Assembly (NCBI RefSeq): GCF_041081105.1
Contig: NZ_CP163528.1
Coordinates: forward strand, 1,488,001 to 1,552,000
Source: Promicromonospora sp. Populi
GTDB taxonomy: Bacteria; Actinomycetota; Actinomycetes; Actinomycetales; Cellulomonadaceae
DNA length: 64,000 nt
Reading direction: 5' to 3'
The notes under the pieces were generated by a model, which did not search any database, had not been told where the DNA came from, and worked only from the letters and a program-made list of their open reading frames with translations. Of this stretch, positions 1 to 64,000 are shown one piece after another (positions within the stretch are counted from its first letter, which is position 1; each line of letters opens with the position of its first letter). The translations under genes and the position numbers were made by a program.

Positions 1-475
1 CCACCACGGGCAGGAAGTTCGCGTCGCCCAGCCAGCGGGGCACCACGTGCTGGTGCAGGTGCGCGGCAATGCCCGCACCTGCGACCTCGCCCTGGTTGAT
101 ACCTAGGTTGAAGCCTGCCGGGGCATACACGGCGCGCGACACGCGCATGGCCTGCTGAGTCATCTGCGCCAGCTCCACGGTCTCGGCCGCGTCCAGGTCC
201 GTGTAGTCCGACACGTGCCGGTACGGGAGCACCATCAGGTGCCCTGAGTTGTACGGGTACAGGTTCAGCACTACATAGCACCGCTGCCCGCGGGCGACGA
301 CGAGACCCTGCTCGTCGTCGCCCGCCGGGATGCGGCAGAACGGGCACGTCTGAGCCGTCGAGTCGGCCGGCCGGTCCTGCCCGCCGATGTAGACCATCCG
401 GTGCGGCGTCCAGAGCCGCTGCAGCCCGTCGTCCCTCGGGCCGAAGTCCGCGGCGTCCTGCGCGGTGGGCTCCAT
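1..475 (-). CDS. HIT-family nucleotide phosphorylase/hydrolase (3' end outside window)
   Basis: A histidine-triad protein acting on dinucleoside polyphosphates or nucleotide conjugates. Visible are the triad HLHQHVV at residues 139-145 and a CPFC pair at 44-47 that in relatives binds zinc. The first 158 residues are present and the C-terminus lies beyond the left edge. Its ATG shares one base with the thrS stop (TGATG), so it is translationally coupled to thrS. The order thrS then HIT is the arrangement known from mycobacteria, where the HIT protein is an Ap4A phosphorylase; the same role is inferred here. Synthetases make Ap4A as a by-product, so the pairing is functionally sensible. Confidence 0.9.
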   Translation of the reverse strand, partial: MEPTAQDAADFGPRDDGLQRLWTPHRMVYIGGQDRPADSTAQTCPFCRIPAGDDEQGLVVARGQRCYVVLNLYPYNSGHLMVLPYRHVSDYTDLDAAETVELAQMTQQAMRVSRAVYAPAGFNLGINQGEVAGAGIAAHLHQHVVPRWLGDANFLPVV

Positions 476-2505
476 CAGGCCTGCTGCGACCGCTCGGCCA
501 CTGCCGCCGCGATGCGTTCGACGGCGTCCGCCACGGGCACCCCGTTCTCCTGCGTGCCGTCGCGGAACCGGAACGACACGGCGCCGGCCTCGACGTCCTC
601 ACCGCCGGCGATGAGCGTGAACGGCACCTTCTCCTTGGACGCGTTGCGGATCTTCTTGCCGAACCGGTCGTCGGAGAGGTCCAGCTCGACGCGGATACCC
701 CGCGCCGTGAGCTGCGCGGCGACGTCCTTCACGTAGTCGTCGAACGCGTCGGCGACGGGGACCAGCTTGACCTGCACGGGCGCGAGCCAGGCCGGGAAGG
801 CGCCCGCGTAGTGCTCGATGAGCACACCCATGAACCGCTCGATGGAGCCGAACTTGGCCGAGTGGATCATCACCGGCTGCTGACGGGTGCCGTCGGCAGC
901 CGCGTACTCCAGCCCGAAGCCCTTGGGCTGGTTGAAGTCGTACTGCACGGTGCCCATCTGCCAGGTGCGCCCGATGGCGTCCTTCGCCTGCACGGAGATC
1001 TTCGGGCCGTAGAACGCGGCGCCGCCCGGGTCCGCCACGAGCTCCAGCCCGGTCTCGCGCCCGACCTCCTCCAGGATCTTCGTCGCGGCGGCCCAGTCCT
1101 CGTCCGAGCCGACGAACTTGTCCGGCTTCGCGTCGTCGCGCGTGGACAGCTCCAGGTAGAACTCGTCCAGGCCGAAGTCGCGCAGCACGCTGAGCATGAA
1201 GTTCAGCAGGTGCTTGACCTCCGACGGCGCCTGCTCCGGCGTCACGTACGAGTGCGAGTCGTCCTGGGTCAGGCCGCGCACGCGGGTCAGCCCCTGCACG
1301 ACGCCCGACTTCTCGTACCGGTAGACCGAGCCGAACTCGAACAGGCGCAGCGGCAGCTCTCGGTACGAGCGTCCGCGCGACGCGAAGATCAGGTTGTGCA
1401 TCGGGCAGTTCATGGCCTTGAGCCGGTACTTGGACCCCTCGAGGTCCATCTCCGGGAACATGGTGTCCGAGTAGTACGGCAGGTGCCCCGAGGTGTGGAA
1501 CAGCCCGTCCTTGCTGATGTGCGGCGTACCGACGTAGGAGAACCCCTCCTCGATGTGCCGCTGGCGCACGTAGTCCTCCATGACCCGCTTGATCACGCCA
1601 CCCTTGGGGTGGAACAGCGGCAGCCCGGAGCCGACCTCGTCGTGGAAGCTGAACAGGTCCATCTCGGCGCCGATGCGCCGGTGGTCGCGCCGCTCGGCCT
1701 CGGCCAGCCGGTCCAGGTGCGCCTTGAGCTCGTCCTTGGTGGGCCACGCCGTGCCGTACACGCGCTGCAGCATCGGGTTCTTCTCGCTGCCGCGCCAGTA
1801 AGCGGCGGCCGAGCGCATGAGCTGCACGCCGTTGCCGATCAGGCGGGTGCTCGGCAGGTGCGGGCCGCGGCACAGGTCGCTCCAGACCACGGTCTCGCTC
1901 TCGCGACCCGCGCCCCGGACGTTGTCGTAGATGGTCAGCTCGGCGCCGCCCACCTCGACGGCCTCACCGTTCTCGCTGTCGCCCGAGCCGCCCTTGAGGC
2001 CGATCAGCTCCAGCTTGTACGGCTCGCCCGCCAGCTCCACGCGGGCCTCGTCCTCGGTGACGACCCGACGGCGGAACGTCTGGCCCTCCTTGATGATGCG
2101 GCCCATGACCTTGTCGAGGTTCTTCAGGTCCTCGGGCGTGAACGGCGTCTCGACGTCGAAGTCGTAGTAGAAACCGTCGGTGACCGGCGGGCCGATGCCC
2201 AGCTTCGCGTCCGGGTTGACCTGCTGCACCGCCTGCGCCAGCACGTGCGCGGCGCTGTGCCGCAGCACCGCCAGGCCGTCCGGCTCGCCCAGCGTCACCG
2301 GCTCGACCTTGCTGCCGGCCGGGATCTCCCGGTCGAGGTCCCACAGCTCGCCGTCCACGCGCACCACCACGACGTCGCGGCGCTCGCGGTACAGCTCGAT
2401 ACCGGTGGTCGCGGCAGCGGTCGTCGTCGCCTCCGTCAAGTTCTGCGCGGGGGTCTCGCCACCGGCGAGGTCGACGGGGCTGGGCGGCGATGCGACGTCG
2501 GACAC
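475..2505 (-). CDS. thrS: Threonyl-tRNA synthetase
   Basis: Class II synthetase charging tRNA-Thr, 676 residues, the usual actinobacterial length. Order: a TGS-like N-terminal region, the second editing domain with an HxxxH motif ([11 protein letters not shown] near residue 83), the catalytic core with zinc ligand Cys in [10 protein letters not shown] (about 367) and motif 2 [12 protein letters not shown] (about 409), and a C-terminal anticodon domain. I chose the GTG at 2505 because AAGGAG sits seven bases upstream; an in-frame ATG 45 bases further up lacks such a site and would run into the hairpin at 2539-2574. No T-box-like leader is visible. The downstream HIT gene overlaps by one base. 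Confidence 0.97.
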
Positions 2506-2538
2506 AGGAGTGCTCCTTGGAAACTGGAGAAGAAACGG

Positions 2539-2574
2539 ATCGAGGGGCACCGTCCGCGGACGGTGCCCCTCGAT
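2539..2574 (-). terminator. Perfect palindrome between the small helical protein gene and thrS
   Basis: An 18/18-base perfect inverted repeat with no unpaired spacer (arm ATCGAGGGGCACCGTCCG). On the minus strand it is followed by a pyrimidine-rich tract with several T residues. It lies 47 bases after the stop of the small gene at 2621 and about 34 bases before the thrS start, so it most likely terminates the upstream transcript. Confidence 0.65.
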
Positions 2575-2620
2575 CGTACCGATCCGGGACCCGCGGTCGT
2601 ACCGCGGGCGGATCGGGGAA

Positions 2621-2806
2621 TCAGCTCTGGCCGAAGTCCTTGGCCTTCTCGCCCAGCGTGTCGATGAGGCCGTCGGCCTGGTCGGGCGCGAGCTCCTTGA
2701 GCTTGTCGGTAGCAGCGTCGACGTTCCCCTCGTTGAGCTGCTCCTTCGCCTTCTCGATGTTGTCCGGGTCGGTCACGAAATCCTTGGCCTGGTCAAAAAG
2801 CCCCAT
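2621..2806 (-). CDS. Small charged helical protein (61 aa)
   Basis: A soluble 61-residue protein, rich in Asp, Glu, Lys and Ala and predicted to be almost entirely helical (starts [16 protein letters not shown]). No catalytic motif or membrane segment is visible. GAGAGGAG seven bases before the ATG supports the start. It resembles the small Rv0909/MT0933-like or CsbD-like stress proteins of Actinobacteria in size and composition, but I cannot assign it to either with certainty. It is followed by the hairpin at 2539-2574 and so is probably a single-gene transcript. Confidence 0.7.
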
Positions 2807-2959
2807 GTGCGACTCCTCTCAACGGGTACACCTCGTGCACCCCCTGCGCGCGACGGGGTCCCGCCGCCCCCTCGAACCTACGCGCAACGGGCGGCCCGTG
2901 CACGCCGGTGCGCGCCCGCCAGGTCGGCGGACGGCGGCTGCGTCTCGTAACGTCAGGCC

Positions 2960-4723
2960 GTGGAGACATTGGAGTACCTGGCCATCGGCGTCGCCGCCGC
3001 GGCCCTGATCATCGCTGTGACGGCACTCGCACCCCGGGCCGGGGTCGCGTCGCCCCTCGTGCTGGTGGTGATCGGCGCCGGGGTGAGCCTGCTGCCATGG
3101 GTGCCCGCCATCGAGGTACCGCCCGAGGTGATCCTCGGCGGCGTGCTGCCGCCCCTGCTGTACTCGGCGGCGGTCGGGCTGCCGTCCATGGACTTCCGGC
3201 GCGACTTCACCGCCATCGGCGGCCTGTCCGTGACGCTCGTGGTGATCGGCTCGGTACTGATCGGGCTGCTCTTCCGGGTGCTGATCCCCGGGATCGACCT
3301 GGCCACCGCGATCGCCCTGGGCGCCATAGTCAGCCCGACCGACGCCGTGGCGACCTCCATCGTCAAACGGCTCGGGGCGTCCCCGCGCAGCGTCACCATG
3401 CTGGAGGGCGAGTCCCTGCTCAACGACGCGTCCGCGCTGGTGCTGCTCCGGTCGGCGATCGCGGCGACGGCGGCCACGGTGAGCCTGTGGGAGGTCGTGG
3501 GCGACTTCGTGTTCGCGGCGGGCCTGGCCGTCGTCATCGGTGTGCCCGTCGGCTGGCTGGGCCTGCGCGTACGCAAGCGGCTGCAGAACGCCGCGCTGAG
3601 CACGGCAATGTCGTTCGTCGTCCCGTTCTTCGCCTACCTGCCCGCGGAGGAGCTGGGCGCATCGGGCCTGGTCGCGGTGGTGGCGGCGGGCCTCGTGACC
3701 GGCAACGGGTCGCCGCGGCACCTGCGGCCACAGGACCGGATAGCCGAACGGTCCAACTGGCGCACCGTGGAGCTCCTGCTCGAGGGCACGGTGTTCCTCG
3801 TGATGGGCATCCAGCTCTTCGACCTGATCGAGGACACCGAGGCGGGCACCGGTTCGGTCTGGCAGGCCGCCGTCGTAGCCGTGATCGCGAGTGCCGCGGT
3901 GCTCGTGGTGCGCGCCGCGTTCGTCGCACCGCTGATCGTGCTCCAGTCCCGGCGGGCCCGCCGCGGCGAGGCAGTACGCGAGACCCTCTCGGGCATCCAG
4001 GACCGCCTCGACCAGCGCGCCGCCGCCGCGCCACCCGCGGCCGCCGAGGCGCCCAAGGGCCGGCGCTCCCGTGCCGCGCGCCTGGAGCGGATCCAGGGGA
4101 CGCTCCGGCGTCGGACCGCCGACATCGACTACGACCTCGCCAAGCCGCTCGGCTGGCGCGAGGGCACCCTGCTGGTGTGGGCGGGCATGCGCGGCGTGGT
4201 GACGCTCGCCGCCGCGCAGACGCTGCCCGCGGACATCCCGGGGCGCTCGTTCCTGATCCTCGTCGCCTTCGGCGTCGCGTTCGGCACGCTCCTGGTCCAG
4301 GGCAGCACCCTGCCGTGGGTGACGCGCAAGCTCGGCCTGGTCGATCAGGACACGACCGGCGATCTGCCCGCCCTGCGCCGCGAGACCGAGCAGGCGGCGC
4401 GCACCTTCCTTGCCGAGCCCCGCCGCCCGGACGGCACGGAGTACGACGCCGGTGTGGTCGCCCGGGTGCGCAGGGACACGTTCCGGGAGCAGGAGTCGCA
4501 GGACGCGGACGCGATCCTCCCCAAGGAGCGCTTCATCCAGTACCGGGAGCTGCGGCTCGCCACGATCGCCGCCCAGCGCGAGGAGCTGCTCACCGCCCGG
4601 TCCACGGGCAGCTACGACTCCGCCCAGCTCGGCAACGCCCTGGACCTGCTGGACGCCGAGCAGATCGCCGTCGAGATGCGCAAGGGCAAGATCCCGGTCC
4701 GCGACGACGACCCGGAGCGATAG
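2960..4723 (+). CDS. Na+/H+ antiporter, CPA1 (NhaP-type)
   Basis: An integral membrane cation/proton exchanger of 587 residues. The first about 320 residues form a dozen hydrophobic segments. The family's ion-binding signature is clear: GAIVSPTDAVAT followed by LEGESLLNDASALV. A cytoplasmic insertion of about 70 charged residues precedes a further membrane segment (MRGVVTLAAAQTLP), and the C-terminal about 140 residues are a soluble charged tail. The start is the GTG at 2960. The next gene begins nine bases after the stop, so the two may be co-transcribed. Likely role is pH and sodium homeostasis. Confidence 0.93.
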   Translation: METLEYLAIGVAAAALIIAVTALAPRAGVASPLVLVVIGAGVSLLPWVPAIEVPPEVILGGVLPPLLYSAAVGLPSMDFRRDFTAIGGLSVTLVVIGSVLIGLLFRVLIPGIDLATAIALGAIVSPTDAVATSIVKRLGASPRSVTMLEGESLLNDASALVLLRSAIAATAATVSLWEVVGDFVFAAGLAVVIGVPVGWLGLRVRKRLQNAALSTAMSFVVPFFAYLPAEELGASGLVAVVAAGLVTGNGSPRHLRPQDRIAERSNWRTVELLLEGTVFLVMGIQLFDLIEDTEAGTGSVWQAAVVAVIASAAVLVVRAAFVAPLIVLQSRRARRGEAVRETLSGIQDRLDQRAAAAPPAAAEAPKGRRSRAARLERIQGTLRRRTADIDYDLAKPLGWREGTLLVWAGMRGVVTLAAAQTLPADIPGRSFLILVAFGVAFGTLLVQGSTLPWVTRKLGLVDQDTTGDLPALRRETEQAARTFLAEPRRPDGTEYDAGVVARVRRDTFREQESQDADAILPKERFIQYRELRLATIAAQREELLTARSTGSYDSAQLGNALDLLDAEQIAVEMRKGKIPVRDDDPER

Positions 4724-4732
4724 CCTCCCGGC

Positions 4733-5431
4733 GTGACGGACTACTCTCCGCTCCACCTCGACTGGCCCGGCTGCGTCAACGCACGTGACCTTGGCGGGCT
4801 GCCGCTCACCGGCGGCGGCGCGGTTCTGCCGCGCGCCCTGGTGCGCGCCGACAGCCCCAGCAACCTGACCGACGACGGTGTCGCCGCCGCCACCGCCTAC
4901 GGGCTGTCGCGGATCATCGACCTGCGCCGCCCGGACGAGACCGGTCCGTACCCCAGCCGGCTGGCGGGTCTTCCGGCGCACCTGCACCTGCCGGTACAGG
5001 GGCCAGGCGACCCCGAGGAGGGGCCCTGGGTCCACCTGTACACGGGGCTGCTCGACCGGCGTCCCGAGCTGTTCGTTCGCGCCGTGGCGGCCGTCGCGGA
5101 CGCGCCCGAGGGGCCCGTGCTGGTGCACTGCGCCGCCGGGAAGGACCGCACGGGGCTCGTGGTGGCGCTCGCGCTCCTGCTCGTCGGGGCGGACCTCGAC
5201 GCCGTCGCCGACGACTACGAGCTCACCAACGAGCGGCTCGCTGCCCGGTACGCCGCGCTGGCGCCCGAGCGCGAGATCCCGAGCGGGCGCGAGATCCCGC
5301 CCTCGCGGCAGGTCATCCTCGGCGCGCTGGAGCACCTGCGCGCCCGGCACGGCTCGGTCGAGGCGTACCTGGCCGACGCCGGGCTCACGCCGGGGCAGGT
5401 GCGGGCACTCCGCACCCGACTGGTCGGCTAG
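4733..5431 (+). CDS. Tyrosine-protein phosphatase (atypical dual-specificity type)
   Basis: A 232-residue cytoplasmic phosphatase. The active-site loop is HCAAGKDRTG at 132-141, with nucleophile Cys133 and phosphate-binding Arg139; the N-terminal NARDLGG (about 16-22) and IDLRRPDE (about 62-69) are typical of the Y_phosphatase3 family (mycobacterial PtpB type). GTG start nine bases after the antiporter stop. Its stop overlaps the stop of the convergent GH95 gene by three bases at a CTAG. Substrates may be phosphotyrosine proteins or phosphoinositides; this cannot be told from sequence. Confidence 0.88.
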   Translation: MTDYSPLHLDWPGCVNARDLGGLPLTGGGAVLPRALVRADSPSNLTDDGVAAATAYGLSRIIDLRRPDETGPYPSRLAGLPAHLHLPVQGPGDPEEGPWVHLYTGLLDRRPELFVRAVAAVADAPEGPVLVHCAAGKDRTGLVVALALLLVGADLDAVADDYELTNERLAARYAALAPEREIPSGREIPPSRQVILGALEHLRARHGSVEAYLADAGLTPGQVRALRTRLVG

Positions 5432-8400
5432 CTGACGAGGAAGGCCAGGTCCTGCCAGTTGCCCACCTCCGTCGGCGTCAGCGCACGGCCGAAGATCGCC
5501 AGCCGGTCCACTCCCCCGGACTGCCGCTCGCCGCCGTTGCGGTTCGCGCCGATGTGCAGGGTGCGCGACGTGCACGCGTTCGCCGCCTGGTAGCCCCCGA
5601 TCGTGGCGGTGGCCGCCTGCGCGCCGTCGACGTACACCGTGACTACGCCGGCGGTCGACAGGGTGACGACCAGCTCGAACCAGCGGCCGGTCGGGACCAC
5701 GGCGCTCGTCGTCGTCCCGGTGCCCGCCGTGATGATGCGGATGTTGTTCGACGGCGTGGTGTCGATCATGATGCCGTCGGAGTCGCTGCTGGCCGACCGG
5801 TGGTCGAAGAGGCGGCGGTAGCTCGGCTGGCCGGGATCGATCCGGAACTCGCCGGCGAACGTCGACTCCTCGAGATAGCCGAGCGAGAACGGCTCGACGC
5901 TCGTCACGTAGCCCGAGGCCGCGAGCTGCTGGGCCGCGCCGGTCGGCCCGTCGGTGAGCACGTCGAGGGCGCCCTCCACCCGCCAGTCGCGGTCGTTCCC
6001 GGACTGGTCGCCGTCGGCGTCGCCGCCGAGGTTCCACGCGACGAGGGTGCCCTCGGGTACCGGGCACGGCGTCGGCGGTTTCACGTTCACCACCGTCGTG
6101 TCGCTGAGGGTGACCTCGCCCGCGGTCAGCGTCGCGGTGATCGGCGACTGACGCGCGGTGTTGCCCGGGCCTACGGTGACGGTCACGGTCCGCTCGACGC
6201 TCTCCCCGGCCGGGATGGTCCCGAACGCGACCTCCGCCGGCGACGCCGACCAGTCCGGGTAGCCCGGCGCCGTGTCATCTGGCACCGAGACCTGCACGGA
6301 CGCATCCTCGACGGGCGCGGAACCCATCGCGGACGCGCGCACGGTGACCGCGATCTCGTCGCCCGAGACCGCCGTCGCAGGCGCCGTGATCGACAGCGCC
6401 GCCGTGGCCCTGGCCACGTACCGCTTCCCGGCCTGCCCCTGGAAGACCACCACGCCGTCCTCGACCGTGGACCGGACTGGCTTGCCCCGGTGGTCGGTCA
6501 GCGTGAACAGACCCGGCTGGAAGATCTGGTTGCCGATCCGCAGCTCGCCGTCGTTCGCGGGCCGGATCTCCATCCGCCGGACCGATCCGTCCGCCCACGT
6601 CGCGTCGACCTCGACGTCGCCGCGCGCCTTCAGCCCCGAGTAGGAACCGTCCGGCCAGGCCGACGGCAGCGCGGGCAGCACGTCGATCCGCCCGGCCTGG
6701 CTCTGCAGCAGCATCTCCGCGACGCCCGATGTCGCGCCGAAGTTGCCGTCGATCTGGAACGGCGGGTGGTCGTCCCACAGGTTGTCGAGGGTTGAGGCCT
6801 TGAGCTGTTCGGAGAGCAGCTTGTGCGCACGATCGCCGTCGAGCAGCCGCGCCCAGAAGTTGATCTTCCACGCCTTGGACCACCCGGTACCGCCGTCGCC
6901 GCGCCCGTCGAGCGTGGTGCGGGCGGCCTCGGCGAGTTCCGGCGTCGCGGCGGGTGAGACCGCCGTCCCCGGGAAGAGCGCGTACAGGTGGGACACGTGC
7001 CGGTGCTGGTTCGTCGGGTTGTCGAGCGCCTGCTCGACCTTCCACTCCTTGAGCTGTCCCCACGACCCGATGGCGAGGCCCGGGTAGATGCCCTGCAGCT
7101 TTTCGTCGAGGTCGGCGAGGTAGGTGGCGTCGTCCTCGCCGGTGAGCTCGGCGGCCGCCGAGGCCGAGGTCAGCAGCTCGGTGACGATCTGCTGCGAGAT
7201 CGACGCGCCCACCGTGAAGTCGCCCTGCTCGGGCGAGTAGCTCGGCGTGACCACGTAGGTGCCGTCCGTGTCCCGCACGAGGAAGTCGATCCAGAACTCG
7301 GAGACGGACTTGAGCATCGGGTAGGCGCGCTCCCGCAGGAACTCCTCGTCCCCGGTGAACAGGTAGTGCTGCCAGTAGTGCTGCGCCAGCCACGCGGCGG
7401 CGTCGGGCTGCCAGAACGACTGCGGGTACTGGTGGAACCCGGTGAACCCGTACGGGTTGGTCTCGTTCCCCACGGCCCACCCGCTCGCCCCGTACATCTC
7501 GCTCGCCGACACCGTTCCTGGCGCCACCATCGAGTCCACGTAGTCGAAGAACGGCTCGGTGGTCTCGCTGAGGTTGGTCGTCTCGGCCGGCCAGTAGTTC
7601 ATCTGCAGGTTGATGTTGACGTGGTAGTCGGCGTCCCAGGGCGGGTTGTTCACCCGGTTCCAGACACCCTGCAGGTTCGCCGGGAGCGAGCCGCCGCGCG
7701 AGGACGAGATCAGCAGGTAGCGGCCGTACTGGAAGTACAGCTCCTCGAGCGCCCGGGCGCTCTCGGCGTCGATGGTCGACCGGTACTCCGCCAGCAGCTC
7801 GTCGGTGGGGATGTCGGGAAGCCGGGCGCCGAGGTCGAGCTCCGCGCGGTCGAACAGGCCCCGGTAGTCACTCTGGTGGCGCTTCAGGAGCTTCTTGAAC
7901 CCGCGGTCCGACGCCGAGTCCACCGCCTCGGTGACCTGCTCGTGGGGGTCGACGCCGGTGCGGTAGTCGGCCGCGTAGTCCATCGCGAAGTCGGTAGCGG
8001 CGCTGAACACGAGCGTCACGGAGCTCGCGCCCCGGACGCCGATCGTCCCGTCGCCGTTCGTCACCGACCCGCCGCTGTTGAGCACCTGCAGCTGCGACTC
8101 GAAGCGCAGCCCGTTGTTTGCCAACCGCCCCGCCGTCGTGAGCCGCCCGCCCTCGGCCGTCTGGGTCACCTCCGTGCGCCCGGCCGGCAGGTTGAGCCGC
8201 GCGTCGAACCCGATCCGGCCACGCTGGTCGGCAGTCAGTCGCACGACGACGACGTCGTCGGCCGCCGAGGCGAAGTACTCGCGGGTGTAGCCGACGCCGT
8301 CGGCGGTGAACGTGGTGGTCACCACCGAGTCGGAGATGTCGAGCTGCCTGCGGTAGTCGCTCGCCTCCCCGATGCCGGTCATCGTCAGGTCGAGGTCGCC

Positions 8401-9003
8401 GAAGGTCTGGTATGAGCCGAAGTTCAGCTTCGGCTTGCCCAGCAGGTCGGCGATCGTCTCTGGTGCGATGCCGCCGGTCGGCGACTGGTTGATGAGCTGC
8501 CGGGCCTCCTCGATCGTCTGAGGCCCGCGACCGTCGGTCCAGTTGCCGTAGTCGTAGCCGCCCTGCGCGCCAGGTCCCCCGGTCCAGAGCGACTTCTCGT
8601 TGAGCTGGATCTTCTCGTCGGTGACCCCGCCGTAGACGACGGCGCCCATGGCGCCGTTGCCGATCGGCAGGGCGCGCTGCTCCCAGTTGCGCTGGTGATT
8701 GCCCTCGGTCGACAGCGGCTCGTCGAACCAGATCGTGTCGGGGGCGCCGTCGAGGCGCGGTCGGTCGTCCGGCACGGTGGTGTCCTCCGGGGCGGTTGGG
8801 GCCATCGGTGCTGTTGTGTCGTTCTGGACTGTCGTGTCCTGCGGGACGACGGAGGCGCGCAGCGCGGTAGCGGCGTGCGGCGCGGCCGCCGCGGGGACCA
8901 CCGCCGCGGCCGACATGGGTGCGGCGAGCAGCAGCGCCAGCGCCGCCGCGACGGCCCGTCGCCCGGGGCGGCGCAGCAGGAATGGGATCGAGCAGCGGGT
9001 CAT
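5428..9003 (-). CDS. Secreted GH95 alpha-L-fucosidase/galactosidase with NEW3 and LamG-like domains
   Basis: A secreted 1191-residue glycoside hydrolase removing terminal fucose (or galactose) from glycans such as xyloglucan. An N-terminal signal peptide (about 1-42) is followed by a Thr/Pro linker, the GH95 N-terminal beta domain (WFDEPLSTEGNHQRNWEQ, LPIGNGAMGAVVYGG), the helical barrel with NLQMNYWPAETTNLSE and FQIDGNFGAT, a NEW3-type beta domain (about the 90 residues before PPTPCPVP), and a concanavalin-like/LamG domain over roughly the last 195 residues that probably binds carbohydrate. I start at the ATG at 9003 with GGAGG six bases upstream; a longer reading frame adds 25 residues but spoils the signal peptide. 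Confidence 0.93.
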   Translation of the reverse strand: MTRCSIPFLLRRPGRRAVAAALALLLAAPMSAAAVVPAAAAPHAATALRASVVPQDTTVQNDTTAPMAPTAPEDTTVPDDRPRLDGAPDTIWFDEPLSTEGNHQRNWEQRALPIGNGAMGAVVYGGVTDEKIQLNEKSLWTGGPGAQGGYDYGNWTDGRGPQTIEEARQLINQSPTGGIAPETIADLLGKPKLNFGSYQTFGDLDLTMTGIGEASDYRRQLDISDSVVTTTFTADGVGYTREYFASAADDVVVVRLTADQRGRIGFDARLNLPAGRTEVTQTAEGGRLTTAGRLANNGLRFESQLQVLNSGGSVTNGDGTIGVRGASSVTLVFSAATDFAMDYAADYRTGVDPHEQVTEAVDSASDRGFKKLLKRHQSDYRGLFDRAELDLGARLPDIPTDELLAEYRSTIDAESARALEELYFQYGRYLLISSSRGGSLPANLQGVWNRVNNPPWDADYHVNINLQMNYWPAETTNLSETTEPFFDYVDSMVAPGTVSASEMYGASGWAVGNETNPYGFTGFHQYPQSFWQPDAAAWLAQHYWQHYLFTGDEEFLRERAYPMLKSVSEFWIDFLVRDTDGTYVVTPSYSPEQGDFTVGASISQQIVTELLTSASAAAELTGEDDATYLADLDEKLQGIYPGLAIGSWGQLKEWKVEQALDNPTNQHRHVSHLYALFPGTAVSPAATPELAEAARTTLDGRGDGGTGWSKAWKINFWARLLDGDRAHKLLSEQLKASTLDNLWDDHPPFQIDGNFGATSGVAEMLLQSQAGRIDVLPALPSAWPDGSYSGLKARGDVEVDATWADGSVRRMEIRPANDGELRIGNQIFQPGLFTLTDHRGKPVRSTVEDGVVVFQGQAGKRYVARATAALSITAPATAVSGDEIAVTVRASAMGSAPVEDASVQVSVPDDTAPGYPDWSASPAEVAFGTIPAGESVERTVTVTVGPGNTARQSPITATLTAGEVTLSDTTVVNVKPPTPCPVPEGTLVAWNLGGDADGDQSGNDRDWRVEGALDVLTDGPTGAAQQLAASGYVTSVEPFSLGYLEESTFAGEFRIDPGQPSYRRLFDHRSASSDSDGIMIDTTPSNNIRIITAGTGTTTSAVVPTGRWFELVVTLSTAGVVTVYVDGAQAATATIGGYQAANACTSRTLHIGANRNGGERQSGGVDRLAIFGRALTPTEVGNWQDLAFLVS

Positions 9004-9072
9004 CTTCGGCCTCCGGATGGTCGACGTCGTCGTCTCCCGCGCCAGCTTGCGCGCCGGACAGTGCTCGCGAGC

Positions 9073-9101
9073 ATTCAAACAACCGCCCTGAGCGGTGTCA
9101 A
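9073..9101 (-). promoter_or_regulatory. Possible sigma-70-type promoter of the GH95 gene
   Basis: On the minus strand TTGACA (9101-9096) and TTGAAT (9078-9073) are separated by 17 bases, giving a leader of about 65 bases before the ATG at 9003. The remainder of the 9.1-9.29 kb gap shows a TACAGT box near 9200 that could serve the plus-strand kinase gene. Confidence 0.45.
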
Positions 9102-9288
9102 CAAGACACCTGATGTTTATCCGGGAAGTGGCTGAACTGACGAGTCGATTAGGGGATATTCGGCCCAGCCGTGTGCCAAGAGATCCGATGTATGTCGCCT
9201 ACAGTGGTCCGGCGGGAACGGCACCGCTGCGAACGGACGGCCCCAGAAATAGCTGGCGCACCCTCGCTCGTCCAGACAGGATGCAAGC

Positions 9289-10152
9289 GTGGAGACAACC
9301 GAAGTCAAGCGCGCGATAGCAGTTGCGACCTCGGTCGCCGCATCGCTCGACCTGCCGGCCGACGACGCCATCGTGCTCCACAACTCGAACAAGCTGTCAC
9401 TGCGGCTGACGCCGTGCGACGTCCTTGCCCGGGTCAATCCTGACGGACAAGAGGGCGCACAGTTTGAGATCGAGATCGCTCAGCGGCTCGCCGAGGTCGG
9501 ATCCCCCGTGGGTGCGTTGGAGCCTCGGGTGGACCCGCGCGTGTACACACGTGATGGCTTCGCAGTCACGCTGTGGACCTACTACGAGCCCGTGACGCCG
9601 CCCAGCTCGCCTGCCGAGTACGCCAAGGCCCTGGAGCAGCTGCACGCCGGCATGCGCAAGGTCGACATACCGAGCCCGAGGTTCACGGACCGGATCACGA
9701 GCGCTGAAGAAACTGTTGCCGACCCGGCCCGCTCGCCGGAGCTCGCCGACGCGGACCGCGTGCTCCTCAGCGGCAGGCTGGCCAGCCTGCGCCGAGCGAT
9801 CGAGGACCGCGGCGCCGAGGAGCAGCTGCTCCACGGCGAGCCGCATCCGGGCAACCTGCTCAGCACGGAGCAGGGCCCGTTGTTCATCGACTTCGAGACG
9901 TGCTGCCGCGGACCCGTCGAGTTCGATCTCGCCCATGCTCCCGAGGCGGTCGCCGAGCACTACCCGGGTGTTGACCACGAGCTGCTGGACGAGTGCCGAG
10001 GGCTGGTTGTCGCGATGATCGCCGCGTGGCGCTGGGATCGTGACGACCAGTTCCCGAACGGGCGACGATTCGGGGAGTCGCTCCTGCGCCTGCTGCGCGA
10101 GGGCGCCCCGTGGCCGGCGCTCGACCCAGTGACCGAGGCGAAGGCTCCCTAG
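9289..10152 (+). CDS. Aminoglycoside-phosphotransferase-like kinase
   Basis: A 287-residue soluble small-molecule kinase of the APH/choline kinase superfamily. Brenner's motif reads HGEPHPGN (182-189), with Glu where most members have the catalytic Asp, and the metal-binding segment is IDFE (200-203). The substrate is unknown; no resistance genes are nearby, so an antibiotic target should not be assumed. GTG start at 9289. The stop overlaps that of the convergent cache gene by three bases, again at CTAG. Confidence 0.82.
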   Translation: METTEVKRAIAVATSVAASLDLPADDAIVLHNSNKLSLRLTPCDVLARVNPDGQEGAQFEIEIAQRLAEVGSPVGALEPRVDPRVYTRDGFAVTLWTYYEPVTPPSSPAEYAKALEQLHAGMRKVDIPSPRFTDRITSAEETVADPARSPELADADRVLLSGRLASLRRAIEDRGAEEQLLHGEPHPGNLLSTEQGPLFIDFETCCRGPVEFDLAHAPEAVAEHYPGVDHELLDECRGLVVAMIAAWRWDRDDQFPNGRRFGESLLRLLREGAPWPALDPVTEAKAP

Positions 10153-10838
10153 TCGGGCTGCCGGGCCAGGACGGTCAGGGGAAAGCCGGTGCACGGCACG
10201 ACGACGGGAAACTCGCTCCGGTCGATCGGGTCACCCGCGAAGGTGCGCGGGTCCCCGGACAGCACGGCGCGGTCGTGATGGTTGACCAGGGTCGCGCCCG
10301 CCTTGCGGAACACGTCCGACAGCAGCCGCTCCAACGTCTCGGCCAGCACGTCAGCTCCCATGACGCCGATCAGGCCCGCGGAGGCTCCCCGGACGGGAAC
10401 CGTCGTGGTGAGCACAAACTCGTCGGTGCACACGTAGTCGATGTAGGGGCCGGTCACGTGGGCCGATCCGGTCTGCATCGGGGTGCGGAACCACTCCTGC
10501 CGGCTGTAGTCCGCGGAACGCTCCAGCGGGGTCGGCCAGACGATCGGCCGGCGGTCCTCGCCCTGCCACCACGCCAGGAGGTGCAGCTCGTCGGCCACCC
10601 GGCCCGGGGTCATGACAAGCCCGGCGCCGATCAGGTCGTCGTCGGCCAGCAGCTCCTCGGCCAAGGGGCGGGCGATCTCCATGACCCGCTCCGACGTCAC
10701 GACGGGGGTCTCGTCGAACGCGCGCGCGGCTGACTCGGCGCTCGCCGAGAGCCGGCGGCCCAGGCCGCCGAACAGCCCCTCGACGGCCTCGACGCACGCG
10801 GCCACAGCCGGGCTCTCACCTCTGGACACGTGGGTCAC
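10149..10838 (-). CDS. Cache-domain protein beside a polyamine/GABA locus
   Basis: A 229-residue protein without signal peptide or membrane segment. The centre (about 95-205: GYxxYxxxQEWFRTP-like YSRQEWFRTP, TGPYIDYVCTDEFVLT, VPVRGASAGLIGVMGADV) reads as a PDC/Cache ligand-binding fold, normally the sensor part of chemoreceptors and kinases, here free-standing. Its GTG overlaps the TGA of the GntR gene by four bases (GTGA), so the two are co-translated. I infer that it senses the same ligand as the divergent transporter operon, perhaps modulating the regulator; this is not established. Confidence 0.75.
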   Translation of the reverse strand: MTHVSRGESPAVAACVEAVEGLFGGLGRRLSASAESAARAFDETPVVTSERVMEIARPLAEELLADDDLIGAGLVMTPGRVADELHLLAWWQGEDRRPIVWPTPLERSADYSRQEWFRTPMQTGSAHVTGPYIDYVCTDEFVLTTTVPVRGASAGLIGVMGADVLAETLERLLSDVFRKAGATLVNHHDRAVLSGDPRTFAGDPIDRSEFPVVVPCTGFPLTVLARQPD

Positions 10839-11578
10839 CGTCCTTGGTTCTGTAGTTCTGCGAGGTCACCTAGGGCCGAGCGCACCCTCGAACGCATCTG
10901 CCGACGGGCCTCCCCCGGGTCGCGCGCTGCGATGGCGGCGATCACGGCGACCTGGCTCTCGTGGACGGATGCGCGGTGCGGCAGCAACGCCAGCGGATAA
11001 CGCAGCAAGGTACCGAAGTCTGCCTCCAGCCGCATCACCTCGCGGCTGAGCCTGGCCGACTGGGTCAGGGCCGCGAAGGCCAGGTGAAGCTCGGTGTCGG
11101 CGTGCCGCCAGGCGCCGAGGTCCGGCTCGTCCGGGTCGACGAGGATGGCGCGCAGGTCCTCGACGTCCTCGGCGTCGGCTCGTTCGGCGGCAAGCTCCAC
11201 GCATCCCGCCAGGAGGGTCGCATAGAGGGTGCCCCGGTCGGCGAGGTCCACCCGGGTCATCGACGTCAGCCGGACCCGGATCGCCTCGGCGTCGTCGACG
11301 GTCGGGCGGCACACGAACGATCCGCCGCCGCGCCCCCGTGTGGTCGTCACCAGCCCCTGGGCGCGCAGCGCGACCAGCGCCTCACGAGCGGTGACGGTCG
11401 CCACGCCGAACATCGTGGCGAGGTCCGACTCGCTCGGCAGCCGTTCTCCGTCGTCGAGCAGGCCTGAGCGGATCGCCTCCTCCAGCCGCTTCTCGACGCG
11501 GACGGCACGGCCGGCGTCGCCGATCGGCGTGAACACGGCCGATCGGGTGCGTGAACCCATACGACGGACCGAAGCCAC
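10835..11578 (-). CDS. GntR/FadR-family transcriptional regulator
   Basis: A 247-residue one-component regulator. An N-terminal winged helix (AIRSGLLDDGERLPSESDLA, then TAREALVALRAQGLV) is followed by an all-helical FCD ligand domain with metal-type ligands (ELHLAF about two thirds along). The GTG at 11578 is preceded by GGGAGG at a good distance; the longer reading frame upstream lacks one. It lies divergent to the ABC transporter operon and shares a 160-base intergenic region, so it most likely represses that operon and responds to its substrate. Confidence 0.88.
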   Translation of the reverse strand: MASVRRMGSRTRSAVFTPIGDAGRAVRVEKRLEEAIRSGLLDDGERLPSESDLATMFGVATVTAREALVALRAQGLVTTTRGRGGGSFVCRPTVDDAEAIRVRLTSMTRVDLADRGTLYATLLAGCVELAAERADAEDVEDLRAILVDPDEPDLGAWRHADTELHLAFAALTQSARLSREVMRLEADFGTLLRYPLALLPHRASVHESQVAVIAAIAARDPGEARRQMRSRVRSALGDLAELQNQGR

Positions 11579-11664
11579 CGGATCGCCTCCCTCTCGTCGC
11601 GCCACGCGAGAACCGCATGGCTTCCAGATCTTACGGATTCGCAACACAGCCAGCCTAGACATTT

Positions 11665-11684
11665 AACATCTGGCTTCATATGTT
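11665..11684. promoter_or_regulatory. Possible GntR operator in the divergent promoter
   Basis: AACAT (11665-11669) and ATGTT (11680-11684) form an inverted repeat with a 10-base spacer in an AT-rich patch between the GntR gene and the ABC ATPase gene. The short arms make this a weak call. Confidence 0.3.
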
Positions 11685-11739
11685 TACCCCAGACGAGACG
11701 TACGCCACATCCCTCGATGCGGCACGCAGGAGGAGACGC

Positions 11740-12780
11740 ATGACGACCGACACGCCTGCGATCAGGCTCAAGGCGCTTGCCCGCCACTTCGGCAGCGTGC
11801 GGGCGGTCGACGGCGTCGACCTCGACATCGCGGACGGCGAGTTCTTCTCGATGCTCGGCCCGTCGGGCTCGGGCAAGACGACGGTGCTGCGCCTCATCGC
11901 GGGCTTCGAACAGCCCACCACGGGCCGCGTCGTGCTGGCCGGACGCGACGTCACGGGATCGGCGCCGTTCGAGCGGGACGTCAACACGGTGTTCCAGGAC
12001 TACGCCCTGTTCCCCCACATGTCGGTGCTCGACAACGTCGCCTACGGGCTCCGGGTGCGCGGCCAGGGCAAGGCGGAGCGCCGTCGGGCCGCGCTGGAGA
12101 CGCTGGCCACGGTGCGCCTTGAGCACCTCGCCGATCGCAAGCCCACGCAGCTCTCCGGTGGCCAGCGGCAACGGGTCGCGCTGGCCCGGGCGATCGTCGT
12201 CCGGCCCAAGGTGCTGCTGCTCGACGAACCGCTCGGCGCGCTCGACCTCAAGCTCCGCGAGCAGATGCAGGTCGAGCTCAAGGGGCTCCAGCGCGAGCTG
12301 GGCATCACGTTCGTCCTGGTCACCCACGACCAGGAGGAGGCGCTGACCCTCAGCGACCGGGTGGCCGTGTTCAACGAGGGCCGCATCGTCCAGCTCGGAA
12401 CGCCACGCGAGATCTACGAGGCGCCGGAGTCCGAGTACGTCGCGACCTTCGTCGGGACGTCGAACATCTTCGACGACGAGTCCTCGCGCACCCTGCTGGG
12501 GCGCGCGGGACGGCACGCGTTGCGCCCGGAGCGGGTGGGGCTGACAGGGCCGGTGCCCGACGGCGCCCTCGCCGCTCCCGGCGTCGTCGTCGAAACCATC
12601 TACCTCGGCACCGGCCGGCGCGTCGTTGTCGACCTCGACGGCGGCCAGCAGCTCGTCGTCCTGGAGCCGAGCACCAGCCACAGACCGGTCGGCCGCGGCG
12701 ACCGCATCACGGCGTGGTGGCGCCCCGACCACCTCGTCGCCCTCGGCGAAGCCACCCCGGTGGCGGCCGCCTCCCCCTGA
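11740..12780 (+). CDS. Spermidine/putrescine-type ABC transporter ATP-binding protein
   Basis: The cytoplasmic ATPase of an importer, 346 residues. Walker A GPSGSGKT (40-47), signature LSGGQRQR (138-145) and Walker B LLLDEP (159-164) are intact, and a C-terminal TOBE domain follows (about 250-340), as in PotA. The ATG at 11740 has AGGAGGAG in front; an in-frame ATG 60 bases upstream has none. First gene of an operon with the binding protein, two permeases and two catabolic enzymes. Confidence 0.93.
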   Translation: MTTDTPAIRLKALARHFGSVRAVDGVDLDIADGEFFSMLGPSGSGKTTVLRLIAGFEQPTTGRVVLAGRDVTGSAPFERDVNTVFQDYALFPHMSVLDNVAYGLRVRGQGKAERRRAALETLATVRLEHLADRKPTQLSGGQRQRVALARAIVVRPKVLLLDEPLGALDLKLREQMQVELKGLQRELGITFVLVTHDQEEALTLSDRVAVFNEGRIVQLGTPREIYEAPESEYVATFVGTSNIFDDESSRTLLGRAGRHALRPERVGLTGPVPDGALAAPGVVVETIYLGTGRRVVVDLDGGQQLVVLEPSTSHRPVGRGDRITAWWRPDHLVALGEATPVAAASP

Positions 12781-12858
12781 CGCTCCGGCGAAGTTCCCCA
12801 CCCGGGCTCCATGGTCCCCAGCCCAGTGGCCCTCAACCCATAAGGATGGAGAAACACC

Positions 12859-14028
12859 ATGTCACACCTCAGAAAGCGCCGGCTCGGCGCTCTGATCACG
12901 GCAGGCGTGCTGGGCAGCCTCGCCCTGGCCGCTTGCGGCCAGAGCGAGGAACCGACAGCCGATGTGCTCACGGAGCTCGGCGATATGGAAGGCGAGGTCT
13001 CGATCCTGGCCTGGCCCGGCTACGTCGAGGACGGCAGCAACGACCCGGAGGTCGACTGGGTCAGCTCCTTCGAGGAGGAGACCGGCTGTCAGGTGTCCAG
13101 CACGGTCTACAGCACGTCCGACGAAGCCTTCAACCTCGCCAGGTCCGGTGAGTACGACGTCATCGCGGCGTCGGGTGACCTCACCCTGCGCATGATCGCC
13201 GCCGACGAGGCCCTGGAGATCAACACCGACCTCGTACCGAACTACGAGGCCGTCTACGACTTCCTCAAGGACCAGGAGTGGAACACCGTCGACGGTGTGA
13301 ACTACGGCGTTCCGCACGGCTACGGCGCCAACCTGCTCATGTACAACTCCGACGTGCTCACCGAGGCTCCGACGTCGTGGAGCGTCGTGTTCGAGGACAG
13401 CGACCAGTACGCCGGACAGGTCACCGCGTACGACTCGCCGATCTACATCGCCGACGCCGCGCTGTACCTCATGGCGCACAACCCCGACCTGGGCATCACC
13501 AACCCCTACGCCCTCGACGAGGACCAGCTCGCCGCGGCCGTCGACCTGCTCGAGGTCCAGCGGGAGAACGTCGGCGAGTACTGGGCGGACTACCTGGAGG
13601 AGGTCTCCGCGTTCCAGACCGGCGACTCGGTCGTCGGCACCACGTGGCAGGTCATCGCCAACGTCATCGACCAGGACAACATCGAGGTCACGGTGCCCGA
13701 GGAAGGCGTGACGGGCTGGAACGACACGTGGATGATCTCGTCGCAGTCCGAGAACGTGAACTGCGCCTACGCGTGGCTCGACCACATCGAGGACCCCGAG
13801 ATCAACGCCCAGGCCACCGAGTACTTCGGTGAGTCCCCGAACAGCGCCGAGGCCTGCGAGTTCGCCAGCGAGGGCTTCTGCGAGGCGTTCCACGCCGGCG
13901 ACGAGGAGTACTCCAACCAGATCTGGTACTGGCGCACGCCGATCGCCGAGTGCCTCGACGGCCGCACCGACGTCGAGTGCACTGACTACTCGGACTGGAC
14001 GCAGGCCTGGACCGAGGTCCGAGGCTGA
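12859..14028 (+). CDS. Polyamine-type substrate-binding lipoprotein
   Basis: A 389-residue extracellular solute-binding protein (PotD/PotF-like family). A signal sequence ends in the lipobox LAAC, with Cys26 as lipidation site. The mature part opens with VSILAWPGYVEDG, a PotD-like beginning, and contains YGVPHGYGANLLMYN. Two pairs of Cys late in the protein may form disulfides. Polyamines or GABA are likely ligands, given the downstream enzymes; the exact ligand is inference. Followed two bases later by the first permease. Confidence 0.9.
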   Translation: MSHLRKRRLGALITAGVLGSLALAACGQSEEPTADVLTELGDMEGEVSILAWPGYVEDGSNDPEVDWVSSFEEETGCQVSSTVYSTSDEAFNLARSGEYDVIAASGDLTLRMIAADEALEINTDLVPNYEAVYDFLKDQEWNTVDGVNYGVPHGYGANLLMYNSDVLTEAPTSWSVVFEDSDQYAGQVTAYDSPIYIADAALYLMAHNPDLGITNPYALDEDQLAAAVDLLEVQRENVGEYWADYLEEVSAFQTGDSVVGTTWQVIANVIDQDNIEVTVPEEGVTGWNDTWMISSQSENVNCAYAWLDHIEDPEINAQATEYFGESPNSAEACEFASEGFCEAFHAGDEEYSNQIWYWRTPIAECLDGRTDVECTDYSDWTQAWTEVRG

Positions 14029-14030
14029 CC

Positions 14031-14960
14031 TTGACCGCCTCACCCACCGAGCTGGACCCGGTGGCCCCCCAGAGTCGGGGGGCCACCGGCGGGCGGCCGC
14101 CTGGAGCCGTCTCGTCCTACCTCGCGACCCATGCGCGAGCTCGCCTGCTCCTGTTCCTCGCGGCACCGCTGACCTGGCTGGTCCTGGTCTACGTCGTCGC
14201 GCTGTCCGCCCTGCTGGTCTCGGCGCTGTGGTCGGTCGACGCCTTCACCGGCGAGATCGACCGCTCGTTCACGCTGGACAACATCACGAGCCTGTTCACC
14301 GAGGACCTGTACCGGACGGTGACCCTGCGCACGGTCTCGGTAGCGGCGCTGGTCACCGTGATCGACGTGCTGATCGCCCTGCCGATCGCCTTCTACATGG
14401 GCAAGGTCGCCTCACCCCGGGCGCGCCGTTGGCTGGTCGTCGCGGTGCTCACTCCCCTGTGGGCCAGCTATCTCGTGAAGGCCTTCGCCTGGCGGTCCCT
14501 GCTGTCCAACTCCGGCCCCATCGACTGGGCCGCCAACCTGCTCGGCGTGGACGGCCCGGGTTACGGGCTGACCGCCGTCGTCATCACCCAGGCCTACATC
14601 TGGCTGCCGTACGTGATCCTGCCGATCTATGCCGGGGTCGAGCGCGTACCGGACTCGCTCCTTGAGGCCGCGAGCGACCTCGGGGCGACGGCGACGACGG
14701 CGTTCCGCACCGTCGTGCTGCCGCTGCTGACGCCGTCGATCGCCGCCGGCACGATCTTCAGCTTCTCGCTGACCCTGGGCGACTACATCACCGTCAACAT
14801 CGTCGGCGGGGCGAGCCAGCTGCTCGGCAACCTCGTGTACGTCAACGTCGGCGCCGCCAACAACCTGCCGCTCGCCGCCGCGATCGCGCTGATCCCGATC
14901 GTCATCATGCTCGTGTACATGGCCGTGGTGCGGCGCACCGGGGCGTTGGACAACCTGTGA
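14031..14960 (+). CDS. ABC transporter permease (PotB-like)
   Basis: A 309-residue inner membrane permease with six main hydrophobic segments and the EAA loop that contacts the ATPase (LLEAASDLGATATTAFRTVV). The start is a TTG at 14031 with GAGG six bases upstream, two bases after the stop of the binding protein. Works as a heterodimer with the next gene product. Confidence 0.9.
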   Translation: MTASPTELDPVAPQSRGATGGRPPGAVSSYLATHARARLLLFLAAPLTWLVLVYVVALSALLVSALWSVDAFTGEIDRSFTLDNITSLFTEDLYRTVTLRTVSVAALVTVIDVLIALPIAFYMGKVASPRARRWLVVAVLTPLWASYLVKAFAWRSLLSNSGPIDWAANLLGVDGPGYGLTAVVITQAYIWLPYVILPIYAGVERVPDSLLEAASDLGATATTAFRTVVLPLLTPSIAAGTIFSFSLTLGDYITVNIVGGASQLLGNLVYVNVGAANNLPLAAAIALIPIVIMLVYMAVVRRTGALDNL

Positions 14961-14970
14961 GGAAGCTGCC

Positions 14971-15771
14971 GTGACTCTCAGTCCCCTGGTCCGACGAGCG
15001 CTGGCCTGTGTCACCGGCCTGATCCTGTTCGGCATGTACGCGCCGCTGCTGCTGGTGGTCGTGAACTCCTTCAACCGCAACTCGTCGATGACCTGGCCGC
15101 CCACCGGGTTCACCACCGAGTGGTGGGGGCGCGCGTGGCGCAGCACCGGCGCCCGGGACGCGTTGCTCACCAGCCTGGAGGTCGCCCTGGCCGCGACTGT
15201 GCTGGCCCTGGTGCTCGGCACCCTGATCGCGTTCGCCCTGCAACGCTTCGACTTCTTCGGCAAGAGCGCCGTCAACCTGCTGGTCATCCTGCCGATCGCA
15301 CTGCCAGGCATCGTGACCGGCATCGCGCTCAACAACGCGTTCGCCGGGATCCTGAACTTACGGATGTCGATCTTCACCGTCATCGTGGCGCACACGACGT
15401 TCTGCATCGTCACGGTGTTCAACAACGCGGTCGCCCGCCTGCGCCGCATGGGTAGCAGCCTGGAGGAGGCCGCCGCCGACCTCGGCTCGGGCCCGTGGAC
15501 GACGTTCCGCCTCGTGACGTTGCCCCAGCTGCGCTCGTCCCTGCTCGCGGGCGGCCTGCTCGCCTTCGCGCTCAGCTTCGACGAGATCATCGTGACGACT
15601 TTCACGGCCGGCAGCAGCACGACGACGCTGCCGATCTGGATCCTGCAGAACATGTTCCGGCCCAATCAGGCGCCAGTGGTGGCCGTGGTCGCCGTGGTGC
15701 TGATCATCGTCTCGATAGTGCCGATCTGGATCGCCCAGAAGCTGTCCGGAGACGTCGAGGCGGTCCGCTGA
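14971..15771 (+). CDS. ABC transporter permease (PotC-like)
   Basis: A 266-residue permease with six hydrophobic segments and the EAA motif LEEAAADLGSGPWTTFRLVT. GTG start with GAGGAAG upstream, ten bases after the previous stop. Pairs with the PotB-like permease in the importer. Confidence 0.9.
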   Translation: MTLSPLVRRALACVTGLILFGMYAPLLLVVVNSFNRNSSMTWPPTGFTTEWWGRAWRSTGARDALLTSLEVALAATVLALVLGTLIAFALQRFDFFGKSAVNLLVILPIALPGIVTGIALNNAFAGILNLRMSIFTVIVAHTTFCIVTVFNNAVARLRRMGSSLEEAAADLGSGPWTTFRLVTLPQLRSSLLAGGLLAFALSFDEIIVTTFTAGSSTTTLPIWILQNMFRPNQAPVVAVVAVVLIIVSIVPIWIAQKLSGDVEAVR

Positions 15772-15796
15772 CATGTCACACCGAGAGGACGAACCC

Positions 15797-17164
15797 ATGA
15801 CCCAGTACGCCGTCACCGATCCAGCCACCGGCGAGCTGGTGGCCGAGTATCCGACGTTCACCGACGCGCAGGTCTCCGAAGCGATCGGCCGTGCAGCGGC
15901 AGCGCACCGTCCGTGGAGCCGCGATACGACGGCGGCCGAGCGCGCCGGCCTGATCCGAGGCGCCGCCCAGCGGCATCGGGACCGGCGGGAGCAGCTGGCC
16001 GACGTCATCGTCCGCGAGATGGGCAAGCCGCGCGAGGCCGCGCTGGGCGAGGTCGACTTCGCGGCCGACATCTACGAGTACTACGCCGACCGGGCCCTGG
16101 ACATCCTGCGCGACCGGCCGATCACCCTGCTCGGCGGCACCGGCAGCGCCGTGGTCCGCCGCAGTCCGATCGGTCCCCTGCTCGGCATCATGCCGTGGAA
16201 CTTCCCCTACTACCAGGTCGCTCGCTTCGCGGGCCCGAACCTGATGCTGGGCAACACCATCCTCCTCAAGCACGCCCCGCAGTGCCCCGAGTCCGCGGAG
16301 CTCATCGCCGAACTGTTCAGCGAGGCAGGATTCCCCGACGGCGCCTACGTCAACGTCCGCGCGAGCAACGAGCAGGTCGCCGGCATCATCGCCGACCCAC
16401 GCGTCCAGGGGGTCTCCCTTACGGGGTCCGAGCGTGCCGGGGCCGCCGTGGCCGAGATCGCCGGACGCCACCTGAAGAAGGTGGCGCTCGAGCTGGGCGG
16501 CTCCGACCCGTTCCTGCTGCTCTCGACCGACGACCTCGACGCCACGGTCGCCGCCGCCGTGGCCGCCCGGCTCGACAACTCCGGGCAGTCCTGCAACGGC
16601 GCCAAGCGGTTCATCGTCGTCGGCGACCTCTACGACGCGTTCCTGGAGAAGTTCACCGCCGCGCTGACCGCGGCCACCCCCGCCGATCCGACCGCCGAGG
16701 GCACCGAGGTCGGACCGCTGTCCTCGCTCGCCGCGGCGGAGCGGTTGCAGGATCAGGTCGACCGGGCCGTGAGCCAGGGCGCGACCCTGGTCGCCGGCGG
16801 CACCCGCGACGGGGCGTTCTTCGCGCCCACCGTGCTGACCGACGTCACCCCCGCCAACGACGCCTACCGCGAGGAGTTCTTCGGACCGGTCGCGGTAGTC
16901 CACCGCGTGGCGGACGAGGACGCCGCCGTCGCGCTGGCGAACGACACCCCGTTCGGCCTGGGTTCGTACGTCTACACCGTCGACGCCGCCCAGGCCGAGC
17001 GCGTCGCCGACCGGATCGAGGCGGGCATGGTCTACGTGAACCTCGTCCTGGCCGACTCCCCCGAGCTGCCGTTCGGCGGGGTCAAGCGCAGCGGCACCTC
17101 GCGCGAGCTCGGGCTGCTCGCCGCTGACGAGTTCGCGAACCACAAGCTGATCCGAATCGGGTGA
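15797..17164 (+). CDS. gabD: NAD(P)-dependent succinate-semialdehyde (aldehyde) dehydrogenase
   Basis: A 455-residue aldehyde dehydrogenase. Catalytic Cys266 lies in NSGQSCNGAKR and the general base Glu232 in ALELGGSDP; IMPWNFPYYQ and LKHAPQCPES are typical of the Sad/GabD group. It would oxidise succinate semialdehyde, or possibly aminobutyraldehyde, for entry into the TCA cycle. I start at the ATG at 15797 (GAGAGGA upstream) rather than an ATG eight codons earlier that abuts the permease stop. The next gene follows within a few bases. Confidence 0.88.
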   Translation: MTQYAVTDPATGELVAEYPTFTDAQVSEAIGRAAAAHRPWSRDTTAAERAGLIRGAAQRHRDRREQLADVIVREMGKPREAALGEVDFAADIYEYYADRALDILRDRPITLLGGTGSAVVRRSPIGPLLGIMPWNFPYYQVARFAGPNLMLGNTILLKHAPQCPESAELIAELFSEAGFPDGAYVNVRASNEQVAGIIADPRVQGVSLTGSERAGAAVAEIAGRHLKKVALELGGSDPFLLLSTDDLDATVAAAVAARLDNSGQSCNGAKRFIVVGDLYDAFLEKFTAALTAATPADPTAEGTEVGPLSSLAAAERLQDQVDRAVSQGATLVAGGTRDGAFFAPTVLTDVTPANDAYREEFFGPVAVVHRVADEDAAVALANDTPFGLGSYVYTVDAAQAERVADRIEAGMVYVNLVLADSPELPFGGVKRSGTSRELGLLAADEFANHKLIRIG

Positions 17165-17172
17165 GGTCGGCC

Positions 17173-18546
17173 GTGGGAACTTCCGGAACGCCTGGGGCCG
17201 CCGTCGACGGCGGGGGCGTCGGCGTCGGCGTCGAGCAGTCGCGGCGTCTGGCGACCGCACTGCCCGGGCCGCGCTCGCGGGAGCTCATGACCCGCAAGAC
17301 CGGTGCGGTCGCCGCCGGAGTCGGCACGACGATGCCCGTGTTCGCCGCCCGCGCCGCGGGCGGCATCGTGGAGGACGTCGACGGCAACCGCCTCATAGAT
17401 CTCGGCTCGGGCATCGCCGTGACCACGGTGGGCGCGAGCAACCCGCGAGTCGCGGACGCCGTGCGGCAGCAGGTGGAGGCCTTCACGCACACCTGCTTCA
17501 TGATCACGCCGTACGAGGGCTACGTCGCGGTCGCCGAGCAGCTCAACACGCTGACGCCCGGCGACCACGCCAAGCGGACGGCGCTGTTCAACTCCGGCGC
17601 CGAGGCTGTCGAGAACGCGGTCAAGATCGCACGTGCGGCCACCGGCCGTCAGGCGGTAGTGGTGTTCGACCACGCCTACCACGGTCGTACCAACCTGACG
17701 ATGGCGATGACAGCGAAGAACCTGCCCTACAAGCACGGCTTCGGTCCCTTCGCCCCCGAGGTGTACCGCGCGCCGCTGTCGTACCCGTTCCGCGACGGCG
17801 GGCTCGACGGCGAGGCCGCGGCGCGGCATGCCCTCGACGTGATCGACAAGCAGGTCGGCGCCACCAACCTGGCAGCGATCGTCGTCGAGCCGATCCAGGG
17901 CGAGGGCGGCTTCATCGTGCCGGCGCCAGGCTTCCTGGCAGCACTGGCCGCCTGGTGCCGCGCGCACGGCGTGGTCTTTGTCGCCGACGAGGTCCAGACC
18001 GGCTTCGCCCGCACCGGCGACTGGTTCGCGTGCGACCACGAAGGTGTGGTGCCCGATCTGATCGTGACCGCAAAGGGAATCGCCGGCGGACTCCCCCTGT
18101 CGGCCGTTACCGGCCGGGCCGAGCTGATGGACGCGCCGCACGCGGGCGGCCTCGGCGGCACCTACGGCGGCAACCCGATCGCCTGCGCCGCAGCGCTGGC
18201 CGCGATCGAGAGCATCGAAGCCGACGGGCTCCTCGGTCGCGCCCGTGAGGTGGGTGCGTTGATGAAGGCCCGGCTCGGTGCTCTCGTCGAGCGCGATCCG
18301 CGCGTGGGCGACGTCCGAGGACGGGGAGCGATGGTCGCGATCGAGATCGTCCGGCCCGACACGACCGAGCCTGATGCGGCACTCGCGGGGGCCATCGCCG
18401 CCGCTGCACGTGCTGAGGGCGTCATCGTCCTGACCTGCGGGACCTATGGCAACGTGCTGCGGTTCCTGCCGCCGCTGACGATCTCCGACGCTCTGCTGAC
18501 CGAGGGGCTCGACGTCCTGGACGCGGTATTCGGCTCGATCGCGTAG
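17173..18546 (+). CDS. gabT: 4-aminobutyrate aminotransferase
   Basis: A class III PLP aminotransferase of 457 residues moving the amino group of GABA to 2-oxoglutarate to give succinate semialdehyde. PLP lysine is in IVTAKGIAGG (about 301) and the cofactor Asp in ADEVQTGFAR (about 272). GTG at 17173 has AGG six bases upstream; the GTG at 17161 overlaps the gabD stop and is an alternative. With gabD it completes GABA to succinate, so the importer upstream probably supplies GABA or a polyamine precursor. Confidence 0.9.
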   Translation: MGTSGTPGAAVDGGGVGVGVEQSRRLATALPGPRSRELMTRKTGAVAAGVGTTMPVFAARAAGGIVEDVDGNRLIDLGSGIAVTTVGASNPRVADAVRQQVEAFTHTCFMITPYEGYVAVAEQLNTLTPGDHAKRTALFNSGAEAVENAVKIARAATGRQAVVVFDHAYHGRTNLTMAMTAKNLPYKHGFGPFAPEVYRAPLSYPFRDGGLDGEAAARHALDVIDKQVGATNLAAIVVEPIQGEGGFIVPAPGFLAALAAWCRAHGVVFVADEVQTGFARTGDWFACDHEGVVPDLIVTAKGIAGGLPLSAVTGRAELMDAPHAGGLGGTYGGNPIACAAALAAIESIEADGLLGRAREVGALMKARLGALVERDPRVGDVRGRGAMVAIEIVRPDTTEPDAALAGAIAAAARAEGVIVLTCGTYGNVLRFLPPLTISDALLTEGLDVLDAVFGSIA

Positions 18547-18598
18547 CGTCCTGCACCCGATCACTGCCGACGACGCCGCGCTCGACTACGACGCCGTC

Positions 18599-19084
18599 AT
18601 GGAGACCCGGGAGCATCTGCGGCTGTGGAAGCAGTCATCGTGGCCGGAGGACGACTTCAGCGTCGGAGCCAACCACGCGGACCTCGTCGACCTCGAAGAG
18701 CGCCATGTGGCGGGTCGCGCTTACACCTACGCGGTGCTCAATCTGCTCGGCACCGAGAGCCTCGGCTGCGTCTACGTGTTCCCCACGAGCGCCCCCTTCC
18801 TCACGAAGGCCACGGTGACGCCGGTCGACGACGCCCTGTGGGCGGACGTGCAGGCAGTTGTCTACTTCTGGGTGCGGCGGTCGCCCATGGAGACGGGCTT
18901 CGACGGACGTCTGCTCGCCGCGCTGCGGCCGTGGTCCGCCGAGGCATGGGGAGTTGAGCGCACCGTCTTCGTGACCAACGAACAGTTCACGCAGCAGGTC
19001 GACCTCATCGAGCGCACTGATCTGACGCGCAGATTCGAGCTGGTCGAGCCGGGCAAGCCGGGAACCTATCTTGCGTTCGGCTGA
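18599..19084 (+). CDS. GNAT-like N-acetyltransferase, 5' end uncertain or truncated
   Basis: At least 161 residues are coded from the first ATG. The sequence ETREHLRLWKQSSWPEDDF and the later CVYVFPTSAPF suggest the GNAT superfamily, though the acetyl-CoA loop is not obvious. The frame stays open for 33 codons upstream of the ATG back to a TGA at 18497, and those codons still look like the family's N-terminus (LHPITADDAALDYDAV), yet contain no ATG, GTG or TTG; only a CTG at 18551 is available. No Shine-Dalgarno site precedes the ATG. Either a CTG start, or an N-terminally truncated decaying gene left against gabT. Confidence 0.55.
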   Translation: METREHLRLWKQSSWPEDDFSVGANHADLVDLEERHVAGRAYTYAVLNLLGTESLGCVYVFPTSAPFLTKATVTPVDDALWADVQAVVYFWVRRSPMETGFDGRLLAALRPWSAEAWGVERTVFVTNEQFTQQVDLIERTDLTRRFELVEPGKPGTYLAFG

Positions 19085-19244
19085 GAACGCTCGGCTTCAA
19101 CGCGATGTCAGGACGACTACGTGCCGTCGGTCTGGAAGGATGCCAGCGGCGAGGGTCGCGAGCCTTGGACGCACGGGCCTGGCATCGGCTCGCAGGTTTA
19201 CCGAATCGCCGCCCCGCCCCATTCGGACAGATCTGGAGATACGC

Positions 19245-20645
19245 ATGGCGATCGCCCTGTACAACACTCTGACAAGACGCGTCGAGCCGCTTGAGCCGAT
19301 GACGCCGGGTGTCGTGCGGATGTTCGTCTGTGGACCGACGGTGTACGACCTGGCGCATGTCGGGCACGCCAAGACCTATACCCAGTTCGACTTCCTCGCC
19401 CGTTACCTCCGGCTTCGCGGTCTGGAGGTGACCTATGCCCAGAACATCACCGACATCGACGACAAGATCATCCGCCGAGCCAACGAACTCGGCCGCGAAC
19501 CGCGAGACCTCGCCGCGGAGTTCGAGGACGCCTACCGACAGGACATGGCGGCGCTCGGTAACACGGGTGTGGACGTTTACGCCCGCGCCCATGACCACAT
19601 CGGGCAGATCGTCGACCAGGTCCAGGCGCTCGTCGATCGGGGGCACGCCTACCAGCTGGAGGACGGCTGGTACTTCGACCTGTCGACATTCCCTGGCTAC
19701 GGAAAACTCTCCGGTCGGACCGAGGTGGCCGAGGGCGATTCGGTGGCGCGGATCGACGAGAACGATGCCAAGCGCAACCGAGGAGACTTCGCGCTGTGGA
19801 AGGCCCGAAAGGCGGGCGACCCGTCCTGGGACACACCGCTAGGTCCCGGGCGCCCGGGTTGGCACATCGAGGACACCGCGATCACCGAGGCCCTTTTCGG
19901 CCCGCAGTATGACCTCCATGGAGGAGCAGTCGACCTGATCTTCCCGCACCACGAAGCGGAGATCGCCCAGATGGAAGCGGCCTCGGGTAAGGCACCGCTG
20001 GTACGGCATTGGGTACATACCGGTCTGCTGCGGGTCGACGGCGCCAAGATGTCCAAGAGCTCGGGCAACTTCCTGACCGTCCGCGACGCGCTCGCCATGA
20101 CGGACTACCGGACACTGCGGTACGCGTTCCTGTCCCAGCACTACCGGTCCTCGATGGAACTTTCGACGACCACGCTGGAGCAAGCCCGCAGCGCCCGTCG
20201 TCGGGTGGAGAACTTCGCCCGTCAGATCGACCAGACCGCAGACGAATCCCTCACGGCCGTGGCCGCTGCCGACGCCACGTGGGCAGCCATTGTCGAGCGT
20301 CTTGACGATGATCTCGACACGCCGACCGCGTTGGCCGCGCTGTTCCAGTACGTCCGCGAGCAGAACCGCGGCGGGCTGCCGGCTGGGCCGTCCTCAAGCC
20401 GTCTCCTGCACCGGGTGAACGAGCTGTTCGACATGTTTGACCTCGACGACCGTGCCACCGACGACACCGAGATCGAGGCCGAGCTCGCACGGCGAGCCGA
20501 CCTGCGTCGCGCGCGCGATTTTGCTGGTGCAGACCGGATCCGCGACGAACTCGCCAGCCGAGGGATCCTCATCGAGGACACCGCCAGCGGTACCCGATGG
20601 TGGCCCGCCGCCGACGTCGTCAATGATCGGGCCGCAGTCGAGTGA
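19245..20645 (+). CDS. cysS: Cysteinyl-tRNA synthetase, archaeal-like form
   Basis: Class I synthetase charging tRNA-Cys, 466 residues with a full C-terminal helical anticodon region, so not the shorter ligase MshC. HIGH-like AHVGH (37-41), zinc ligand Cys29, KMSKS (268-272) and HHEAE (235-239) are present. The usual second zinc cysteine in WHIEC is Asp210 (WHIED), a form I associate with archaeal CysRS. ATG at 19245 has GGAG upstream. It stands alone between a GNAT remnant and a strong hairpin, in an accessory region, so is probably a second, acquired copy; the housekeeping copy is not in this window. Confidence 0.85.
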   Translation: MAIALYNTLTRRVEPLEPMTPGVVRMFVCGPTVYDLAHVGHAKTYTQFDFLARYLRLRGLEVTYAQNITDIDDKIIRRANELGREPRDLAAEFEDAYRQDMAALGNTGVDVYARAHDHIGQIVDQVQALVDRGHAYQLEDGWYFDLSTFPGYGKLSGRTEVAEGDSVARIDENDAKRNRGDFALWKARKAGDPSWDTPLGPGRPGWHIEDTAITEALFGPQYDLHGGAVDLIFPHHEAEIAQMEAASGKAPLVRHWVHTGLLRVDGAKMSKSSGNFLTVRDALAMTDYRTLRYAFLSQHYRSSMELSTTTLEQARSARRRVENFARQIDQTADESLTAVAAADATWAAIVERLDDDLDTPTALAALFQYVREQNRGGLPAGPSSSRLLHRVNELFDMFDLDDRATDDTEIEAELARRADLRRARDFAGADRIRDELASRGILIEDTASGTRWWPAADVVNDRAAVE

Positions 20646-20667
20646 CGTACTGAAACCTGCGGCTCGG

Positions 20668-20718
20668 AGACGAGAGCGGTGCTCGGGAGAGTAAGTCTCC
20701 CGAGCACCGCTCCCGTCT
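20668..20718. terminator. Strong bidirectional terminator hairpin
   Basis: Between two convergent genes, arms 20674-20690 (GAGCGGTGCTCGGGAGA) and 20696-20712 pair perfectly over 17 bp around a five-base loop, and the flanks AGACG/CGTCT extend the stem after one mismatch. It can serve cysS on the plus strand and the C39-like gene on the minus strand. Confidence 0.8.
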
Positions 20719-20725
20719 GGCTGGA

Positions 20726-21481
20726 TCAGGCCAACTGGCGCTCTCGGACCTGAGCGTCCAGCACCGAGCGCACCGCGATCCGCGCTCGGCTTCCGACGAC
20801 GTCCCGGAACGGGTACGGGTCGTAGCCGAGACCAAGGCCGGCCACTGCGATCTCGATCTCGCCGTCGACGGGGTTGTGCTCCTGGACCGCCCAGGTGAAA
20901 CGGGCGTCGCTCTCCGGGGTGATGAGGTCCGCCGACTGACGGACCTCATCGCACGAGAGCCCGTCGGGGAGCTTGATGCTTGCGTTCAGTTCGGTGATGG
21001 ACCGCAGCTCGCACTTGGCGTGCGGGTGCCGCGGCGCACCGACGGTGACGACCACTTCGCTGGTCGTGGGTCCGACGGCCTCGATGTGGACCGCCATTTT
21101 CATAGGTGCCGCCATCGCTGCGAAGTCTGCGGTCGTGTTGCACAGCAGCAGGGCCACGTCCTGCGCGGTGAGAGTGGTGAGGCCGTGGCGTTCTCCGCCC
21201 CACTCATGGCGCCATGGGTCACCGATGAGGAACGTGTCGGCGTCGTCGTCGTAGCCGACGATCGCTACGACGTGGCCTTCGCGGTCGACCTTGTGGACCA
21301 GGTCGGCGTCGGGCATCGGGTAGGCGACTCCTGGGTGGAGCCGGACGACTGCCGAGTATCCGGCGGCGAGGTGTTCTTTCAGGTTGGCGACGAACCGTGG
21401 TTGGAACGGGTCGTAGCTGCCGATCGGCAAGAGACCTGCGCCGTCCAGAGCGCCGGTGCTGATGTCACGGACAGTGAGCAT
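20726..21481 (-). CDS. C39/papain-fold protein lacking the nucleophilic cysteine
   Basis: A 251-residue cytoplasmic protein. The middle reads like the second half of a C39_2/papain-like peptidase: His70 in REGHVVAIVGYDDD and Asp88 in FLIGDPW. The usual N-terminal Cys helix (CGPT-type) is missing; the first 60 residues contain no cysteine, and the only three Cys lie after the Asp. GGGAGAGGA upstream of the ATG shows the start is real, not a truncation artefact. The C-terminal half is beta-rich. It follows the propeller gene by 39 bases in one operon. Likely a pseudo-peptidase that binds rather than cuts. Confidence 0.65.
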   Translation of the reverse strand: MLTVRDISTGALDGAGLLPIGSYDPFQPRFVANLKEHLAAGYSAVVRLHPGVAYPMPDADLVHKVDREGHVVAIVGYDDDADTFLIGDPWRHEWGGERHGLTTLTAQDVALLLCNTTADFAAMAAPMKMAVHIEAVGPTTSEVVVTVGAPRHPHAKCELRSITELNASIKLPDGLSCDEVRQSADLITPESDARFTWAVQEHNPVDGEIEIAVAGLGLGYDPYPFRDVVGSRARIAVRSVLDAQVRERQLA

Positions 21482-21520
21482 TGTGTGTCCTCTCCCTCGT
21501 GTTGTTGCCGGCCCTTGCGC

Positions 21521-23227
21521 TTAGGCGTCGTCTCGACCGCCCTTCTCCCACTCTTCGAGAACGCTGATCACGTCCGATCGTGTCGTCGTCCGGCCTTGCA
21601 TCTCGGGGAGTGGAAGTGAGGACGAGGCGATGATCCGGGCGGATCCGCCTCGCCAGATGTGGTGAGGGTCGATGCCCTGTGCGCGCATGTACTGCGCGGC
21701 CTCTTCGGCCCGACTCGGCTCGATGGACTTTCCGTGCGACGCGAGAACGGCTGCGAGTACGGGACCACCCGAGTTTGCGCGGGACTCGGCTGGGGCGGGG
21801 AGCTCGGCGTCGCCGAGCGTCCGGGCCTGTGGGGCTTCGGGGCGCTGCATTGTTCCGGTGTCGACGACGAAGGTCAGGACGCGCCGATCTGTGCCGGAAT
21901 ACAAGCGCCCCAAGATCGCCACCTCGGCATAGCGTTTGCCCTGGTCGACCTCGCCCGCCCAGTAGTACGACCCGGGACCGTTGCGCAGCATTCTTTCGTG
22001 GCCGGTGCGTCCAAAGTGCCGCAGGTCCAGGTCGATTTCATCGGCAGGTGCGTCCGTCTGATACTCCACCCGGAGAAAATCGCGATCGATCCCTGTGACG
22101 TACTTGGACTCGACACGCACCGGGGCCTCGGTGTCGGTCAGGGATACCGACACCAGATAGCCGTCAGCGGGCGGGTCGCCACCACAAATGAGTACTCGAT
22201 CTGCCTCGGCGATAATGGGTGCGGAGTAGGCATTGAACCCGATCGGGACCTCCCAATCCACGGAGAGGTCTGCGATGCTGCGTCGGCTCAGCCAAGCGCC
22301 GCCGTGGACGTAGATGCTTCCTTCGTGGATCGCCGGCGTGGACCAGATACCGAGCGGATCCACTTCCGACGAGCGCAAGATGCTCCCGTCCACGGACCGC
22401 AACAGATGCAGGGCGCCTTCAAGGGTGCCTACGGCCACGATGCCGTCCGCGACCCCTGGTGCCGACCGCACCGCGACGCCCCGATCCGGCAACTCGGTCT
22501 TCCACCTGATCACGCCCGTATCGACGTCGACTGCCACGGCATGGCCGTCGCTCGTACCGGCGACCACCAAGCCGTTGACGTCGTCGAGGCCGGGGCCGGC
22601 CGTATCCGACGCGACGACGTAGTCGCGGCCGATCGACGTTGCCCAGCAGATCTGGGCCGACGAGCGCTCGAAACACACGATCGCCAGCGATGTCTTCTCG
22701 CCACGACGGAGGCCGGCGAGCGAGTAGAGCCTTTCGCTGGAGGCAACTGGCTTGCCGAAGAAGATCGAGCCCGGGAGCACAGCAAGTTCGGTGACGCCGT
22801 CAGCACCGAACTCGAGGACGTGATTCCCGATGAAGATGATGTACCGGTCGCCGACCGCGATCGCGGTCGACCGGATACGTGATCCAAGGTCGGCTTCCCA
22901 CCGCACGCGACCGTCGTGCGGATCCAACGCCGTGTACTTGGTGAACGAGTTCGGGACACAGAGCTCATCGGTCTCAGGGTTGTAGATGCTCTGTGCGTAG
23001 GACCCCATCGGGAACGAGCGCCGCCAACGTTCCTCGTGGTCGTCGGACGTCAGCCTGTAGTCGAACGTCTTGGCTTGATCGTCGTAGCCGACGGTGAGAA
23101 CACCGTGAGGCGTCACCAGGGGTACGCGACCGACCCCGTGCAGCGGTGTCGCTGCAAGAACAGTTGCACGAACGTCGCCATCCTCGCGCGGTGCCGCTCG
23201 TCGCCAGAGCTTGTGGACGGGCCTCAT
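21521..23227 (-). CDS. PQQ-like beta-propeller protein, cytoplasmic
   Basis: A 568-residue protein with repeated blades of the PQQ-enzyme type (for example YTALDPHDGRVRWEADLG, VDVDTGVIRWKTELP, LLRSVDGSILRSSEV), followed by an Ig-like beta domain (about 390-480) and a variable tail. No signal peptide or lipobox, unlike most propellers of this type. The ATG at 23227 has GAGGAGG upstream. First gene of a two-gene operon with the C39-like protein and divergent from the TPR regulator. Role unknown; a scaffold or sensor is plausible. Confidence 0.7.
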   Translation of the reverse strand: MRPVHKLWRRAAPREDGDVRATVLAATPLHGVGRVPLVTPHGVLTVGYDDQAKTFDYRLTSDDHEERWRRSFPMGSYAQSIYNPETDELCVPNSFTKYTALDPHDGRVRWEADLGSRIRSTAIAVGDRYIIFIGNHVLEFGADGVTELAVLPGSIFFGKPVASSERLYSLAGLRRGEKTSLAIVCFERSSAQICWATSIGRDYVVASDTAGPGLDDVNGLVVAGTSDGHAVAVDVDTGVIRWKTELPDRGVAVRSAPGVADGIVAVGTLEGALHLLRSVDGSILRSSEVDPLGIWSTPAIHEGSIYVHGGAWLSRRSIADLSVDWEVPIGFNAYSAPIIAEADRVLICGGDPPADGYLVSVSLTDTEAPVRVESKYVTGIDRDFLRVEYQTDAPADEIDLDLRHFGRTGHERMLRNGPGSYYWAGEVDQGKRYAEVAILGRLYSGTDRRVLTFVVDTGTMQRPEAPQARTLGDAELPAPAESRANSGGPVLAAVLASHGKSIEPSRAEEAAQYMRAQGIDPHHIWRGGSARIIASSSLPLPEMQGRTTTRSDVISVLEEWEKGGRDDA

Positions 23228-23313
23228 ACGACCTCCTCGTTCTCGCGGTCCTTGATCCGAAACGTGCGGTCTTGGTGAGGAGCAGGAAGTCGGTGGGGTC
23301 ATGTAGCCGTGGC

Positions 23314-23328
23314 GTTCGAACTGCGAAC
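23314..23328. promoter_or_regulatory. Inverted repeat in the divergent propeller/regulator promoter
   Basis: GTTCG-AACTG-CGAAC, five-base arms with a five-base spacer, about 86 bases before the propeller start and 160 before the regulator start. A candidate binding site for the divergent regulator, on position alone. Confidence 0.3.
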
Positions 23329-23487
23329 ACCTCGCCTCCTCCCAGCTCGGCGTCGCCCATCGCGCGTCGACCGACTGCGATATTCGACCTGGACTACCGT
23401 CTCCGATGCGTCGTGCCTATGGGAGACCAATCTGAGGGGCAATCTGGAGCGAGGGCTGACGACGAAGCAGAACAACTGGGGGGTGCT

Positions 23488-24690
23488 ATGCCGGAGCCGA
23501 ACACACGCCTGCGCGCCGCACGGCAAGCACTGCGATCACCGTCTGGCTCCGGCCGTCCGGTCAGCCGCGCCGAACTCGCGGAGATCGCGAACCAGTGGCT
23601 CAGGCACGGAAAAGTGCCTACGAACCTTGATGCCCGCGCGATCGCCCGGTACGAGCGCGGGGTCGTCCGATGGCCGCAAGAGTCCTACCGCCTTGCACTG
23701 CGCGCCGTGCTCGGAGCAACGACGGACGCAGAACTAGGGTTCTCGCCCACGCCACGAGGCCGGTCAGCCTCCCCGGAGACGAGTGACCTGACGGGCTGGC
23801 TGCAACGAGCGTCCAAGCTCAGCGCTGGCGACGTCCTCGCGCTGGCGCGCAAGACCGACGAGATCCGGTTCCACGAGCCCGCCCAGTCCGGCGTCCGTAC
23901 GAGCGAGCTCCTGCGTAAGCACCTTGACGCGCTCGCATCGCTGCGTACCTACAGCGTCCAGCCGATGGTGCGGGCGAGTATCGCGAGCGTCTACAGCGAT
24001 GCCGCGTCGCTGGCTGGCTGGGTACGTCTGGACGCAGGTGACCTGGACGGCGCCTGGCGTCTCCACGAGGTCGCGAAAGACGCCGGCCGTGAAAGCGACG
24101 TCCCGGCCGACCTTGTCCACGCGATCGCGCAGCAGGCGTACGTGCTCGTCGACGCCGGCCAGGTCCGGGACGCGCTGGGGCTCGCCGAGCATGCTGTCGA
24201 GGTCGGGAAGAGGTCGGCGTCTCCGCTGGTCAGAGCCTGGCTCCATGCCGTGATGGGCGAGATTGCGGCCATTGCCGGCAGCAAGACGACCAGCATGAAC
24301 CACTTCGACCAGGCGACGGCTCTCTTGCCGCCCGACGGGTACGATCCAGACGCACCGTACCTCGTGCTCGACGACCGAGGGCTGGCGAGGTGGCGCGGCG
24401 CGGCGCTGGCTCGGCTCGGTGACGAGGACGCCATCGCAAGTCTGCAGTACGCGCTGGAGACCATGGGAGACGGGCACCTGCGAGCGGCCGCTCAGGCCAA
24501 CGTCGACCTCTGCCATTCGCTGCTGGCCGCGGGGCACGCTGACCAGGCGGTGGTAGTTCTTCGCATTGCTCGCGACTTGGCGACCCAAGCTGCGTCTGTT
24601 CGACAGCTGCGCCGGGTCGCCTCGTTGGAGCTACGGCTCGGAGTGAGAGGCGCTCAGCGCGAGGAGCCCGATGATGGTCGCGGAACCTAG
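23488..24690 (+). CDS. HTH/TPR-type regulator
   Basis: A 400-residue cytoplasmic protein. The first about 80 residues resemble an XRE-like helix-turn-helix (LAEIANQWLRHG, ARAIARYERG); the rest is a run of helical tetratricopeptide-like repeats, as in the large Streptomyces family of HTH-TPR regulators that often bind peptides or nucleotides. ATG at 23488 with GGGGGG upstream. Divergent from the propeller operon and overlapping the convergent NUDIX gene by 60 bases. Probably regulates one or both neighbours. Confidence 0.65.
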   Translation: MPEPNTRLRAARQALRSPSGSGRPVSRAELAEIANQWLRHGKVPTNLDARAIARYERGVVRWPQESYRLALRAVLGATTDAELGFSPTPRGRSASPETSDLTGWLQRASKLSAGDVLALARKTDEIRFHEPAQSGVRTSELLRKHLDALASLRTYSVQPMVRASIASVYSDAASLAGWVRLDAGDLDGAWRLHEVAKDAGRESDVPADLVHAIAQQAYVLVDAGQVRDALGLAEHAVEVGKRSASPLVRAWLHAVMGEIAAIAGSKTTSMNHFDQATALLPPDGYDPDAPYLVLDDRGLARWRGAALARLGDEDAIASLQYALETMGDGHLRAAAQANVDLCHSLLAAGHADQAVVVLRIARDLATQAASVRQLRRVASLELRLGVRGAQREEPDDGRGT

Positions 24691-25188
24691 GACTTCGCCG
24701 GCGTCGACCAGCGCACGTGCTCGGTCCAGCGGTACCCACTCGATGACCGCCGCCTCCTCCAGATCCGTCGGATCACCCACACGCAGCGCGCCCCGGAACA
24801 GGAACACCTCATGCGGTGTGTCAACCATCCCCGGCATCGGCTGGAAAGCGGCAAGCCTCACTCCCGGCCCGGTCGGCTGCCAGCCTGTCTCCTCAACGGT
24901 CTCCCGCATGGCGGCTACTTGCGGGGACTCCCCTGGTTCTATGATCCCGCCCGGCGCTTCCCAACCGATCTGTGCCGTGGCGAAGCGGTGCCGACGAAGT
25001 AGGAGCACACGGTCGGCGCCATCCAGAACGATCGCGACCGACACGGTCTGCAGTCGGATCACGTGGTGCCAGAACCTGCGCCCGTTCGGCGGCTCGATGT
25101 CCATCTGCACCAGCCGCACCCACGGGTTGTCGTACAGAGTTCGCTCGCCGTGGACCTTGGTCATCGGGACACCTGGATCTTCCGTCAC
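24631..25188 (-). CDS. NUDIX hydrolase
   Basis: A 185-residue nucleotide-diphosphate hydrolase. The Nudix box fits GX5EX7REUXEEXGU: GIIEPGESPQVAAM followed by RETVEETGW. The second half of the fold resembles ADP-ribose pyrophosphatases. A GTG at 25188 gives the full length; the ATG eight codons on (MTKVHGERTL) is an equally good start. Its last 20 codons overlap the end of the regulator gene on the other strand. First of three complete NUDIX genes within 6.5 kb. Confidence 0.85.
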   Translation of the reverse strand: MTEDPGVPMTKVHGERTLYDNPWVRLVQMDIEPPNGRRFWHHVIRLQTVSVAIVLDGADRVLLLRRHRFATAQIGWEAPGGIIEPGESPQVAAMRETVEETGWQPTGPGVRLAAFQPMPGMVDTPHEVFLFRGALRVGDPTDLEEAAVIEWVPLDRARALVDAGEVLGSATIIGLLALSASHSEP

Positions 25189-25254
25189 GAGCCAACTCTT
25201 GCACCTCGGTGCGCTCGTGTGCCGTGTTGTGTCTCGGTCGGTGGAGAGGTGGCT

Positions 25255-25455
25255 CTACCAGTCGATCGCGTGGTCGTTGTGGTAGAGCCGACCGGTAGGG
25301 CCGTCGTCAGGCAGGGTGGCCAGGCGGACGAAGTCGTCGGCTGCGTCGGCCGATAGGGCTTTCGCCCTCGCTGTCGAGCGCACCATCAACCAGCCGAAGG
25401 CCCCTCGTTCAGCTCGGCGGAATCGGTGAGGCTCAACGTCTGAGTCGGAATCCGG
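25255..25455 (-). pseudogene. C-terminal remnant of a short-chain dehydrogenase
   Basis: The minus-strand frame ending at 25255 reads LATLPDDGPTGRLY, then HNDHAIDW and stop, the characteristic C-terminus of many SDR enzymes (an LATLPDDGPTGxFF ending). The reading frame loses any resemblance before the tRNA-Val repeat at 25459 and no catalytic or cofactor motifs are present. It looks like the tail of a gene cut off at the junction of the island. The remaining 25189-25254 stretch shows nothing recognisable. Confidence 0.5.
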
Positions 25456-25458
25456 GAC

Positions 25459-25541
25459 GCACCAGACACGCAAAGGCCCCCTGACCTGCGTCTCCGCAGC
25501 CCAAAGGGCCTTACTTGCTGGTGGGCGATACTGGGATCGAA
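25459..25541. repeat. Left attachment-like repeat: partial tRNA-Val 3' end plus its terminator
   Basis: Bases 25517-25541 match 32060-32084 exactly over 25 bases, 20 of which are the 3' end of the tRNA-Val gene (T arm and acceptor, on the minus strand). Similarity continues through the tRNA terminator hairpin to 25459 with scattered substitutions and two short gaps. After 25541 the tRNA sequence breaks off. Such a displaced tRNA 3' end is the classic mark of site-specific integration, so this is read as one att site of an element whose other end is at 32.0 kb. Confidence 0.75.
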
Positions 25542-25873
25542 ACTGTTCCAGTACCTGCTCTCACCAGCGACGGCGTGGTCTCTGAGCCGAGCGTGGGACC
25601 CAGTGGGACTGGGGCCTTCGCAGGACGGCGGGCTATGCAGATGGTGCTGCCACAAGCCGGGGACGACGACGCGGGTGCGACGGCGTCCGGGCTCCATGCT
25701 ACGGCTCAGGCCCCAGGTTGGCGACACTCCGGATCCGGCATCCCTATTCCAGAGGCCCCACAGATTCACCCCACGTGGCCCTGGCAAAAACTGCACTGCA
25801 CTCTCTAGTCTCATGGACTTGGTCACCAAGCCCGCCCTCGGGTACACGACGGGCGTGCACTGAGGGAGATCGA
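25542..25873. other. Gap between the island's left repeat and its first gene
   Basis: About 330 bases with no gene I can support. A reading frame runs in from upstream of the ATPase gene, but the Shine-Dalgarno site fixes the start at 25874, so this is leader and promoter DNA. Confidence 0.5.
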
Positions 25874-27961
25874 ATGGCGCGAGACGCAAAGAAGCGAGCA
25901 ACTCAGTCCACGACTCCAAGCCCTGCGAAACCTGCTGAGACACGCCTACCGAGAGACGCAGTCCGACGGATCAATATCGGTCAGTCATTTGCGGAATACG
26001 ACGGGGCACTCGATGATGAAACTGTCTACGTGCACACGCCCGCCCTCGCAGCGGCACAGGACCCGCAAAGCGGCAAGGTCTTCTTTGTAGGCCGCCGAGG
26101 GACTGGCAAAACGGCGATTCGCCGCTACTGCGGAGAGAGCTCTGGAAATGTTCGCATTATCACCCCAGAGATCTCCAGCCCATCCTCGACGATAGCGCAA
26201 GAGGCAGGACAGTACAACACTCGCCGCAAACCATTCCAGTCACTTGTCTCCGCTTTCCGCCGGGTATTACAAGTAGAACTCTTACTTATGTACCTCGAAT
26301 CACATCCCGCAAGAACAGAGGTACCCCGCTCTGTTCTGGACGAGGTGGACGAGTTAGGAGCGCTTGACTTTGACTCACGCGCGTTACTCGCCATCCGACG
26401 AGTGACTGAGCCACTCCTGCGCGACGATGAAGAGCGATGGCTGCAGGAGAATAAGGCCGCAAAGCTCATAGCAGATCAAATGAAAACCATGGGGTCGGCC
26501 CAGGCTGTCCATACGCTTCTGATTGATTCGATTGACGACTACTGGGAAGGCACCGATGAAGGGCTCATATACCTAACCGCGTTCATGCATGCATGTCAGG
26601 AGATCTCCGCGCAAATACCTTGGGCTCGCACGATCCTGTTCCTAAGGGAGAATATCTTCGAGCGCGTCCGTGCAGGGGATCCCGAATCGTCCCGGTTAGA
26701 AACGGCGATTGTTGCTATGGAGTGGAACGAGCGCCAGCTCCTAGAACTGGTCGAGCGGAGACTGAATCGGACTCTGACCGCCAAACTTCCACTCAGTGGT
26801 GCTACTTGGAACGCCTACTTTGAAGATCCGAAAGAAGCCTGGGCCGACGTAATGGAGTACTGCCAACGACGCCCCCGCGATGTCCTGATTTATCTCAGCC
26901 ATGCTGCCGAAAGCGCTCAGGCAGCAGGTAATAGCCGGATCCTCCTTGAGGACGTCCGAAACGCTCGGCGGCGCTTTTCAGATAACCGGCTACGGGACCT
27001 CGGCGACGAGTACGCCGAAAATTACCCACGCCTCGACGAGGTAATCAGACGGTTCTACAACCTCGGCCGCGTCTTTACTCTCAGCGGAATTGAGGCATTC
27101 ACGCGCAAGTTGCTCGGGGATGGCGAACTGACCCGAGTGTGCGGACCCTGGATATTCGAGATGGCCGCTCCGGAGAAGTTTGTAAGATTGCTTTACAACA
27201 TCGGCTTCGCCGGTCTGCGATCTCAGGCTGGTGCCGCTCGATTCCGAACCTTGGGCCCTCAGGACACGAGTCCCCCTCCAGTCTCTGATAGCACAGATAT
27301 CGCAATACATCCTTGCTATTGGGACGCCCTTGATTTACAAGATATTCTTGTGAGTGTACTGGACGAGGATCTCGAATTCGGGCGGGTCGGTCTCGTGCGA
27401 AACCTTCCCGGAGGCGTAAGCGCAGCCGAATACGTCGACCATCTAGACCTAATCACCGAAGCGCTTAAAGAACTCCCCCGCGGCGTTACCGGGGCTGGTG
27501 ATTTTGAGGAGATCGTTGGGGACGTGATTCGGCTATGCTTTTTCAGATCTCTCGACAACATCGAACCCAAGAATCGCACCCACGATGGAAAGGTCGTGCG
27601 AGACTGGGTGGCATCAAACCGTGCCAGAACTGGCTTCTGGGAACTGATTCGCACACGGTACGGGGCGACGCAAGTGGTTTGGGAATGCAAGAACTATGAC
27701 GAGCTTTCAGCGGATGACTTCCACCAGACGTCGTACTACATGTCGGATGCTGGCGGCAGGTTCGTCATAGTGGCCTTCCGCGGAGAGGTCCGTCCTGGCT
27801 ATCACGCACACGCGGGCCGAATTCACAGCGATAGTAAGGGCCTCGTCCTTATGCTAACAGAGAAGGACCTGCTCACCTTCCTCCGCCAAGCTCGCAATGG
27901 GAAGGTGAAGGAGGATCATATCCAAGAACGATATGACTACCAGGTGCGTAAGATTTCGTAG
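25874..27961 (+). CDS. P-loop ATPase fused to a PD-(D/E)XK nuclease domain, putative defence protein
   Basis: A 695-residue cytoplasmic protein. Residues 1-30 are a disordered basic tail. The N-terminal half is a P-loop ATPase: Walker A GRRGTGKT (73-80), Walker B-like HTLLIDSIDDYW (213-224), an Arg-bearing ILFLREN (254-260), and a helical winged segment after EWNERQLLELVERRL. I recognise the layout of the Sll1717-type P-loop ATPases. The C-terminus (about 540-660) carries nuclease-like elements: Glu in GDFEEIVGD, Asp577 in KVVRDW, Glu604 and Lys606 in VVWECKNYDE, then Gln618. At least six TTA codons and a lower GC content than its neighbours mark it as acquired. GAGGGAG precedes the ATG. Likely role is nucleic-acid cleavage controlled by ATP, as in anti-phage systems; inferred. 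Confidence 0.75.
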   Translation: MARDAKKRATQSTTPSPAKPAETRLPRDAVRRINIGQSFAEYDGALDDETVYVHTPALAAAQDPQSGKVFFVGRRGTGKTAIRRYCGESSGNVRIITPEISSPSSTIAQEAGQYNTRRKPFQSLVSAFRRVLQVELLLMYLESHPARTEVPRSVLDEVDELGALDFDSRALLAIRRVTEPLLRDDEERWLQENKAAKLIADQMKTMGSAQAVHTLLIDSIDDYWEGTDEGLIYLTAFMHACQEISAQIPWARTILFLRENIFERVRAGDPESSRLETAIVAMEWNERQLLELVERRLNRTLTAKLPLSGATWNAYFEDPKEAWADVMEYCQRRPRDVLIYLSHAAESAQAAGNSRILLEDVRNARRRFSDNRLRDLGDEYAENYPRLDEVIRRFYNLGRVFTLSGIEAFTRKLLGDGELTRVCGPWIFEMAAPEKFVRLLYNIGFAGLRSQAGAARFRTLGPQDTSPPPVSDSTDIAIHPCYWDALDLQDILVSVLDEDLEFGRVGLVRNLPGGVSAAEYVDHLDLITEALKELPRGVTGAGDFEEIVGDVIRLCFFRSLDNIEPKNRTHDGKVVRDWVASNRARTGFWELIRTRYGATQVVWECKNYDELSADDFHQTSYYMSDAGGRFVIVAFRGEVRPGYHAHAGRIHSDSKGLVLMLTEKDLLTFLRQARNGKVKEDHIQERYDYQVRKIS

Positions 27962-28189
27962 GGCCATCACCGGGGTAACAGTCGGGCCATGCCCGCGTGC
28001 ACCCTTCGCCCAGTTCGCCGTCGAGGACTCCAAGGGCGGTACATTCATCAAGCGCTTGCCGAGCAGTACCCCATCAGTGCGAGCAGCGCGGCACGGCTGC
28101 CGCAGAGTTGCCGTACGACCTGGGCCACGATCCTACCGAGAGCGGTGCGTGGCAGGTCCGCATCCAGATCGGGACGTCCAGACGCGAGT
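27962..28189. other. Gap after the ATPase/nuclease gene
   Basis: GC content returns to the chromosomal level here. All frames give short low-quality peptides; one short frame looks faintly protein-like but has neither start signal nor recognisable motif. I see no gene, RNA or terminator. Confidence 0.4.
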
Positions 28190-28603
28190 TCATCCCCGCC
28201 GCCAAAGCGGCAGCTCGTAGAGGGTCGCGCCGGCGGCGGGATCGCTCCTGGTCCAGCGGGCACGCAGCCCTAGATCCGTGGTCGGGTACGAGAGACCAGC
28301 CAGGTCGGCGGCATCGGTGAGGTCCAACATCGTGACGCCGCCGTCGGCGGCGGGGATCGGTGCGTGGCGGACCCAGGCCCGAGCGATAGCGGAATGGATC
28401 TCGGCTCCGGCGAGATCGGCGCCGGACCCGTGCCAGACCCGCAGCTTGGCAACACCCGACGCAGACTCGACAGCGACGGCGAGCTGACGCAGGATCGTCA
28501 GGCCGGCCACGCGCTCCTCGCCGAGGGTCTCCAGGATCTCGATGAGGGCGACGAACATGCCGTGCAACGACTCGCGGCCTGGGGGTCTGGTCTGGGTCTG
28601 CAT
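28190..28603 (-). CDS. Hypothetical protein (137 aa)
   Basis: A soluble protein of 137 residues with GGAG eight bases before the ATG. The first half is helical (FVALIEILETLGEERVAGL), the second has beta-strand character (VTMLDLTDAADL, LYELPLW). No motif recognised. It ends in mid-island on its own transcript or with the gene upstream. Confidence 0.55.
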   Translation of the reverse strand: MQTQTRPPGRESLHGMFVALIEILETLGEERVAGLTILRQLAVAVESASGVAKLRVWHGSGADLAGAEIHSAIARAWVRHAPIPAADGGVTMLDLTDAADLAGLSYPTTDLGLRARWTRSDPAAGATLYELPLWRRG

Positions 28604-28741
28604 CGTTCACGCTCCGAGTCCGGTGCGAGCCCGCTGGAGCGCGGGCTCTCGTACCTTTCCCATCGAACCCAAAGCATCAACTGATCTGTAGCGCACGGCG
28701 GACGCGGTACCGACGCACCCTTGTCGCACCGACATTCCGGG

Positions 28742-28804
28742 GCAGCACCGCTGTCCTGCCCGCCGCGGGCGAGGTAGGCGATGTTGGGCTGGTCCACGAT
28801 GCCG
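28742..28804 (-). pseudogene. NUDIX gene fragment
   Basis: These 63 bases match 30638-30700 inside the intact NUDIX gene at 57 positions by hand alignment, and translate to DQPNIAYLARGGQDSGAA against DQPNIIYLARGGHDTGAA. No Nudix box or start is nearby, so it is a relic of a duplicated or lost paralogue. Confidence 0.7.
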
Positions 28805-28805
28805 G

Positions 28806-29546
28806 CTAACGCCTCGTAGCCGCTCGCGCCAGAGCGCTCAAGTCGTAGGCACCCCGGTCGAGAGACACGGGCGTCACGTACGTGATGTCGCCTTCTACGT
28901 AAGTTGGCACATTCTTGGAGTCGGTCACCTTGCACGTCACACCGTCGTGCGCAAAGCCGATGAGCGCTCGGGAATGAGTCGTCGCCGGTGTGGCCTGGTA
29001 GCACCTGACGAGCGCTTCCAAGAGAGCGACTTCGTTGCTCCTGATCCTTGCCCGATGCTCAGCGAGGGCGAGCCAGTACTCGAGCAGACTCGTGAGGGTT
29101 TCGGTCGACTCAGGACGCGGTTGCTCGCTGAGAACCTTGAGTGCAGCCATCAGGTGGATGTACGGGTGGAAACCGCTGACGCCATCGGCCGGATTCACGC
29201 CCATCCATCCCGTCCAGTCGATGGCGGCTACCGCCTCACGGACGGATCGTGAACGCCTGCCGCCTTGCTCAGCTGACCAGAAGGCAACGTCCCACCGGAA
29301 GTCGGCAAGGGACCGCTCAAGAATCCAGACTGCAGTCTTTGGCCCTGTCTGAGGCGACCTCCATAACCTCCGCTTGGTCAACTCGCGGTAGACGCCAGCA
29401 GCGTTACCGTCCCAGCTGTCCGAGCCCACGCGGTAGGTGTCGCGGACCTTGGCTGCAAGGGCAGCCACAGGACGATCTGGCGGAACCGGGGCGGCTGCCC
29501 GCTCTTGTTCCATGGCACGGCGTCGACGCGCGCCTGCATGTTCCAT
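28806..29546 (-). CDS. Hypothetical protein (246 aa)
   Basis: A soluble protein of mostly helical character with aromatic-rich patches (AVWILERSLADFRWDVAFWS, WTGWMGVNPADG) and a beta-rich end (THSRALIGFAHDGVTCKV, GDITYVTPVSLDRGAYDL). I do not recognise the family. The ATG at 29546 has GGGAGGG upstream; a second ATG nine codons earlier at 29573 lacks one. It lies directly upstream of the NUDIX fragment on the same strand, and was perhaps once its operon partner. Confidence 0.6.
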   Translation of the reverse strand: MEHAGARRRRAMEQERAAAPVPPDRPVAALAAKVRDTYRVGSDSWDGNAAGVYRELTKRRLWRSPQTGPKTAVWILERSLADFRWDVAFWSAEQGGRRSRSVREAVAAIDWTGWMGVNPADGVSGFHPYIHLMAALKVLSEQPRPESTETLTSLLEYWLALAEHRARIRSNEVALLEALVRCYQATPATTHSRALIGFAHDGVTCKVTDSKNVPTYVEGDITYVTPVSLDRGAYDLSALARAATRR

Positions 29547-29675
29547 GGCCGCCCTCCCGGTCGGAACGCTCATTGAATTCGTCCGAACATAGTGGTCCTG
29601 GCACTCCGGGACCCCTCCCGGGCGCCGGTCTCCACGCTTGCTTCTGCGTTCGGCGGGAGCTGTTCCGTTCCTGCG

Positions 29676-30083
29676 TCAGAGCGCCGTTGCGAGGTAGTCC
29701 TGCACCATTGGTGCGAAGCCGTAGGGCACGTAGTCGCTGAACTTGTCCGGCGTGGCCCACGCGAGGTCGGCAAGTTCTTCGGTATCGGCGACGTAGGCGG
29801 TGCCGCTCTTGACTTCACACGCGACGTAGCCCATGAGCCGCCCTGTGTTGGGGTGCACGCGCTCGCCGAGCATCTTCACGGCCTCGACCGTGAGCCCGGC
29901 TTCTTCGACTGTCTCCCGCACCGCGGCATCCTCGAACGTCTCGCCGGCCTCGACAGCGCCGGCGGGAAACTGCCAGGACAACGAGCCCTCAGAAACGCGA
30001 CGCTGGACCAGGAGCAGTTTGCCGTCCTGGACGATGATCGCTGCGGCGATGGCGGGCTTGGCTTCGGTGACGGCGTCAGACAT
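29676..30083 (-). CDS. NUDIX hydrolase (MutT-like)
   Basis: A compact 135-residue NUDIX enzyme. The box reads GAVEAGETFEDAAV then RETVEEAGL, complete. The short length and N-terminal IAAAIIVQDGKLLLVQRR fit MutT-like nucleotide-pool or ADP-ribose hydrolases. ATG at 30083 with GGGAG upstream is clearly better than the longer frame. Second NUDIX gene of the region. Confidence 0.85.
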   Translation of the reverse strand: MSDAVTEAKPAIAAAIIVQDGKLLLVQRRVSEGSLSWQFPAGAVEAGETFEDAAVRETVEEAGLTVEAVKMLGERVHPNTGRLMGYVACEVKSGTAYVADTEELADLAWATPDKFSDYVPYGFAPMVQDYLATAL

Positions 30084-30277
30084 TCGTTGCTCCCAGCGCT
30101 TCAAGGATCGGCGGGTAGATCTGGTCTTCGGGAATGACCTAGTGAGGTTACTGATCTGGTTGCGACTGTGCATTGCACTCCGGTGTCGGCAAGCGTCTCG
30201 TGAAGTGTTAGCGGTACCGGTGCCGTAGAAGGCTGCGGTGGTCCTCCAGCCACATTGGGCGTGGTGAGATGTGAATC

Positions 30278-30487
30278 ATGCCCCTGATCCAGGTCCTGAA
30301 CGCGTCGCCGCGTGACGACGAAACGAAGCGACAGCTCGTAGCAGAACTCACCGAGACATACGCCCGGGTTATGCAAATGAAGCCCGACACGATCCGGGTG
30401 GTCATCCAGGCGATCCCACGCGCGAACTGGGGAGTAGGCGGCGTAACCCTGGCCGAGTCCGGCCAGGACGAGAGTCTGCCCGGCTGA
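30278..30487 (+). CDS. 4-oxalocrotonate tautomerase-family protein
   Basis: A 69-residue protein beginning MPLIQVLNASPRDDETKRQL: after Met removal the N-terminal Pro is the catalytic base of this superfamily. The rest matches the beta-alpha-beta pattern (ELTETYARVMQM, DTIRVVIQAIP, WGVGG). It would act as a hexamer on keto-enol substrates; the substrate is unknown. Stops five bases before the end of the convergent NUDIX gene. Confidence 0.85.
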   Translation: MPLIQVLNASPRDDETKRQLVAELTETYARVMQMKPDTIRVVIQAIPRANWGVGGVTLAESGQDESLPG

Positions 30488-30492
30488 CCCTG

Positions 30493-31155
30493 TCAGAGCC
30501 GGCCTTCGGCGCGGTCCAGGAGCACCTTCATCAACCCGGTCACCGACGCCGCACCGACGATCTGCCCGGACTCGATCAGACTCGGGATCTCCGCGAGCGG
30601 GATCCACCGGATCTCCTGCGCCTCGTTGATGTCCGGTGCAGCACCGGTGTCGTGCCCACCGCGGGCGAGGTAGATGATGTTGGGCTGGTCCACGGTGCCG
30701 ACCATCGGCTGGAACCGCAGATACTCGCGGACCTCGGTGGGCCGCCACCCGGTCTCCTCCTCGGCCTCGCGGAAAGCAGCGGCCTGGGGTCCCTCGTTCG
30801 CGTCGAGGTAGCCGCCAGGCAGCTCCCAAACCCAGGAGTCGATGATGAACCGGTGCCGCCACATCATCAGGACGCGGTCCCGGTTGTCCAGCATCAGGAC
30901 CATGATCGCGGCTGGCACTCGCAGCACCCACTGCTCGAACTCGACGCCGTCAGGCAGCCGCCCGCTCGCGATACTCACGCTCGCCCGGCGAGTGTCGTCC
31001 ACCAGCCGCTCGCCCAGGATCTCCCACTGCGTCGACTTGCTCGGTGTCGCAGAGGTCTGTGCAGAGGTCACTGGCGCCGGCGTGCTGGGTGTCGAATTGC
31101 TCGGCTCAGTGCTCACTGATCGGCAGCGTACGGGCCGGTCGAGCGAGACCGCCAC
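30493..31155 (-). CDS. NUDIX hydrolase (ADP-ribose pyrophosphatase-like)
   Basis: A 220-residue enzyme with an intact box (GYLDANEGPQAAAF then REAEEETGW) and the ADP-ribose-type upstream part (FEQWVLRVPAAIMVLML, WRHRFIIDSWVWELPGG). The first about 40 residues are Ser/Thr/Pro rich and disordered; the start is uncertain between GTG at 31155 and a GTG 13 codons later. Its C-terminal third is the source or sibling of the fragment at 28742. Confidence 0.85.
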   Translation of the reverse strand: MAVSLDRPVRCRSVSTEPSNSTPSTPAPVTSAQTSATPSKSTQWEILGERLVDDTRRASVSIASGRLPDGVEFEQWVLRVPAAIMVLMLDNRDRVLMMWRHRFIIDSWVWELPGGYLDANEGPQAAAFREAEEETGWRPTEVREYLRFQPMVGTVDQPNIIYLARGGHDTGAAPDINEAQEIRWIPLAEIPSLIESGQIVGAASVTGLMKVLLDRAEGRL

Positions 31156-31189
31156 GCACGGCGTTCATCGGTGTACGCCGGCTGTACGA

Positions 31190-31897
31190 CTAGGGCAGGA
31201 CCTCGGCCAACCCTGTCAACCGCAGAAGTGCTTGCCATGCGTAGGGCGCGGCAACTACTGCCACAGTCGTCGCGATGAACCCGAGCAGCCAGACCGTGGT
31301 GAAGAGCAGCCAGACCGAGTTACCGCTCGCCGCATGCGTGGGTAGCTCGCCGTGCCTGAGTGCTCGTCGGTGGGTGTCGGCCAGTTCGACGAGAAACCTG
31401 GTCCACCACACGTACACGAAGCCGCCGAGCAGGAGGAGCCCTGCCCACTCCCATGCGGCGTCGGCGAGCTGACCCGGTGTCTGTTGAGTGCCAAGTTCCG
31501 CCCCGACGATGCTTCCCAGGATGAGTGCAAGGCACGCTCCTGACCATGAGACGAGGCGTTGGAGAGATTGGCCCCAGAACGTCTCGGGTTCGTAAGGCGG
31601 GATAGTGCGCAACCATCGACCATAACGGCGCGGTAAGAGCAAGAACGGATGCGTCGCGAGGACGACGCCGGCCCAAGCCACCAGGAAGCCGCCGATTGCG
31701 ACCTGGGCGAGGATCGCCGCGAAGCCTCCGTGCTCGAGGAAGCTCGCCGCGATGATGAGTAGCACGGCCACCGCTATTCCTACACCGGCTGATCGCCGCG
31801 CGATGAGCATCCTTCTAACAAGAGCTTCCCGTTCTCCTTCGGAAAGCTCGGTATCACTGTGTGACGGTTCGTTCGCCAAAGACACCCCTACCCCCAA
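31190..31897 (-). CDS. Hypothetical integral membrane protein
   Basis: A 235-residue protein with about five hydrophobic segments (for example GIAVAVLLIIAASF, VAIGGFLVAWAGVVLA, LLLLGGFVYVWW, WLLFTTVWLLGFIATTVAVV) and a charged cytoplasmic N-terminus. No family recognised. The frame opens at a TTG; the GTG four codons in (31885), behind a G-rich stretch, is likely the real start. It borders the tRNA-Val end of the island. Confidence 0.6.
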   Translation of the reverse strand: MGVGVSLANEPSHSDTELSEGEREALVRRMLIARRSAGVGIAVAVLLIIAASFLEHGGFAAILAQVAIGGFLVAWAGVVLATHPFLLLPRRYGRWLRTIPPYEPETFWGQSLQRLVSWSGACLALILGSIVGAELGTQQTPGQLADAAWEWAGLLLLGGFVYVWWTRFLVELADTHRRALRHGELPTHAASGNSVWLLFTTVWLLGFIATTVAVVAAPYAWQALLRLTGLAEVLP

Positions 31898-31999
31898 CTA
31901 TGCTCATGCACCCCAGTCGCCGAACTCGTGTTGGGTGTAACCCGCGAGTTTGGGCCGCAGGAGTCCAAACAGGCTCCTCCTGTCCTCACCAGTCCACCA

Positions 32000-32084
32000 G
32001 CACCAGACACGCAAAAGACCCCCTGACCAGCGTTTCCGCTAGCCAGAGGGCCTTACTTTGCTGGTGGGCGATACTGGGATCGAA
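32000..32084. repeat. Right attachment-like repeat inside tRNA-Val and its terminator
   Basis: Counterpart of the repeat at 25459-25541. The exact 25-base core (32060-32084) is the 3' end of the intact tRNA-Val gene plus five bases beyond; the similarity extends through the terminator hairpin. Confidence 0.75.
32013..32054 (-). terminator. Terminator of the first tRNA cassette
   Basis: On the minus strand CCCTCTGGCTAGCG and CGCTGGTCAGGGGG pair completely if G-U pairs are allowed, around a GAAA loop, and are followed by a TCTTTT tract. The same type of hairpin follows the other tRNA cassettes. Confidence 0.75.
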
Positions 32085-32136
32085 CCAGTGACCTCTTCCG
32101 TGTCAGGGAAGCGCGCTACCGCTGCGCCAATCGCCC
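32065..32136 (-). tRNA. tRNA-Val (GAC)
   Basis: A 72-base cloverleaf starting GGGCGATTGGCGCAGCGG and ending in CGCCC-A without encoded CCA. Anticodon loop CTGACAC gives GAC, reading GUC and GUU. The 3' end is the integration site of the island to the left. First transcribed last: the cassette order in transcription is Gly, Cys, Val. Confidence 0.95.
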
Positions 32137-32137
32137 G

Positions 32138-32208
32138 AGGTGGGTACGGGATTCGAACCCGTGTGTACGGCTTTGCAGGCCGCTGCCTCGCCTCTCGGCC
32201 AACCCACC
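32138..32208 (-). tRNA. tRNA-Cys (GCA)
   Basis: A 71-base cloverleaf beginning GGTGGGTTGGCCGAGAGG with T-arm GGGTTCGAATCCC; anticodon loop CTGCAAA gives GCA. One base separates it from tRNA-Val. Confidence 0.95.
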
Positions 32209-32235
32209 GTGCTCCCCACCCAAAAGCGGGTTTCG

Positions 32236-32307
32236 AGCGGATGACGGGACTTGAACCCGCGACCCTCACCTTGGCAAGGTGATGCTCTACCACTGAGCTA
32301 CATCCGC
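32236..32307 (-). tRNA. tRNA-Gly (GCC)
   Basis: A 72-base cloverleaf starting GCGGATGTAGCTCAGTGG with T-arm GGGTTCAAGTCCC; anticodon loop TTGCCAA gives GCC. First gene of the transcribed cassette. Confidence 0.95.
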
Positions 32308-32519
32308 GCTACGGCCAGCGTGAACCCTCTCGGGCCCCCGTGGTGACGCTCCGGAAGAGTAGTTCACAAACGGCGTGCCGGTCCAATCGAAAAGGCCCCG
32401 CCACCTGGGCCGCGCCCAGCCGCCCCGAGCCCGCCCCAAACTCAGCCCAGACACAGCACGGGCGGCCCCGCCGAAACCGTCCGGCGACACCGCCCGCGCA
32501 GGTCAGGTGCGGTCGATCG

Positions 32520-33398
32520 TCAGTAGATGGAGACGCCGTAGGCGCTGAGCGCCTCGGTGACTGGCTGGTAGAACGTGGTGCCACCCGAGGAGCAGTTGCC
32601 ACTACCGCCGGAGGTAATGCCGAGGGCGATCGAGCCGCTGTACAGCGCACCGCCCGAGTCGCCGGGCTCCGCGCAGACATTGGTCTGGATCATGCCGCCG
32701 ACGGCGCCCTGCGCGTAGTTGATGGTGACGTTCAGTGCCGTGACGGTGCCGGTGTGCACACCCGTGGTGGAGCCGTCCCGGGTGACCCGCTGGCCGACAT
32801 AGGCGTTCCCGGCGGTGTACCCACCCGGGTGGCTCACTGCCGGGTTGTCGTACCGGACGAGCGCGTAGTCGTTGCCGGGGAAGCTGGAGGCGACGGTGGG
32901 ACCGACCAGCGTGGTCTGCGCCGAGTCCGTGTACCAGTTGGGGACCGAGTTGCCGCAGTGCCCGGCGGTGATGAGGTAGTACGTGCTGCCGCTGCGGACG
33001 TTGAAGCCCACCGAGCAGCGGTACCCCGAACCGTAGATGGGGTCGCCCGAGCCGAGCAGCGGCCGGAACTCGCCCGGCGCGCGCCTGATGGTCAGGGCGT
33101 CGGCGTCCTCGCCGGCCGCCTTGCGGACCGTGTCGAGCTCGGCGGCAGAGACGGTGGAGTCGGCGGTGACGACCACCTTGCCGCTGGCCCGGTCGGTGTA
33201 CCAGGCGACACCCACGACGTCGGCCGCACCGACGGCGGCGTGCACCGTGGCCAGCTCGGCGGCGATCACCTCGTCGGGCGCGGCAGTAGCCGCAGGCCCG
33301 GCCAGGGTGGATACCGCGACCCCGAGCCCTGCTGCGAGCGCGATCAGCCGGCCCCGTCTCGCGGAGCCCGTGCGGAGCGTGGTGCGAATGGATCCCAT
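32520..33398 (-). CDS. Secreted S1 serine protease with alpha-lytic-type propeptide
   Basis: A streptogrisin-like chymotrypsin-fold protease made as a 292-residue pre-pro-enzyme. Signal peptide about 1-40; propeptide about 41-110 of the alpha-lytic type ([19 protein letters not shown]); mature domain with His147 (TAGHC), Asp177 (GNDYALV) and Ser248 (PGDSGGAL). Four or more Cys suit two disulfides. AGGAGG precedes the ATG. Released for extracellular protein digestion. Confidence 0.93.
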
Positions 33399-33633
33399 TG
33401 CATCCTCCTGGGGTGAGGGGCCCGCAGGTCGCGAGCCCTGCTCGGCAAGGACGGAGCACCGTCGCTCACCGTCTCGCGGGCCGAGAGTAAGCCTCCCAAC
33501 ATTTCACCCACAAGACCCAAACCGGATCTAACCGGCCAGAGATTAAATTGCATCGTTGCGGGCACTTTCACCCGACGTCGACCGGCGCGGCGATCGGCCG
33601 CCGTCGGGCCGGAGCCGGGTTATGTTCTGGGTT

Positions 33634-34032
33634 ATGAGTGCTACAGATATCATCCCCGACCATCTGATCCACCTCCTGGAGGCGCCGACCTACGCGTACC
33701 TCGGCACGATCCGCCCGGACGATACCGTCCAGGTGAACCCGATGTGGTTCGAGTTCGACGGCAAGACGCTGCGCTTCACACACACCACCACACGCGCCAA
33801 GTACCGCAACCTGCAGCAGAACCCGGCGATGAGCCTCCTGGTCCCCCACCCCGAGAGCGTGTTCCGGTACATCGAGGTCCGCGGCAAGCTGATCGAGGTG
33901 ATCCCGGACCCGACCGGCGAGTACTACGTGCACCTGGGCAAGCGCTACGGCAAGGCCGACCAGCAGCCGCCCGCGGACAGCGCCGACCGCGTGATCCTGG
34001 TGATGAGCATCGACCACTACTCGGCCAAGTAG
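33634..34032 (+). CDS. PPOX-class (F420/FMN-dependent) oxidoreductase
   Basis: A 132-residue split-barrel flavin-type oxidoreductase. Features are YAYLGTIRPDDTVQVNPMWF near the start, THTTTRAKYRNLQQNP in the cofactor-binding region and a short acidic C-terminus. The Actinobacterial members often use F420. I chose the ATG at 33634; the frame is open 26 codons further but without coding character. Confidence 0.82.
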   Translation: MSATDIIPDHLIHLLEAPTYAYLGTIRPDDTVQVNPMWFEFDGKTLRFTHTTTRAKYRNLQQNPAMSLLVPHPESVFRYIEVRGKLIEVIPDPTGEYYVHLGKRYGKADQQPPADSADRVILVMSIDHYSAK

Positions 34033-34056
34033 CCATCGGGCGGCGGCGCAGCGCGT

Positions 34057-34084
34057 GCCGCCCGCCGCCCGCCGCCCGCCGCCG
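34057..34084. repeat. Short tandem repeat CCGCCCG
   Basis: About four copies of a seven-base GC-only unit in the gap after the PPOX gene. Probably slippage-generated spacer DNA, with possible length variation between strains. Confidence 0.6.
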
Positions 34085-34149
34085 ATGAGTCTCCACCCCG
34101 TGTTCCGTCAGCACTGGCACGGCATATCCCGAGCTCAAGGAGAGACGAA

Positions 34150-34725
34150 ATGCCAAGCCTCATGATCGACTTCATCATCTCGCTCGACGGCTACGGGGCC
34201 GCAGACGGCTGGCCCGGCTACTGGGGCATGGAGGGGCCCGAGTACCTGGCTCGGGTCAGCGATGGACCCGAGAATGAGCACACCATGCTCATGGGTGCGA
34301 CGACATACCGGCTGATGTGCGAGTTCGCCGCGCAGATGCCCGACGATCCTGGCTTCGCCGCGATGGCCGCAGTGCCCAAGGTGGTGTTCTCCTCCACACT
34401 GAAGGCACCACTTTCGTGGGCCAACACCGAGCTGGTCAGCGGGGACGCCGTCGAGGCCGTGCGCGACCTGAAGCAGCGCTCCTCGCGGCCCCTGCGCACC
34501 ATCGGCAGCGTCAGCCTGTCCCGGTCGCTGCTCAAGGCCGGCCTGGTGGACCGGTTCCGGGTGGTGGTCTTCCCGGTCATCACGGGTGCCACCGGCAAGG
34601 AGCGCATCTTCGACGGGTATCCCGACGTCAAGCTCGACCTGGTCGAGCACCACACGTTCGACGGCCGGCTCCAGCTCCTTGAGTACGTGCCCACCGTGCT
34701 CGACGCGCCGCCCGGCGCCGGCTGA
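34150..34725 (+). CDS. Dihydrofolate reductase-like (RibD C-terminal) protein
   Basis: A 191-residue NADPH-binding-fold protein of the RibD_C/DHFR superfamily, recognised by MIDFIISLDGYGAADGWPG at the start, MGATTYRLM, and FRVVVFPVITGATGKERIF. Substrate unknown; these single-domain proteins are common in Actinobacteria. AAGGAGAG before the ATG. A paralogue lies at 42889. Confidence 0.85.
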   Translation: MPSLMIDFIISLDGYGAADGWPGYWGMEGPEYLARVSDGPENEHTMLMGATTYRLMCEFAAQMPDDPGFAAMAAVPKVVFSSTLKAPLSWANTELVSGDAVEAVRDLKQRSSRPLRTIGSVSLSRSLLKAGLVDRFRVVVFPVITGATGKERIFDGYPDVKLDLVEHHTFDGRLQLLEYVPTVLDAPPGAG

Positions 34726-34798
34726 GCAGCATGCACCGACGACGTCCCGTACCGTCCGACTGAGACGTGTCGAGTCGAGCCGACGTGGGAGAAGCGCC

Positions 34799-35776
34799 AT
34801 GGAATATGTGAACGTGGGCCAGAGCGGCCTCAAGGTGTCCCGGATCATCCTGGGCTGCATGAGCTACGGCACACCGCGAGCGAACAACGGCGGATGGACC
34901 CTCGGCCTGGACGACGCCCGGCCGTTCTTTCGCGAGGCGATCGAGGCCGACATCACCACCTTCGACACCGCCAACGTCTACGGCCTTGGAAGCAGCGAAG
35001 AGGTCACCGGGAAGCTGCTCGGGGAGCTGGCCAAGCGCGACGAGGTGGTCATCACGACCAAGGTGAACGGCCAGATGGGACCCGGCACCAACGGGGCCGG
35101 GCTGTCGCGTGGCGCGATCATGACCCAGATCGACAACAGCCTGCGCCGGCTCGGCACCGACTACGTCGACCTGTACCAGATCCACCGGCACGACCCGGCG
35201 ACTCCGATCGAGGAGACCATGCAGGCCCTGCATGACGTCGTCCGCGCCGGCAAGGTCCGCTACATCGGGGCTTCCTCGATGTGGACGTGGCAGTTCGTCA
35301 CGGCCCAGCACGCCGCCGACCTCAACGGGTGGACCCGGTTCATCTCGATGCAGGACCAGTACAACCTGATCCAGCGGGAGGAGGAACGGGAGATGCATCC
35401 CTACTGCGTCGATCAGGGCATCGGCGTCCTGCCGTGGAGCCCGCTCGCTCGAGGCAAGCTCACCAGGGACTGGGACGCTTCCACCGATCGCAGCGAGACC
35501 GATCGCTTCGCGCCCACGCTGTACGGGCAGACGGACGACGCGGACCGCAAGGTAGCCGACGCCGTCGCGGAGATCGCCGGCGAACGCGAGGTCTCGCGGG
35601 CGCAGGTCGCCCTGGCGTGGATCCTGCACCAGCCCGCCGTCACCGCGCCGATCTTTGGCGCCACCAAGCCCGGACACGTCGCCGACGCCGTCGCCGCCGA
35701 GGGACTCTCGCTCAGCGACGACGAGATCAAGCGGCTTGAGGAGCGGTACGTCCCCCACCTGCCCACGGGATTCTGA
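34799..35776 (+). CDS. Aldo/keto reductase
   Basis: An NADPH-dependent (beta/alpha)8 reductase of 325 residues. The tetrad is complete: Asp56 and Tyr61 in FDTANVYG, Lys88 in TTKVNG, His129 in YQIHRHD. The sequence SPLARGKLTRDWD fits the YajO/AKR11-12 subgroup. ATG at 34799 with GGGAGAAG upstream. Ends shortly before the convergent adenosine deaminase gene. Confidence 0.92.
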   Translation: MEYVNVGQSGLKVSRIILGCMSYGTPRANNGGWTLGLDDARPFFREAIEADITTFDTANVYGLGSSEEVTGKLLGELAKRDEVVITTKVNGQMGPGTNGAGLSRGAIMTQIDNSLRRLGTDYVDLYQIHRHDPATPIEETMQALHDVVRAGKVRYIGASSMWTWQFVTAQHAADLNGWTRFISMQDQYNLIQREEEREMHPYCVDQGIGVLPWSPLARGKLTRDWDASTDRSETDRFAPTLYGQTDDADRKVADAVAEIAGEREVSRAQVALAWILHQPAVTAPIFGATKPGHVADAVAAEGLSLSDDEIKRLEERYVPHLPTGF

Positions 35777-35819
35777 GTCCTGCTGAGGCTCTGCTCGAGT
35801 CCGCGCCGGCCCGGCGCTC

Positions 35820-37028
35820 TCACGTCTCAGACGTGCGGTGGGCGGGGACGGTCACCGCAGCGATCCCCGCCTCGACCCGGGTGCGCAGCGCGGCACGCTC
35901 CGCCTCGCCGAGAAATGCAGCATCGACGGCCACCCGCTCGGCCTTCGCCAGCTGGGACACGTCCCAGCCGAAGAGCTCGTGCAGGTGACGCATCTCCGAC
36001 GAGATCGAGGTGCGCGACATCATGCGGTTGTCGGGATTGATCGTCACCGCGAATCCCAGCTCGTACAGCAGGTCCACCGGATGGTTCTGCCTGTCGTCGA
36101 CGACGTGGCGGGCGTTCGAAGTCAGGCACACCTCCAGGGGGACGCCGAGGTCGATCACCGATCGCGCGATGCGCCCTACCGTCAGCTCAGCGCGCCCGGC
36201 TGCGCGGGCGGCCGCGACGTCGTGCACGCACGTGCGCACGTCCAGCGGGACGCCGTTGAGCGACACGTCCTCGATGATGCGCACGCCGTGGCCGAGGCGC
36301 AGTGCGCGGGCGTGATTCAGGGTGTCGCCGATGCTACGCAGGCCGTCGCTCTCACCGGTGTGGATCGTGAAGGGAACGCCGGCCCGTTCGAGCTTCAGAC
36401 ACGCGTCCAGGTGATCGAGGATCGACCAGCCTTCCTCGGGCCCCGCGATGTCGAAGCCCACGACACTGCTGCCGAACTTCTCGATGGTCAGGTCCGCAAC
36501 CCGTGAGCTGAGCCTGGTCTCGCGCATACCGCACAGGAGCTGTCGCGCCATGATCATGCCGCCCGCTGCCGCAACGTCCTCCTCGCCCTGCCTCAGCCCT
36601 TCGGCCACCGCATCGACGGCGTCCGCCATGCTGAGCCCGCCGGCGGTGTGCTTCTCCGGAGCCCAGCGCACCTCCCCGTACAGCACGCCGTCCGCGGCAA
36701 CCTCGCGGACCCACTCCCGGGCCACGCGGACGATGCTGTCGGCGTCCTGCATCAGCGATGTCGTGACGGCGAACCGGTAGTGGGGGTACGGCTCGGGTGG
36801 ATCACTGATGACGCGCGCCATCCAGTCGCCGAGCACCGCGCCGTCGTCGTACGGCAGGGTCACGCCCTGCGCGTCGGCGAGGTCGAGCATCGTGTCGGGG
36901 CGCAGCGAACCGTCGAGGTGGTCGTGCAACGTCACCTTGGGGAACGCGAGGTACGGCTCTTCCGGTTCCGACCAGAGCGGACGTCCTAGGTCAGGGGGCA
37001 TCGCAGGCTCCATATCGTTTGCTCGCAT
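35820..37028 (-). CDS. add: Adenosine deaminase
   Basis: A zinc amidohydrolase of 402 residues converting adenosine to inosine. Zinc ligands HDHLDG (35-40), catalytic Glu in IHTGESDG, LGHGVRI, and the late Asp in INPDNRMMS are all present. The start may be the ATG at 37028 or a Met five or nine codons later. It starts three bases after the stop of an ABC permease gene, so the importer encoded upstream probably brings in nucleosides; that substrate is inference from the linkage. Confidence 0.92.
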   Translation of the reverse strand: MRANDMEPAMPPDLGRPLWSEPEEPYLAFPKVTLHDHLDGSLRPDTMLDLADAQGVTLPYDDGAVLGDWMARVISDPPEPYPHYRFAVTTSLMQDADSIVRVAREWVREVAADGVLYGEVRWAPEKHTAGGLSMADAVDAVAEGLRQGEEDVAAAGGMIMARQLLCGMRETRLSSRVADLTIEKFGSSVVGFDIAGPEEGWSILDHLDACLKLERAGVPFTIHTGESDGLRSIGDTLNHARALRLGHGVRIIEDVSLNGVPLDVRTCVHDVAAARAAGRAELTVGRIARSVIDLGVPLEVCLTSNARHVVDDRQNHPVDLLYELGFAVTINPDNRMMSRTSISSEMRHLHELFGWDVSQLAKAERVAVDAAFLGEAERAALRTRVEAGIAAVTVPAHRTSET

Positions 37029-37031
37029 CGT

Positions 37032-37859
37032 TCACTTGCCTGCGCCGGCGCCGATGCCGGCCTGCACGTAACGCAGGGAGAAGACGAGCAGCGCGATGGC
37101 CGGCAGGCTCGTCAGGAAGGACGCGGCCATCACGGTCGACCAGTCGATGGTGGGCTGGTCGAGCAGGCGGTACACCGAGAGCACCACCGGCTGCATGCTG
37201 CTCTGCGTCGTGAGGATCAGGCCGAACAGCAGGTCACCCCAGGTGAAGATGAACGCGAAGACGGAGGCCGTGATGACGGCGTTCCGGCTGAGCGGCAGCA
37301 CGATCCGCGTGATGCGCTGCCACAGCGTGGCGCCGTCGATGGTCGCTGCCTCGAGGACCTCGGAGTCGAGCGACACCATGAACGACCGCAGGACGATGAT
37401 CGCCAGGGGGATGGCGGACGTCGAGTTGGCCAGGATCATCGCCAGATACGTGTTGAGGATGCCGAGCGCCGAGAACATCGCGTAGAGCGCGTTCAGCAGC
37501 GTGATGCTCGGGACCATCTGCGCCACGAGGATCGCCAGCAGGGAAAAGTTCACGACGCGCCCGTCGAGGCGGCTGAGTGCGAACGCTGCGGGTACCGAGA
37601 CGAGCAGTGTGACGGCGACGGTGCCCAGGCTCACGATGATCGAGTTCCGCAGGCCGGGCAGGAGCGTGCTCCAGGCACGCTCATAGCTGCCGAGGTCGGC
37701 CGGGGCCGGGAACCACGACACGCTGACCGAGTCGACGTCCGGCTGCAGCGAGGCCGAGACCATCCAGTACACGGGAAACAGGAAGACCACCAGGATGGCG
37801 ACCCCACCCAGTGTCCAGAGCCACGCGCGCCGGGGGTTCGCGGTGTTCAGCACGCTCAT
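37032..37859 (-). CDS. ABC transporter permease (MalG/carbohydrate type)
   Basis: A 275-residue CUT1-type permease with six hydrophobic segments and the EAA loop EAATIDGATLWQRITRIVLP. Its ATG overlaps the TGA of the first permease gene by four bases. Only the reading frame from 37859 is real; the longer frame upstream is antisense-like noise. Confidence 0.9.
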   Translation of the reverse strand: MSVLNTANPRRAWLWTLGGVAILVVFLFPVYWMVSASLQPDVDSVSVSWFPAPADLGSYERAWSTLLPGLRNSIIVSLGTVAVTLLVSVPAAFALSRLDGRVVNFSLLAILVAQMVPSITLLNALYAMFSALGILNTYLAMILANSTSAIPLAIIVLRSFMVSLDSEVLEAATIDGATLWQRITRIVLPLSRNAVITASVFAFIFTWGDLLFGLILTTQSSMQPVVLSVYRLLDQPTIDWSTVMAASFLTSLPAIALLVFSLRYVQAGIGAGAGK

Positions 37860-38749
37860 CCTCGCTGCTCCCCTCGGATGCCGCGCGCATACACGACGGC
37901 GAAGACGACGGTGATCACGAGCAGGATGTTGCCCAGGGCCGCACCCGCTCCGAAGTCGAACTCCCGGAACGAGCGGATGTAACTGAGCATCGCGAAGGTC
38001 TGCGTGGAGTTCGCGGGCCCGCCTCCGGTAAGGACGAGAACGAGGTCGAGCAGCTTGAGCGTACCGACGATCCCTAGCACGACCAGGACCGATATCACCG
38101 GACGGAGCTGCGGCAGGGTGATGGACCGCACGCGCCGCCAGTAGCCGGCTCCGTCGAGCACCGCGGCCTCGTGCAGCTCGAGCGGAACACCACGCAGGCT
38201 CGACGACAGGATGGTCGCGGTGAACGGGAGCCCGGCCCAGATGTTCACCCCGATGACGGCCCAGATGGCCAGCGACGGGTCGGAGAGCCATGCGGGGCCG
38301 TCGATCCCGACCAGGCCCAGCACCTGGTTGAGGGCGCCGTTCTCCTGCAGGATCCACCTCCAGGTCGTGGCGGTGATGACCAGCGGGATCAGCCAGGACA
38401 CCAAGATCACCGACGGCATCCAGGTGTGGCCAGGGAACCGCCGCTCGAAGTACAGGGCGAGCGCCATACCTCCGGCGAGCTGTCCCGCGAGCGAGCACAC
38501 GGTGACGAGCAGGGTGTTCCGGAGCGCTACGAGGAACAACGGCGAGGACATTACTGCCGCGAAGTTGTCGAAGCCGACGAACGGGGCGTCGCCGCTGATG
38601 AACGTGGCGGCGGTGAAGTCCGAGACGCTCATGACAACGCCGTAGCCCAAGGGGTAGGCGAAGAACACCCCCATGAAGACGAGGGCAGGGGCCAGCAGCC
38701 ACAGGTACCCGCGCCGAACCCTTCGTCCAAGGCTGGTGGTGCGGCTCAC
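37856..38749 (-). CDS. ABC transporter permease (MalF/carbohydrate type)
   Basis: A 297-residue CUT1-type permease with EAA loop ELHEAAVLDGAGYWRRVRSI. The GTG at 38749 uses GGAG placed across the stop of the binding-protein gene; the longer frame upstream lies inside that gene. No ATPase gene is in the operon, so a shared MsiK-type ATPase is probably used. Confidence 0.9.
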   Translation of the reverse strand: MSRTTSLGRRVRRGYLWLLAPALVFMGVFFAYPLGYGVVMSVSDFTAATFISGDAPFVGFDNFAAVMSSPLFLVALRNTLLVTVCSLAGQLAGGMALALYFERRFPGHTWMPSVILVSWLIPLVITATTWRWILQENGALNQVLGLVGIDGPAWLSDPSLAIWAVIGVNIWAGLPFTATILSSSLRGVPLELHEAAVLDGAGYWRRVRSITLPQLRPVISVLVVLGIVGTLKLLDLVLVLTGGGPANSTQTFAMLSYIRSFREFDFGAGAALGNILLVITVVFAVVYARGIRGEQRG

Positions 38750-38753
38750 CGGG

Positions 38754-39989
38754 CTACTCCGAGGCCGCACGCTGCAGCGCTTCGGCCGCCGACAGGTCCC
38801 CGACGACCGCGTACTGGATGGCGTTGGCCAGCTGGGTGCTGGTCGTGTACCACTCGTCGCCGAGCTCGCCACCCTGGTTGTACGCATCCGCGACAGCCGA
38901 GGTGAACGCCTCCACCTCGGGGACGTCGGCCTCCCACTGCGCGCCCACCTCGAGCCGGGCCGGGATGTAGTACTGGACCTGGGCGACCTCGAGCTGGTTG
39001 TCCGCCGCGAGGCGGCACTCGAGGATCTCGGCCGCGGCTGCCTGGTGCAGCGGATCGGTGACGGGGATCGTCCACTCGGAGGCGGTGATCGCCTGCCGGG
39101 CCTCACTGCCGGCAGATGTGGGGTACGGGGCGAAGCCCGGCGTCGGCTCCCCGTCCTCGGGCATCGCCGCCCAGGGACCGTTGACCGTCATCGCCGCCGC
39201 GCCGGAGTCGAACTGGTCCTGGAAGTCCCAGCCCCAGCTGACCATCTCCGGCGACATGCTGCCGTCGGCAACGAGGTCCTTGTAGAGCTGGATCGCGGCG
39301 ACTGTTCCCGGCGACTCGAAGTCGCCGGGGTCGCCACCCGCACTCAGGATGAAGCCGAGCAGGAAAAACGAGGCGGCACCATCGGAGTTGCCGGGCAGGG
39401 CGATGCCGTATCGATCAGGAGTCGTGAGCTCGGCAGCCTGCGCGCGCAGCTCCTCGAACGTCGTGGGCGGTGTATCGACCAGAGCGGTGTCGTACTGCAG
39501 CGCGCCCACCTCGACGTGCGAGGCGATCCCGTAGAGCGTGCCGTCATACATCCCCATATCCACCGTCGAGTCGGCAAGGTCGTCGGGCGCGAGCTCGTAC
39601 GACGACGCCAGGTCGGTGAGGATGCCGCCCTCGGCATACTGCGGCAGGTCGCTCGACGGGACCATGAGCAGGTCGGGCAGACCGTCGGAGGCCCCGGCCT
39701 GCAGGACAAGCGTGCCGAATTCGGCGCTGGGGTAGGCCTCGGCGGTGACCGTCGCACCGATCTCCGCGGCGCAGGCACTGAGCTGCTCCTGGTTCAACGA
39801 CATGAACGGCTCGTACGGCACACCCGACCACATGGTCAGCTCGAGCCCTTCGAAGTCGGCGGGATCCACAGCCTCGTCAGGAGCCGCCGCACCACCGCCG
39901 ACACATGAGGTCAGGATCAGGGCGGCGATCACAACGCCGCCGGCAGCGCTCATCCGGACGGGCGGGCGGCGGTTCGACGGTGCCATCAT
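38754..39989 (-). CDS. ABC transporter substrate-binding lipoprotein (family 1)
   Basis: A 411-residue extracellular binding protein. Signal sequence with lipobox LTSC (Cys about 29), then LTMWSGVPYEPF, typical of family 1 binding proteins for sugars. Two adjacent ATG codons (39989, 39986); the second is better spaced from GAGGAG. First gene of the operon SBP-permease-permease-add, divergent from a LacI-type regulator. Confidence 0.88.
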   Translation of the reverse strand: MMAPSNRRPPVRMSAAGGVVIAALILTSCVGGGAAAPDEAVDPADFEGLELTMWSGVPYEPFMSLNQEQLSACAAEIGATVTAEAYPSAEFGTLVLQAGASDGLPDLLMVPSSDLPQYAEGGILTDLASSYELAPDDLADSTVDMGMYDGTLYGIASHVEVGALQYDTALVDTPPTTFEELRAQAAELTTPDRYGIALPGNSDGAASFFLLGFILSAGGDPGDFESPGTVAAIQLYKDLVADGSMSPEMVSWGWDFQDQFDSGAAAMTVNGPWAAMPEDGEPTPGFAPYPTSAGSEARQAITASEWTIPVTDPLHQAAAAEILECRLAADNQLEVAQVQYYIPARLEVGAQWEADVPEVEAFTSAVADAYNQGGELGDEWYTTSTQLANAIQYAVVGDLSAAEALQRAASE

Positions 39990-40039
39990 GCTCTCCTCGC
40001 GGGCTTCGATTTCGCGCCATCCTGGGCGTGTTGCGTTTC

Positions 40040-40049
40040 GTTGCGCATC
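40040..40049. promoter_or_regulatory. LacI-type operator candidate, distal copy
   Basis: GTTGCGCATC differs from the perfect palindrome at 40116 by one base and lies about 50 bases before the binding-protein start, where repressor binding would block its promoter. Confidence 0.45.
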
Positions 40050-40115
40050 GTGCGAAGTAAAAGGAACGTTACGGTTGAGCCGAAAAGTGCAGCGAGCGAG
40101 CTGAAAGGCCGTAGT

Positions 40116-40125
40116 GTTGCGCAAC
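40116..40125. promoter_or_regulatory. LacI-type operator candidate, perfect palindrome GTTGCGCAAC
   Basis: A perfect 10-base palindrome with the central CG usual for LacI-family sites, 18 bases before the regulator start. Together with the copy at 40040 it suggests autoregulation and control of the divergent importer operon. Confidence 0.55.
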
Positions 40126-40142
40126 GTTCTGGGAGGCCGCGC

Positions 40143-41174
40143 ATGGACGACGACAGGGACGTCGAGCGAGTCAGTCTGCGGGCCGTCGCGGCCGCGGCGG
40201 GCGTCTCGCCGTCGACCGTGTCGAGGTTCCTGCGCGGCACGCTCACCCTGCGCGGCGAGACCCTCGTCGCCGTGGAACGGGCCATCCGGCGGCTGGGCTA
40301 CGTGGCGCCGCTCCGGGGCCCGGCAAGACGGACAGGACTGGTCGGCGTAGTGGTTCCCGACCTCGCGAACGCGTACTACGGCACGATCGCGGAGACCGTC
40401 TCGGCGTCGTTGCGCGCCCAGGGACGCACCGCGCTCATCGTCTCGGCGCGCGGTGCGACCCCCGCCGACGCCGACGCCGTGGCGCGGCTGCTCGCGCTGG
40501 CACCGGACGGCGTGCTCTACCTCGCGGAGCGGCGCCGCGATCCTGCGGTACATCGCATCGCCGAGGCGCGTATCCCGCTGGTGCTCGTCGACGAGGCGGT
40601 CGACGGCGCGGGCGACGCTCCACGCATCGCGGTGGCCGACTACTCAGGCGGCTGGCAGGCGGTGAAGCACCTGGTCTCGCTGGGACACCGGCGCATCGCG
40701 GTCGCGACAGGCCCGGAAGACCTCTCGTCGGTGCGCGAACGCCGCCGAGGCTGGCACGATGCACTCCTGGGCGCCGGGCTGGACCCCGACGCCCAGCTCC
40801 GGTACAGCGGCCGCTACACGGAAGCTTTCGGCTACGAGGTGCTCTCGTCGATCATGAGCGTCGATGCGGCCGAGCGGCCGACCGCGGTCTTCATCGGCGC
40901 GGACGAGGTCGCCCTCGGCGCGCTGACCGCCGCGCGCGAGCTCGGCGTCCACGTTCCACGCGACATCTCCGTCGTGAGCTTCGACGATGTTCCCGCAGCT
41001 GCGGGAACCTCTCCCCCGCTCACCACCGTCCGCACCCCGCGCGGCCAGCTCGCCGAGCGCAGCGTCGAGGTTCTGATGGCGCTGCTCGACGGCGCCCCTG
41101 ATGAAGCCGCGCCGAGCGAGACGCTTTCGGTCCAGCTGGTGGTACGAGAATCCTCCGGACCTCCGCCGCGATGA
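40143..41174 (+). CDS. LacI-family transcriptional regulator
   Basis: A 343-residue repressor: N-terminal helix-turn-helix and hinge (VSLRAVAAAAGVSPSTVSRF), then a periplasmic-binding-protein-like ligand domain (LVGVVVPDLANAYYG, VSFDDVPAAAGTSPPLTTVR). ATG at 40143 with GGGAGG upstream. Likely controls the divergent importer/adenosine deaminase operon. Confidence 0.92.
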   Translation: MDDDRDVERVSLRAVAAAAGVSPSTVSRFLRGTLTLRGETLVAVERAIRRLGYVAPLRGPARRTGLVGVVVPDLANAYYGTIAETVSASLRAQGRTALIVSARGATPADADAVARLLALAPDGVLYLAERRRDPAVHRIAEARIPLVLVDEAVDGAGDAPRIAVADYSGGWQAVKHLVSLGHRRIAVATGPEDLSSVRERRRGWHDALLGAGLDPDAQLRYSGRYTEAFGYEVLSSIMSVDAAERPTAVFIGADEVALGALTAARELGVHVPRDISVVSFDDVPAAAGTSPPLTTVRTPRGQLAERSVEVLMALLDGAPDEAAPSETLSVQLVVRESSGPPPR

Positions 41175-41213
41175 CCTCGGTCTGGTCTACCGGCTCACGT
41201 TCTGTGGCACAGC

Positions 41214-41253
41214 AAAAAACCCTCTGACCTGCGTTTCCGCTGGTCAGAGGGCC
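41214..41253 (-). terminator. Terminator of the second tRNA cassette
   Basis: CCCTCTGACC (41220-41229) and GGTCAGAGGG (41242-41251) pair perfectly; on the minus strand the stem is followed by six T residues. Confidence 0.85.
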
Positions 41254-41265
41254 TTGCGTTCCGGG

Positions 41266-41337
41266 TGGGCGATACTGGGATCGAACCAGTGACCTCTTCC
41301 GTGTCAGGGAAGCGCGCTACCGCTGCGCCAATCGCCC
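41266..41337 (-). tRNA. tRNA-Val (GAC), second copy
   Basis: Identical over its 72 bases to the copy at 32065 by eye. Anticodon GAC. This copy shows no inserted element. Confidence 0.95.
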
Positions 41338-41348
41338 GTCGTGCAACG

Positions 41349-41419
41349 AGGTGGGTACGGGATTCGAACCCGTGTATACGGCTTTGCAGGCCGCTGCCTC
41401 GCCACTCGGCCAACCCACC
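41349..41419 (-). tRNA. tRNA-Cys (GCA), second copy
   Basis: A 71-base cloverleaf differing from the copy at 32138 at a couple of positions in the variable and D regions. Anticodon GCA. Confidence 0.95.
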
Positions 41420-41483
41420 GCCCGGCCAACGTACGACCTGCGGCTGCTCTCATCAGCCGAACAATCACGAGAGCGACGTACCG

Positions 41484-41555
41484 AGCGGATGACGGGACTT
41501 GAACCCGCGACCCTCACCTTGGCAAGGTGATGCTCTACCACTGAGCTACATCCGC
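41484..41555 (-). tRNA. tRNA-Gly (GCC), second copy
   Basis: 72 bases, same sequence as the copy at 32236; anticodon GCC. Order and strand of the three tRNAs equal those of the first cassette. Confidence 0.95.
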
Positions 41556-41662
41556 GAAGCCGGGCATCCTGGGGTCTTCCCCCGGTGTTCCGGCGTGATC
41601 TGAACATTAATCGAACGGGGGGCGAACCGTCCAATCGCGCGCGCCGCCCGTACGGTTGTCTC

Positions 41663-42859
41663 GTGTCATCCAGATCGGCCCATCCGCCCGCAAACCGCAC
41701 GATCCCATTGGTTCGGCCCCACCCCGGTCCGCCCGCCCCGCCGCCCGACGTGACCGGAGACACCGGCTGGGCAAGCTTCGCCGGACGTTTCGCGACCGAC
41801 GCCGTCGAGTGCATCGACGTCCTTGCCGAACCCGAACGGCTCGAGACCGGCACCTGGTTCGTCGTCGCGGAGTTCGAGGGCCGGACGCGCGCATGGCGCT
41901 TCACAGAAGTGCACGACGCCGGAGCGCCACCCGCCACCACCTGGCACGGACCGGCCCGCGACGCCTGGACCTCCTCGATGGACCGCGCCACCTACGAGGC
42001 CGCCGTCGACCGGGTCCGCGCCTACGTGCACGACGGCGACGTCTACCAGGCCAACATCTGCCGCGTGCTCTCCGCGCCGCTGCAGGGCCCCGCCGAGCCC
42101 GACGCCCGGGCGCTCGCCGCCCGGCTCGCCGCGGGCAACCCGGCGCCGTACGCCGCCGCCGTCCACGTCCCCGCCACGACCGGGCTGGACCCCGTGTGGG
42201 TGGTGAGCGCCTCCCCCGAGCTGTACCTCTCCGTGGGGCCGGGCGCGGACGGTCCGGTCGTCGAGTCGGGCCCGATCAAGGGCACAGCCCGCACACCCGA
42301 CGGGCTCACCGAAAAGGACCGCGCCGAGAACGTGATGATCACTGATCTTGTGCGCAACGACCTGCAGACCGTCTGCCGCCCGGGCACGGTCGAGGTCACC
42401 TCCCTGCTTGCCGTCGAGGAGCACCCCGGCCTGGTACACCTGGTCTCCCGCGTGCGGGGCACGCTGTCCGACGACGTCGTCCGCTCCGGCGAGCTGTGGC
42501 GCCGGCTGCTGGCCGGTACGTTCCCGCCCGGCTCCGTGTCGGGTGCGCCCAAGTCGAGCGCGCTGCGGATCATCCGCGAGCTGGAGCCCGTGCCGCGCGG
42601 CCCGTACTGCGGGGCGATCGGGTGGGTCGAGGACGGCCGCGCGTCGCTCGCCGTCGGCATCCGCACCTTCTGGTGGGCCGACGACGGGACCGGCGGCGTT
42701 CTCCGCTTCGGCACCGGCGCCGGTATCACCTGGGGCTCCGACCCGACGGCGGAGTGGTTCGAGACCGAGCTCAAGGCCGAGCGGCTGGTCGCGCTGGCGT
42801 CCGCGCCGTCGGGCCCGCCTGCCGACCCGTCCGACGGCGCGAGCACCGGCGACCGATGA
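41663..42859 (+). CDS. pabB: Aminodeoxychorismate synthase component I
   Basis: A chorismate-binding enzyme of 398 residues making 4-amino-4-deoxychorismate for folate. Signatures: VYQANICRVL, GPIKGTARTPDG, the EKDRAENVMITDLVRNDL core and GSVSGAPKSSAL. No glutaminase domain is fused, so PabA must be encoded elsewhere. GTG at 41663. Upstream are the tRNAs; downstream come a DHFR-like protein and the lyase pabC. Confidence 0.88.
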   Translation: MSSRSAHPPANRTIPLVRPHPGPPAPPPDVTGDTGWASFAGRFATDAVECIDVLAEPERLETGTWFVVAEFEGRTRAWRFTEVHDAGAPPATTWHGPARDAWTSSMDRATYEAAVDRVRAYVHDGDVYQANICRVLSAPLQGPAEPDARALAARLAAGNPAPYAAAVHVPATTGLDPVWVVSASPELYLSVGPGADGPVVESGPIKGTARTPDGLTEKDRAENVMITDLVRNDLQTVCRPGTVEVTSLLAVEEHPGLVHLVSRVRGTLSDDVVRSGELWRRLLAGTFPPGSVSGAPKSSALRIIRELEPVPRGPYCGAIGWVEDGRASLAVGIRTFWWADDGTGGVLRFGTGAGITWGSDPTAEWFETELKAERLVALASAPSGPPADPSDGASTGDR

Positions 42860-42888
42860 GTCCGGGCCGCGTCCGCCGTCGGACAGGC

Positions 42889-43479
42889 ATGGGAATCGTC
42901 AAAGCAGACCTGGCAGTTTCGCTCGACGGCTACTCCGCCGGGCACGACCAGAGCCTCGAGCACCCGTTCGGGCCGGTCGCGGGCGAACGCCTGCACACCT
43001 GGATGTTCGAGCACGGGGACGCGCACAAGGCCGAGGTGGACGCCATCGTCGGCGCCGGCGCGTACATCATGGGGCGCAACATGTTCACCGCCGGGCGCGG
43101 GCCGTGGGATCTGGACTGGACGGGCTGGTGGGGCGACAACCCGCCGTACCACGGGCCGGTCTTTGTGCTCACCCACCACGAACGCGAGCCGGTCCCGATG
43201 GAGGGCGGCACCACCTTCCACTTCGTCACCGACGGCATCGAGAGCGCCCTCGCCCAGGCGCGGGAGGCCGCGGGGGACGGCGACATCTCCATCACCGGCG
43301 GGGCCACGACGCTGAACGAGTACCTCGCCGCCGGGCACGTCGACGAGCTGCGGCTGCACGTCGTGCCGTTCACGCTCGGCTCGGGCACGCGCGTGTTCGA
43401 CAGCGTGCCGCCCATCGAGTTCGCCTCCACCACCGTGCGGCACACACCCGAGGTCACGCACGTGACGCTGCGCCGATGA
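42889..43479 (+). CDS. Dihydrofolate reductase-like (RibD C-terminal) protein
   Basis: A 196-residue protein (VKADLAVSLDGYSAG, IMGRNMFT, LDELRLHVVPFTLGSGTR-type VDELRLHVVPFTLGSG). It lies between pabB and pabC, 29 and 13 bases from each, so it is co-transcribed with p-aminobenzoate genes. Whether it acts in pterin/folate reduction is open. Confidence 0.82.
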   Translation: MGIVKADLAVSLDGYSAGHDQSLEHPFGPVAGERLHTWMFEHGDAHKAEVDAIVGAGAYIMGRNMFTAGRGPWDLDWTGWWGDNPPYHGPVFVLTHHEREPVPMEGGTTFHFVTDGIESALAQAREAAGDGDISITGGATTLNEYLAAGHVDELRLHVVPFTLGSGTRVFDSVPPIEFASTTVRHTPEVTHVTLRR

Positions 43480-43492
43480 CAGACTGAGCGAC

Positions 43493-44341
43493 ATGACGGT
43501 CATCTGGACAGAAGGGCGTTTGGTCGCCCCGGACGAGGCCGCGCTGAGCGCGGTCGACCACGGCATCACTGTCGGCGACGGGGTCTTCGAGACCTGCGCC
43601 GTCCTCGACGGGCAGGCGTTCGCCCTGACGCGGCACCTCGCGCGGCTGGGGCGTTCGGCGTCGGGCATGGGCATGGCGGCACCCGACGAGCAGAAGGTGC
43701 GCGACGGCGTCGCCGCCGTCCTGGCCGCCGCCCCCGACGCGGGGCGGCTGCGGATCACGGTGACCGACGGCGTGGGGCCGCTCGCCTCCGGGCGCTCGGA
43801 CGGGCCGCAGACCGTGATCGTCGCGGCGAGCGCCGCCGTCATCGTGCCGACCGGGCGGGCCGCGCGCTCCCCCTGGACCCGCAACGAGCGCAGCGCGGTC
43901 GCCGGGCTGAAGACGACGTCGTACGCCGAGAACGTCGTGGCGCTCGCGGACGCCATCAGGAAGGGCGCCGACGAGTCGGTCTTCGCGAACACACAGGGCG
44001 ACCTGTGCGAGGGCACTGGCTCGAACGTGTTCCTCGAGCTCGACGGGGAGCTGGTCACTCCCCCGCTGAGCTCGGGCTGCCTCGCCGGGATCACGCGCGA
44101 GCTGCTGCTCGAGTGGGGCGCCGAGGAAGGGCTGCCGGTGCGGGAGGCCAAGGACGGCGAGCTTCCGTTCTCGGTGCTCGACCAGGTGGCAGCCGGAGAG
44201 GCCGAGATGCTGCTGACCGGGTCGGTACGGAACGTGCAGCCCACGGTGTGGCTGGACGGCGCCGACCTGGCGATCGGTGAGCTGTCGAGCACCGCGCGCG
44301 AAGTGTTCGAGCGGCTCATGCGCGAGCGCCTCGATCCCTGA
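43493..44341 (+). CDS. pabC: Aminodeoxychorismate lyase / class IV aminotransferase
   Basis: A fold-type IV PLP enzyme of 282 residues releasing pyruvate from aminodeoxychorismate to give p-aminobenzoate. PLP Lys in GLKTTSYAENV; CEGTGSNVF and LLTGSVRNVQP near the cofactor. Fits the product of pabB in the same operon. Confidence 0.88.
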   Translation: MTVIWTEGRLVAPDEAALSAVDHGITVGDGVFETCAVLDGQAFALTRHLARLGRSASGMGMAAPDEQKVRDGVAAVLAAAPDAGRLRITVTDGVGPLASGRSDGPQTVIVAASAAVIVPTGRAARSPWTRNERSAVAGLKTTSYAENVVALADAIRKGADESVFANTQGDLCEGTGSNVFLELDGELVTPPLSSGCLAGITRELLLEWGAEEGLPVREAKDGELPFSVLDQVAAGEAEMLLTGSVRNVQPTVWLDGADLAIGELSSTAREVFERLMRERLDP

Positions 44342-44445
44342 CCCGGATCCCGCCCGGCTACCGCTCGATCCGGCGATTCGGATTTCGCATCCGCGCTCGA
44401 ACCAGGCTAATATCGTCCACGCACGCCCTGCGGGGTGAGCAGCAC

Positions 44446-44517
44446 GGGCGATTGGCGCAGGGGTAGCGCGCTTCGTTCACACCGAAGAGGTCACTGGTTC
44501 GATCCCAGTATCGCCCA
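44446..44517 (+). tRNA. tRNA-Val (CAC)
   Basis: A 72-base cloverleaf differing from tRNA-Val(GAC) mainly in the anticodon arm; loop TTCACAC gives CAC, reading GUG. Only one on the plus strand. Confidence 0.95.
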
Positions 44518-44526
44518 CCGTGAGAG

Positions 44527-44566
44527 AAGGCCCTCCGACCAGCGGAAACGCTGAGCGGAGGGCCTT
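44527..44566 (+). terminator. Terminator of tRNA-Val (CAC)
   Basis: AAGGCCCTCCG (44527-44537) pairs with CGGAGGGCCTT (44556-44566), with an inner AGCG-GAAA-CGCT hairpin, and a TTTT tract at the end. Same architecture as the other tRNA terminators. Confidence 0.85.
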
Positions 44567-44670
44567 TTGCGCTACCCCGAGCACCGCCCGGACAGCCAGT
44601 GGGGGACAAAGTGGGTGACTACGCCGACTGTTCACCACGCGCCTCCTCGCGTTGGCCCGCACTGGGCCTG

Positions 44671-44798
44671 AGATCGGTCGGACGTATGACCGAAGTCAGT
44701 GAGATCGGTCGCTTGCTCTGAGATCGGTCAATCGTTGGACCGATCTCAGAGCAACGGACCGATCTCGCCGCCCCCTGCAAGCAAGGGACCGAAGTCAG
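44671..44798. repeat. Cluster of GACCGA repeats around a 17-bp perfect hairpin
   Basis: Three copies of GAGATCGGTC or its core on the plus strand (44671, 44701, 44719), two in reverse (44738, 44757), and two GACCGAAGTCAG copies (44688, 44787) within 130 bases. The centre is a perfect hairpin, arms 44713-44729 (TTGCTCTGAGATCGGTC) and 44738-44754, loop eight bases. No ORF covers it and it lies just after a tRNA. Not followed by a T tract, so it is more than a terminator. Confidence 0.75.
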
Positions 44799-44845
44799 CG
44801 CGGCCGTCCCGCCACACGCCCAGCGGGTGAAGGCCGCGCGCGGTG

Positions 44846-44859
44846 TGGGAGCGCTCCCA
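44846..44859. promoter_or_regulatory. CelR-like operator TGGGAGCGCTCCCA
   Basis: A perfect 14-base palindrome equal to the site I recall for CelR of Thermobifida fusca, a LacI-family repressor of cellulase genes released by cellobiose. It lies about 120 bases before the GH64 start, in position for the promoter. CelR itself is not in the window. The 44567-44670 part shows no gene. Confidence 0.75.
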
Positions 44860-44978
44860 AATTGGTCGTGTCCAACTAGTGACATTGGCAGGGTTCCTCA
44901 CTAACATCCGGTTTGCTGCTACTCCGGCGGAAGGTCCAGCAAGTACAACGACGTACTAGACGGAACGAGGAGATCCCC

Positions 44979-46640
44979 ATGTCACCTACCCATTCCCGGG
45001 CTCGAAGGCCCCGACTCCGCACCCTGCTCAACGGCGTGGCCGCGTTCGGCGTGCTCGCCATCACGGCGGCCGCGCTCGTCGTCGCGCAGCCTGCCCCCGC
45101 AAGCGCTGTCCCCGCCACGATCCCCCTGACCATCACCAACGACTCCGGCCGTGGTGACCAGGTGTTCATCTACGTGCTCGGCACGCCCGGCGAGGACCGG
45201 CTGGGCTGGTCGGACGCCGCGGGCGTGTTCCACCAGTGGCCCACTGTGGGCGGGGTGCCGGTGGACGCGCCCGACGCGTCGATCGCCGGACCGGCCGACG
45301 GGCAGTCCATGACCATCCAGCTGCCCAAGCTGTCCGGCCGGGTGTACTTCTCGTACGGCAGCAAGCTGTCGTTCAAGGTCGTCAACAACGGGCGGCTGGT
45401 CCAGCCGGCCGTGCAGAACCCGAGCGACCCGAACCGCAACAAGCTGTTCGCCTGGACCGAGTTCACGCTGAACGACGCCGGTCTGTGGATCAACAGCACC
45501 CAGGTCGACTTCCTCTCCGCGCCGTACCAGACGGGGCTGCGCACGGGCGGCGGTTCAGTGCTCAGCACGGGCATGCTCAAGCCCGACGGCTACCAGAACG
45601 TCGTCAACGCCCTGGCGGCGACGCCTGGCTGGAGCAACCTCGCGCAGCGCGCCCCTGACGGCTCCCTGCTGCGCATCCTGGCCCCCAGCCACGGGATCGG
45701 GACCGGGCAGATGGACCCGAACATCCTGTCCAGCTATGTCGACCGGGTGTGGGCCAAGTACACGAACGAGAACCTGATCGTCGCTCCGTACTCCTATGAC
45801 CCGGCCGCGCGGTTCACGGGCCGAGTGGTGAACGGCGTCATGCGGTTCACCAACGCCTCCGGCGGGTACGTCACCGAGTTCCGCAAGCCGTCGAGCGACT
45901 CGATCTTCGGTTGTTACAACGACCTCGCGGCGCCGAACAACGACATCGGCGCGATCGCCCGCACGCTGTGCGCCGGGTTCCACCGCTCGACCCTGCTGAC
46001 CACCACCACGCAGCCGGGCACGGACACCTCCGGGTACTACCTGGACTCCATGACCGACTACTACGCCAAGTTCATCCACCAGCAGATGGCGAACGGCAAG
46101 GCCTACGCCTTCGCGTTCGACGATGTGGTGGCGCAGGAGTCCCTGGTGCACGACGGCAACCCGACCGCCGCCTACATGCAGCTCGACCCGTTCCAGGGCG
46201 CGGCGACACCGATCGCCGGCACCGGTGGCGGTGGCGGTGGCGGCGACGCGCTCCCGGCGGGTACGGGGGCGGTGCGTGCGGCCAACGGCATGTGTGTGGA
46301 CGTGCCCTGGGCCAGCTCGGTCAACGGCAACCCGTTGCAGATCGTGAACTGCAGCGGCAACGGTGCGCAGACCTGGGCCCGGTCGGCCTCGACGCTCAGC
46401 GCGCTGGGCCGGTGCATGGACATCTCCGGGGGCAGCACGGCGGACGGCGCAGTTGTGCAGCTCTGGGACTGCAACGGCACCGGGGCGCAGGGCTGGACCT
46501 ACCGGTCCGCCACCCAGGCGATCGTCAACCCGCAGTCGGGCAAGTGCCTGACGGCGGTCGGCGGCGCACCCCTGCACGAGGGCCAACGGTTGGAGATCCG
46601 CGCCTGCTCCGGCACCGAGGGGCAGCGCTGGACCTTCTGA
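44979..46640 (+). CDS. Secreted GH64 beta-1,3-glucanase with CBM13
   Basis: An extracellular laminarinase that lyses fungal glucan, 553 residues. Signal peptide about 1-42 ending in ASA; GH64 catalytic domain about 45-405 (IPLTITNDSGRGDQVFIYVL, VYFSYGSKLSFKVVNNG, WTEFTLND); a glycine linker; and a ricin-type beta-trefoil CBM13 over the last about 125 residues with three QxW motifs (QTW, QGW, QRW). ATG at 44979 has GAGGAG upstream. The architecture matches glucanases of Cellulosimicrobium and Oerskovia. Regulated probably through the palindrome at 44846. Confidence 0.94.
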   Translation: MSPTHSRARRPRLRTLLNGVAAFGVLAITAAALVVAQPAPASAVPATIPLTITNDSGRGDQVFIYVLGTPGEDRLGWSDAAGVFHQWPTVGGVPVDAPDASIAGPADGQSMTIQLPKLSGRVYFSYGSKLSFKVVNNGRLVQPAVQNPSDPNRNKLFAWTEFTLNDAGLWINSTQVDFLSAPYQTGLRTGGGSVLSTGMLKPDGYQNVVNALAATPGWSNLAQRAPDGSLLRILAPSHGIGTGQMDPNILSSYVDRVWAKYTNENLIVAPYSYDPAARFTGRVVNGVMRFTNASGGYVTEFRKPSSDSIFGCYNDLAAPNNDIGAIARTLCAGFHRSTLLTTTTQPGTDTSGYYLDSMTDYYAKFIHQQMANGKAYAFAFDDVVAQESLVHDGNPTAAYMQLDPFQGAATPIAGTGGGGGGGDALPAGTGAVRAANGMCVDVPWASSVNGNPLQIVNCSGNGAQTWARSASTLSALGRCMDISGGSTADGAVVQLWDCNGTGAQGWTYRSATQAIVNPQSGKCLTAVGGAPLHEGQRLEIRACSGTEGQRWTF

Positions 46641-46687
46641 CCCCACGGGCGCGCCGCTCGCTCATCCATGCCACTTGAGCGTATGGG

Positions 46688-49627
46688 TCATGAGCGGGCG
46701 GCGTGCCTGCCTTCGGCCAGCTCACGCTCGACCCGGGCGATGACCGTCGCGCCGTCGCCGATGCCGCGCCGGGCGACGACGTCGTCAACCAGACCGGGGC
46801 TGGTCGCCAGGGCCAGGAAGCGTTCCCAGGCGCGCCGCGCGTCCTTGCGGCGTCCGACCGCGGCCAGCGCGTCCCCGTAGACCAGCTGCAGCCCGACCTC
46901 GCCCAGGGTGTCCGCCTCGTACGCGAGCAGCGGGAAGGCGCGCTCGGCGGCCAGGATGGCGTCCTCAGGGCGCCCGGCACCGAAGTGGGCGGTCGCGATC
47001 TCGGCCATGGCGCGCGCCTCGACGTGCCCGGAGCCCGGGTGGGGCGTCGCGAGGGTGACGCACTCGCCGAGGGGGCGCAGGGCGTCGTCGTACCGACCAG
47101 CCCAGCACAGGGCGAGGGCCTGGGCGTGGAGCGCGGCCACGAGCAGGCCGGTGTCGCCGGTCTCGCGCAGCAGCGTCACGGCGTCGTCGACCAGGCTGAT
47201 CCGTTCCTCCGGGTCGAGGTCGAGCGTCATCGCCCGGCTGCTGAGCACGCTCGCCTGGCCCGACCGGTCGTCGAGGCTCGTGTACTCCTGCTCGGCGAGG
47301 TCGTAGTAGGTCCGCGCGTGGTCCTGGTCGCCGTGGCGGGCGTACTTGGCCGCGACGGCGCGGTGGCACTCGGCGCGCAGCACGACGTCGTCGACGTGCT
47401 CGACGGACTCGGCCGCCGCGCGGGCCAGCGGCAGGGTGTCCGCGGTGGAGTCGACCGAATCGTTGATCGGACGGCAGTCGAGGTACAGGAGCACGGCCGA
47501 CCGATGGTCACCGCGGCTGACCGCGGCGGCGAAGGCCGCACGCAGCCCGGCGCGCTCGGCGACGTACCAACGCAGCGCCTGGGCGCGATCCGGGAACAGT
47601 TCCGGCACGACCGTCGGGTCCACCTCGCCCAGCGGCGCGACGGGCGGGCGGCCGAAGTTGAGGACCGCCTCCCGGGCGGAGCGCACGTAGTGCTCGACGT
47701 ACCGGGCGACCACCCGGTCGCGTTCGTCGCCGAGCAGCTCGGTCGCGAGCTCGCGCAACAGGTCGTGCAGCACGTACCGGCCGGGCGCCGACTGGCGCAG
47801 CAAGCTCGCCGACGTCAGCTCGGTCAGGTGCTTGTGCGTCTCGTGCGCCAGCAGGCCGGCGAGGCTGACCGCGGACGCCGTGGAGATCTGCGGTCCCGGG
47901 ACCACGCTCAGCCGGGCGAAGAGCCGGGCCGCGCCGTCGGACAGCCCCTCGTAGGACCAGGTGAGCACGCTGCGCAGGTCGGGACCGGCGTCCGGATCGC
48001 TCAGCGCGTCGAGGGCGCGCGACTGGCCGACCTCCCGCGCGAAGAGGTCGAGCGGGAACCCGGGGTTGGCCGCGGCCCGCGCGGCCACGAGCGCCACGGC
48101 GAGCGGCAGGCCGCCGCAGTGCCGGCCGATCGCCAGGAGCGGCTGAGTACCACCGGTCAGGTGTGCGGCGCCGAGCCGGCGGTCGAAGAAATCCAGGATC
48201 TCGTCGTCGTCGAACGGCTCCAGCCGGACCAGCGGCACCTGCCGGCGCACGGCGAGCCCGCGCAGCTGGTTGCGGCTGGTCACCAGGGCGGTTGCCGGGC
48301 CGTCGCCGGGCAGGAGCGGTTCGACCTGCGCCGAGTCGTGCGCGTTGTCCAGGACGAGCAGGGCGCGGCGGCCAGCGAGGAGGCTGCGCAGCAGGGCGGA
48401 CCGGGCGTCCGCCGAGTCCGGGAGTGCCTGCGGCGCGACGCCGAGTGCTTCCAGCAGGTCCCGCAGCGCCTCGGCCGGGTCCAGCGGCGGCGCGACGGCG
48501 TCGAACCCGCGCAGGTCCACGTAGAGCAGGCCGTCCGGGTAGTCGGCGGTGTGCAGGCCGCCCCACTTCAGGGCCAGGGAGGTCTTGCCGACGCCGGCCA
48601 TCCCGGCGACGACGACCACCTGCGCGCCCTCCCCTGCCGGGTCCGCCCCCAGCGCACCCTCGCCCAGAGCGGCGTCGATGGCCGCGAGCGCCTCGTGCCG
48701 CCCGGCGAACGCGGCCGGCGGCGAGGGCAGCTGGCGCGGGATCACTGGTGCCGACGGCGGTTGGGTCGCGGTGCGTGACGGCGCGGCGGGGCTTGCGTCG
48801 GTGTCGCCGTCGGCGCCGGTCTCGGCGCCAGTGTCGCCGTCGCCGTCGCCCCGCAGCGCCTCCGCATGGGCGGCCCGCAGGTCGCGGCCGGGAGACGCCC
48901 CGAGCTCGTCGAGGAGCGTTGTGCGGACGGCGGCATAGGTGGCCAGCGCCTCGGCGGGCCGGCCGGCGCGCGTGAGCACCCGCACCAGTCCCGCGTGGGC
49001 GGCCTCGTCCAGCGGGTCGCGGGTCGCCGCGAGGCGCAGGGGCGGGAGCAGGGCGGCGACCTGCTCGGGCCGGCGCACCAGGCGTGCGGCGGCGGTCAGG
49101 ACCCGGCGCCGCTCGTCCTCCAGGCCGACGAACACCGGCAGGTGGCGCAGCGGCTCGTCGCCCGCCGGGCCCTGCGCGATGGCGAGCGCCTCGAGGTAGC
49201 GGTCCACGCCGCCGTCGGCCGCCCCCGACGCCGCCTCCTGCTCCGCCCGGTGCACAAGCTCGCGGAAGGCCAGCACGTCCGACGTGCCGGGGGTCAGGGC
49301 CAGCCGGTAGCCGCCGCCGGTGGGCAGGAGCCACGAGCCGACGTCGCGCCGCGGCAGGTCCGGCTCGAACAGGCGGCGCAGCTCGCCGACATGCCGGCGC
49401 ACCTGGTTCACGACCGAAGGGGCGGACGGGTCCGACCACGCGGCGTCGATCAGCTCGCCCAGCGGCACCTGCTGGTCCGGGGTCGCCAGGAGCAGGCCGA
49501 GGATCACCCGCTGCTTGGGCTGGACCAGCTCGACCTCTACCCCGTCGCGCCACACGCGCACGCCGCCGTAGAGCGCGAACCGGACGCCTCGGTCGGTCGC
49601 GTCGGGCGGCATCGGGACGACAGGCAC
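46688..49627 (-). CDS. AfsR/SARP-family regulator (BTAD, NB-ARC, TPR)
   Basis: A 979-residue signal-transduction regulator. An OmpR-like winged helix (about 15-110, VILGLLLATPDQQVPLGEL), a bacterial transcriptional activation domain (about 115-260), an Asp/Gly-rich linker, an NB-ARC ATPase with GMAGVGKT (342-349) and ALLVLDNAHD, and C-terminal TPR-like helices. Relatives activate antibiotic or morphogenetic genes. Start GTG at 49627 or a Met five codons later. Divergent from the SDR gene at 49785. A target cluster is not evident. Confidence 0.9.
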   Translation of the reverse strand: MPVVPMPPDATDRGVRFALYGGVRVWRDGVEVELVQPKQRVILGLLLATPDQQVPLGELIDAAWSDPSAPSVVNQVRRHVGELRRLFEPDLPRRDVGSWLLPTGGGYRLALTPGTSDVLAFRELVHRAEQEAASGAADGGVDRYLEALAIAQGPAGDEPLRHLPVFVGLEDERRRVLTAAARLVRRPEQVAALLPPLRLAATRDPLDEAAHAGLVRVLTRAGRPAEALATYAAVRTTLLDELGASPGRDLRAAHAEALRGDGDGDTGAETGADGDTDASPAAPSRTATQPPSAPVIPRQLPSPPAAFAGRHEALAAIDAALGEGALGADPAGEGAQVVVVAGMAGVGKTSLALKWGGLHTADYPDGLLYVDLRGFDAVAPPLDPAEALRDLLEALGVAPQALPDSADARSALLRSLLAGRRALLVLDNAHDSAQVEPLLPGDGPATALVTSRNQLRGLAVRRQVPLVRLEPFDDDEILDFFDRRLGAAHLTGGTQPLLAIGRHCGGLPLAVALVAARAAANPGFPLDLFAREVGQSRALDALSDPDAGPDLRSVLTWSYEGLSDGAARLFARLSVVPGPQISTASAVSLAGLLAHETHKHLTELTSASLLRQSAPGRYVLHDLLRELATELLGDERDRVVARYVEHYVRSAREAVLNFGRPPVAPLGEVDPTVVPELFPDRAQALRWYVAERAGLRAAFAAAVSRGDHRSAVLLYLDCRPINDSVDSTADTLPLARAAAESVEHVDDVVLRAECHRAVAAKYARHGDQDHARTYYDLAEQEYTSLDDRSGQASVLSSRAMTLDLDPEERISLVDDAVTLLRETGDTGLLVAALHAQALALCWAGRYDDALRPLGECVTLATPHPGSGHVEARAMAEIATAHFGAGRPEDAILAAERAFPLLAYEADTLGEVGLQLVYGDALAAVGRRKDARRAWERFLALATSPGLVDDVVARRGIGDGATVIARVERELAEGRHAARS

Positions 49628-49784
49628 GTGCCGAGCGTACGGCTCGGTGGCCAGTTCCGGCGCCCTCGGCGCCGTCGGGATGTGTAGTCAGCCGGTGCGC
49701 ACTTTCCGCGCACTTGCGGGGCAGTGCCCGTCCCTAGGTTCGTAGGTGTCAGGCAACGAAGACCCAGGACCCACGGAGGTAACA

Positions 49785-50603
49785 ATGACTGAGCGCATCT
49801 GGTTCATCACCGGCGCATCGCGCGGTTTCGGTCGCGAGTGGACCGAGGCAGCCCTCGAACGCGGCGACAAGGTTGCGGCGACGGCTCGCAAGCTCGAGAC
49901 CCTCGACCCGCTCGTGGCCAAGTACGGCGACAAGATCCTGCCCATCCAGCTGGATGTCACCGACCGCGACGCGGCCTTCGCGGCCGTCGCCCAGGCGCAC
50001 GAGAACTTCGGCCGCCTCGACGTGGTCATCAACAACGCCGGGTACGGCCTGTTCGGGATGGTCGAGGAGGCCACCGCCCAGGAGGCGCACGACCAGATCG
50101 AGACCAACCTCTTCGGCACCCTCTGGGTGACGCAGGCGGCCCTCCCGTTCCTGCGCGAGCAGGGCAGCGGGCACATCATCCAGGTCTCGTCGGTCGCCGG
50201 CGTCTTCGCCCTGCCCGGGGTAGGCATCTACATCGCCTCGAAGTTTGCGGTCGAGGGCTTCACCCAGAGCCTCGCGATGGAGGTCAAGGACTTCGGGATC
50301 AAGGTCACCCTCGTCGAGCCTGCCGGCTACGCGACGGACTGGGCCGCGGGCTCCGCGATCCGCTCCGAGCAGCTGCCGGCCTACGACGAGTTCCGCGCGA
50401 ACCCGCCGATCTCGGCGTCGGCCCGGCGTGCCGACCCGTCCGCGACCCGCGCGGCCATCCTCGCCGTCGTCGACGCGGAGGAGCCCCCGCGGCGGATCTT
50501 CTTCGGCAAGGGCGCGCTGCCGCTGATGCAGAAGGAGTACGCGTCCCGCCTCGCCGAGTGGGAGGCCTGGGACGAGGTCTCGCAGGCGGCGTTCGGCGAC
50601 TGA
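49785..50603 (+). CDS. Short-chain dehydrogenase/reductase
   Basis: A classical SDR of 272 residues: cofactor loop TGASRGFG (9-16), NNAGYG, and the catalytic YIASK; the DVTDRD acid favours NAD(H) use of the diverged type. Substrate unknown. ATG at 49785 with GGAGG upstream. Divergent from the BTAD regulator with about 160 bases between. Confidence 0.9.
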   Translation: MTERIWFITGASRGFGREWTEAALERGDKVAATARKLETLDPLVAKYGDKILPIQLDVTDRDAAFAAVAQAHENFGRLDVVINNAGYGLFGMVEEATAQEAHDQIETNLFGTLWVTQAALPFLREQGSGHIIQVSSVAGVFALPGVGIYIASKFAVEGFTQSLAMEVKDFGIKVTLVEPAGYATDWAAGSAIRSEQLPAYDEFRANPPISASARRADPSATRAAILAVVDAEEPPRRIFFGKGALPLMQKEYASRLAEWEAWDEVSQAAFGD

Positions 50604-50626
50604 CACCGCCCGCTTGCGCGGCGCGG

Positions 50627-51382
50627 CTACTTCAGGAACGCGAGTGCGTCGACGGCGAAGCGGTTGTCGTTGAACGTGCCGCTGTGACTGACACCCGCGT
50701 AGACGACGAGCCGGGCACCGGGGATGCCCTCGACCGTCTGCCGGGCCAGCTCCACCGGGTAGACGAGATCCTTGTCGCCCTGGATCAGCAGCGTGGGCGC
50801 CCTGATGTCGTTCAGCCGTCCACGCAGGTCGAAGCCGTCCTCGGCATTGAGCACGGTGACGGCGTCGGTGTGGTCCTTGTGGCCGCCGTCCGACAGCCAG
50901 AGCAGGCCGCTGAGCAGTCGCTGACCGATCGCCGACTCGGTGACCACCTCGGCCAGCGCGGGGCTCGGCCGCCTGCCCTGGCGCGCTCGTTCGATGTAGG
51001 CGCGCTGGGCCCGTTTGCCGACCGGGCCCAGCGCGCAGGCCGTCCCGGCCAGGACGAGGCGGCCGACCAGGTCGGGATGGTCGGCCGCGAGCTGGAGGGC
51101 GATGGATCCGCCCGTGGAGATGGCCAGCACGTTCACCGGGCCCTCGAACGTGGACCTGAGCGCTGCCGCGTAGACGGCCGCAAGGTCGGCCATCGTCGTG
51201 GTCGATGGCAGCCCGGGCGGGCGGTTGACGACGTACACGGTGAAGTGCTCGATGAACGGGCGCAGCATCCGCATCGTCGACCAGCGGGCCAGGCCCGTCG
51301 GGTTGGCCGCCTCCGGCGTGAAGAGCAGAACCACCAGGGGCGATCCTGTTCCGGCGGTGAGGTACGGCAGGCCGTTCATCAT
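50627..51382 (-). CDS. Alpha/beta hydrolase
   Basis: A 251-residue cytoplasmic hydrolase. The nucleophile elbow is A-I-S89-T-G, with Asp in LIQGDKDLVYP and the final His in GVSHSGTF. No signal peptide. Substrate unknown; it sits 15 bases after the GAPDH gene stop on the same strand and may share its transcript. Confidence 0.85.
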   Translation of the reverse strand: MMNGLPYLTAGTGSPLVVLLFTPEAANPTGLARWSTMRMLRPFIEHFTVYVVNRPPGLPSTTTMADLAAVYAAALRSTFEGPVNVLAISTGGSIALQLAADHPDLVGRLVLAGTACALGPVGKRAQRAYIERARQGRRPSPALAEVVTESAIGQRLLSGLLWLSDGGHKDHTDAVTVLNAEDGFDLRGRLNDIRAPTLLIQGDKDLVYPVELARQTVEGIPGARLVVYAGVSHSGTFNDNRFAVDALAFLK

Positions 51383-51397
51383 GCGGCGATCCTTCCA

Positions 51398-52396
51398 CTA
51401 CACCCGCGCGAGCAGCTCCAGCGTGTCGATCACGCGGTTCGAGAAGCCCCACTCGTTGTCGTACCAGGCCACGACCTTGACGTGCTTGCCATCCACGCGG
51501 ACCAGGGCGGCGTCGAAGATCGCCGACGCCGGCTGGCCGGTGATGTCGCTGGAGACCAGCGGCTCGTCGGAGTAGTCGAGGATGCCGTGGAGCGGGCCGT
51601 CGGCCGCGGCACGGTAGGCGGCGAGCACGTCCTCGCGGGAGACCTCGCGCGTGACCGCGGTGTTCAGCTCCACCAGGGAGCCCACCGGTACGGGCACACG
51701 GATCGAGTCGCCGGACAGCTTCCCGTTCAGGTTCGGCAGCACCAGGCCGATCGCCTTGGCCGCGCCAGTGGTGGTGGGCGCGATGTTGACGGCGGCGGCC
51801 CGGGCCCGGCGCAGGTCGCGGTGCGGCCCGTCCTGCAGGTTCTGCTCCTGGGTGTAGGCGTGCACGGTGGTCATGAAGCCGTGCTCGATCCCGGCCAGGT
51901 CGTCCAGGACGGACGCCAGCGGGGCCAGTGCGTTGGTGGTGCACGAGGCGTTCGAGACGATCGTGTGCAGCGCCGGGTCGTAGGCGTCCGTGTTCACGCC
52001 GTAGGCGAGCGTGACGTCGGCGCCGGTCGCGGGGGCGCTGACCAGCACGCGCCTGGCGCCGGCGTCGAGGTGCGCGCGGGCGGCGTCGGCCGAGGTGAAC
52101 CGGCCGGTCGACTCCAGCACGATGTCGACGCCGAGCTCCGCCCAGGGCAGCTTGCCGGGCTCGCGCTCGGCGAGCACCTTGATGCGTCGTCCGTCGACCA
52201 CCAGGTCGGTCCCGTCCACCTCGACGGGACGGCCGAGGCGGCCGAGCGCGCTGTCGTACTTGAGCAGATGGGCGAGCGACTCCGGGGCGGTGAGGTCGTT
52301 GACGGCGACCACCTCGAGGTCGCTGTCGCGTTCGAGCAGGGCGCGGAGGGAGTTACGGCCGATGCGGCCGAAGCCGTTGATGGCGATGCGAGTCAT
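51398..52396 (-). CDS. Glyceraldehyde-3-phosphate dehydrogenase, type I
   Basis: A 332-residue NAD-dependent enzyme: NGFGRIGRN (7-15), catalytic Cys152 in SNASCTTN, the His in VHAYTQEQN, WYDNEWGFSNR at the end. It stands apart from pgk/tpi, which suggests a second GAPDH rather than the main glycolytic copy. ATG at 52396. Confidence 0.93.
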   Translation of the reverse strand: MTRIAINGFGRIGRNSLRALLERDSDLEVVAVNDLTAPESLAHLLKYDSALGRLGRPVEVDGTDLVVDGRRIKVLAEREPGKLPWAELGVDIVLESTGRFTSADAARAHLDAGARRVLVSAPATGADVTLAYGVNTDAYDPALHTIVSNASCTTNALAPLASVLDDLAGIEHGFMTTVHAYTQEQNLQDGPHRDLRRARAAAVNIAPTTTGAAKAIGLVLPNLNGKLSGDSIRVPVPVGSLVELNTAVTREVSREDVLAAYRAAADGPLHGILDYSDEPLVSSDITGQPASAIFDAALVRVDGKHVKVVAWYDNEWGFSNRVIDTLELLARV

Positions 52397-52537
52397 GACT
52401 CCATGCTCTGCGGACCGCCCGCGCGGCGACAGCGGCTGGAAGGCCATGGTGCGCAAGCATCACGCCAGACATATAGCCACCACCCGCAAGGATCACGCCA
52501 CTCCTTTGCGCGGAGCCGGCTCAGGCTCTGCCTGTTG

Positions 52538-52562
52538 CCGCCTGAGCCTGCGGCTCAGGCGG
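52538..52562 (-). terminator. Hairpin at the end of the GlxA-type regulator gene
   Basis: CCGCCTGAGCC and GGCTCAGGCGG pair perfectly over 11 bp around a three-base loop; the stem overlaps the stop codon. No T tract follows, so termination strength is uncertain. Confidence 0.5.
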
Positions 52563-53514
52563 AGAACGTGTGCCGGTACTCCGTCGGCGACGTCCCAAGG
52601 ATCCGGTGGAAGTGCAGGCGCAGATTGGCCGCGGTGCCGAGCCCGGCCCGGTGCGCGATCTGCTCCACGCTCAGGTCGCTGCGTTCCAGCAGCTCGCGCG
52701 CCAGGTCCACGCGCGCCCGGAGCACCCACTGCATCGGTGTGTAGCCGGTGTCCTCGACGAACCGCCGCGAGAAGGTGCGCGCCGAGACCCGCGCGTTGCG
52801 CGCGAGCCCGTCCAACGTCAGTTGCTCGGCCAGATGCGCCAGCGCCCACTCGCGCGTCTCGGCGAACAGGTCGCCGAGCGGCTCGGGCACGCTGCGGGGC
52901 ACGTACTGCGCCTGTCCCCCGCTGCGGTACGGCGCGGCCACTAGCCGCCGGGCCACGTGGTTGGACAGCCCGACGCCGTGGTCGCGCCGCACCAGGTGCA
53001 GGCACAGGTCGATGCCGGACGCCGCTCCCGCCGACGTCAGCACACCGCCCTCGTCGACGAACAGCACGTTCTCGTCCACCTGCACCCTTGGGTGCCGCTC
53101 CCGGAGCGCCTTGGTGTAGTGCCAGTGGGTGGTGGCTCGTTTGCCGTCGAGCAGACCAGTCGCCGCCAGTGCGAACGCCCCGGTCGAGATGGCAGCGAGC
53201 CGCGCACCCCGCGCGTGCGCGGCCTTCAGCGCGTCGACGACGACGGCGGGCGGGTCAGCGGCGGCCGGCGTCCGATACCCGGGGATGAAGATCGTGTCGG
53301 CACGCTGGAGCGCCGCCAGGCCCTCGGCCACGTGGTACGAGAGCCCGTCGCCGCCCGTCACGAGGCCCGGCGCCGCACCGCACACCCGCACCTCGTAGGG
53401 CATGCTCGGCCGGTTGGAGAACACCTGCGCAGGAATCCCGACGTCGAGCGGCTTGGCCCCCTCCAGCACCAGCACGGCGATCTGGTGATTCCTCTTCCGA
53501 CGCGCAGCGGTCAC
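52555..53514 (-). CDS. GlxA-family transcriptional regulator (DJ-1/PfpI plus AraC HTH)
   Basis: A 319-residue regulator: an N-terminal class I glutamine amidotransferase-like domain (about 10-175), where the usual Cys is replaced (AISTGAFALA), and a C-terminal AraC-type helix-turn-helix (about 210-315, LARNARVSARTFSRRFVEDTGYTPMQWV split over two helices). Ligand unknown; the GlxA group often senses small metabolites. Confidence 0.9.
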   Translation of the reverse strand: MTAARRKRNHQIAVLVLEGAKPLDVGIPAQVFSNRPSMPYEVRVCGAAPGLVTGGDGLSYHVAEGLAALQRADTIFIPGYRTPAAADPPAVVVDALKAAHARGARLAAISTGAFALAATGLLDGKRATTHWHYTKALRERHPRVQVDENVLFVDEGGVLTSAGAASGIDLCLHLVRRDHGVGLSNHVARRLVAAPYRSGGQAQYVPRSVPEPLGDLFAETREWALAHLAEQLTLDGLARNARVSARTFSRRFVEDTGYTPMQWVLRARVDLARELLERSDLSVEQIAHRAGLGTAANLRLHFHRILGTSPTEYRHTFSA

Positions 53515-53644
53515 ACGACGGATCCTAGGCAGGTCCTGGGCAGGCTCGGCCGTGTATCCCCGCCCGGACCGGTCGCTCCCTACGACCGTAGGAGCGCGCC
53601 GGACCTGACGCGCACGGATCAGGTTCAGTCAAAGGAGACAACCC

Positions 53645-54094
53645 ATGAGATTCAGCCGACCCATCGCCGTCGTGATCGGGGCGCTCGCCGCCCTCACTCT
53701 CCTGGCGACGCCCGCGAGCGCCGAGTCGTTCGGGCCGATCAAGTCGTCGTGCTCCGGCACCTTGAGAGCGACGTGGCAACTCACCGACGGCGGCGTGTCG
53801 CTCGGCCGGACCGAGCTCTGGTACTCGTCTGTCAGCGGTGGCCAGAACTGTGTGATCACGTACAACTACCTGACCGGTAGCGTGCCGACGGGGGTCTCGC
53901 TCTGGGTCGACGACAACAACAACCGGGTGCTCGACAGCGGCGACCGCAACTCCTACGACTACGACACCTACGCGTCGTACGCCGGCGCGTCGTACCGGAA
54001 CAGCACGGACGGCCACTGTGTGATGGTCAAGGGCGAGGTGTCGGGCCAGGGGTACTACGACAGCTTCGTGACCGGCTGGCGCAACTGCGGCTGA
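53645..54094 (+). CDS. Secreted protein of unknown function (149 aa)
   Basis: A signal peptide (about 1-26, ending in ATPASA) and a mature beta-rich part with four Cys and a Tyr-rich stretch (RNSYDYDTYASYAGASYRN); two disulfides are likely. Family not recognised. AAAGGAG precedes the ATG. A strong hairpin follows the gene. Confidence 0.75.
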   Translation: MRFSRPIAVVIGALAALTLLATPASAESFGPIKSSCSGTLRATWQLTDGGVSLGRTELWYSSVSGGQNCVITYNYLTGSVPTGVSLWVDDNNNRVLDSGDRNSYDYDTYASYAGASYRNSTDGHCVMVKGEVSGQGYYDSFVTGWRNCG

Positions 54095-54146
54095 ACCACG
54101 GTTCGCTGACGCCGGACTCCGCGAGGCCGGTACACAGCGTCAGATA

Positions 54147-54184
54147 CGAGGACCCCGACCCGCCGGAGCGGGCCGGGGTCCTCG
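54147..54184. terminator. Terminator after the secreted protein gene
   Basis: A 17-bp stem with one mismatch (CGAGGACCCCGACCCGC against GCGGGCCGGGGTCCTCG), loop CGGA, followed by GTATTTCG. It can serve both the plus-strand gene and the minus-strand toxin gene. Confidence 0.75.
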
Positions 54185-54194
54185 GTATTTCGTA

Positions 54195-54569
54195 TCAGCG
54201 GTGGTTCTTGATCGTCTCGTTCGGATGCCCGGTGACGACGCGCTCCAGCAGCACGAGCCCCGGTTCTTTGGATCCCTTGGCCGACGGGACGACGACGTAC
54301 CAGATGCGGCCGCCGCTGGTCGGCTTGTACTGCCACCGGTCGTGGTCCAGTCCGTCGATGCGGACGACGCTCAGTTCACCGGCGAGGTGATAGCAGGCTG
54401 CTCCATGCTCCAACGGCGTCCTGGTAAGAAAGTCCCAGGCGTCAACGGCAGCGTTTCGTGCGGTTGCCAAGAGGTCCTGCCAACCCTTCTCGGCATCCCG
54501 CGTTGCGAATCGAATCGCGAACTCCGCCCTCTTGAGCGGCCTTTCCAGGTTCCCCCTGCTCTTTGCCAT
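54195..54569 (-). CDS. Putative type II toxin (RelE/ParE-like)
   Basis: A 124-residue basic protein. FATRDAEKGWQDLLATAR, then WDFLTRTP, a basic central strand region (WQYKPTSGGRIWYVVV) and LVLLERVVTGHPNETIKNHR-type end match the pattern of RelE-like mRNA interferases. Starts two bases after the stop of the antitoxin gene. Confidence 0.65.
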   Translation of the reverse strand: MAKSRGNLERPLKRAEFAIRFATRDAEKGWQDLLATARNAAVDAWDFLTRTPLEHGAACYHLAGELSVVRIDGLDHDRWQYKPTSGGRIWYVVVPSAKGSKEPGLVLLERVVTGHPNETIKNHR

Positions 54570-54571
54570 CG

Positions 54572-55018
54572 TCAGGGGCGCTCCACGTTCACCGACTCAT
54601 CGAGCCAGGTCAGATCGTCACCGGTGCCACGCGGCATCCCCTCCGCGTAAGCCTCCGCGGTGCCCTCCCACCGGCGAAACTCGTCCAGGAGCGCCTGGTA
54701 GGCGCCGAGCTCAGCAGCGCTCCACACGAGGCGGTCCATCTCGGCCGCGAACTGCGCCCGCTCGCCGTCGGAGAACAGCGCAACCCACGCAAACGTGTCC
54801 TTCAGACCGTCCGCCATCGCCCCCTTCGCCGCGAGCGCCGACCGCATGATGCGGCTCGCCAGCCCGATGCCCTCCTCGAGGAACTCGAGGTCGCCTGCTC
54901 GCATCATCACGAGGTCCGCTGCGTCACGCCTGGTGATGCGCACGGTCCCGTTCTCGACCATCGCTATGACGTCCTTCGGAGTCCGAAGGAGCTCCGTGAG
55001 TGTCGCCGTCCTTTTCAT
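54572..55018 (-). CDS. Putative antitoxin (Phd-like)
   Basis: A 148-residue acidic protein. The first about 55 residues resemble Phd/YefM antitoxins (TLTELLRTPKDVIAMVENG, RITRRDAADLVMM); the long C-terminal helix-rich part would bind the toxin. It is the first gene of the pair. Longer than the usual 80-100 residues. Confidence 0.65.
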   Translation of the reverse strand: MKRTATLTELLRTPKDVIAMVENGTVRITRRDAADLVMMRAGDLEFLEEGIGLASRIMRSALAAKGAMADGLKDTFAWVALFSDGERAQFAAEMDRLVWSAAELGAYQALLDEFRRWEGTAEAYAEGMPRGTGDDLTWLDESVNVERP

Positions 55019-55032
55019 ACGACCAAGCCTAC

Positions 55033-55048
55033 TCTGATGTTTATCAGA
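55033..55048. promoter_or_regulatory. Antitoxin operator candidate
   Basis: TCTGAT-GTTT-ATCAGA, a perfect six-base inverted repeat 15 bases before the antitoxin start in an AT-rich patch, as expected of an autoregulatory site. Confidence 0.5.
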
Positions 55049-55129
55049 TGTCGACGAGACTCCCTCACATGGATGACGGCAAGAGCCCGGCCCGCCGAAG
55101 CGGACCGGGCTCCTCCAGTCACCGGGTGC

Positions 55130-56683
55130 TCACCGCACCGGGGCGCCCGGCCCCAGCGGGATGCCTAGGGCCCACCAGGCGAAGAACAGCGCCGTCCAGG
55201 CGATCGTCATGCAGACCGCGAGCGGCAGCGTGTACGACGCGAGGGTGCCGATGCCGGCGTTCTTCCGATACCGCTGGAGGAAGCCGAGCGCCATGATGAA
55301 GTACGGGCTCATCGGCGTGATGGCGGTCGACCCGGAGTCAGCGATGCGGAACAGCGCCTGCGTGGTCTCGGCGGGCACGTCCAGCAGCATCAGCATCGGC
55401 ACGACGACGGGTGCCGCGATGGCCCACATCGCCGAACCGCTGGTCACGAGCACGTTGACCAGGGACAGCAGCGCGAGGATCGCCAGGAACACCACCCAGA
55501 TCGGCACACCGCTGGTCTCCAGCGCCTCCGCCGAGTTCACGGCGATGACGTCGCCGATGTGGGTCCAGTCGAAGTACGCCAGGAACTGGGCGATGGCGAA
55601 GAACAGCACCAGCACGGGCGCCATCTGGCGCACGCCCTCGGCCATGAGCTTCGGCACGTCGCCCGCCTTGGTGATCGCCCCCGACCGCCACCCGTACACG
55701 ATGCCGACCAGGGCGAACAGCACGGCCACGATGGCCGCGATCCCGTCCAGGAACGGCGACTCGGTCAGGCTCCCGTTCTCCCCGCGCAGCGGGGACGACG
55801 GCGGCAGCACCACCGCGACGACCACCAGGATCGCGCCCAGGCCGGACAGCAGCGCAGCGCGCAGCGCGGACCGGTCACGCGGCGAGAGCTCGAGGCCCTC
55901 GACGTCTTCCAGGTCCGCGTCCGGGTCGGCGCCGAGGTCGGGGCGCTTGGCCAGGACCAGGTTCGTGACCAGGGTGATCACGATCGCCAGCAGCAGCGAG
56001 GACCCGATGTTGAAGTACCAGTTGCTGACCGGCGAGATGTACGCCGTCGGGTCGATGATCCGCGCGGCCTCCGTGGTGATGCCCGCGAAGATCGCGTCGT
56101 TCGGCGTCGGGATCGGGCTCGCGTCGTACCCGGAGGCGATGGACGTGTAGGCCACGACGACGCCGAGGATCGGCGACTTGCCGACCGCCCGGAAGGCGAG
56201 CCCGCCCAGCGGCACCAGGATGATGTACGCGGCGGCGCTCGCGACGTGCGAGACGGTGCCGGCGAACGCGACGGCGAAGACGACCCAGCCGACCGGCACG
56301 CGGGACACGGAGACCTTCATGGCCGCCGACAGGAAGCCGGTGCGCTCCGCGATCGCGACACCCATGATGACGGCGACGATGGTGCCCATCGGGCCGAACG
56401 TGGCGAAGTTGTCGATGGCCGTCGAGACGGCCATGGCGAGCCCTTCACCGCTGAGCAGGTTCTGGACCACCACCTCCTCGCCATCGGCCGGGGAGATCAC
56501 GGAGACACCCGCGGCGGCAAGTGCGGCGCTGGTCACGCCGAGGATCGCCGCGAGGAGCCAGAACAGCCAGAACGGGTGGGGCAGGGCGTTGCCGATGCGC
56601 TCGACGACGGCGAGCGCCCGCAGCACGCGGGGCAGGCGGTCCGGCTCGGTGCCGGGAGCCGCCGGGTTGGACGTGGTGGTCAT
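55130..56683 (-). CDS. AbgT-family transporter
   Basis: A 517-residue membrane protein with about a dozen hydrophobic segments and the family's sequences SGYDASPIPTPNDA and DSGSTAITPMSPYF. Escherichia AbgT imports p-aminobenzoyl-glutamate, others export sulfonamides. Its ATG overlaps the stop of the esterase gene by four bases (ATGA), so the two form one operon. Confidence 0.92.
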   Translation of the reverse strand: MTTTSNPAAPGTEPDRLPRVLRALAVVERIGNALPHPFWLFWLLAAILGVTSAALAAAGVSVISPADGEEVVVQNLLSGEGLAMAVSTAIDNFATFGPMGTIVAVIMGVAIAERTGFLSAAMKVSVSRVPVGWVVFAVAFAGTVSHVASAAAYIILVPLGGLAFRAVGKSPILGVVVAYTSIASGYDASPIPTPNDAIFAGITTEAARIIDPTAYISPVSNWYFNIGSSLLLAIVITLVTNLVLAKRPDLGADPDADLEDVEGLELSPRDRSALRAALLSGLGAILVVVAVVLPPSSPLRGENGSLTESPFLDGIAAIVAVLFALVGIVYGWRSGAITKAGDVPKLMAEGVRQMAPVLVLFFAIAQFLAYFDWTHIGDVIAVNSAEALETSGVPIWVVFLAILALLSLVNVLVTSGSAMWAIAAPVVVPMLMLLDVPAETTQALFRIADSGSTAITPMSPYFIMALGFLQRYRKNAGIGTLASYTLPLAVCMTIAWTALFFAWWALGIPLGPGAPVR

Positions 56684-57771
56684 GACGACACCCCCAGCCC
56701 AGCGCGCTCGCAGACGAACCGGGTGGGCAGCCGCTCGTCGCGCAGGAAGTCCCACATCACCTCGTGGGCCTCGATGCTGTGCGTGGCGTACCCGCCGCCG
56801 GAGTAGCTGTCCTCCCCCGGCCAGGTGTGGCCGCCGCCGAGCACCGCCACGTGCGTCACCTCGGCGCCGTCGTCGCAGCGGGTCCAGCTCGACGTGGTCA
56901 CGTCGAACGCCGTCTCCTCGACCCGCGGCCGCACGCGGCAGTCGTTGCGCTCGACCCAGCCGCCGACCCAGTCCTGGATGGCCGGCAGCCCGCGATCGGC
57001 GTCGCCGTCGTACGGGATGGTGGCGTCCTGCGTGCCATGGAAGCTGATCACCGGCACGGGACGTTCCGGGTCGCAGTCCGGGTGCCCGGTGCCGTAGAGC
57101 GCGGCCGCGACCGGTGCGATCGCCGCGATCCGGTCGGAGAGCTCGCACGCGAGGATCCCGGTGAAGCCCGCGCCGTTGGACTTGCCGGTCGCGTACACGC
57201 GCCGCGGGTCCACGCACAGCTCGGACTCGAGCGTGTCCAGCAGGTCGTTCGTGTAGGCGACGTCGTCGACCCCGGGCGCCGAGTAGGGCGCGCCCTCCCA
57301 GGCCTGCCGGTCGCCGTCGCCGGTGCCGATCACGCCGTTGCCGTAGGCCACGATCGCGGGCAGGGCGTCCAGCCCCGAGAACGCCTCGGTGCCGGCGCCC
57401 GTGTTGCCGCGGCCGTGGAACACCAGCACGACGGGCCAGGCGCGGTCGCTGCGGTACCCGTCGGGCAGGTGCAGCTGGACGGTGCGCTCGCGCCCGTCGC
57501 TGGTCAGCGTGCGCAGCACGCTGCTCCCGGGCTCCTGGCCCGGGTCGGTCCCGCAGCCCTCGGACCGGCCGAGGGCCTGGATCGTGCTGCCCGACGGCGA
57601 TGTCGCGGCGTCGGGCAGCACGGGTATCGCGGACGCCGAGGTGGCGCCGATGGGTCCGGCCAGGCCGGGGACCGCCAGCGCCAGGGCGGTGAGCAGCGCC
57701 GCACGGCGGCCGGGCCGGCGTCTGGCACCTCCGGGGCCGGCGTGGGCGGGTGATGCTGTCGTCGTTGACAT
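56680..57771 (-). CDS. Secreted PHB-depolymerase-like esterase (LpqC type)
   Basis: A 363-residue secreted alpha/beta hydrolase. Signal peptide about 1-50 with a twin-arginine-like RRPGRRAA; nucleophile Ser in GKSNGAGF; Asp in FHGTQDATIPYDG; His in GGGHTWPGE. Family members hydrolyse polyhydroxyalkanoates, feruloyl or acetyl esters. ATG at 57771 with GAAAGGA. Its coupling to AbgT suggests uptake of the released product. Confidence 0.85.
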   Translation of the reverse strand: MSTTTASPAHAGPGGARRRPGRRAALLTALALAVPGLAGPIGATSASAIPVLPDAATSPSGSTIQALGRSEGCGTDPGQEPGSSVLRTLTSDGRERTVQLHLPDGYRSDRAWPVVLVFHGRGNTGAGTEAFSGLDALPAIVAYGNGVIGTGDGDRQAWEGAPYSAPGVDDVAYTNDLLDTLESELCVDPRRVYATGKSNGAGFTGILACELSDRIAAIAPVAAALYGTGHPDCDPERPVPVISFHGTQDATIPYDGDADRGLPAIQDWVGGWVERNDCRVRPRVEETAFDVTTSSWTRCDDGAEVTHVAVLGGGHTWPGEDSYSGGGYATHSIEAHEVMWDFLRDERLPTRFVCERAGLGVSS

Positions 57772-57880
57772 GCGAGTCCTTTCGAAAATCCTGCCCACGG
57801 GTGCGGGCATGACGGATCAGGCGCCTGGGGGGCCAGGTGCGTCGGGGGGTAGGGAAAAGATGTGCAGGTTTCGGGCGCCG

Positions 57881-58648
57881 CTACGCGGCTAGCCACTCCT
57901 CCAGAAAGTTCGTGATCCGGCCGACGACGGCCTTCACGATCGCGGCGCCGTCCTCCGCGGTGGCGCGGCGGGGGTCGCCGAGCACACCGTTGGGGCTGAG
58001 CCGGTCGTACGGGAGGGTGAGCGCGGGCTGCGCGTGGTGGCGCGCCGTCCGGGAGACGTCGTCGAGCTGGTCCGGGGTGGTGGTGCCCGGCTCGAGGCGG
58101 TCGGTGTGCACCAGGTGCGGTGCGATGTGCAGCATCTGCGCGGTCTCGGCCTCACCCGAGTGCCCGGACACCGCGCTCGGCCGCATGGCGGCCACGGCGT
58201 CACCCGCCAGCGCGGTCAGGGGCGACCACGCGAGCTGGATCCCCGGGTGCGAGACAAGCAGGTCCTGCGCCACCGTGGTCAGCGTCGCGTTGTTGCCGCC
58301 ATGCCCGGTGACCACCAGGAACCGGGTCCAGCCGTGCCGGTGCAGGCTCGTCACGTACTCGCGCACGACGGCGGCGAACGTGCCCGTCGTCAGGGTCACC
58401 GTGCCGGGGAACGCCATGTGGTGCGGGGAGACCCCCACGGGGATCGACGGCCCGACCACCACCCGGCCGGCCAGGTTCGAGGCGACCTCGGCCACCACGG
58501 CCTCGGCCCGCACCAGGTCGGTACCGAGCGCCATGCCCGGGCCGTGCTGCTCCAGCGCGCCCGCGGGGATCAGCACGATCGTGCCCCGCCCGACGGCGTC
58601 CGCGGCCTCCAGGGTGGTCATCTCCGCGAGGCGGTCCGGCGCGGTCAC
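57881..58648 (-). CDS. Creatininase-family amidohydrolase
   Basis: A 255-residue metal-dependent enzyme of the creatinine amidohydrolase family. Ligands: Glu33 and His35 in GALEQHGP, Asp44 in LGTD, VTGHGGNNA, and a late Glu in GHSGEAETAQ. Family members act on creatinine, formamides, or pterin-like and mycofactocin precursors; the substrate is not identifiable. Overlaps the GntR stop by four bases (GTGA). Confidence 0.88.
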   Translation of the reverse strand: MTAPDRLAEMTTLEAADAVGRGTIVLIPAGALEQHGPGMALGTDLVRAEAVVAEVASNLAGRVVVGPSIPVGVSPHHMAFPGTVTLTTGTFAAVVREYVTSLHRHGWTRFLVVTGHGGNNATLTTVAQDLLVSHPGIQLAWSPLTALAGDAVAAMRPSAVSGHSGEAETAQMLHIAPHLVHTDRLEPGTTTPDQLDDVSRTARHHAQPALTLPYDRLSPNGVLGDPRRATAEDGAAIVKAVVGRITNFLEEWLAA

Positions 58649-59361
58649 GGTGCCTCCTGCCCGACGGCGCCCGCGGTGCCGGCGTCATCGAAGTCAGCCG
58701 CCTCCAGCGACTCCCGGATGGTCGTCAGGTGCGCCCGCGTCAACCGCTCGGCGGCCGCGCCGTCGCCGTCGCGCACCGCACCGAGGATCTCCAGGTGCTC
58801 GGCATGGTCCCGCTGCCGGTCGTCGTACCGGAACCGGATCTCCGTCTGTTCGGTGGCACGCACGTGCAGCAGCGCCTCGACGGTCTCGCGCAGCAGGCCG
58901 TTGCCCGACGCCGCGGCCAGCTCCACGTGGAAGTTCAGCGCCGGGCGATGGCCGTGCACCGGGGGCTGCAGCGCCGTGGCCGTTGCGGCCTCCAGACGCT
59001 GCAGCCCCCCGGCGTCGCGGGCGCTCGCGGCCAGGGCGGCGATCCCGGGCTCGATGACCAGGCGGGCCTGGACGAGCTCGATCACCGACGAGCGGGTGAT
59101 GTGCGGCCGGTGCGGGTTGGCCAGCACCGACCGCTCCAGGCCCGGCCCGATGTAGGTGCCCGAGCCGTGCCGCAGCTCGACCACGCCGGTGGCCTCCAGC
59201 CGGCGCAGGGCCTCCCGGACGGTCGGGGTAGTGACGGCGAACCGCTTGGCCAGGTCGCGGGAGGACTCGAGCACGTCGCCCGGTCCGAGGCTCTCGGAGC
59301 GGATCAGCTGGACTATGTCGTCCGCGAGCTGCTCGGAGAAGGAGGCTCTACCTTGAGTCAT
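58645..59361 (-). CDS. GntR/FadR-family transcriptional regulator
   Basis: A 238-residue regulator with a winged helix (IRSESLGPGDVLESSRDLA, TPTVREALRRLEATGVV) and an FCD domain with metal-type His ligands (FHVELAAASGN). First gene of a two-gene transcript with the creatininase-like enzyme. No Shine-Dalgarno precedes the ATG, and the operator-like repeat lies directly upstream, so the mRNA may start near the ATG. Confidence 0.88.
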   Translation of the reverse strand: MTQGRASFSEQLADDIVQLIRSESLGPGDVLESSRDLAKRFAVTTPTVREALRRLEATGVVELRHGSGTYIGPGLERSVLANPHRPHITRSSVIELVQARLVIEPGIAALAASARDAGGLQRLEAATATALQPPVHGHRPALNFHVELAAASGNGLLRETVEALLHVRATEQTEIRFRYDDRQRDHAEHLEILGAVRDGDGAAAERLTRAHLTTIRESLEAADFDDAGTAGAVGQEAP

Positions 59362-59364
59362 GGA

Positions 59365-59381
59365 AAGTGACTAAATCACTT
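59365..59381. promoter_or_regulatory. Operator candidate AAGTGA-CTAAA-TCACTT
   Basis: A perfect six-base inverted repeat with a five-base AT-rich spacer, FadR-like in shape, four bases before the GntR start and overlapping the stop codon of the FAD monooxygenase gene. Probable autoregulation site. Confidence 0.55.
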
Positions 59382-60614
59382 GATGAATCTCCCGTCAAGG
59401 CTGAGGGAGTAGTCCGGGAGGTCGATCGAGTCCACCGCCTTGTCCAGGCCGCCCATCATCAGCTTGGCCACCGGGGTCTTGAGCAGCACCACCATCGTCG
59501 CCATGCGAGCCTGGAGCTCGAACCTCGTCGGCGGCAGGAATCCGCGCGCGCCGCCCGGGATCTGCTTCATGTTCAGCGCGGCATACGGGCGCACCTTCGC
59601 CTCGTACGCGGCGAAGGCGGCCGCGGGGTCGCCGTCGGCCCGGGCGAGCTCGCCGGCCAGCACGTACGCCCCCACCAGCGCCAGCGAGGTGCCCATCCCC
59701 GCCGAGCCCGCCGTGCAGGCGTCCCCCAGGAGCGCGACCCGCCCGCGGTGCCACGACTCCACCTCGATCTTCACGTGCCGGTCGAAGTAGAAGTCGTCGG
59801 CGCGCCACATGGCGTCCAGCAGGCGCGGCACCTCCCAGCCCTCGCCGGCCAGGACGTCGGCGACTATCCGCTTCTGCCCGGCGATGTCGCGCCGGTCGTG
59901 GTCCACCGGAGCGCCCGCGAAGTGCACCATCCCGCGCGCGCCGCCGTGCGCCGGGTACAGCAGGACGTTGCGCCCGCCGACGCCGTTGCCCTTCGGCATC
60001 GAGTACATCAGCTCCCAGCCGTCCAGGCCCCAGGAGTCGCGCCCGGCCGCGTGCGCCGGCTCGGCGGTGAACACGGCCCGGTGGTACCCGGAGTCGACGG
60101 CGCGCCACGCGCCGGCGAAGGCCAGGCGGCGCGTGGTCGAGAAGACGCCGTCCGCCCCGACGACGGCGTCGAACCGCCGGGGTGCGGACCGCTCGAAGGT
60201 GACCGCTACGCTGTCGGACAGCTGCTCGAGCGCCGTGATCGTGTCGTCATAGACGTACTCCACCCCCTCGGTGGCGTCCATGATGATCCGCATCAGGTCG
60301 CCGCGGAGGATCTCGATGTCGGCGATCACGCCGCCGGAGTGGCCGAACAGCTCGGCCGGCATCTCGGCCCGGCGCCGGCCTGCCGCGTCGAGGTAGGCGA
60401 GCCCGCGCACCCCGGTGTGGGCGGCGCGCACCTGGTCGATGATGCCCATCCGGTCCAGGACGGTCCGGGCGGCGCCGCGCACGTCGATGCCCTGGCCACC
60501 CGGCCTGGGTCCGGGCGCGCGCTCGACGACCGTCACGTCGACGCCGTAGCGGCGGAGCCAGAAGGCGAGGGCGGGTCCGGCGACGCTGGCGCCGGAGATG
60601 AGGACGTGGGTCAT
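59376..60614 (-). CDS. FAD-dependent aromatic monooxygenase-like protein
   Basis: A 412-residue flavoprotein hydroxylase: dinucleotide loop GASVAGPALA (near residue 7), GADGVFSTTR, and GDACTAGSAGMG in the GD motif. Family includes tetracycline-type and phenolic hydroxylases. ATG at 60614 with AGGGAG; the longer frame is not supported. Divergent from a GntR-TetR regulator that likely controls it. Confidence 0.9.
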   Translation of the reverse strand: MTHVLISGASVAGPALAFWLRRYGVDVTVVERAPGPRPGGQGIDVRGAARTVLDRMGIIDQVRAAHTGVRGLAYLDAAGRRRAEMPAELFGHSGGVIADIEILRGDLMRIIMDATEGVEYVYDDTITALEQLSDSVAVTFERSAPRRFDAVVGADGVFSTTRRLAFAGAWRAVDSGYHRAVFTAEPAHAAGRDSWGLDGWELMYSMPKGNGVGGRNVLLYPAHGGARGMVHFAGAPVDHDRRDIAGQKRIVADVLAGEGWEVPRLLDAMWRADDFYFDRHVKIEVESWHRGRVALLGDACTAGSAGMGTSLALVGAYVLAGELARADGDPAAAFAAYEAKVRPYAALNMKQIPGGARGFLPPTRFELQARMATMVVLLKTPVAKLMMGGLDKAVDSIDLPDYSLSLDGRFIK

Positions 60615-60647
60615 GGCTGCTCCCTGGTTCGAGTGGTGCGCTGGTGT

Positions 60648-60664
60648 CTCGTACACCGTACGAG
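60648..60664. promoter_or_regulatory. Operator candidate CTCGTAC-ACC-GTACGAG
   Basis: A perfect seven-base inverted repeat in the promoter region of the monooxygenase gene, 34 bases before its ATG. TAGTGCAC (60703-60710) and its inverse GTGCACTA (60763-60770) occur nearby, a second possible site type for the hybrid regulator. Confidence 0.5.
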
Positions 60665-60784
60665 CCGTCCTATGCTGGGCAAAGCACCGGCTAGTGCGCC
60701 AGGTAGTGCACCGGACTGGCCGCCGTTGCGGTACGTGGAACGCACTGCTTGAGCCCGCCGAGTGCACTAGTACAGGGAGCCAGG

Positions 60785-61705
60785 ATGACCACCACCGCCG
60801 AGCGGATCGCCGATCAGATCCGCGCCCGCATCCGGTCGGGCGAGCTCGCCGTTGGCGAGCCCGTCCCGTCCACGCGCCGCATCGTGGCCGACCACGGCGT
60901 CGCGATGGCGACGGCGAGCCGGGTCCTGGAGGCGCTGCGCCGCGACGGGCTCGTCGAGGTGCGCCGCGGGGTCGGCACGGTCGTCGCCGCGGGGGCCGCG
61001 AGCGCCGGTGGGGCCGCGAATGCCCCGACCGTCGACGACGTCGTGCGCCTGGCCATGGCGACCGCCGACGCCGAGGGGCTGGGCGGGCTGTCCGTGCGGC
61101 GGATCGCTACCGACCTGGGCATCCCCACGATGTCGCTCTACCGCTATGTGCGGGGCCGCGAGGAGCTGCTGACCCGCATGCTCGACACCGTGTACGCCGA
61201 GTCGCCGCTTCCCGATCCGCTGCCCGACGGCTGGCGGGCCCGCGCCGAGACCTGCGCCCGCACCCTGTGGGGCGCGTTCCAGCTCCACCCGTGGGCGGCG
61301 CACGTCATGTCGATGACGCGGCCGCAGGTGGTGCCGCACGGGCTGGCGCACACGGAGGCGATGCTGGGCGCGTTCGACGGGATCCCGGGCCGGCCCCTCG
61401 ACATCGACACCCGCATGCACCTGGCGGTCTCCGTCTTCCAGCTCGTGCGCGGCCTCGGCGTGAGCATCGAGCCCGCGGTGCTGGCCCGGCGGGACGACGG
61501 CCTGACCGACGAGGAGTGGATGGACCGGACCCTGCCCGACCTGAAGGCCGCCGCAGACCGGCGCAAGTTCCCGCACCTCGCCGTGGCGACGGCGACCGAG
61601 GTGGACCTCACCCTCGACTCGCTCTTCGAGTTCGGCCTGGCCCGCCTCCTGGACGGCTACGCGGCGTTCCTCGGCGACCAGAAGGGCCTGCCGCACGTCC
61701 GCTGA
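60785..61705 (+). CDS. Hybrid GntR-TetR transcriptional regulator
   Basis: A 306-residue protein carrying two DNA-binding modules. Residues 1-65 are a GntR winged helix (QIRARIRSGELAVGEPVPST, ATASRVLEALRRDGLV). A Gly/Ala linker joins a TetR helix-turn-helix (about 83-130, LSVRRIATDLGIPTMSLYRY) and a TetR_C-type ligand domain. GGGAG upstream of the ATG. Divergent from the monooxygenase. Confidence 0.9.
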   Translation: MTTTAERIADQIRARIRSGELAVGEPVPSTRRIVADHGVAMATASRVLEALRRDGLVEVRRGVGTVVAAGAASAGGAANAPTVDDVVRLAMATADAEGLGGLSVRRIATDLGIPTMSLYRYVRGREELLTRMLDTVYAESPLPDPLPDGWRARAETCARTLWGAFQLHPWAAHVMSMTRPQVVPHGLAHTEAMLGAFDGIPGRPLDIDTRMHLAVSVFQLVRGLGVSIEPAVLARRDDGLTDEEWMDRTLPDLKAAADRRKFPHLAVATATEVDLTLDSLFEFGLARLLDGYAAFLGDQKGLPHVR

Positions 61706-61723
61706 GCGGCGTACGGTCGGTGC

Positions 61724-62047
61724 ATGTGCCGAAACATCACCACGCTGCGCGGGCTCGAGCCCGCGGCCACCGACGAGGAGATCACCGCCGCGGCCCTGCA
61801 GTTCGTGCGCAAGGTCACGGGCGTGACAATGGTGAGCGACGCCACGCGCGAGCCGGTCGAGCGGGCCACCGCCGAGATCTCGGAGATCGTGACGCGCCTG
61901 CTCGACGCGCTGCCGGAGCGCCGTCAGCCGCCTAAGAACGTGCCGCCGCTGCGCCGACCTGAGGTGCAGGCGCGGATCGCGCAACGCATCAAGGACCGCG
62001 AGGAGCACGAGCGCATGCACGAGTTAGGCATCGCACACTCGCACTGA
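61724..62047 (+). CDS. DUF2277 protein
   Basis: A 107-residue protein beginning MCRNITTLRGLEPAATDEEI, the diagnostic start of DUF2277, and ending in a charged helix. Function unknown. Starts 18 bases after the regulator stop. A 16-base palindrome overlaps its stop codon and may terminate or regulate. Confidence 0.85.
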   Translation: MCRNITTLRGLEPAATDEEITAAALQFVRKVTGVTMVSDATREPVERATAEISEIVTRLLDALPERRQPPKNVPPLRRPEVQARIAQRIKDREEHERMHELGIAHSH

Positions 62048-62062
62048 GCGGCGCGCGCCGCT
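62047..62062. promoter_or_regulatory. 16-base palindrome AGCGGCGCGCGCCGCT
   Basis: A perfect palindrome between the DUF2277 stop and the -10 box of the cystathionine beta-synthase promoter. Position allows either termination of the upstream gene or repressor binding. Confidence 0.45.
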
Positions 62063-62067
62063 ACAGT
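62062..62067 (+). promoter_or_regulatory. -10 box TACAGT placing the start of transcription at the leader GTG
   Basis: TANNNT-type hexamer with seven bases to the GTG at 62075. In Actinobacteria this spacing is the usual layout of leaderless transcripts. No clear -35. Confidence 0.55.
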
Positions 62068-62074
62068 TGGGCAC

Positions 62075-62104
62075 GTGCTCGCACTCTCCTGTTGCTGTCG
62101 CTGA
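62075..62104 (+). CDS. Cysteine leader peptide (9 aa), predicted leaderless
   Basis: GTG CTC GCA CTC TCC TGT TGC TGT CGC TGA: Met-Leu-Ala-Leu-Ser-Cys-Cys-Cys-Arg. Too short for ordinary ORF calling. Three adjacent Cys codons (62090-62098) upstream of a cysteine-metabolism gene are the hallmark of amino-acid-responsive attenuation. Mycobacteria have comparable polycysteine leader ORFs. Distance from its stop to the cystathionine beta-synthase start is 68 bases. Confidence 0.7.
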   Translation: MLALSCCCR

Positions 62105-62165
62105 CTCCCCTCGTCGCAGGCCCGTCAGTCCTTCGCGCATACCGCGCGCCCAGAAACAGGAAGTG
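62082..62165 (+). promoter_or_regulatory. Predicted cysteine-responsive translational attenuator
   Basis: The leader ORF can pair with the Shine-Dalgarno region of the next gene: CACT (62082-62085) with AGTG (62162-62165), TCCTGTT (62087-62093) with AACAGGA (62155-62161), CTG (62095-62097) with CAG (62151-62153); one bulged C and one mismatch interrupt the helix. The strand within the leader contains the Cys codons. A ribosome waiting for Cys-tRNA would keep that strand open and free the ribosome-binding site; normal translation would let the helix form. Derived by hand; not folded computationally. Confidence 0.6.
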
Positions 62166-62172
62166 AAAACAG

Positions 62173-63540
62173 GTGCAGTACGCCAATTCTGTCGTTGAGC
62201 TTGTCGGCAACACGCCCCTCGTCCGGCTCCACCGGGTGACCGAGGGCGTGACCAGCGCGACCGTGCTCGTCAAGCTCGAGTACGTGAACCCGGGCGGCTC
62301 CTCGAAGGACCGCATAGCGGGCCGCATCATCGAGGCCGCCGAGCGCGAGGGCAAGCTCCTCCCGGGCGGCACCATCGTCGAGCCCACGTCGGGCAACACC
62401 GGCGTCGGCCTCGCCCTGGTCGCCCAGCAGCGGGGCTACCGCTGCGTATTCGTGCTGCCGGACAAGGTGGGCGAGGACAAGCGCAACGTCCTGACGGCGT
62501 ACGGCGCCGAGGTGGTGGTGACGCCCACCGCCGTCGCACCGGACAGCCCCGAGTCGTACTACTCGGTGAGCGACCGCCTGGTCCGTGAGATCCCCGGCGC
62601 CTTCAAGCCCGACCAGTACTCCAACCCCAACGGGCCGCGCTCGCACTACGAGACCACCGGCCCCGAGATCTGGCGGGACACCGAGGGCAAGGTGACGCAC
62701 TTCGTCGCCGGCGTCGGCACGGGCGGCACCATCACGGGCACCGGCCGCTACCTGCGCGAGATCTCCGGCGACCGGGTGCGGATCGTCGGCGCCGACCCCG
62801 AGGGGTCGGTCTACTCGGGCGGCACCGGCCGCCCGTACCTCGTCGAGGGCGTCGGCGAGGACTTCTGGCCCACCGCGTACGACCCGAGCGTGCCCCACGA
62901 GGTCATCGCGGTCAGCGACGCCGAGTCGTTCGCCATGACCCGGCGCCTGGCCCGCGAGGAGGGCATCCTCGTGGGCGGGTCGAGCGGCATGGCAGTCGTC
63001 GCAGCCCTGCGGGCCGCGCGCGACCTCGGTCCCGACGACGTGGTGGTGGTCCTGCTGCCCGACGGCGGCCGGGGTTACCTCGGCAAGATCTTCAACGACA
63101 CCTGGATGCGGTCCTACGGTTTCTCCCCCGCCATCGAGGACCACACCGTCGCCGACGTGCTGGCCGCCAAGGCGGACCGCACCCCGGCGCTGCTCTACGT
63201 GCACAAGACCGACACCGTGCGCGACGCGATCGACCGGATGACCCGCTCCGGCGTCTCCCAGCTGCTCGTGCTCACCGCGGAACCGCCAGTGGTGCTCGGC
63301 GAGATCGCGGGCGCGGTGCACGAGGACGAGCTGCTCGACGGCGTGTTCGCGGGCAAGGTGAACCTCTCCGACGAGGTGGGCGGGCTCATCGGCCGGTCCC
63401 TGTCGCTCGTCGGCGTCAACGAGCCCGTCGGGACGCTGCGCGCGGCGCTCGCCGGCGAGACAGCTCTGCTCGTGACCGACGGCGGCAAGGCGCTCGGCGT
63501 GGTCTCCCGCTCCGACCTGCTCGAATACCTCGCGGTCTGA
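62173..63540 (+). CDS. cbs: Cystathionine beta-synthase
   Basis: A PLP enzyme of 455 residues joining serine (or O-acetylserine) and homocysteine to cystathionine. PLP Lys45 in NPGGSSKDR, VEPTSGNTGVGLA, and the phosphate loop GVGTGGTITGTG. Two CBS domains fill the last about 130 residues (DTVRDAIDRMTRSGVSQLLV, EPVGTLRAALAGETALLV). Start GTG at 62173, with GGAAG in reach. Followed by the cystathionine gamma-synthase/lyase gene 34 bases on, so the pair would make cysteine from homocysteine (reverse transsulfuration). Confidence 0.93.
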   Translation: MQYANSVVELVGNTPLVRLHRVTEGVTSATVLVKLEYVNPGGSSKDRIAGRIIEAAEREGKLLPGGTIVEPTSGNTGVGLALVAQQRGYRCVFVLPDKVGEDKRNVLTAYGAEVVVTPTAVAPDSPESYYSVSDRLVREIPGAFKPDQYSNPNGPRSHYETTGPEIWRDTEGKVTHFVAGVGTGGTITGTGRYLREISGDRVRIVGADPEGSVYSGGTGRPYLVEGVGEDFWPTAYDPSVPHEVIAVSDAESFAMTRRLAREEGILVGGSSGMAVVAALRAARDLGPDDVVVVLLPDGGRGYLGKIFNDTWMRSYGFSPAIEDHTVADVLAAKADRTPALLYVHKTDTVRDAIDRMTRSGVSQLLVLTAEPPVVLGEIAGAVHEDELLDGVFAGKVNLSDEVGGLIGRSLSLVGVNEPVGTLRAALAGETALLVTDGGKALGVVSRSDLLEYLAV

Positions 63541-63574
63541 CCCGCACACCACAAACTTCGAAGAGAGACGAACC

Positions 63575-64000
63575 ATGAACGACGCACGACCGAGCCGGTT
63601 CGACACGCTCGCCATCCACGCGGGACAGCAGCCCGACCCCACCACCGGCGACGCGATCCCCGCGATCCACGTCACCTCCACCTACGCGCAGGACGGCATC
63701 GGGGGGCTGCGGGGCGGGTACGAGTACTCGCGCGGCGGCAACCCCACACGCACGTCGCTCGAGGAGCAGCTAGCCGCGATCGAGGGCGGCGCCCAGGGCA
63801 TCTCGTTCGCCTCGGGCCTGGCCGCGGAGGACGCCCTCCTGCGGGCGACGCTCGCGCCGGGCGACCACGTGCTCGTGCCGAACGACGTCTACGGCGGCAC
63901 GCACCGCCTGGTGCGCACCATCCACGGGAAGTCGGGCATCGAGCACACGACCGTCGACACCGCCGACCTCGACGCCGTGCGCGCGGCCGTGCGGCCCGAG
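63575..64000 (+). CDS. Cystathionine gamma-synthase/gamma-lyase (3' end outside window)
   Basis: The first 142 residues of a Cys/Met-metabolism PLP enzyme: FDTLAIHAGQQPDPTTGDAI, STYAQDGIGG, YEYSRGGNPTRTSLEEQLAA and FASGLAAEDALL are typical. The PLP lysine lies beyond the window. Downstream of cbs, so likely gamma-lyase activity in vivo even if the family name is synthase. GAGAGACG before the ATG. Confidence 0.9.
   Translation, partial: MNDARPSRFDTLAIHAGQQPDPTTGDAIPAIHVTSTYAQDGIGGLRGGYEYSRGGNPTRTSLEEQLAAIEGGAQGISFASGLAAEDALLRATLAPGDHVLVPNDVYGGTHRLVRTIHGKSGIEHTTVDTADLDAVRAAVRPE

Follow-up and report, generated by a model that had tools for sequence, protein, structure and literature searches.

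The cystathionine beta-synthase gene (cbs) of Promicromonospora sp. Populi is preceded by a nine-codon open reading frame whose run of three cysteine codons is placed opposite the cbs ribosome-binding site (RBS) in a predicted fold that is conserved in the genus. We consider it likely, on the strength of sequence comparison, that this element is a leaderless polycysteine short-ORF translation attenuator controlling a cbs-metB(cgl) operon. By analogy with mycobacteria, the leader is probably a switch that turns the cysteine-making operon on under cysteine shortage.

The leader and the operon behind it

As can be seen from Table 1, the window (the whole stretch of 64,000 nucleotides that was analysed) carries a -10-like box, seven bases, a GTG opening the ORF with three Cys codons and, 68 bases beyond its stop, the GTG of cbs, all in agreement with the original prediction. 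The box lies six bases ahead of the GTG in the other ten loci of the genus. A single codon separates the last Cys codon of the leader from its TGA. A search of 61950-62250 turned up no canonical sigma-70 promoter pair, and the 5' end is therefore placed by the conserved -10-like box and its distance from the GTG; the leader is predicted from these to be translated from the extreme 5' end of the mRNA. Both strands of the window were scanned for CysCys ORFs of at most 30 codons with TANNNT 5-8 bases ahead of the start, and this was the sole leaderless ORF of the kind.

Table 1. Features of the cbs leader region, in window coordinates.
Feature	Position	Strand	Basis and remarks
-10-like box TACAGT	62062..62067	+	sequence; TACAGT in 11/11 genus sequences
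Leader ORF VLALSCCCR*	62075..62104	+	translation; nine codons; GTG start at 62075
Putative sensor codons TGT TGC TGT (Cys-Cys-Cys)	62090..62098	+	identical in 11/11 genus loci
Helix P1, 5' arm, over the Cys codons	62082..62097	+	minimum free energy (MFE) fold; genus RNAalifold consensus
Helix P1, 3' arm, with Shine-Dalgarno AGGA (62158-62161)	62151..62165	+	MFE fold; AACAGGAAG invariant in 11/11 genus sequences
Helix P2 (62100-62105 x 62124-62129)	62100..62129	+	MFE fold, genus consensus; 5' arm takes in the leader stop codon
Helix P3, GC-rich hairpin	62134..62148	+	MFE fold, genus consensus
cbs, cystathionine beta-synthase, predicted controlled gene	62173..63540	+	NCBIfam TIGR01137, 592 bits (cut-off 510)
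Operon gene 2, cystathionine gamma-synthase/lyase family	63575..64000 (gene cut by window end)	+	NCBIfam NF005871, 620 bits (cut-off 513)

The cbs product scores above the NCBIfam cut-off as a TIGR01137 equivalog and, among named proteins, is closest to those of Promicromonospora thailandica (95%) and P. panici (92%). The gene that follows, cut by the end of the window, is complete in locus L171 (576-1745). Since it belongs to the cystathionine gamma-synthase/lyase family, the operon can encode both steps of reverse transsulfuration, and the leader thus precedes genes of cysteine metabolism. Directly upstream of the leader lies an ORF of 107 amino acids (61724-62047) without an NCBIfam match; the upstream stretches of relatives in the genus contain its C-terminal end, EHERMHELGIAHSH, little changed.

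Conservation of the leader

Conservation of the Cys codons in relatives was one of the tests that the original prediction had set for itself, and it was passed. The leader is present in all 11 genomes of the genus that have a full-length cbs, with 9 or 10 codons, the frame and stop kept, the cysteines always encoded by TGT TGC TGT, and the GTG always 6-7 bases past TACAGT. From G001 and G003, which complete the set of 13 genomes of the genus, the only matches were cysK-like, at about 47%.

We compared 107 of 110 actinobacterial cbs loci, leaving out L031 and L032, which duplicate L005 and L009, and L077, which has too little upstream DNA (96 bases). Of these 107, 27 have a leaderless ORF that carries CysCys close to its stop. 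Shuffled upstream regions gave an expectation of 0.005 per set when the -10-like box was required and 0.88 when it was not, against the real 27 either way. Although distances of 4-9 bases were permitted, the TANNNT box stood 6-7 bases ahead of the start in every one of the 27 leaders, which are predicted to be leaderless. They belong to Promicromonospora (11), Agromyces (4 of 5 loci), Leifsonia flava, Cryobacterium (two), Humibacter, Herbiconiux (two), Occultella (two), Naasia (one), a member of the Microbacteriaceae (L062) and two members of the order (L012 and L013). A looser, post hoc rule (two Cys in the last seven codons), set after inspecting 14 hand-picked loci without a CysCys leader, raised the count to 30 of 107 by adding Cryobacterium Y11 and two Naasia loci with C-x-C, and found nothing in 50 shuffled sets; by this rule 77 of the 107 loci are without such a leader. 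We also observed that 34 of the 107 cbs genes (L049, L063, L068, L081, L090 and 29 more) have TANNNT 5-8 bases before their own start, so that cbs itself looks leaderless there. The Cys leader and a TANNNT box before cbs itself occur together in none of the 107 loci, and 43 have neither.

The choice of Cys codon in the leaders is unusual. The 30 leaders use TGT 64 times and TGC 19 times (83 codons), as compared with one TGT and 28 TGC (29 codons) inside the 27 leader-bearing cbs genes; the Fisher p of 8e-13 for this difference is too small, as the rows share ancestry and one genus alone supplies 33 of the 83 leader codons. Genes of the window (26 ORFs chosen by third-position GC) have six TGT and 62 TGC among 68 Cys codons. 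As TGT dominates the leaders yet is rare in genes, a rare codon is kept in the leaders; it may be retained for pairing with the A-rich RBS or for slower reading.

Predicted pairing of the Cys codons with the cbs RBS

The helix of 14 base pairs that had been drawn by hand between the leader and the RBS is present, pair for pair, in the computed MFE fold of the 106 bases from the leader GTG (-35.2 kcal/mol), where it forms P1 and closes over two hairpins. Taken singly, the window fold is slightly beyond chance (z -1.42; 18 of 200 shuffles equally good). The duplex of the leader arm with the RBS gave p 0.084 against mono-shuffled RBSs and p 0.136 against RBSs from 80 leader-free loci. The Cys-codon/RBS pairs gave p 0.317 against dinucleotide-shuffled RBSs, a weak control because a short purine-rich stretch is hardly altered by such shuffling, and in the per-locus pairing test with the same shuffling native and control values were almost equal. 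It is the cross-genome comparison, that is, the conservation of the leader and the fold of the genus alignment, that puts the element above chance. The motif AACAGG occurs twice in the window sequence, at 62155-62160 (Shine-Dalgarno) and at 62168-62173 (running into the cbs GTG), and either copy could pair with CCUGUU of the leader.

RNAalifold, applied to an alignment of 11 Promicromonospora sequences, independently recovered all three helices: P1, joining the Cys codons to the RBS; P2, which surrounds the stop of the leader; and the GC hairpin P3. The consensus also pairs the leader start with the cbs start. The consensus fold had a z of -3.68 and was equalled by none of 300 column shuffles; this result speaks for the fold as a whole and not for P1 as such. 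Pairing is kept in 97.5% of pair cells, against 20-48% when the partner is slid. Covariation, proposed originally as a check on the Cys-codon/RBS helix, was sought in the genus and none was found in P1, where seven of the 12 pairs are constant and not one has a change in both partners, because both arms are nearly invariant. P3 is the only helix with two-sided changes that are kept as pairs (two pairs, four cells). For the structure as a whole, the percentage paired and the covariation score were reached by none of 500 shuffles, the two-sided pair count (2) by 121 of 500 and the pair-type count by all 500. The RBS arms of L009 and L008 are unbroken complements to the Cys codons, and that of the window has one mismatch.

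Beyond the genus, folding weakly supports a Cys-codon/RBS helix. In Leifsonia flava (L036), Agromyces (L035, L038 and L039) and Herbiconiux moechotypicola (L070), 5.5-7.9 of eight Cys-codon letters are expected to be paired, even though the RBS sequence of these loci differs from that of the genus. The Cys codons barely pair with the RBS in L012, L013, L033, L048 and L056 (0.9-2.9 letters), and the value is 0.0 in L037, L051, L061, L062, L073 and L087. These values vary with the length of cbs sequence folded; thus, L033 and L048 pair well in one fold and poorly in another. Humibacter (L056) was rejected as a case of such pairing, as its MFE structure joins the RBS to the start of the leader instead of to the Cys codons. 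Each of the duplex controls gave p < 0.05 at three of 16 loci outside the genus, and the dinucleotide-shuffled test did so at L036 only. Permutation of RBSs among loci gave p 0.042 over 20 rows, or 0.052 without L001.

How the leader may control cbs

The best-supported mechanism is stalling at low charged Cys-tRNA that would free the cbs RBS, which matches the mycobacterial reports. The transcript would begin at or beside the leader GTG, as we infer from the box, and ribosomes would initiate on this 5'-terminal codon and read the Cys codons right before the stop. With ample Cys-tRNA they would pass and leave, allowing the Cys-codon RNA to pair with the cbs Shine-Dalgarno sequence (P1 over P2 and P3), and cbs would be poorly translated as long as P1 is closed. 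When charged Cys-tRNA is scarce, a ribosome stalled at the Cys codons would mask the 5' arm and the Shine-Dalgarno sequence would stay open, so that cbs would be translated and reverse transsulfuration would yield more cysteine. The attenuator reading also gains from a similarly built polycysteine leader that stands before metYX, which feeds this route (see below). As the element is shorter than 100 bases, codon, pairing and starvation tests of this mechanism would be cheap.

The closest competitor, which we regard as unlikely, is transcription attenuation by Rho. With ample cysteine the ribosome would come off at the leader stop and the stretch 62105-62150 would recruit Rho, a step that a stalled ribosome would block. 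Rho was proposed in 2005 for actinobacterial cys and cbs leaders, according to the excerpted text of PMC1262725; mycobacterial work, on the other hand, is cited as translation attenuation (PMC9031893 and PMC13236596, both as excerpted). C is indeed abundant from the leader stop to the RBS, but in the genus this stretch is folded into the conserved P2 and P3, and the spacers there are short (61-70 bases). Room for Rho is given by long spacers, such as the 166 bases of Occultella, where the Cys codons do not pair with the RBS, or the 167 bases behind the metY leader of the window genome; long-spacer leaders may work differently. No terminator hairpin with a U-run occurs in 61950-62250, which is in keeping with translation attenuation as well as with Rho and led us to reject a classical intrinsic-terminator attenuator.

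It is improbable that the leader, if truly translated, serves for translational coupling or delivers ribosomes to cbs without sensing cysteine. The 68-base gap is long for coupling, and conservation, in several genera, centres on the terminal Cys codons of the ORF. The available part of PMC4633059 does, nevertheless, discuss leaderless short ORFs that deliver ribosomes to the gene behind them. Less credible still is a short three-Cys ORF that met a helix by chance: the window fold is unremarkable by itself, but the leader recurs at all 11 genus loci and at 27 of the 107 cbs loci, where 0.005 were expected, and chance is ruled out for the ORF. Another RNA device, e.g. a riboswitch or T-box, is equally hard to credit and was rejected, for although the 5' region is structured and the RBS sequestered, conservation falls on the letters of the ORF and of the RBS, and 61700-62400 has no Rfam match up to E 1.

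Relation to known leaders

The 2005 prediction of Cys-run leaders reportedly has Seliverstov as first author, and the 2020 study of Canestrari et al. is said to be the one in Mol. Microbiol. 114:93 on leaderless polycysteine short-ORF attenuators of mycobacteria.

That polycysteine leader ORFs stand before mycobacterial cysteine genes, as the original prediction stated, is described in the portions available of PMC9031893, PMC9094748 and PMC13236596. Its suggestion that a cbs leader of this kind may be undescribed holds only in part: by the excerpted text of PMC1262725, Cys-run leaders were predicted in 2005 before the cys operon of Mycobacterium and of Propionibacterium acnes and before cbs of Bifidobacterium longum, but that text gives no structure for the latter. 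The same excerpt sees no conserved hairpin fit to act as a terminator and puts forward Rho. In 2015, leaderless ORFs rich in Cys were noted upstream of cysteine genes of mycobacteria (PMC4633059, in part), and an attenuation mechanism in M. smegmatis was reported by Canestrari et al. 2020, as related in the excerpts of PMC9031893 and PMC13236596. Among the titles and abstract openings listed from one open-access library, none dealt with leaders of this kind in Promicromonospora or Microbacteriaceae, or with a leader before metY. Judged from sequence, then, the leader is of a type already known from mycobacteria, its lineage is new, and its cysteine response is predicted.

The likeness to the mycobacterial attenuators, as far as the excerpted sources describe them, extends to the run of Cys codons in a short ORF and the cysteine genes that come next and, by prediction, to the 5'-terminal place of that ORF and a pairing that would hide the next RBS. 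The present leaders differ from them in lineage (Promicromonospora and mostly Microbacteriaceae), in targets (cbs-metB and metYX, with a possible overlap with mycobacterial targets), in the compact three-helix fold conserved in the genus, and in that their cysteine response is a prediction. They share with the 2005 leaders, by the description of the B. longum leader in the PMC1262725 excerpt, a Cys run before an actinobacterial cbs; however, they come from other lineages and have a conserved fold that sets the Cys codons opposite the RBS. The LEU element before actinobacterial leuA, likened here by its description in the same excerpt, also pairs a run of regulatory codons with a Shine-Dalgarno box, but for leucine rather than cysteine and in a pseudoknot. 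The 2005 prediction of a cbs leader gains a concrete conserved structure, and ribosome-sensed cysteine control would be extended from mycobacteria to another actinobacterial lineage.

A second leader before metYX

The genome of the window has another leader of this build, in which TACGGT is followed, after six bases, by the 27-base ORF MTRRMCCC* (G000:C1:3190624-3190650, equal to L170:1025-1051). It ends 167 bases ahead of metY, which encodes a bifunctional O-acetylhomoserine/O-acetylserine sulfhydrylase and is followed by metX. A Met adjoins the Cys run, and similar sequence is kept downstream. With up to three mismatches allowed, the MTRRMCCC pattern was found in 10 of 13 genus genomes, with C-C-C in six and C-S-C in four. 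Of 30 metY loci, half (15, a raw count) carry a leaderless ORF that has two or more Cys close to the stop, namely nine of ten in the genus and six of 20 in other genera, four of these six ending in RMCC. The misses include L255 and L264, whose gene start lay elsewhere than assumed, so that these two were not a fair look. A further scan of the same genome, which covered all 61 TGYTGYTGY..TGA matches, 30 of 163 TGTTGT..TGA matches and 30 of 65 TGTTGT..TAG matches, revealed only the cbs and metY leaders in 329,867 bases (overlaps counted). No leaderless CysCys ORF was found in the stretches examined at PF01507 and cysE loci of this genome (L182-L186).

We see about even chances that the two leaderless Cys leaders constitute a ribosome-directed cysteine regulon of Micrococcales, in which the cbs switch would come from a Microbacteriaceae-like donor and rare TGT would be retained in the leaders through selection. 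If so, metYX (homocysteine supply) and cbs-metB (homocysteine to cysteine) would both be governed in this way outside mycobacteria, and the whole reverse-transsulfuration route would thus answer to charged Cys-tRNA.

Origin of cbs and its leader

A quick tree of Cbs (107 rows) places Promicromonospora inside a leader-rich group of Microbacteriaceae, with Agromyces and Leifsonia flava and then Cryobacterium (SH-aLRT 89 with Agromyces, 98-99 for wider groups). Eight loci from Promicromonospora's own family stand apart in the tree, and none of the eight has the leader. Forcing the genus and this family together was rejected (p-AU 1e-6, by a test picked after the tree was seen). The simplest reading of these sequences is that cbs was transferred together with its leader, and the attenuator thus seems to have moved between families along with its gene. 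The presence of the leader takes at least eight changes on the tree by the CysCys rule, or at least nine by the looser rule, and therefore losses or several gains also occurred. Two further loci of the tree, L092 and L091, labelled Vibrio cholerae and Sporosarcina, have cbs nested among Arthrobacter; their assemblies are probably mislabelled or contaminated.
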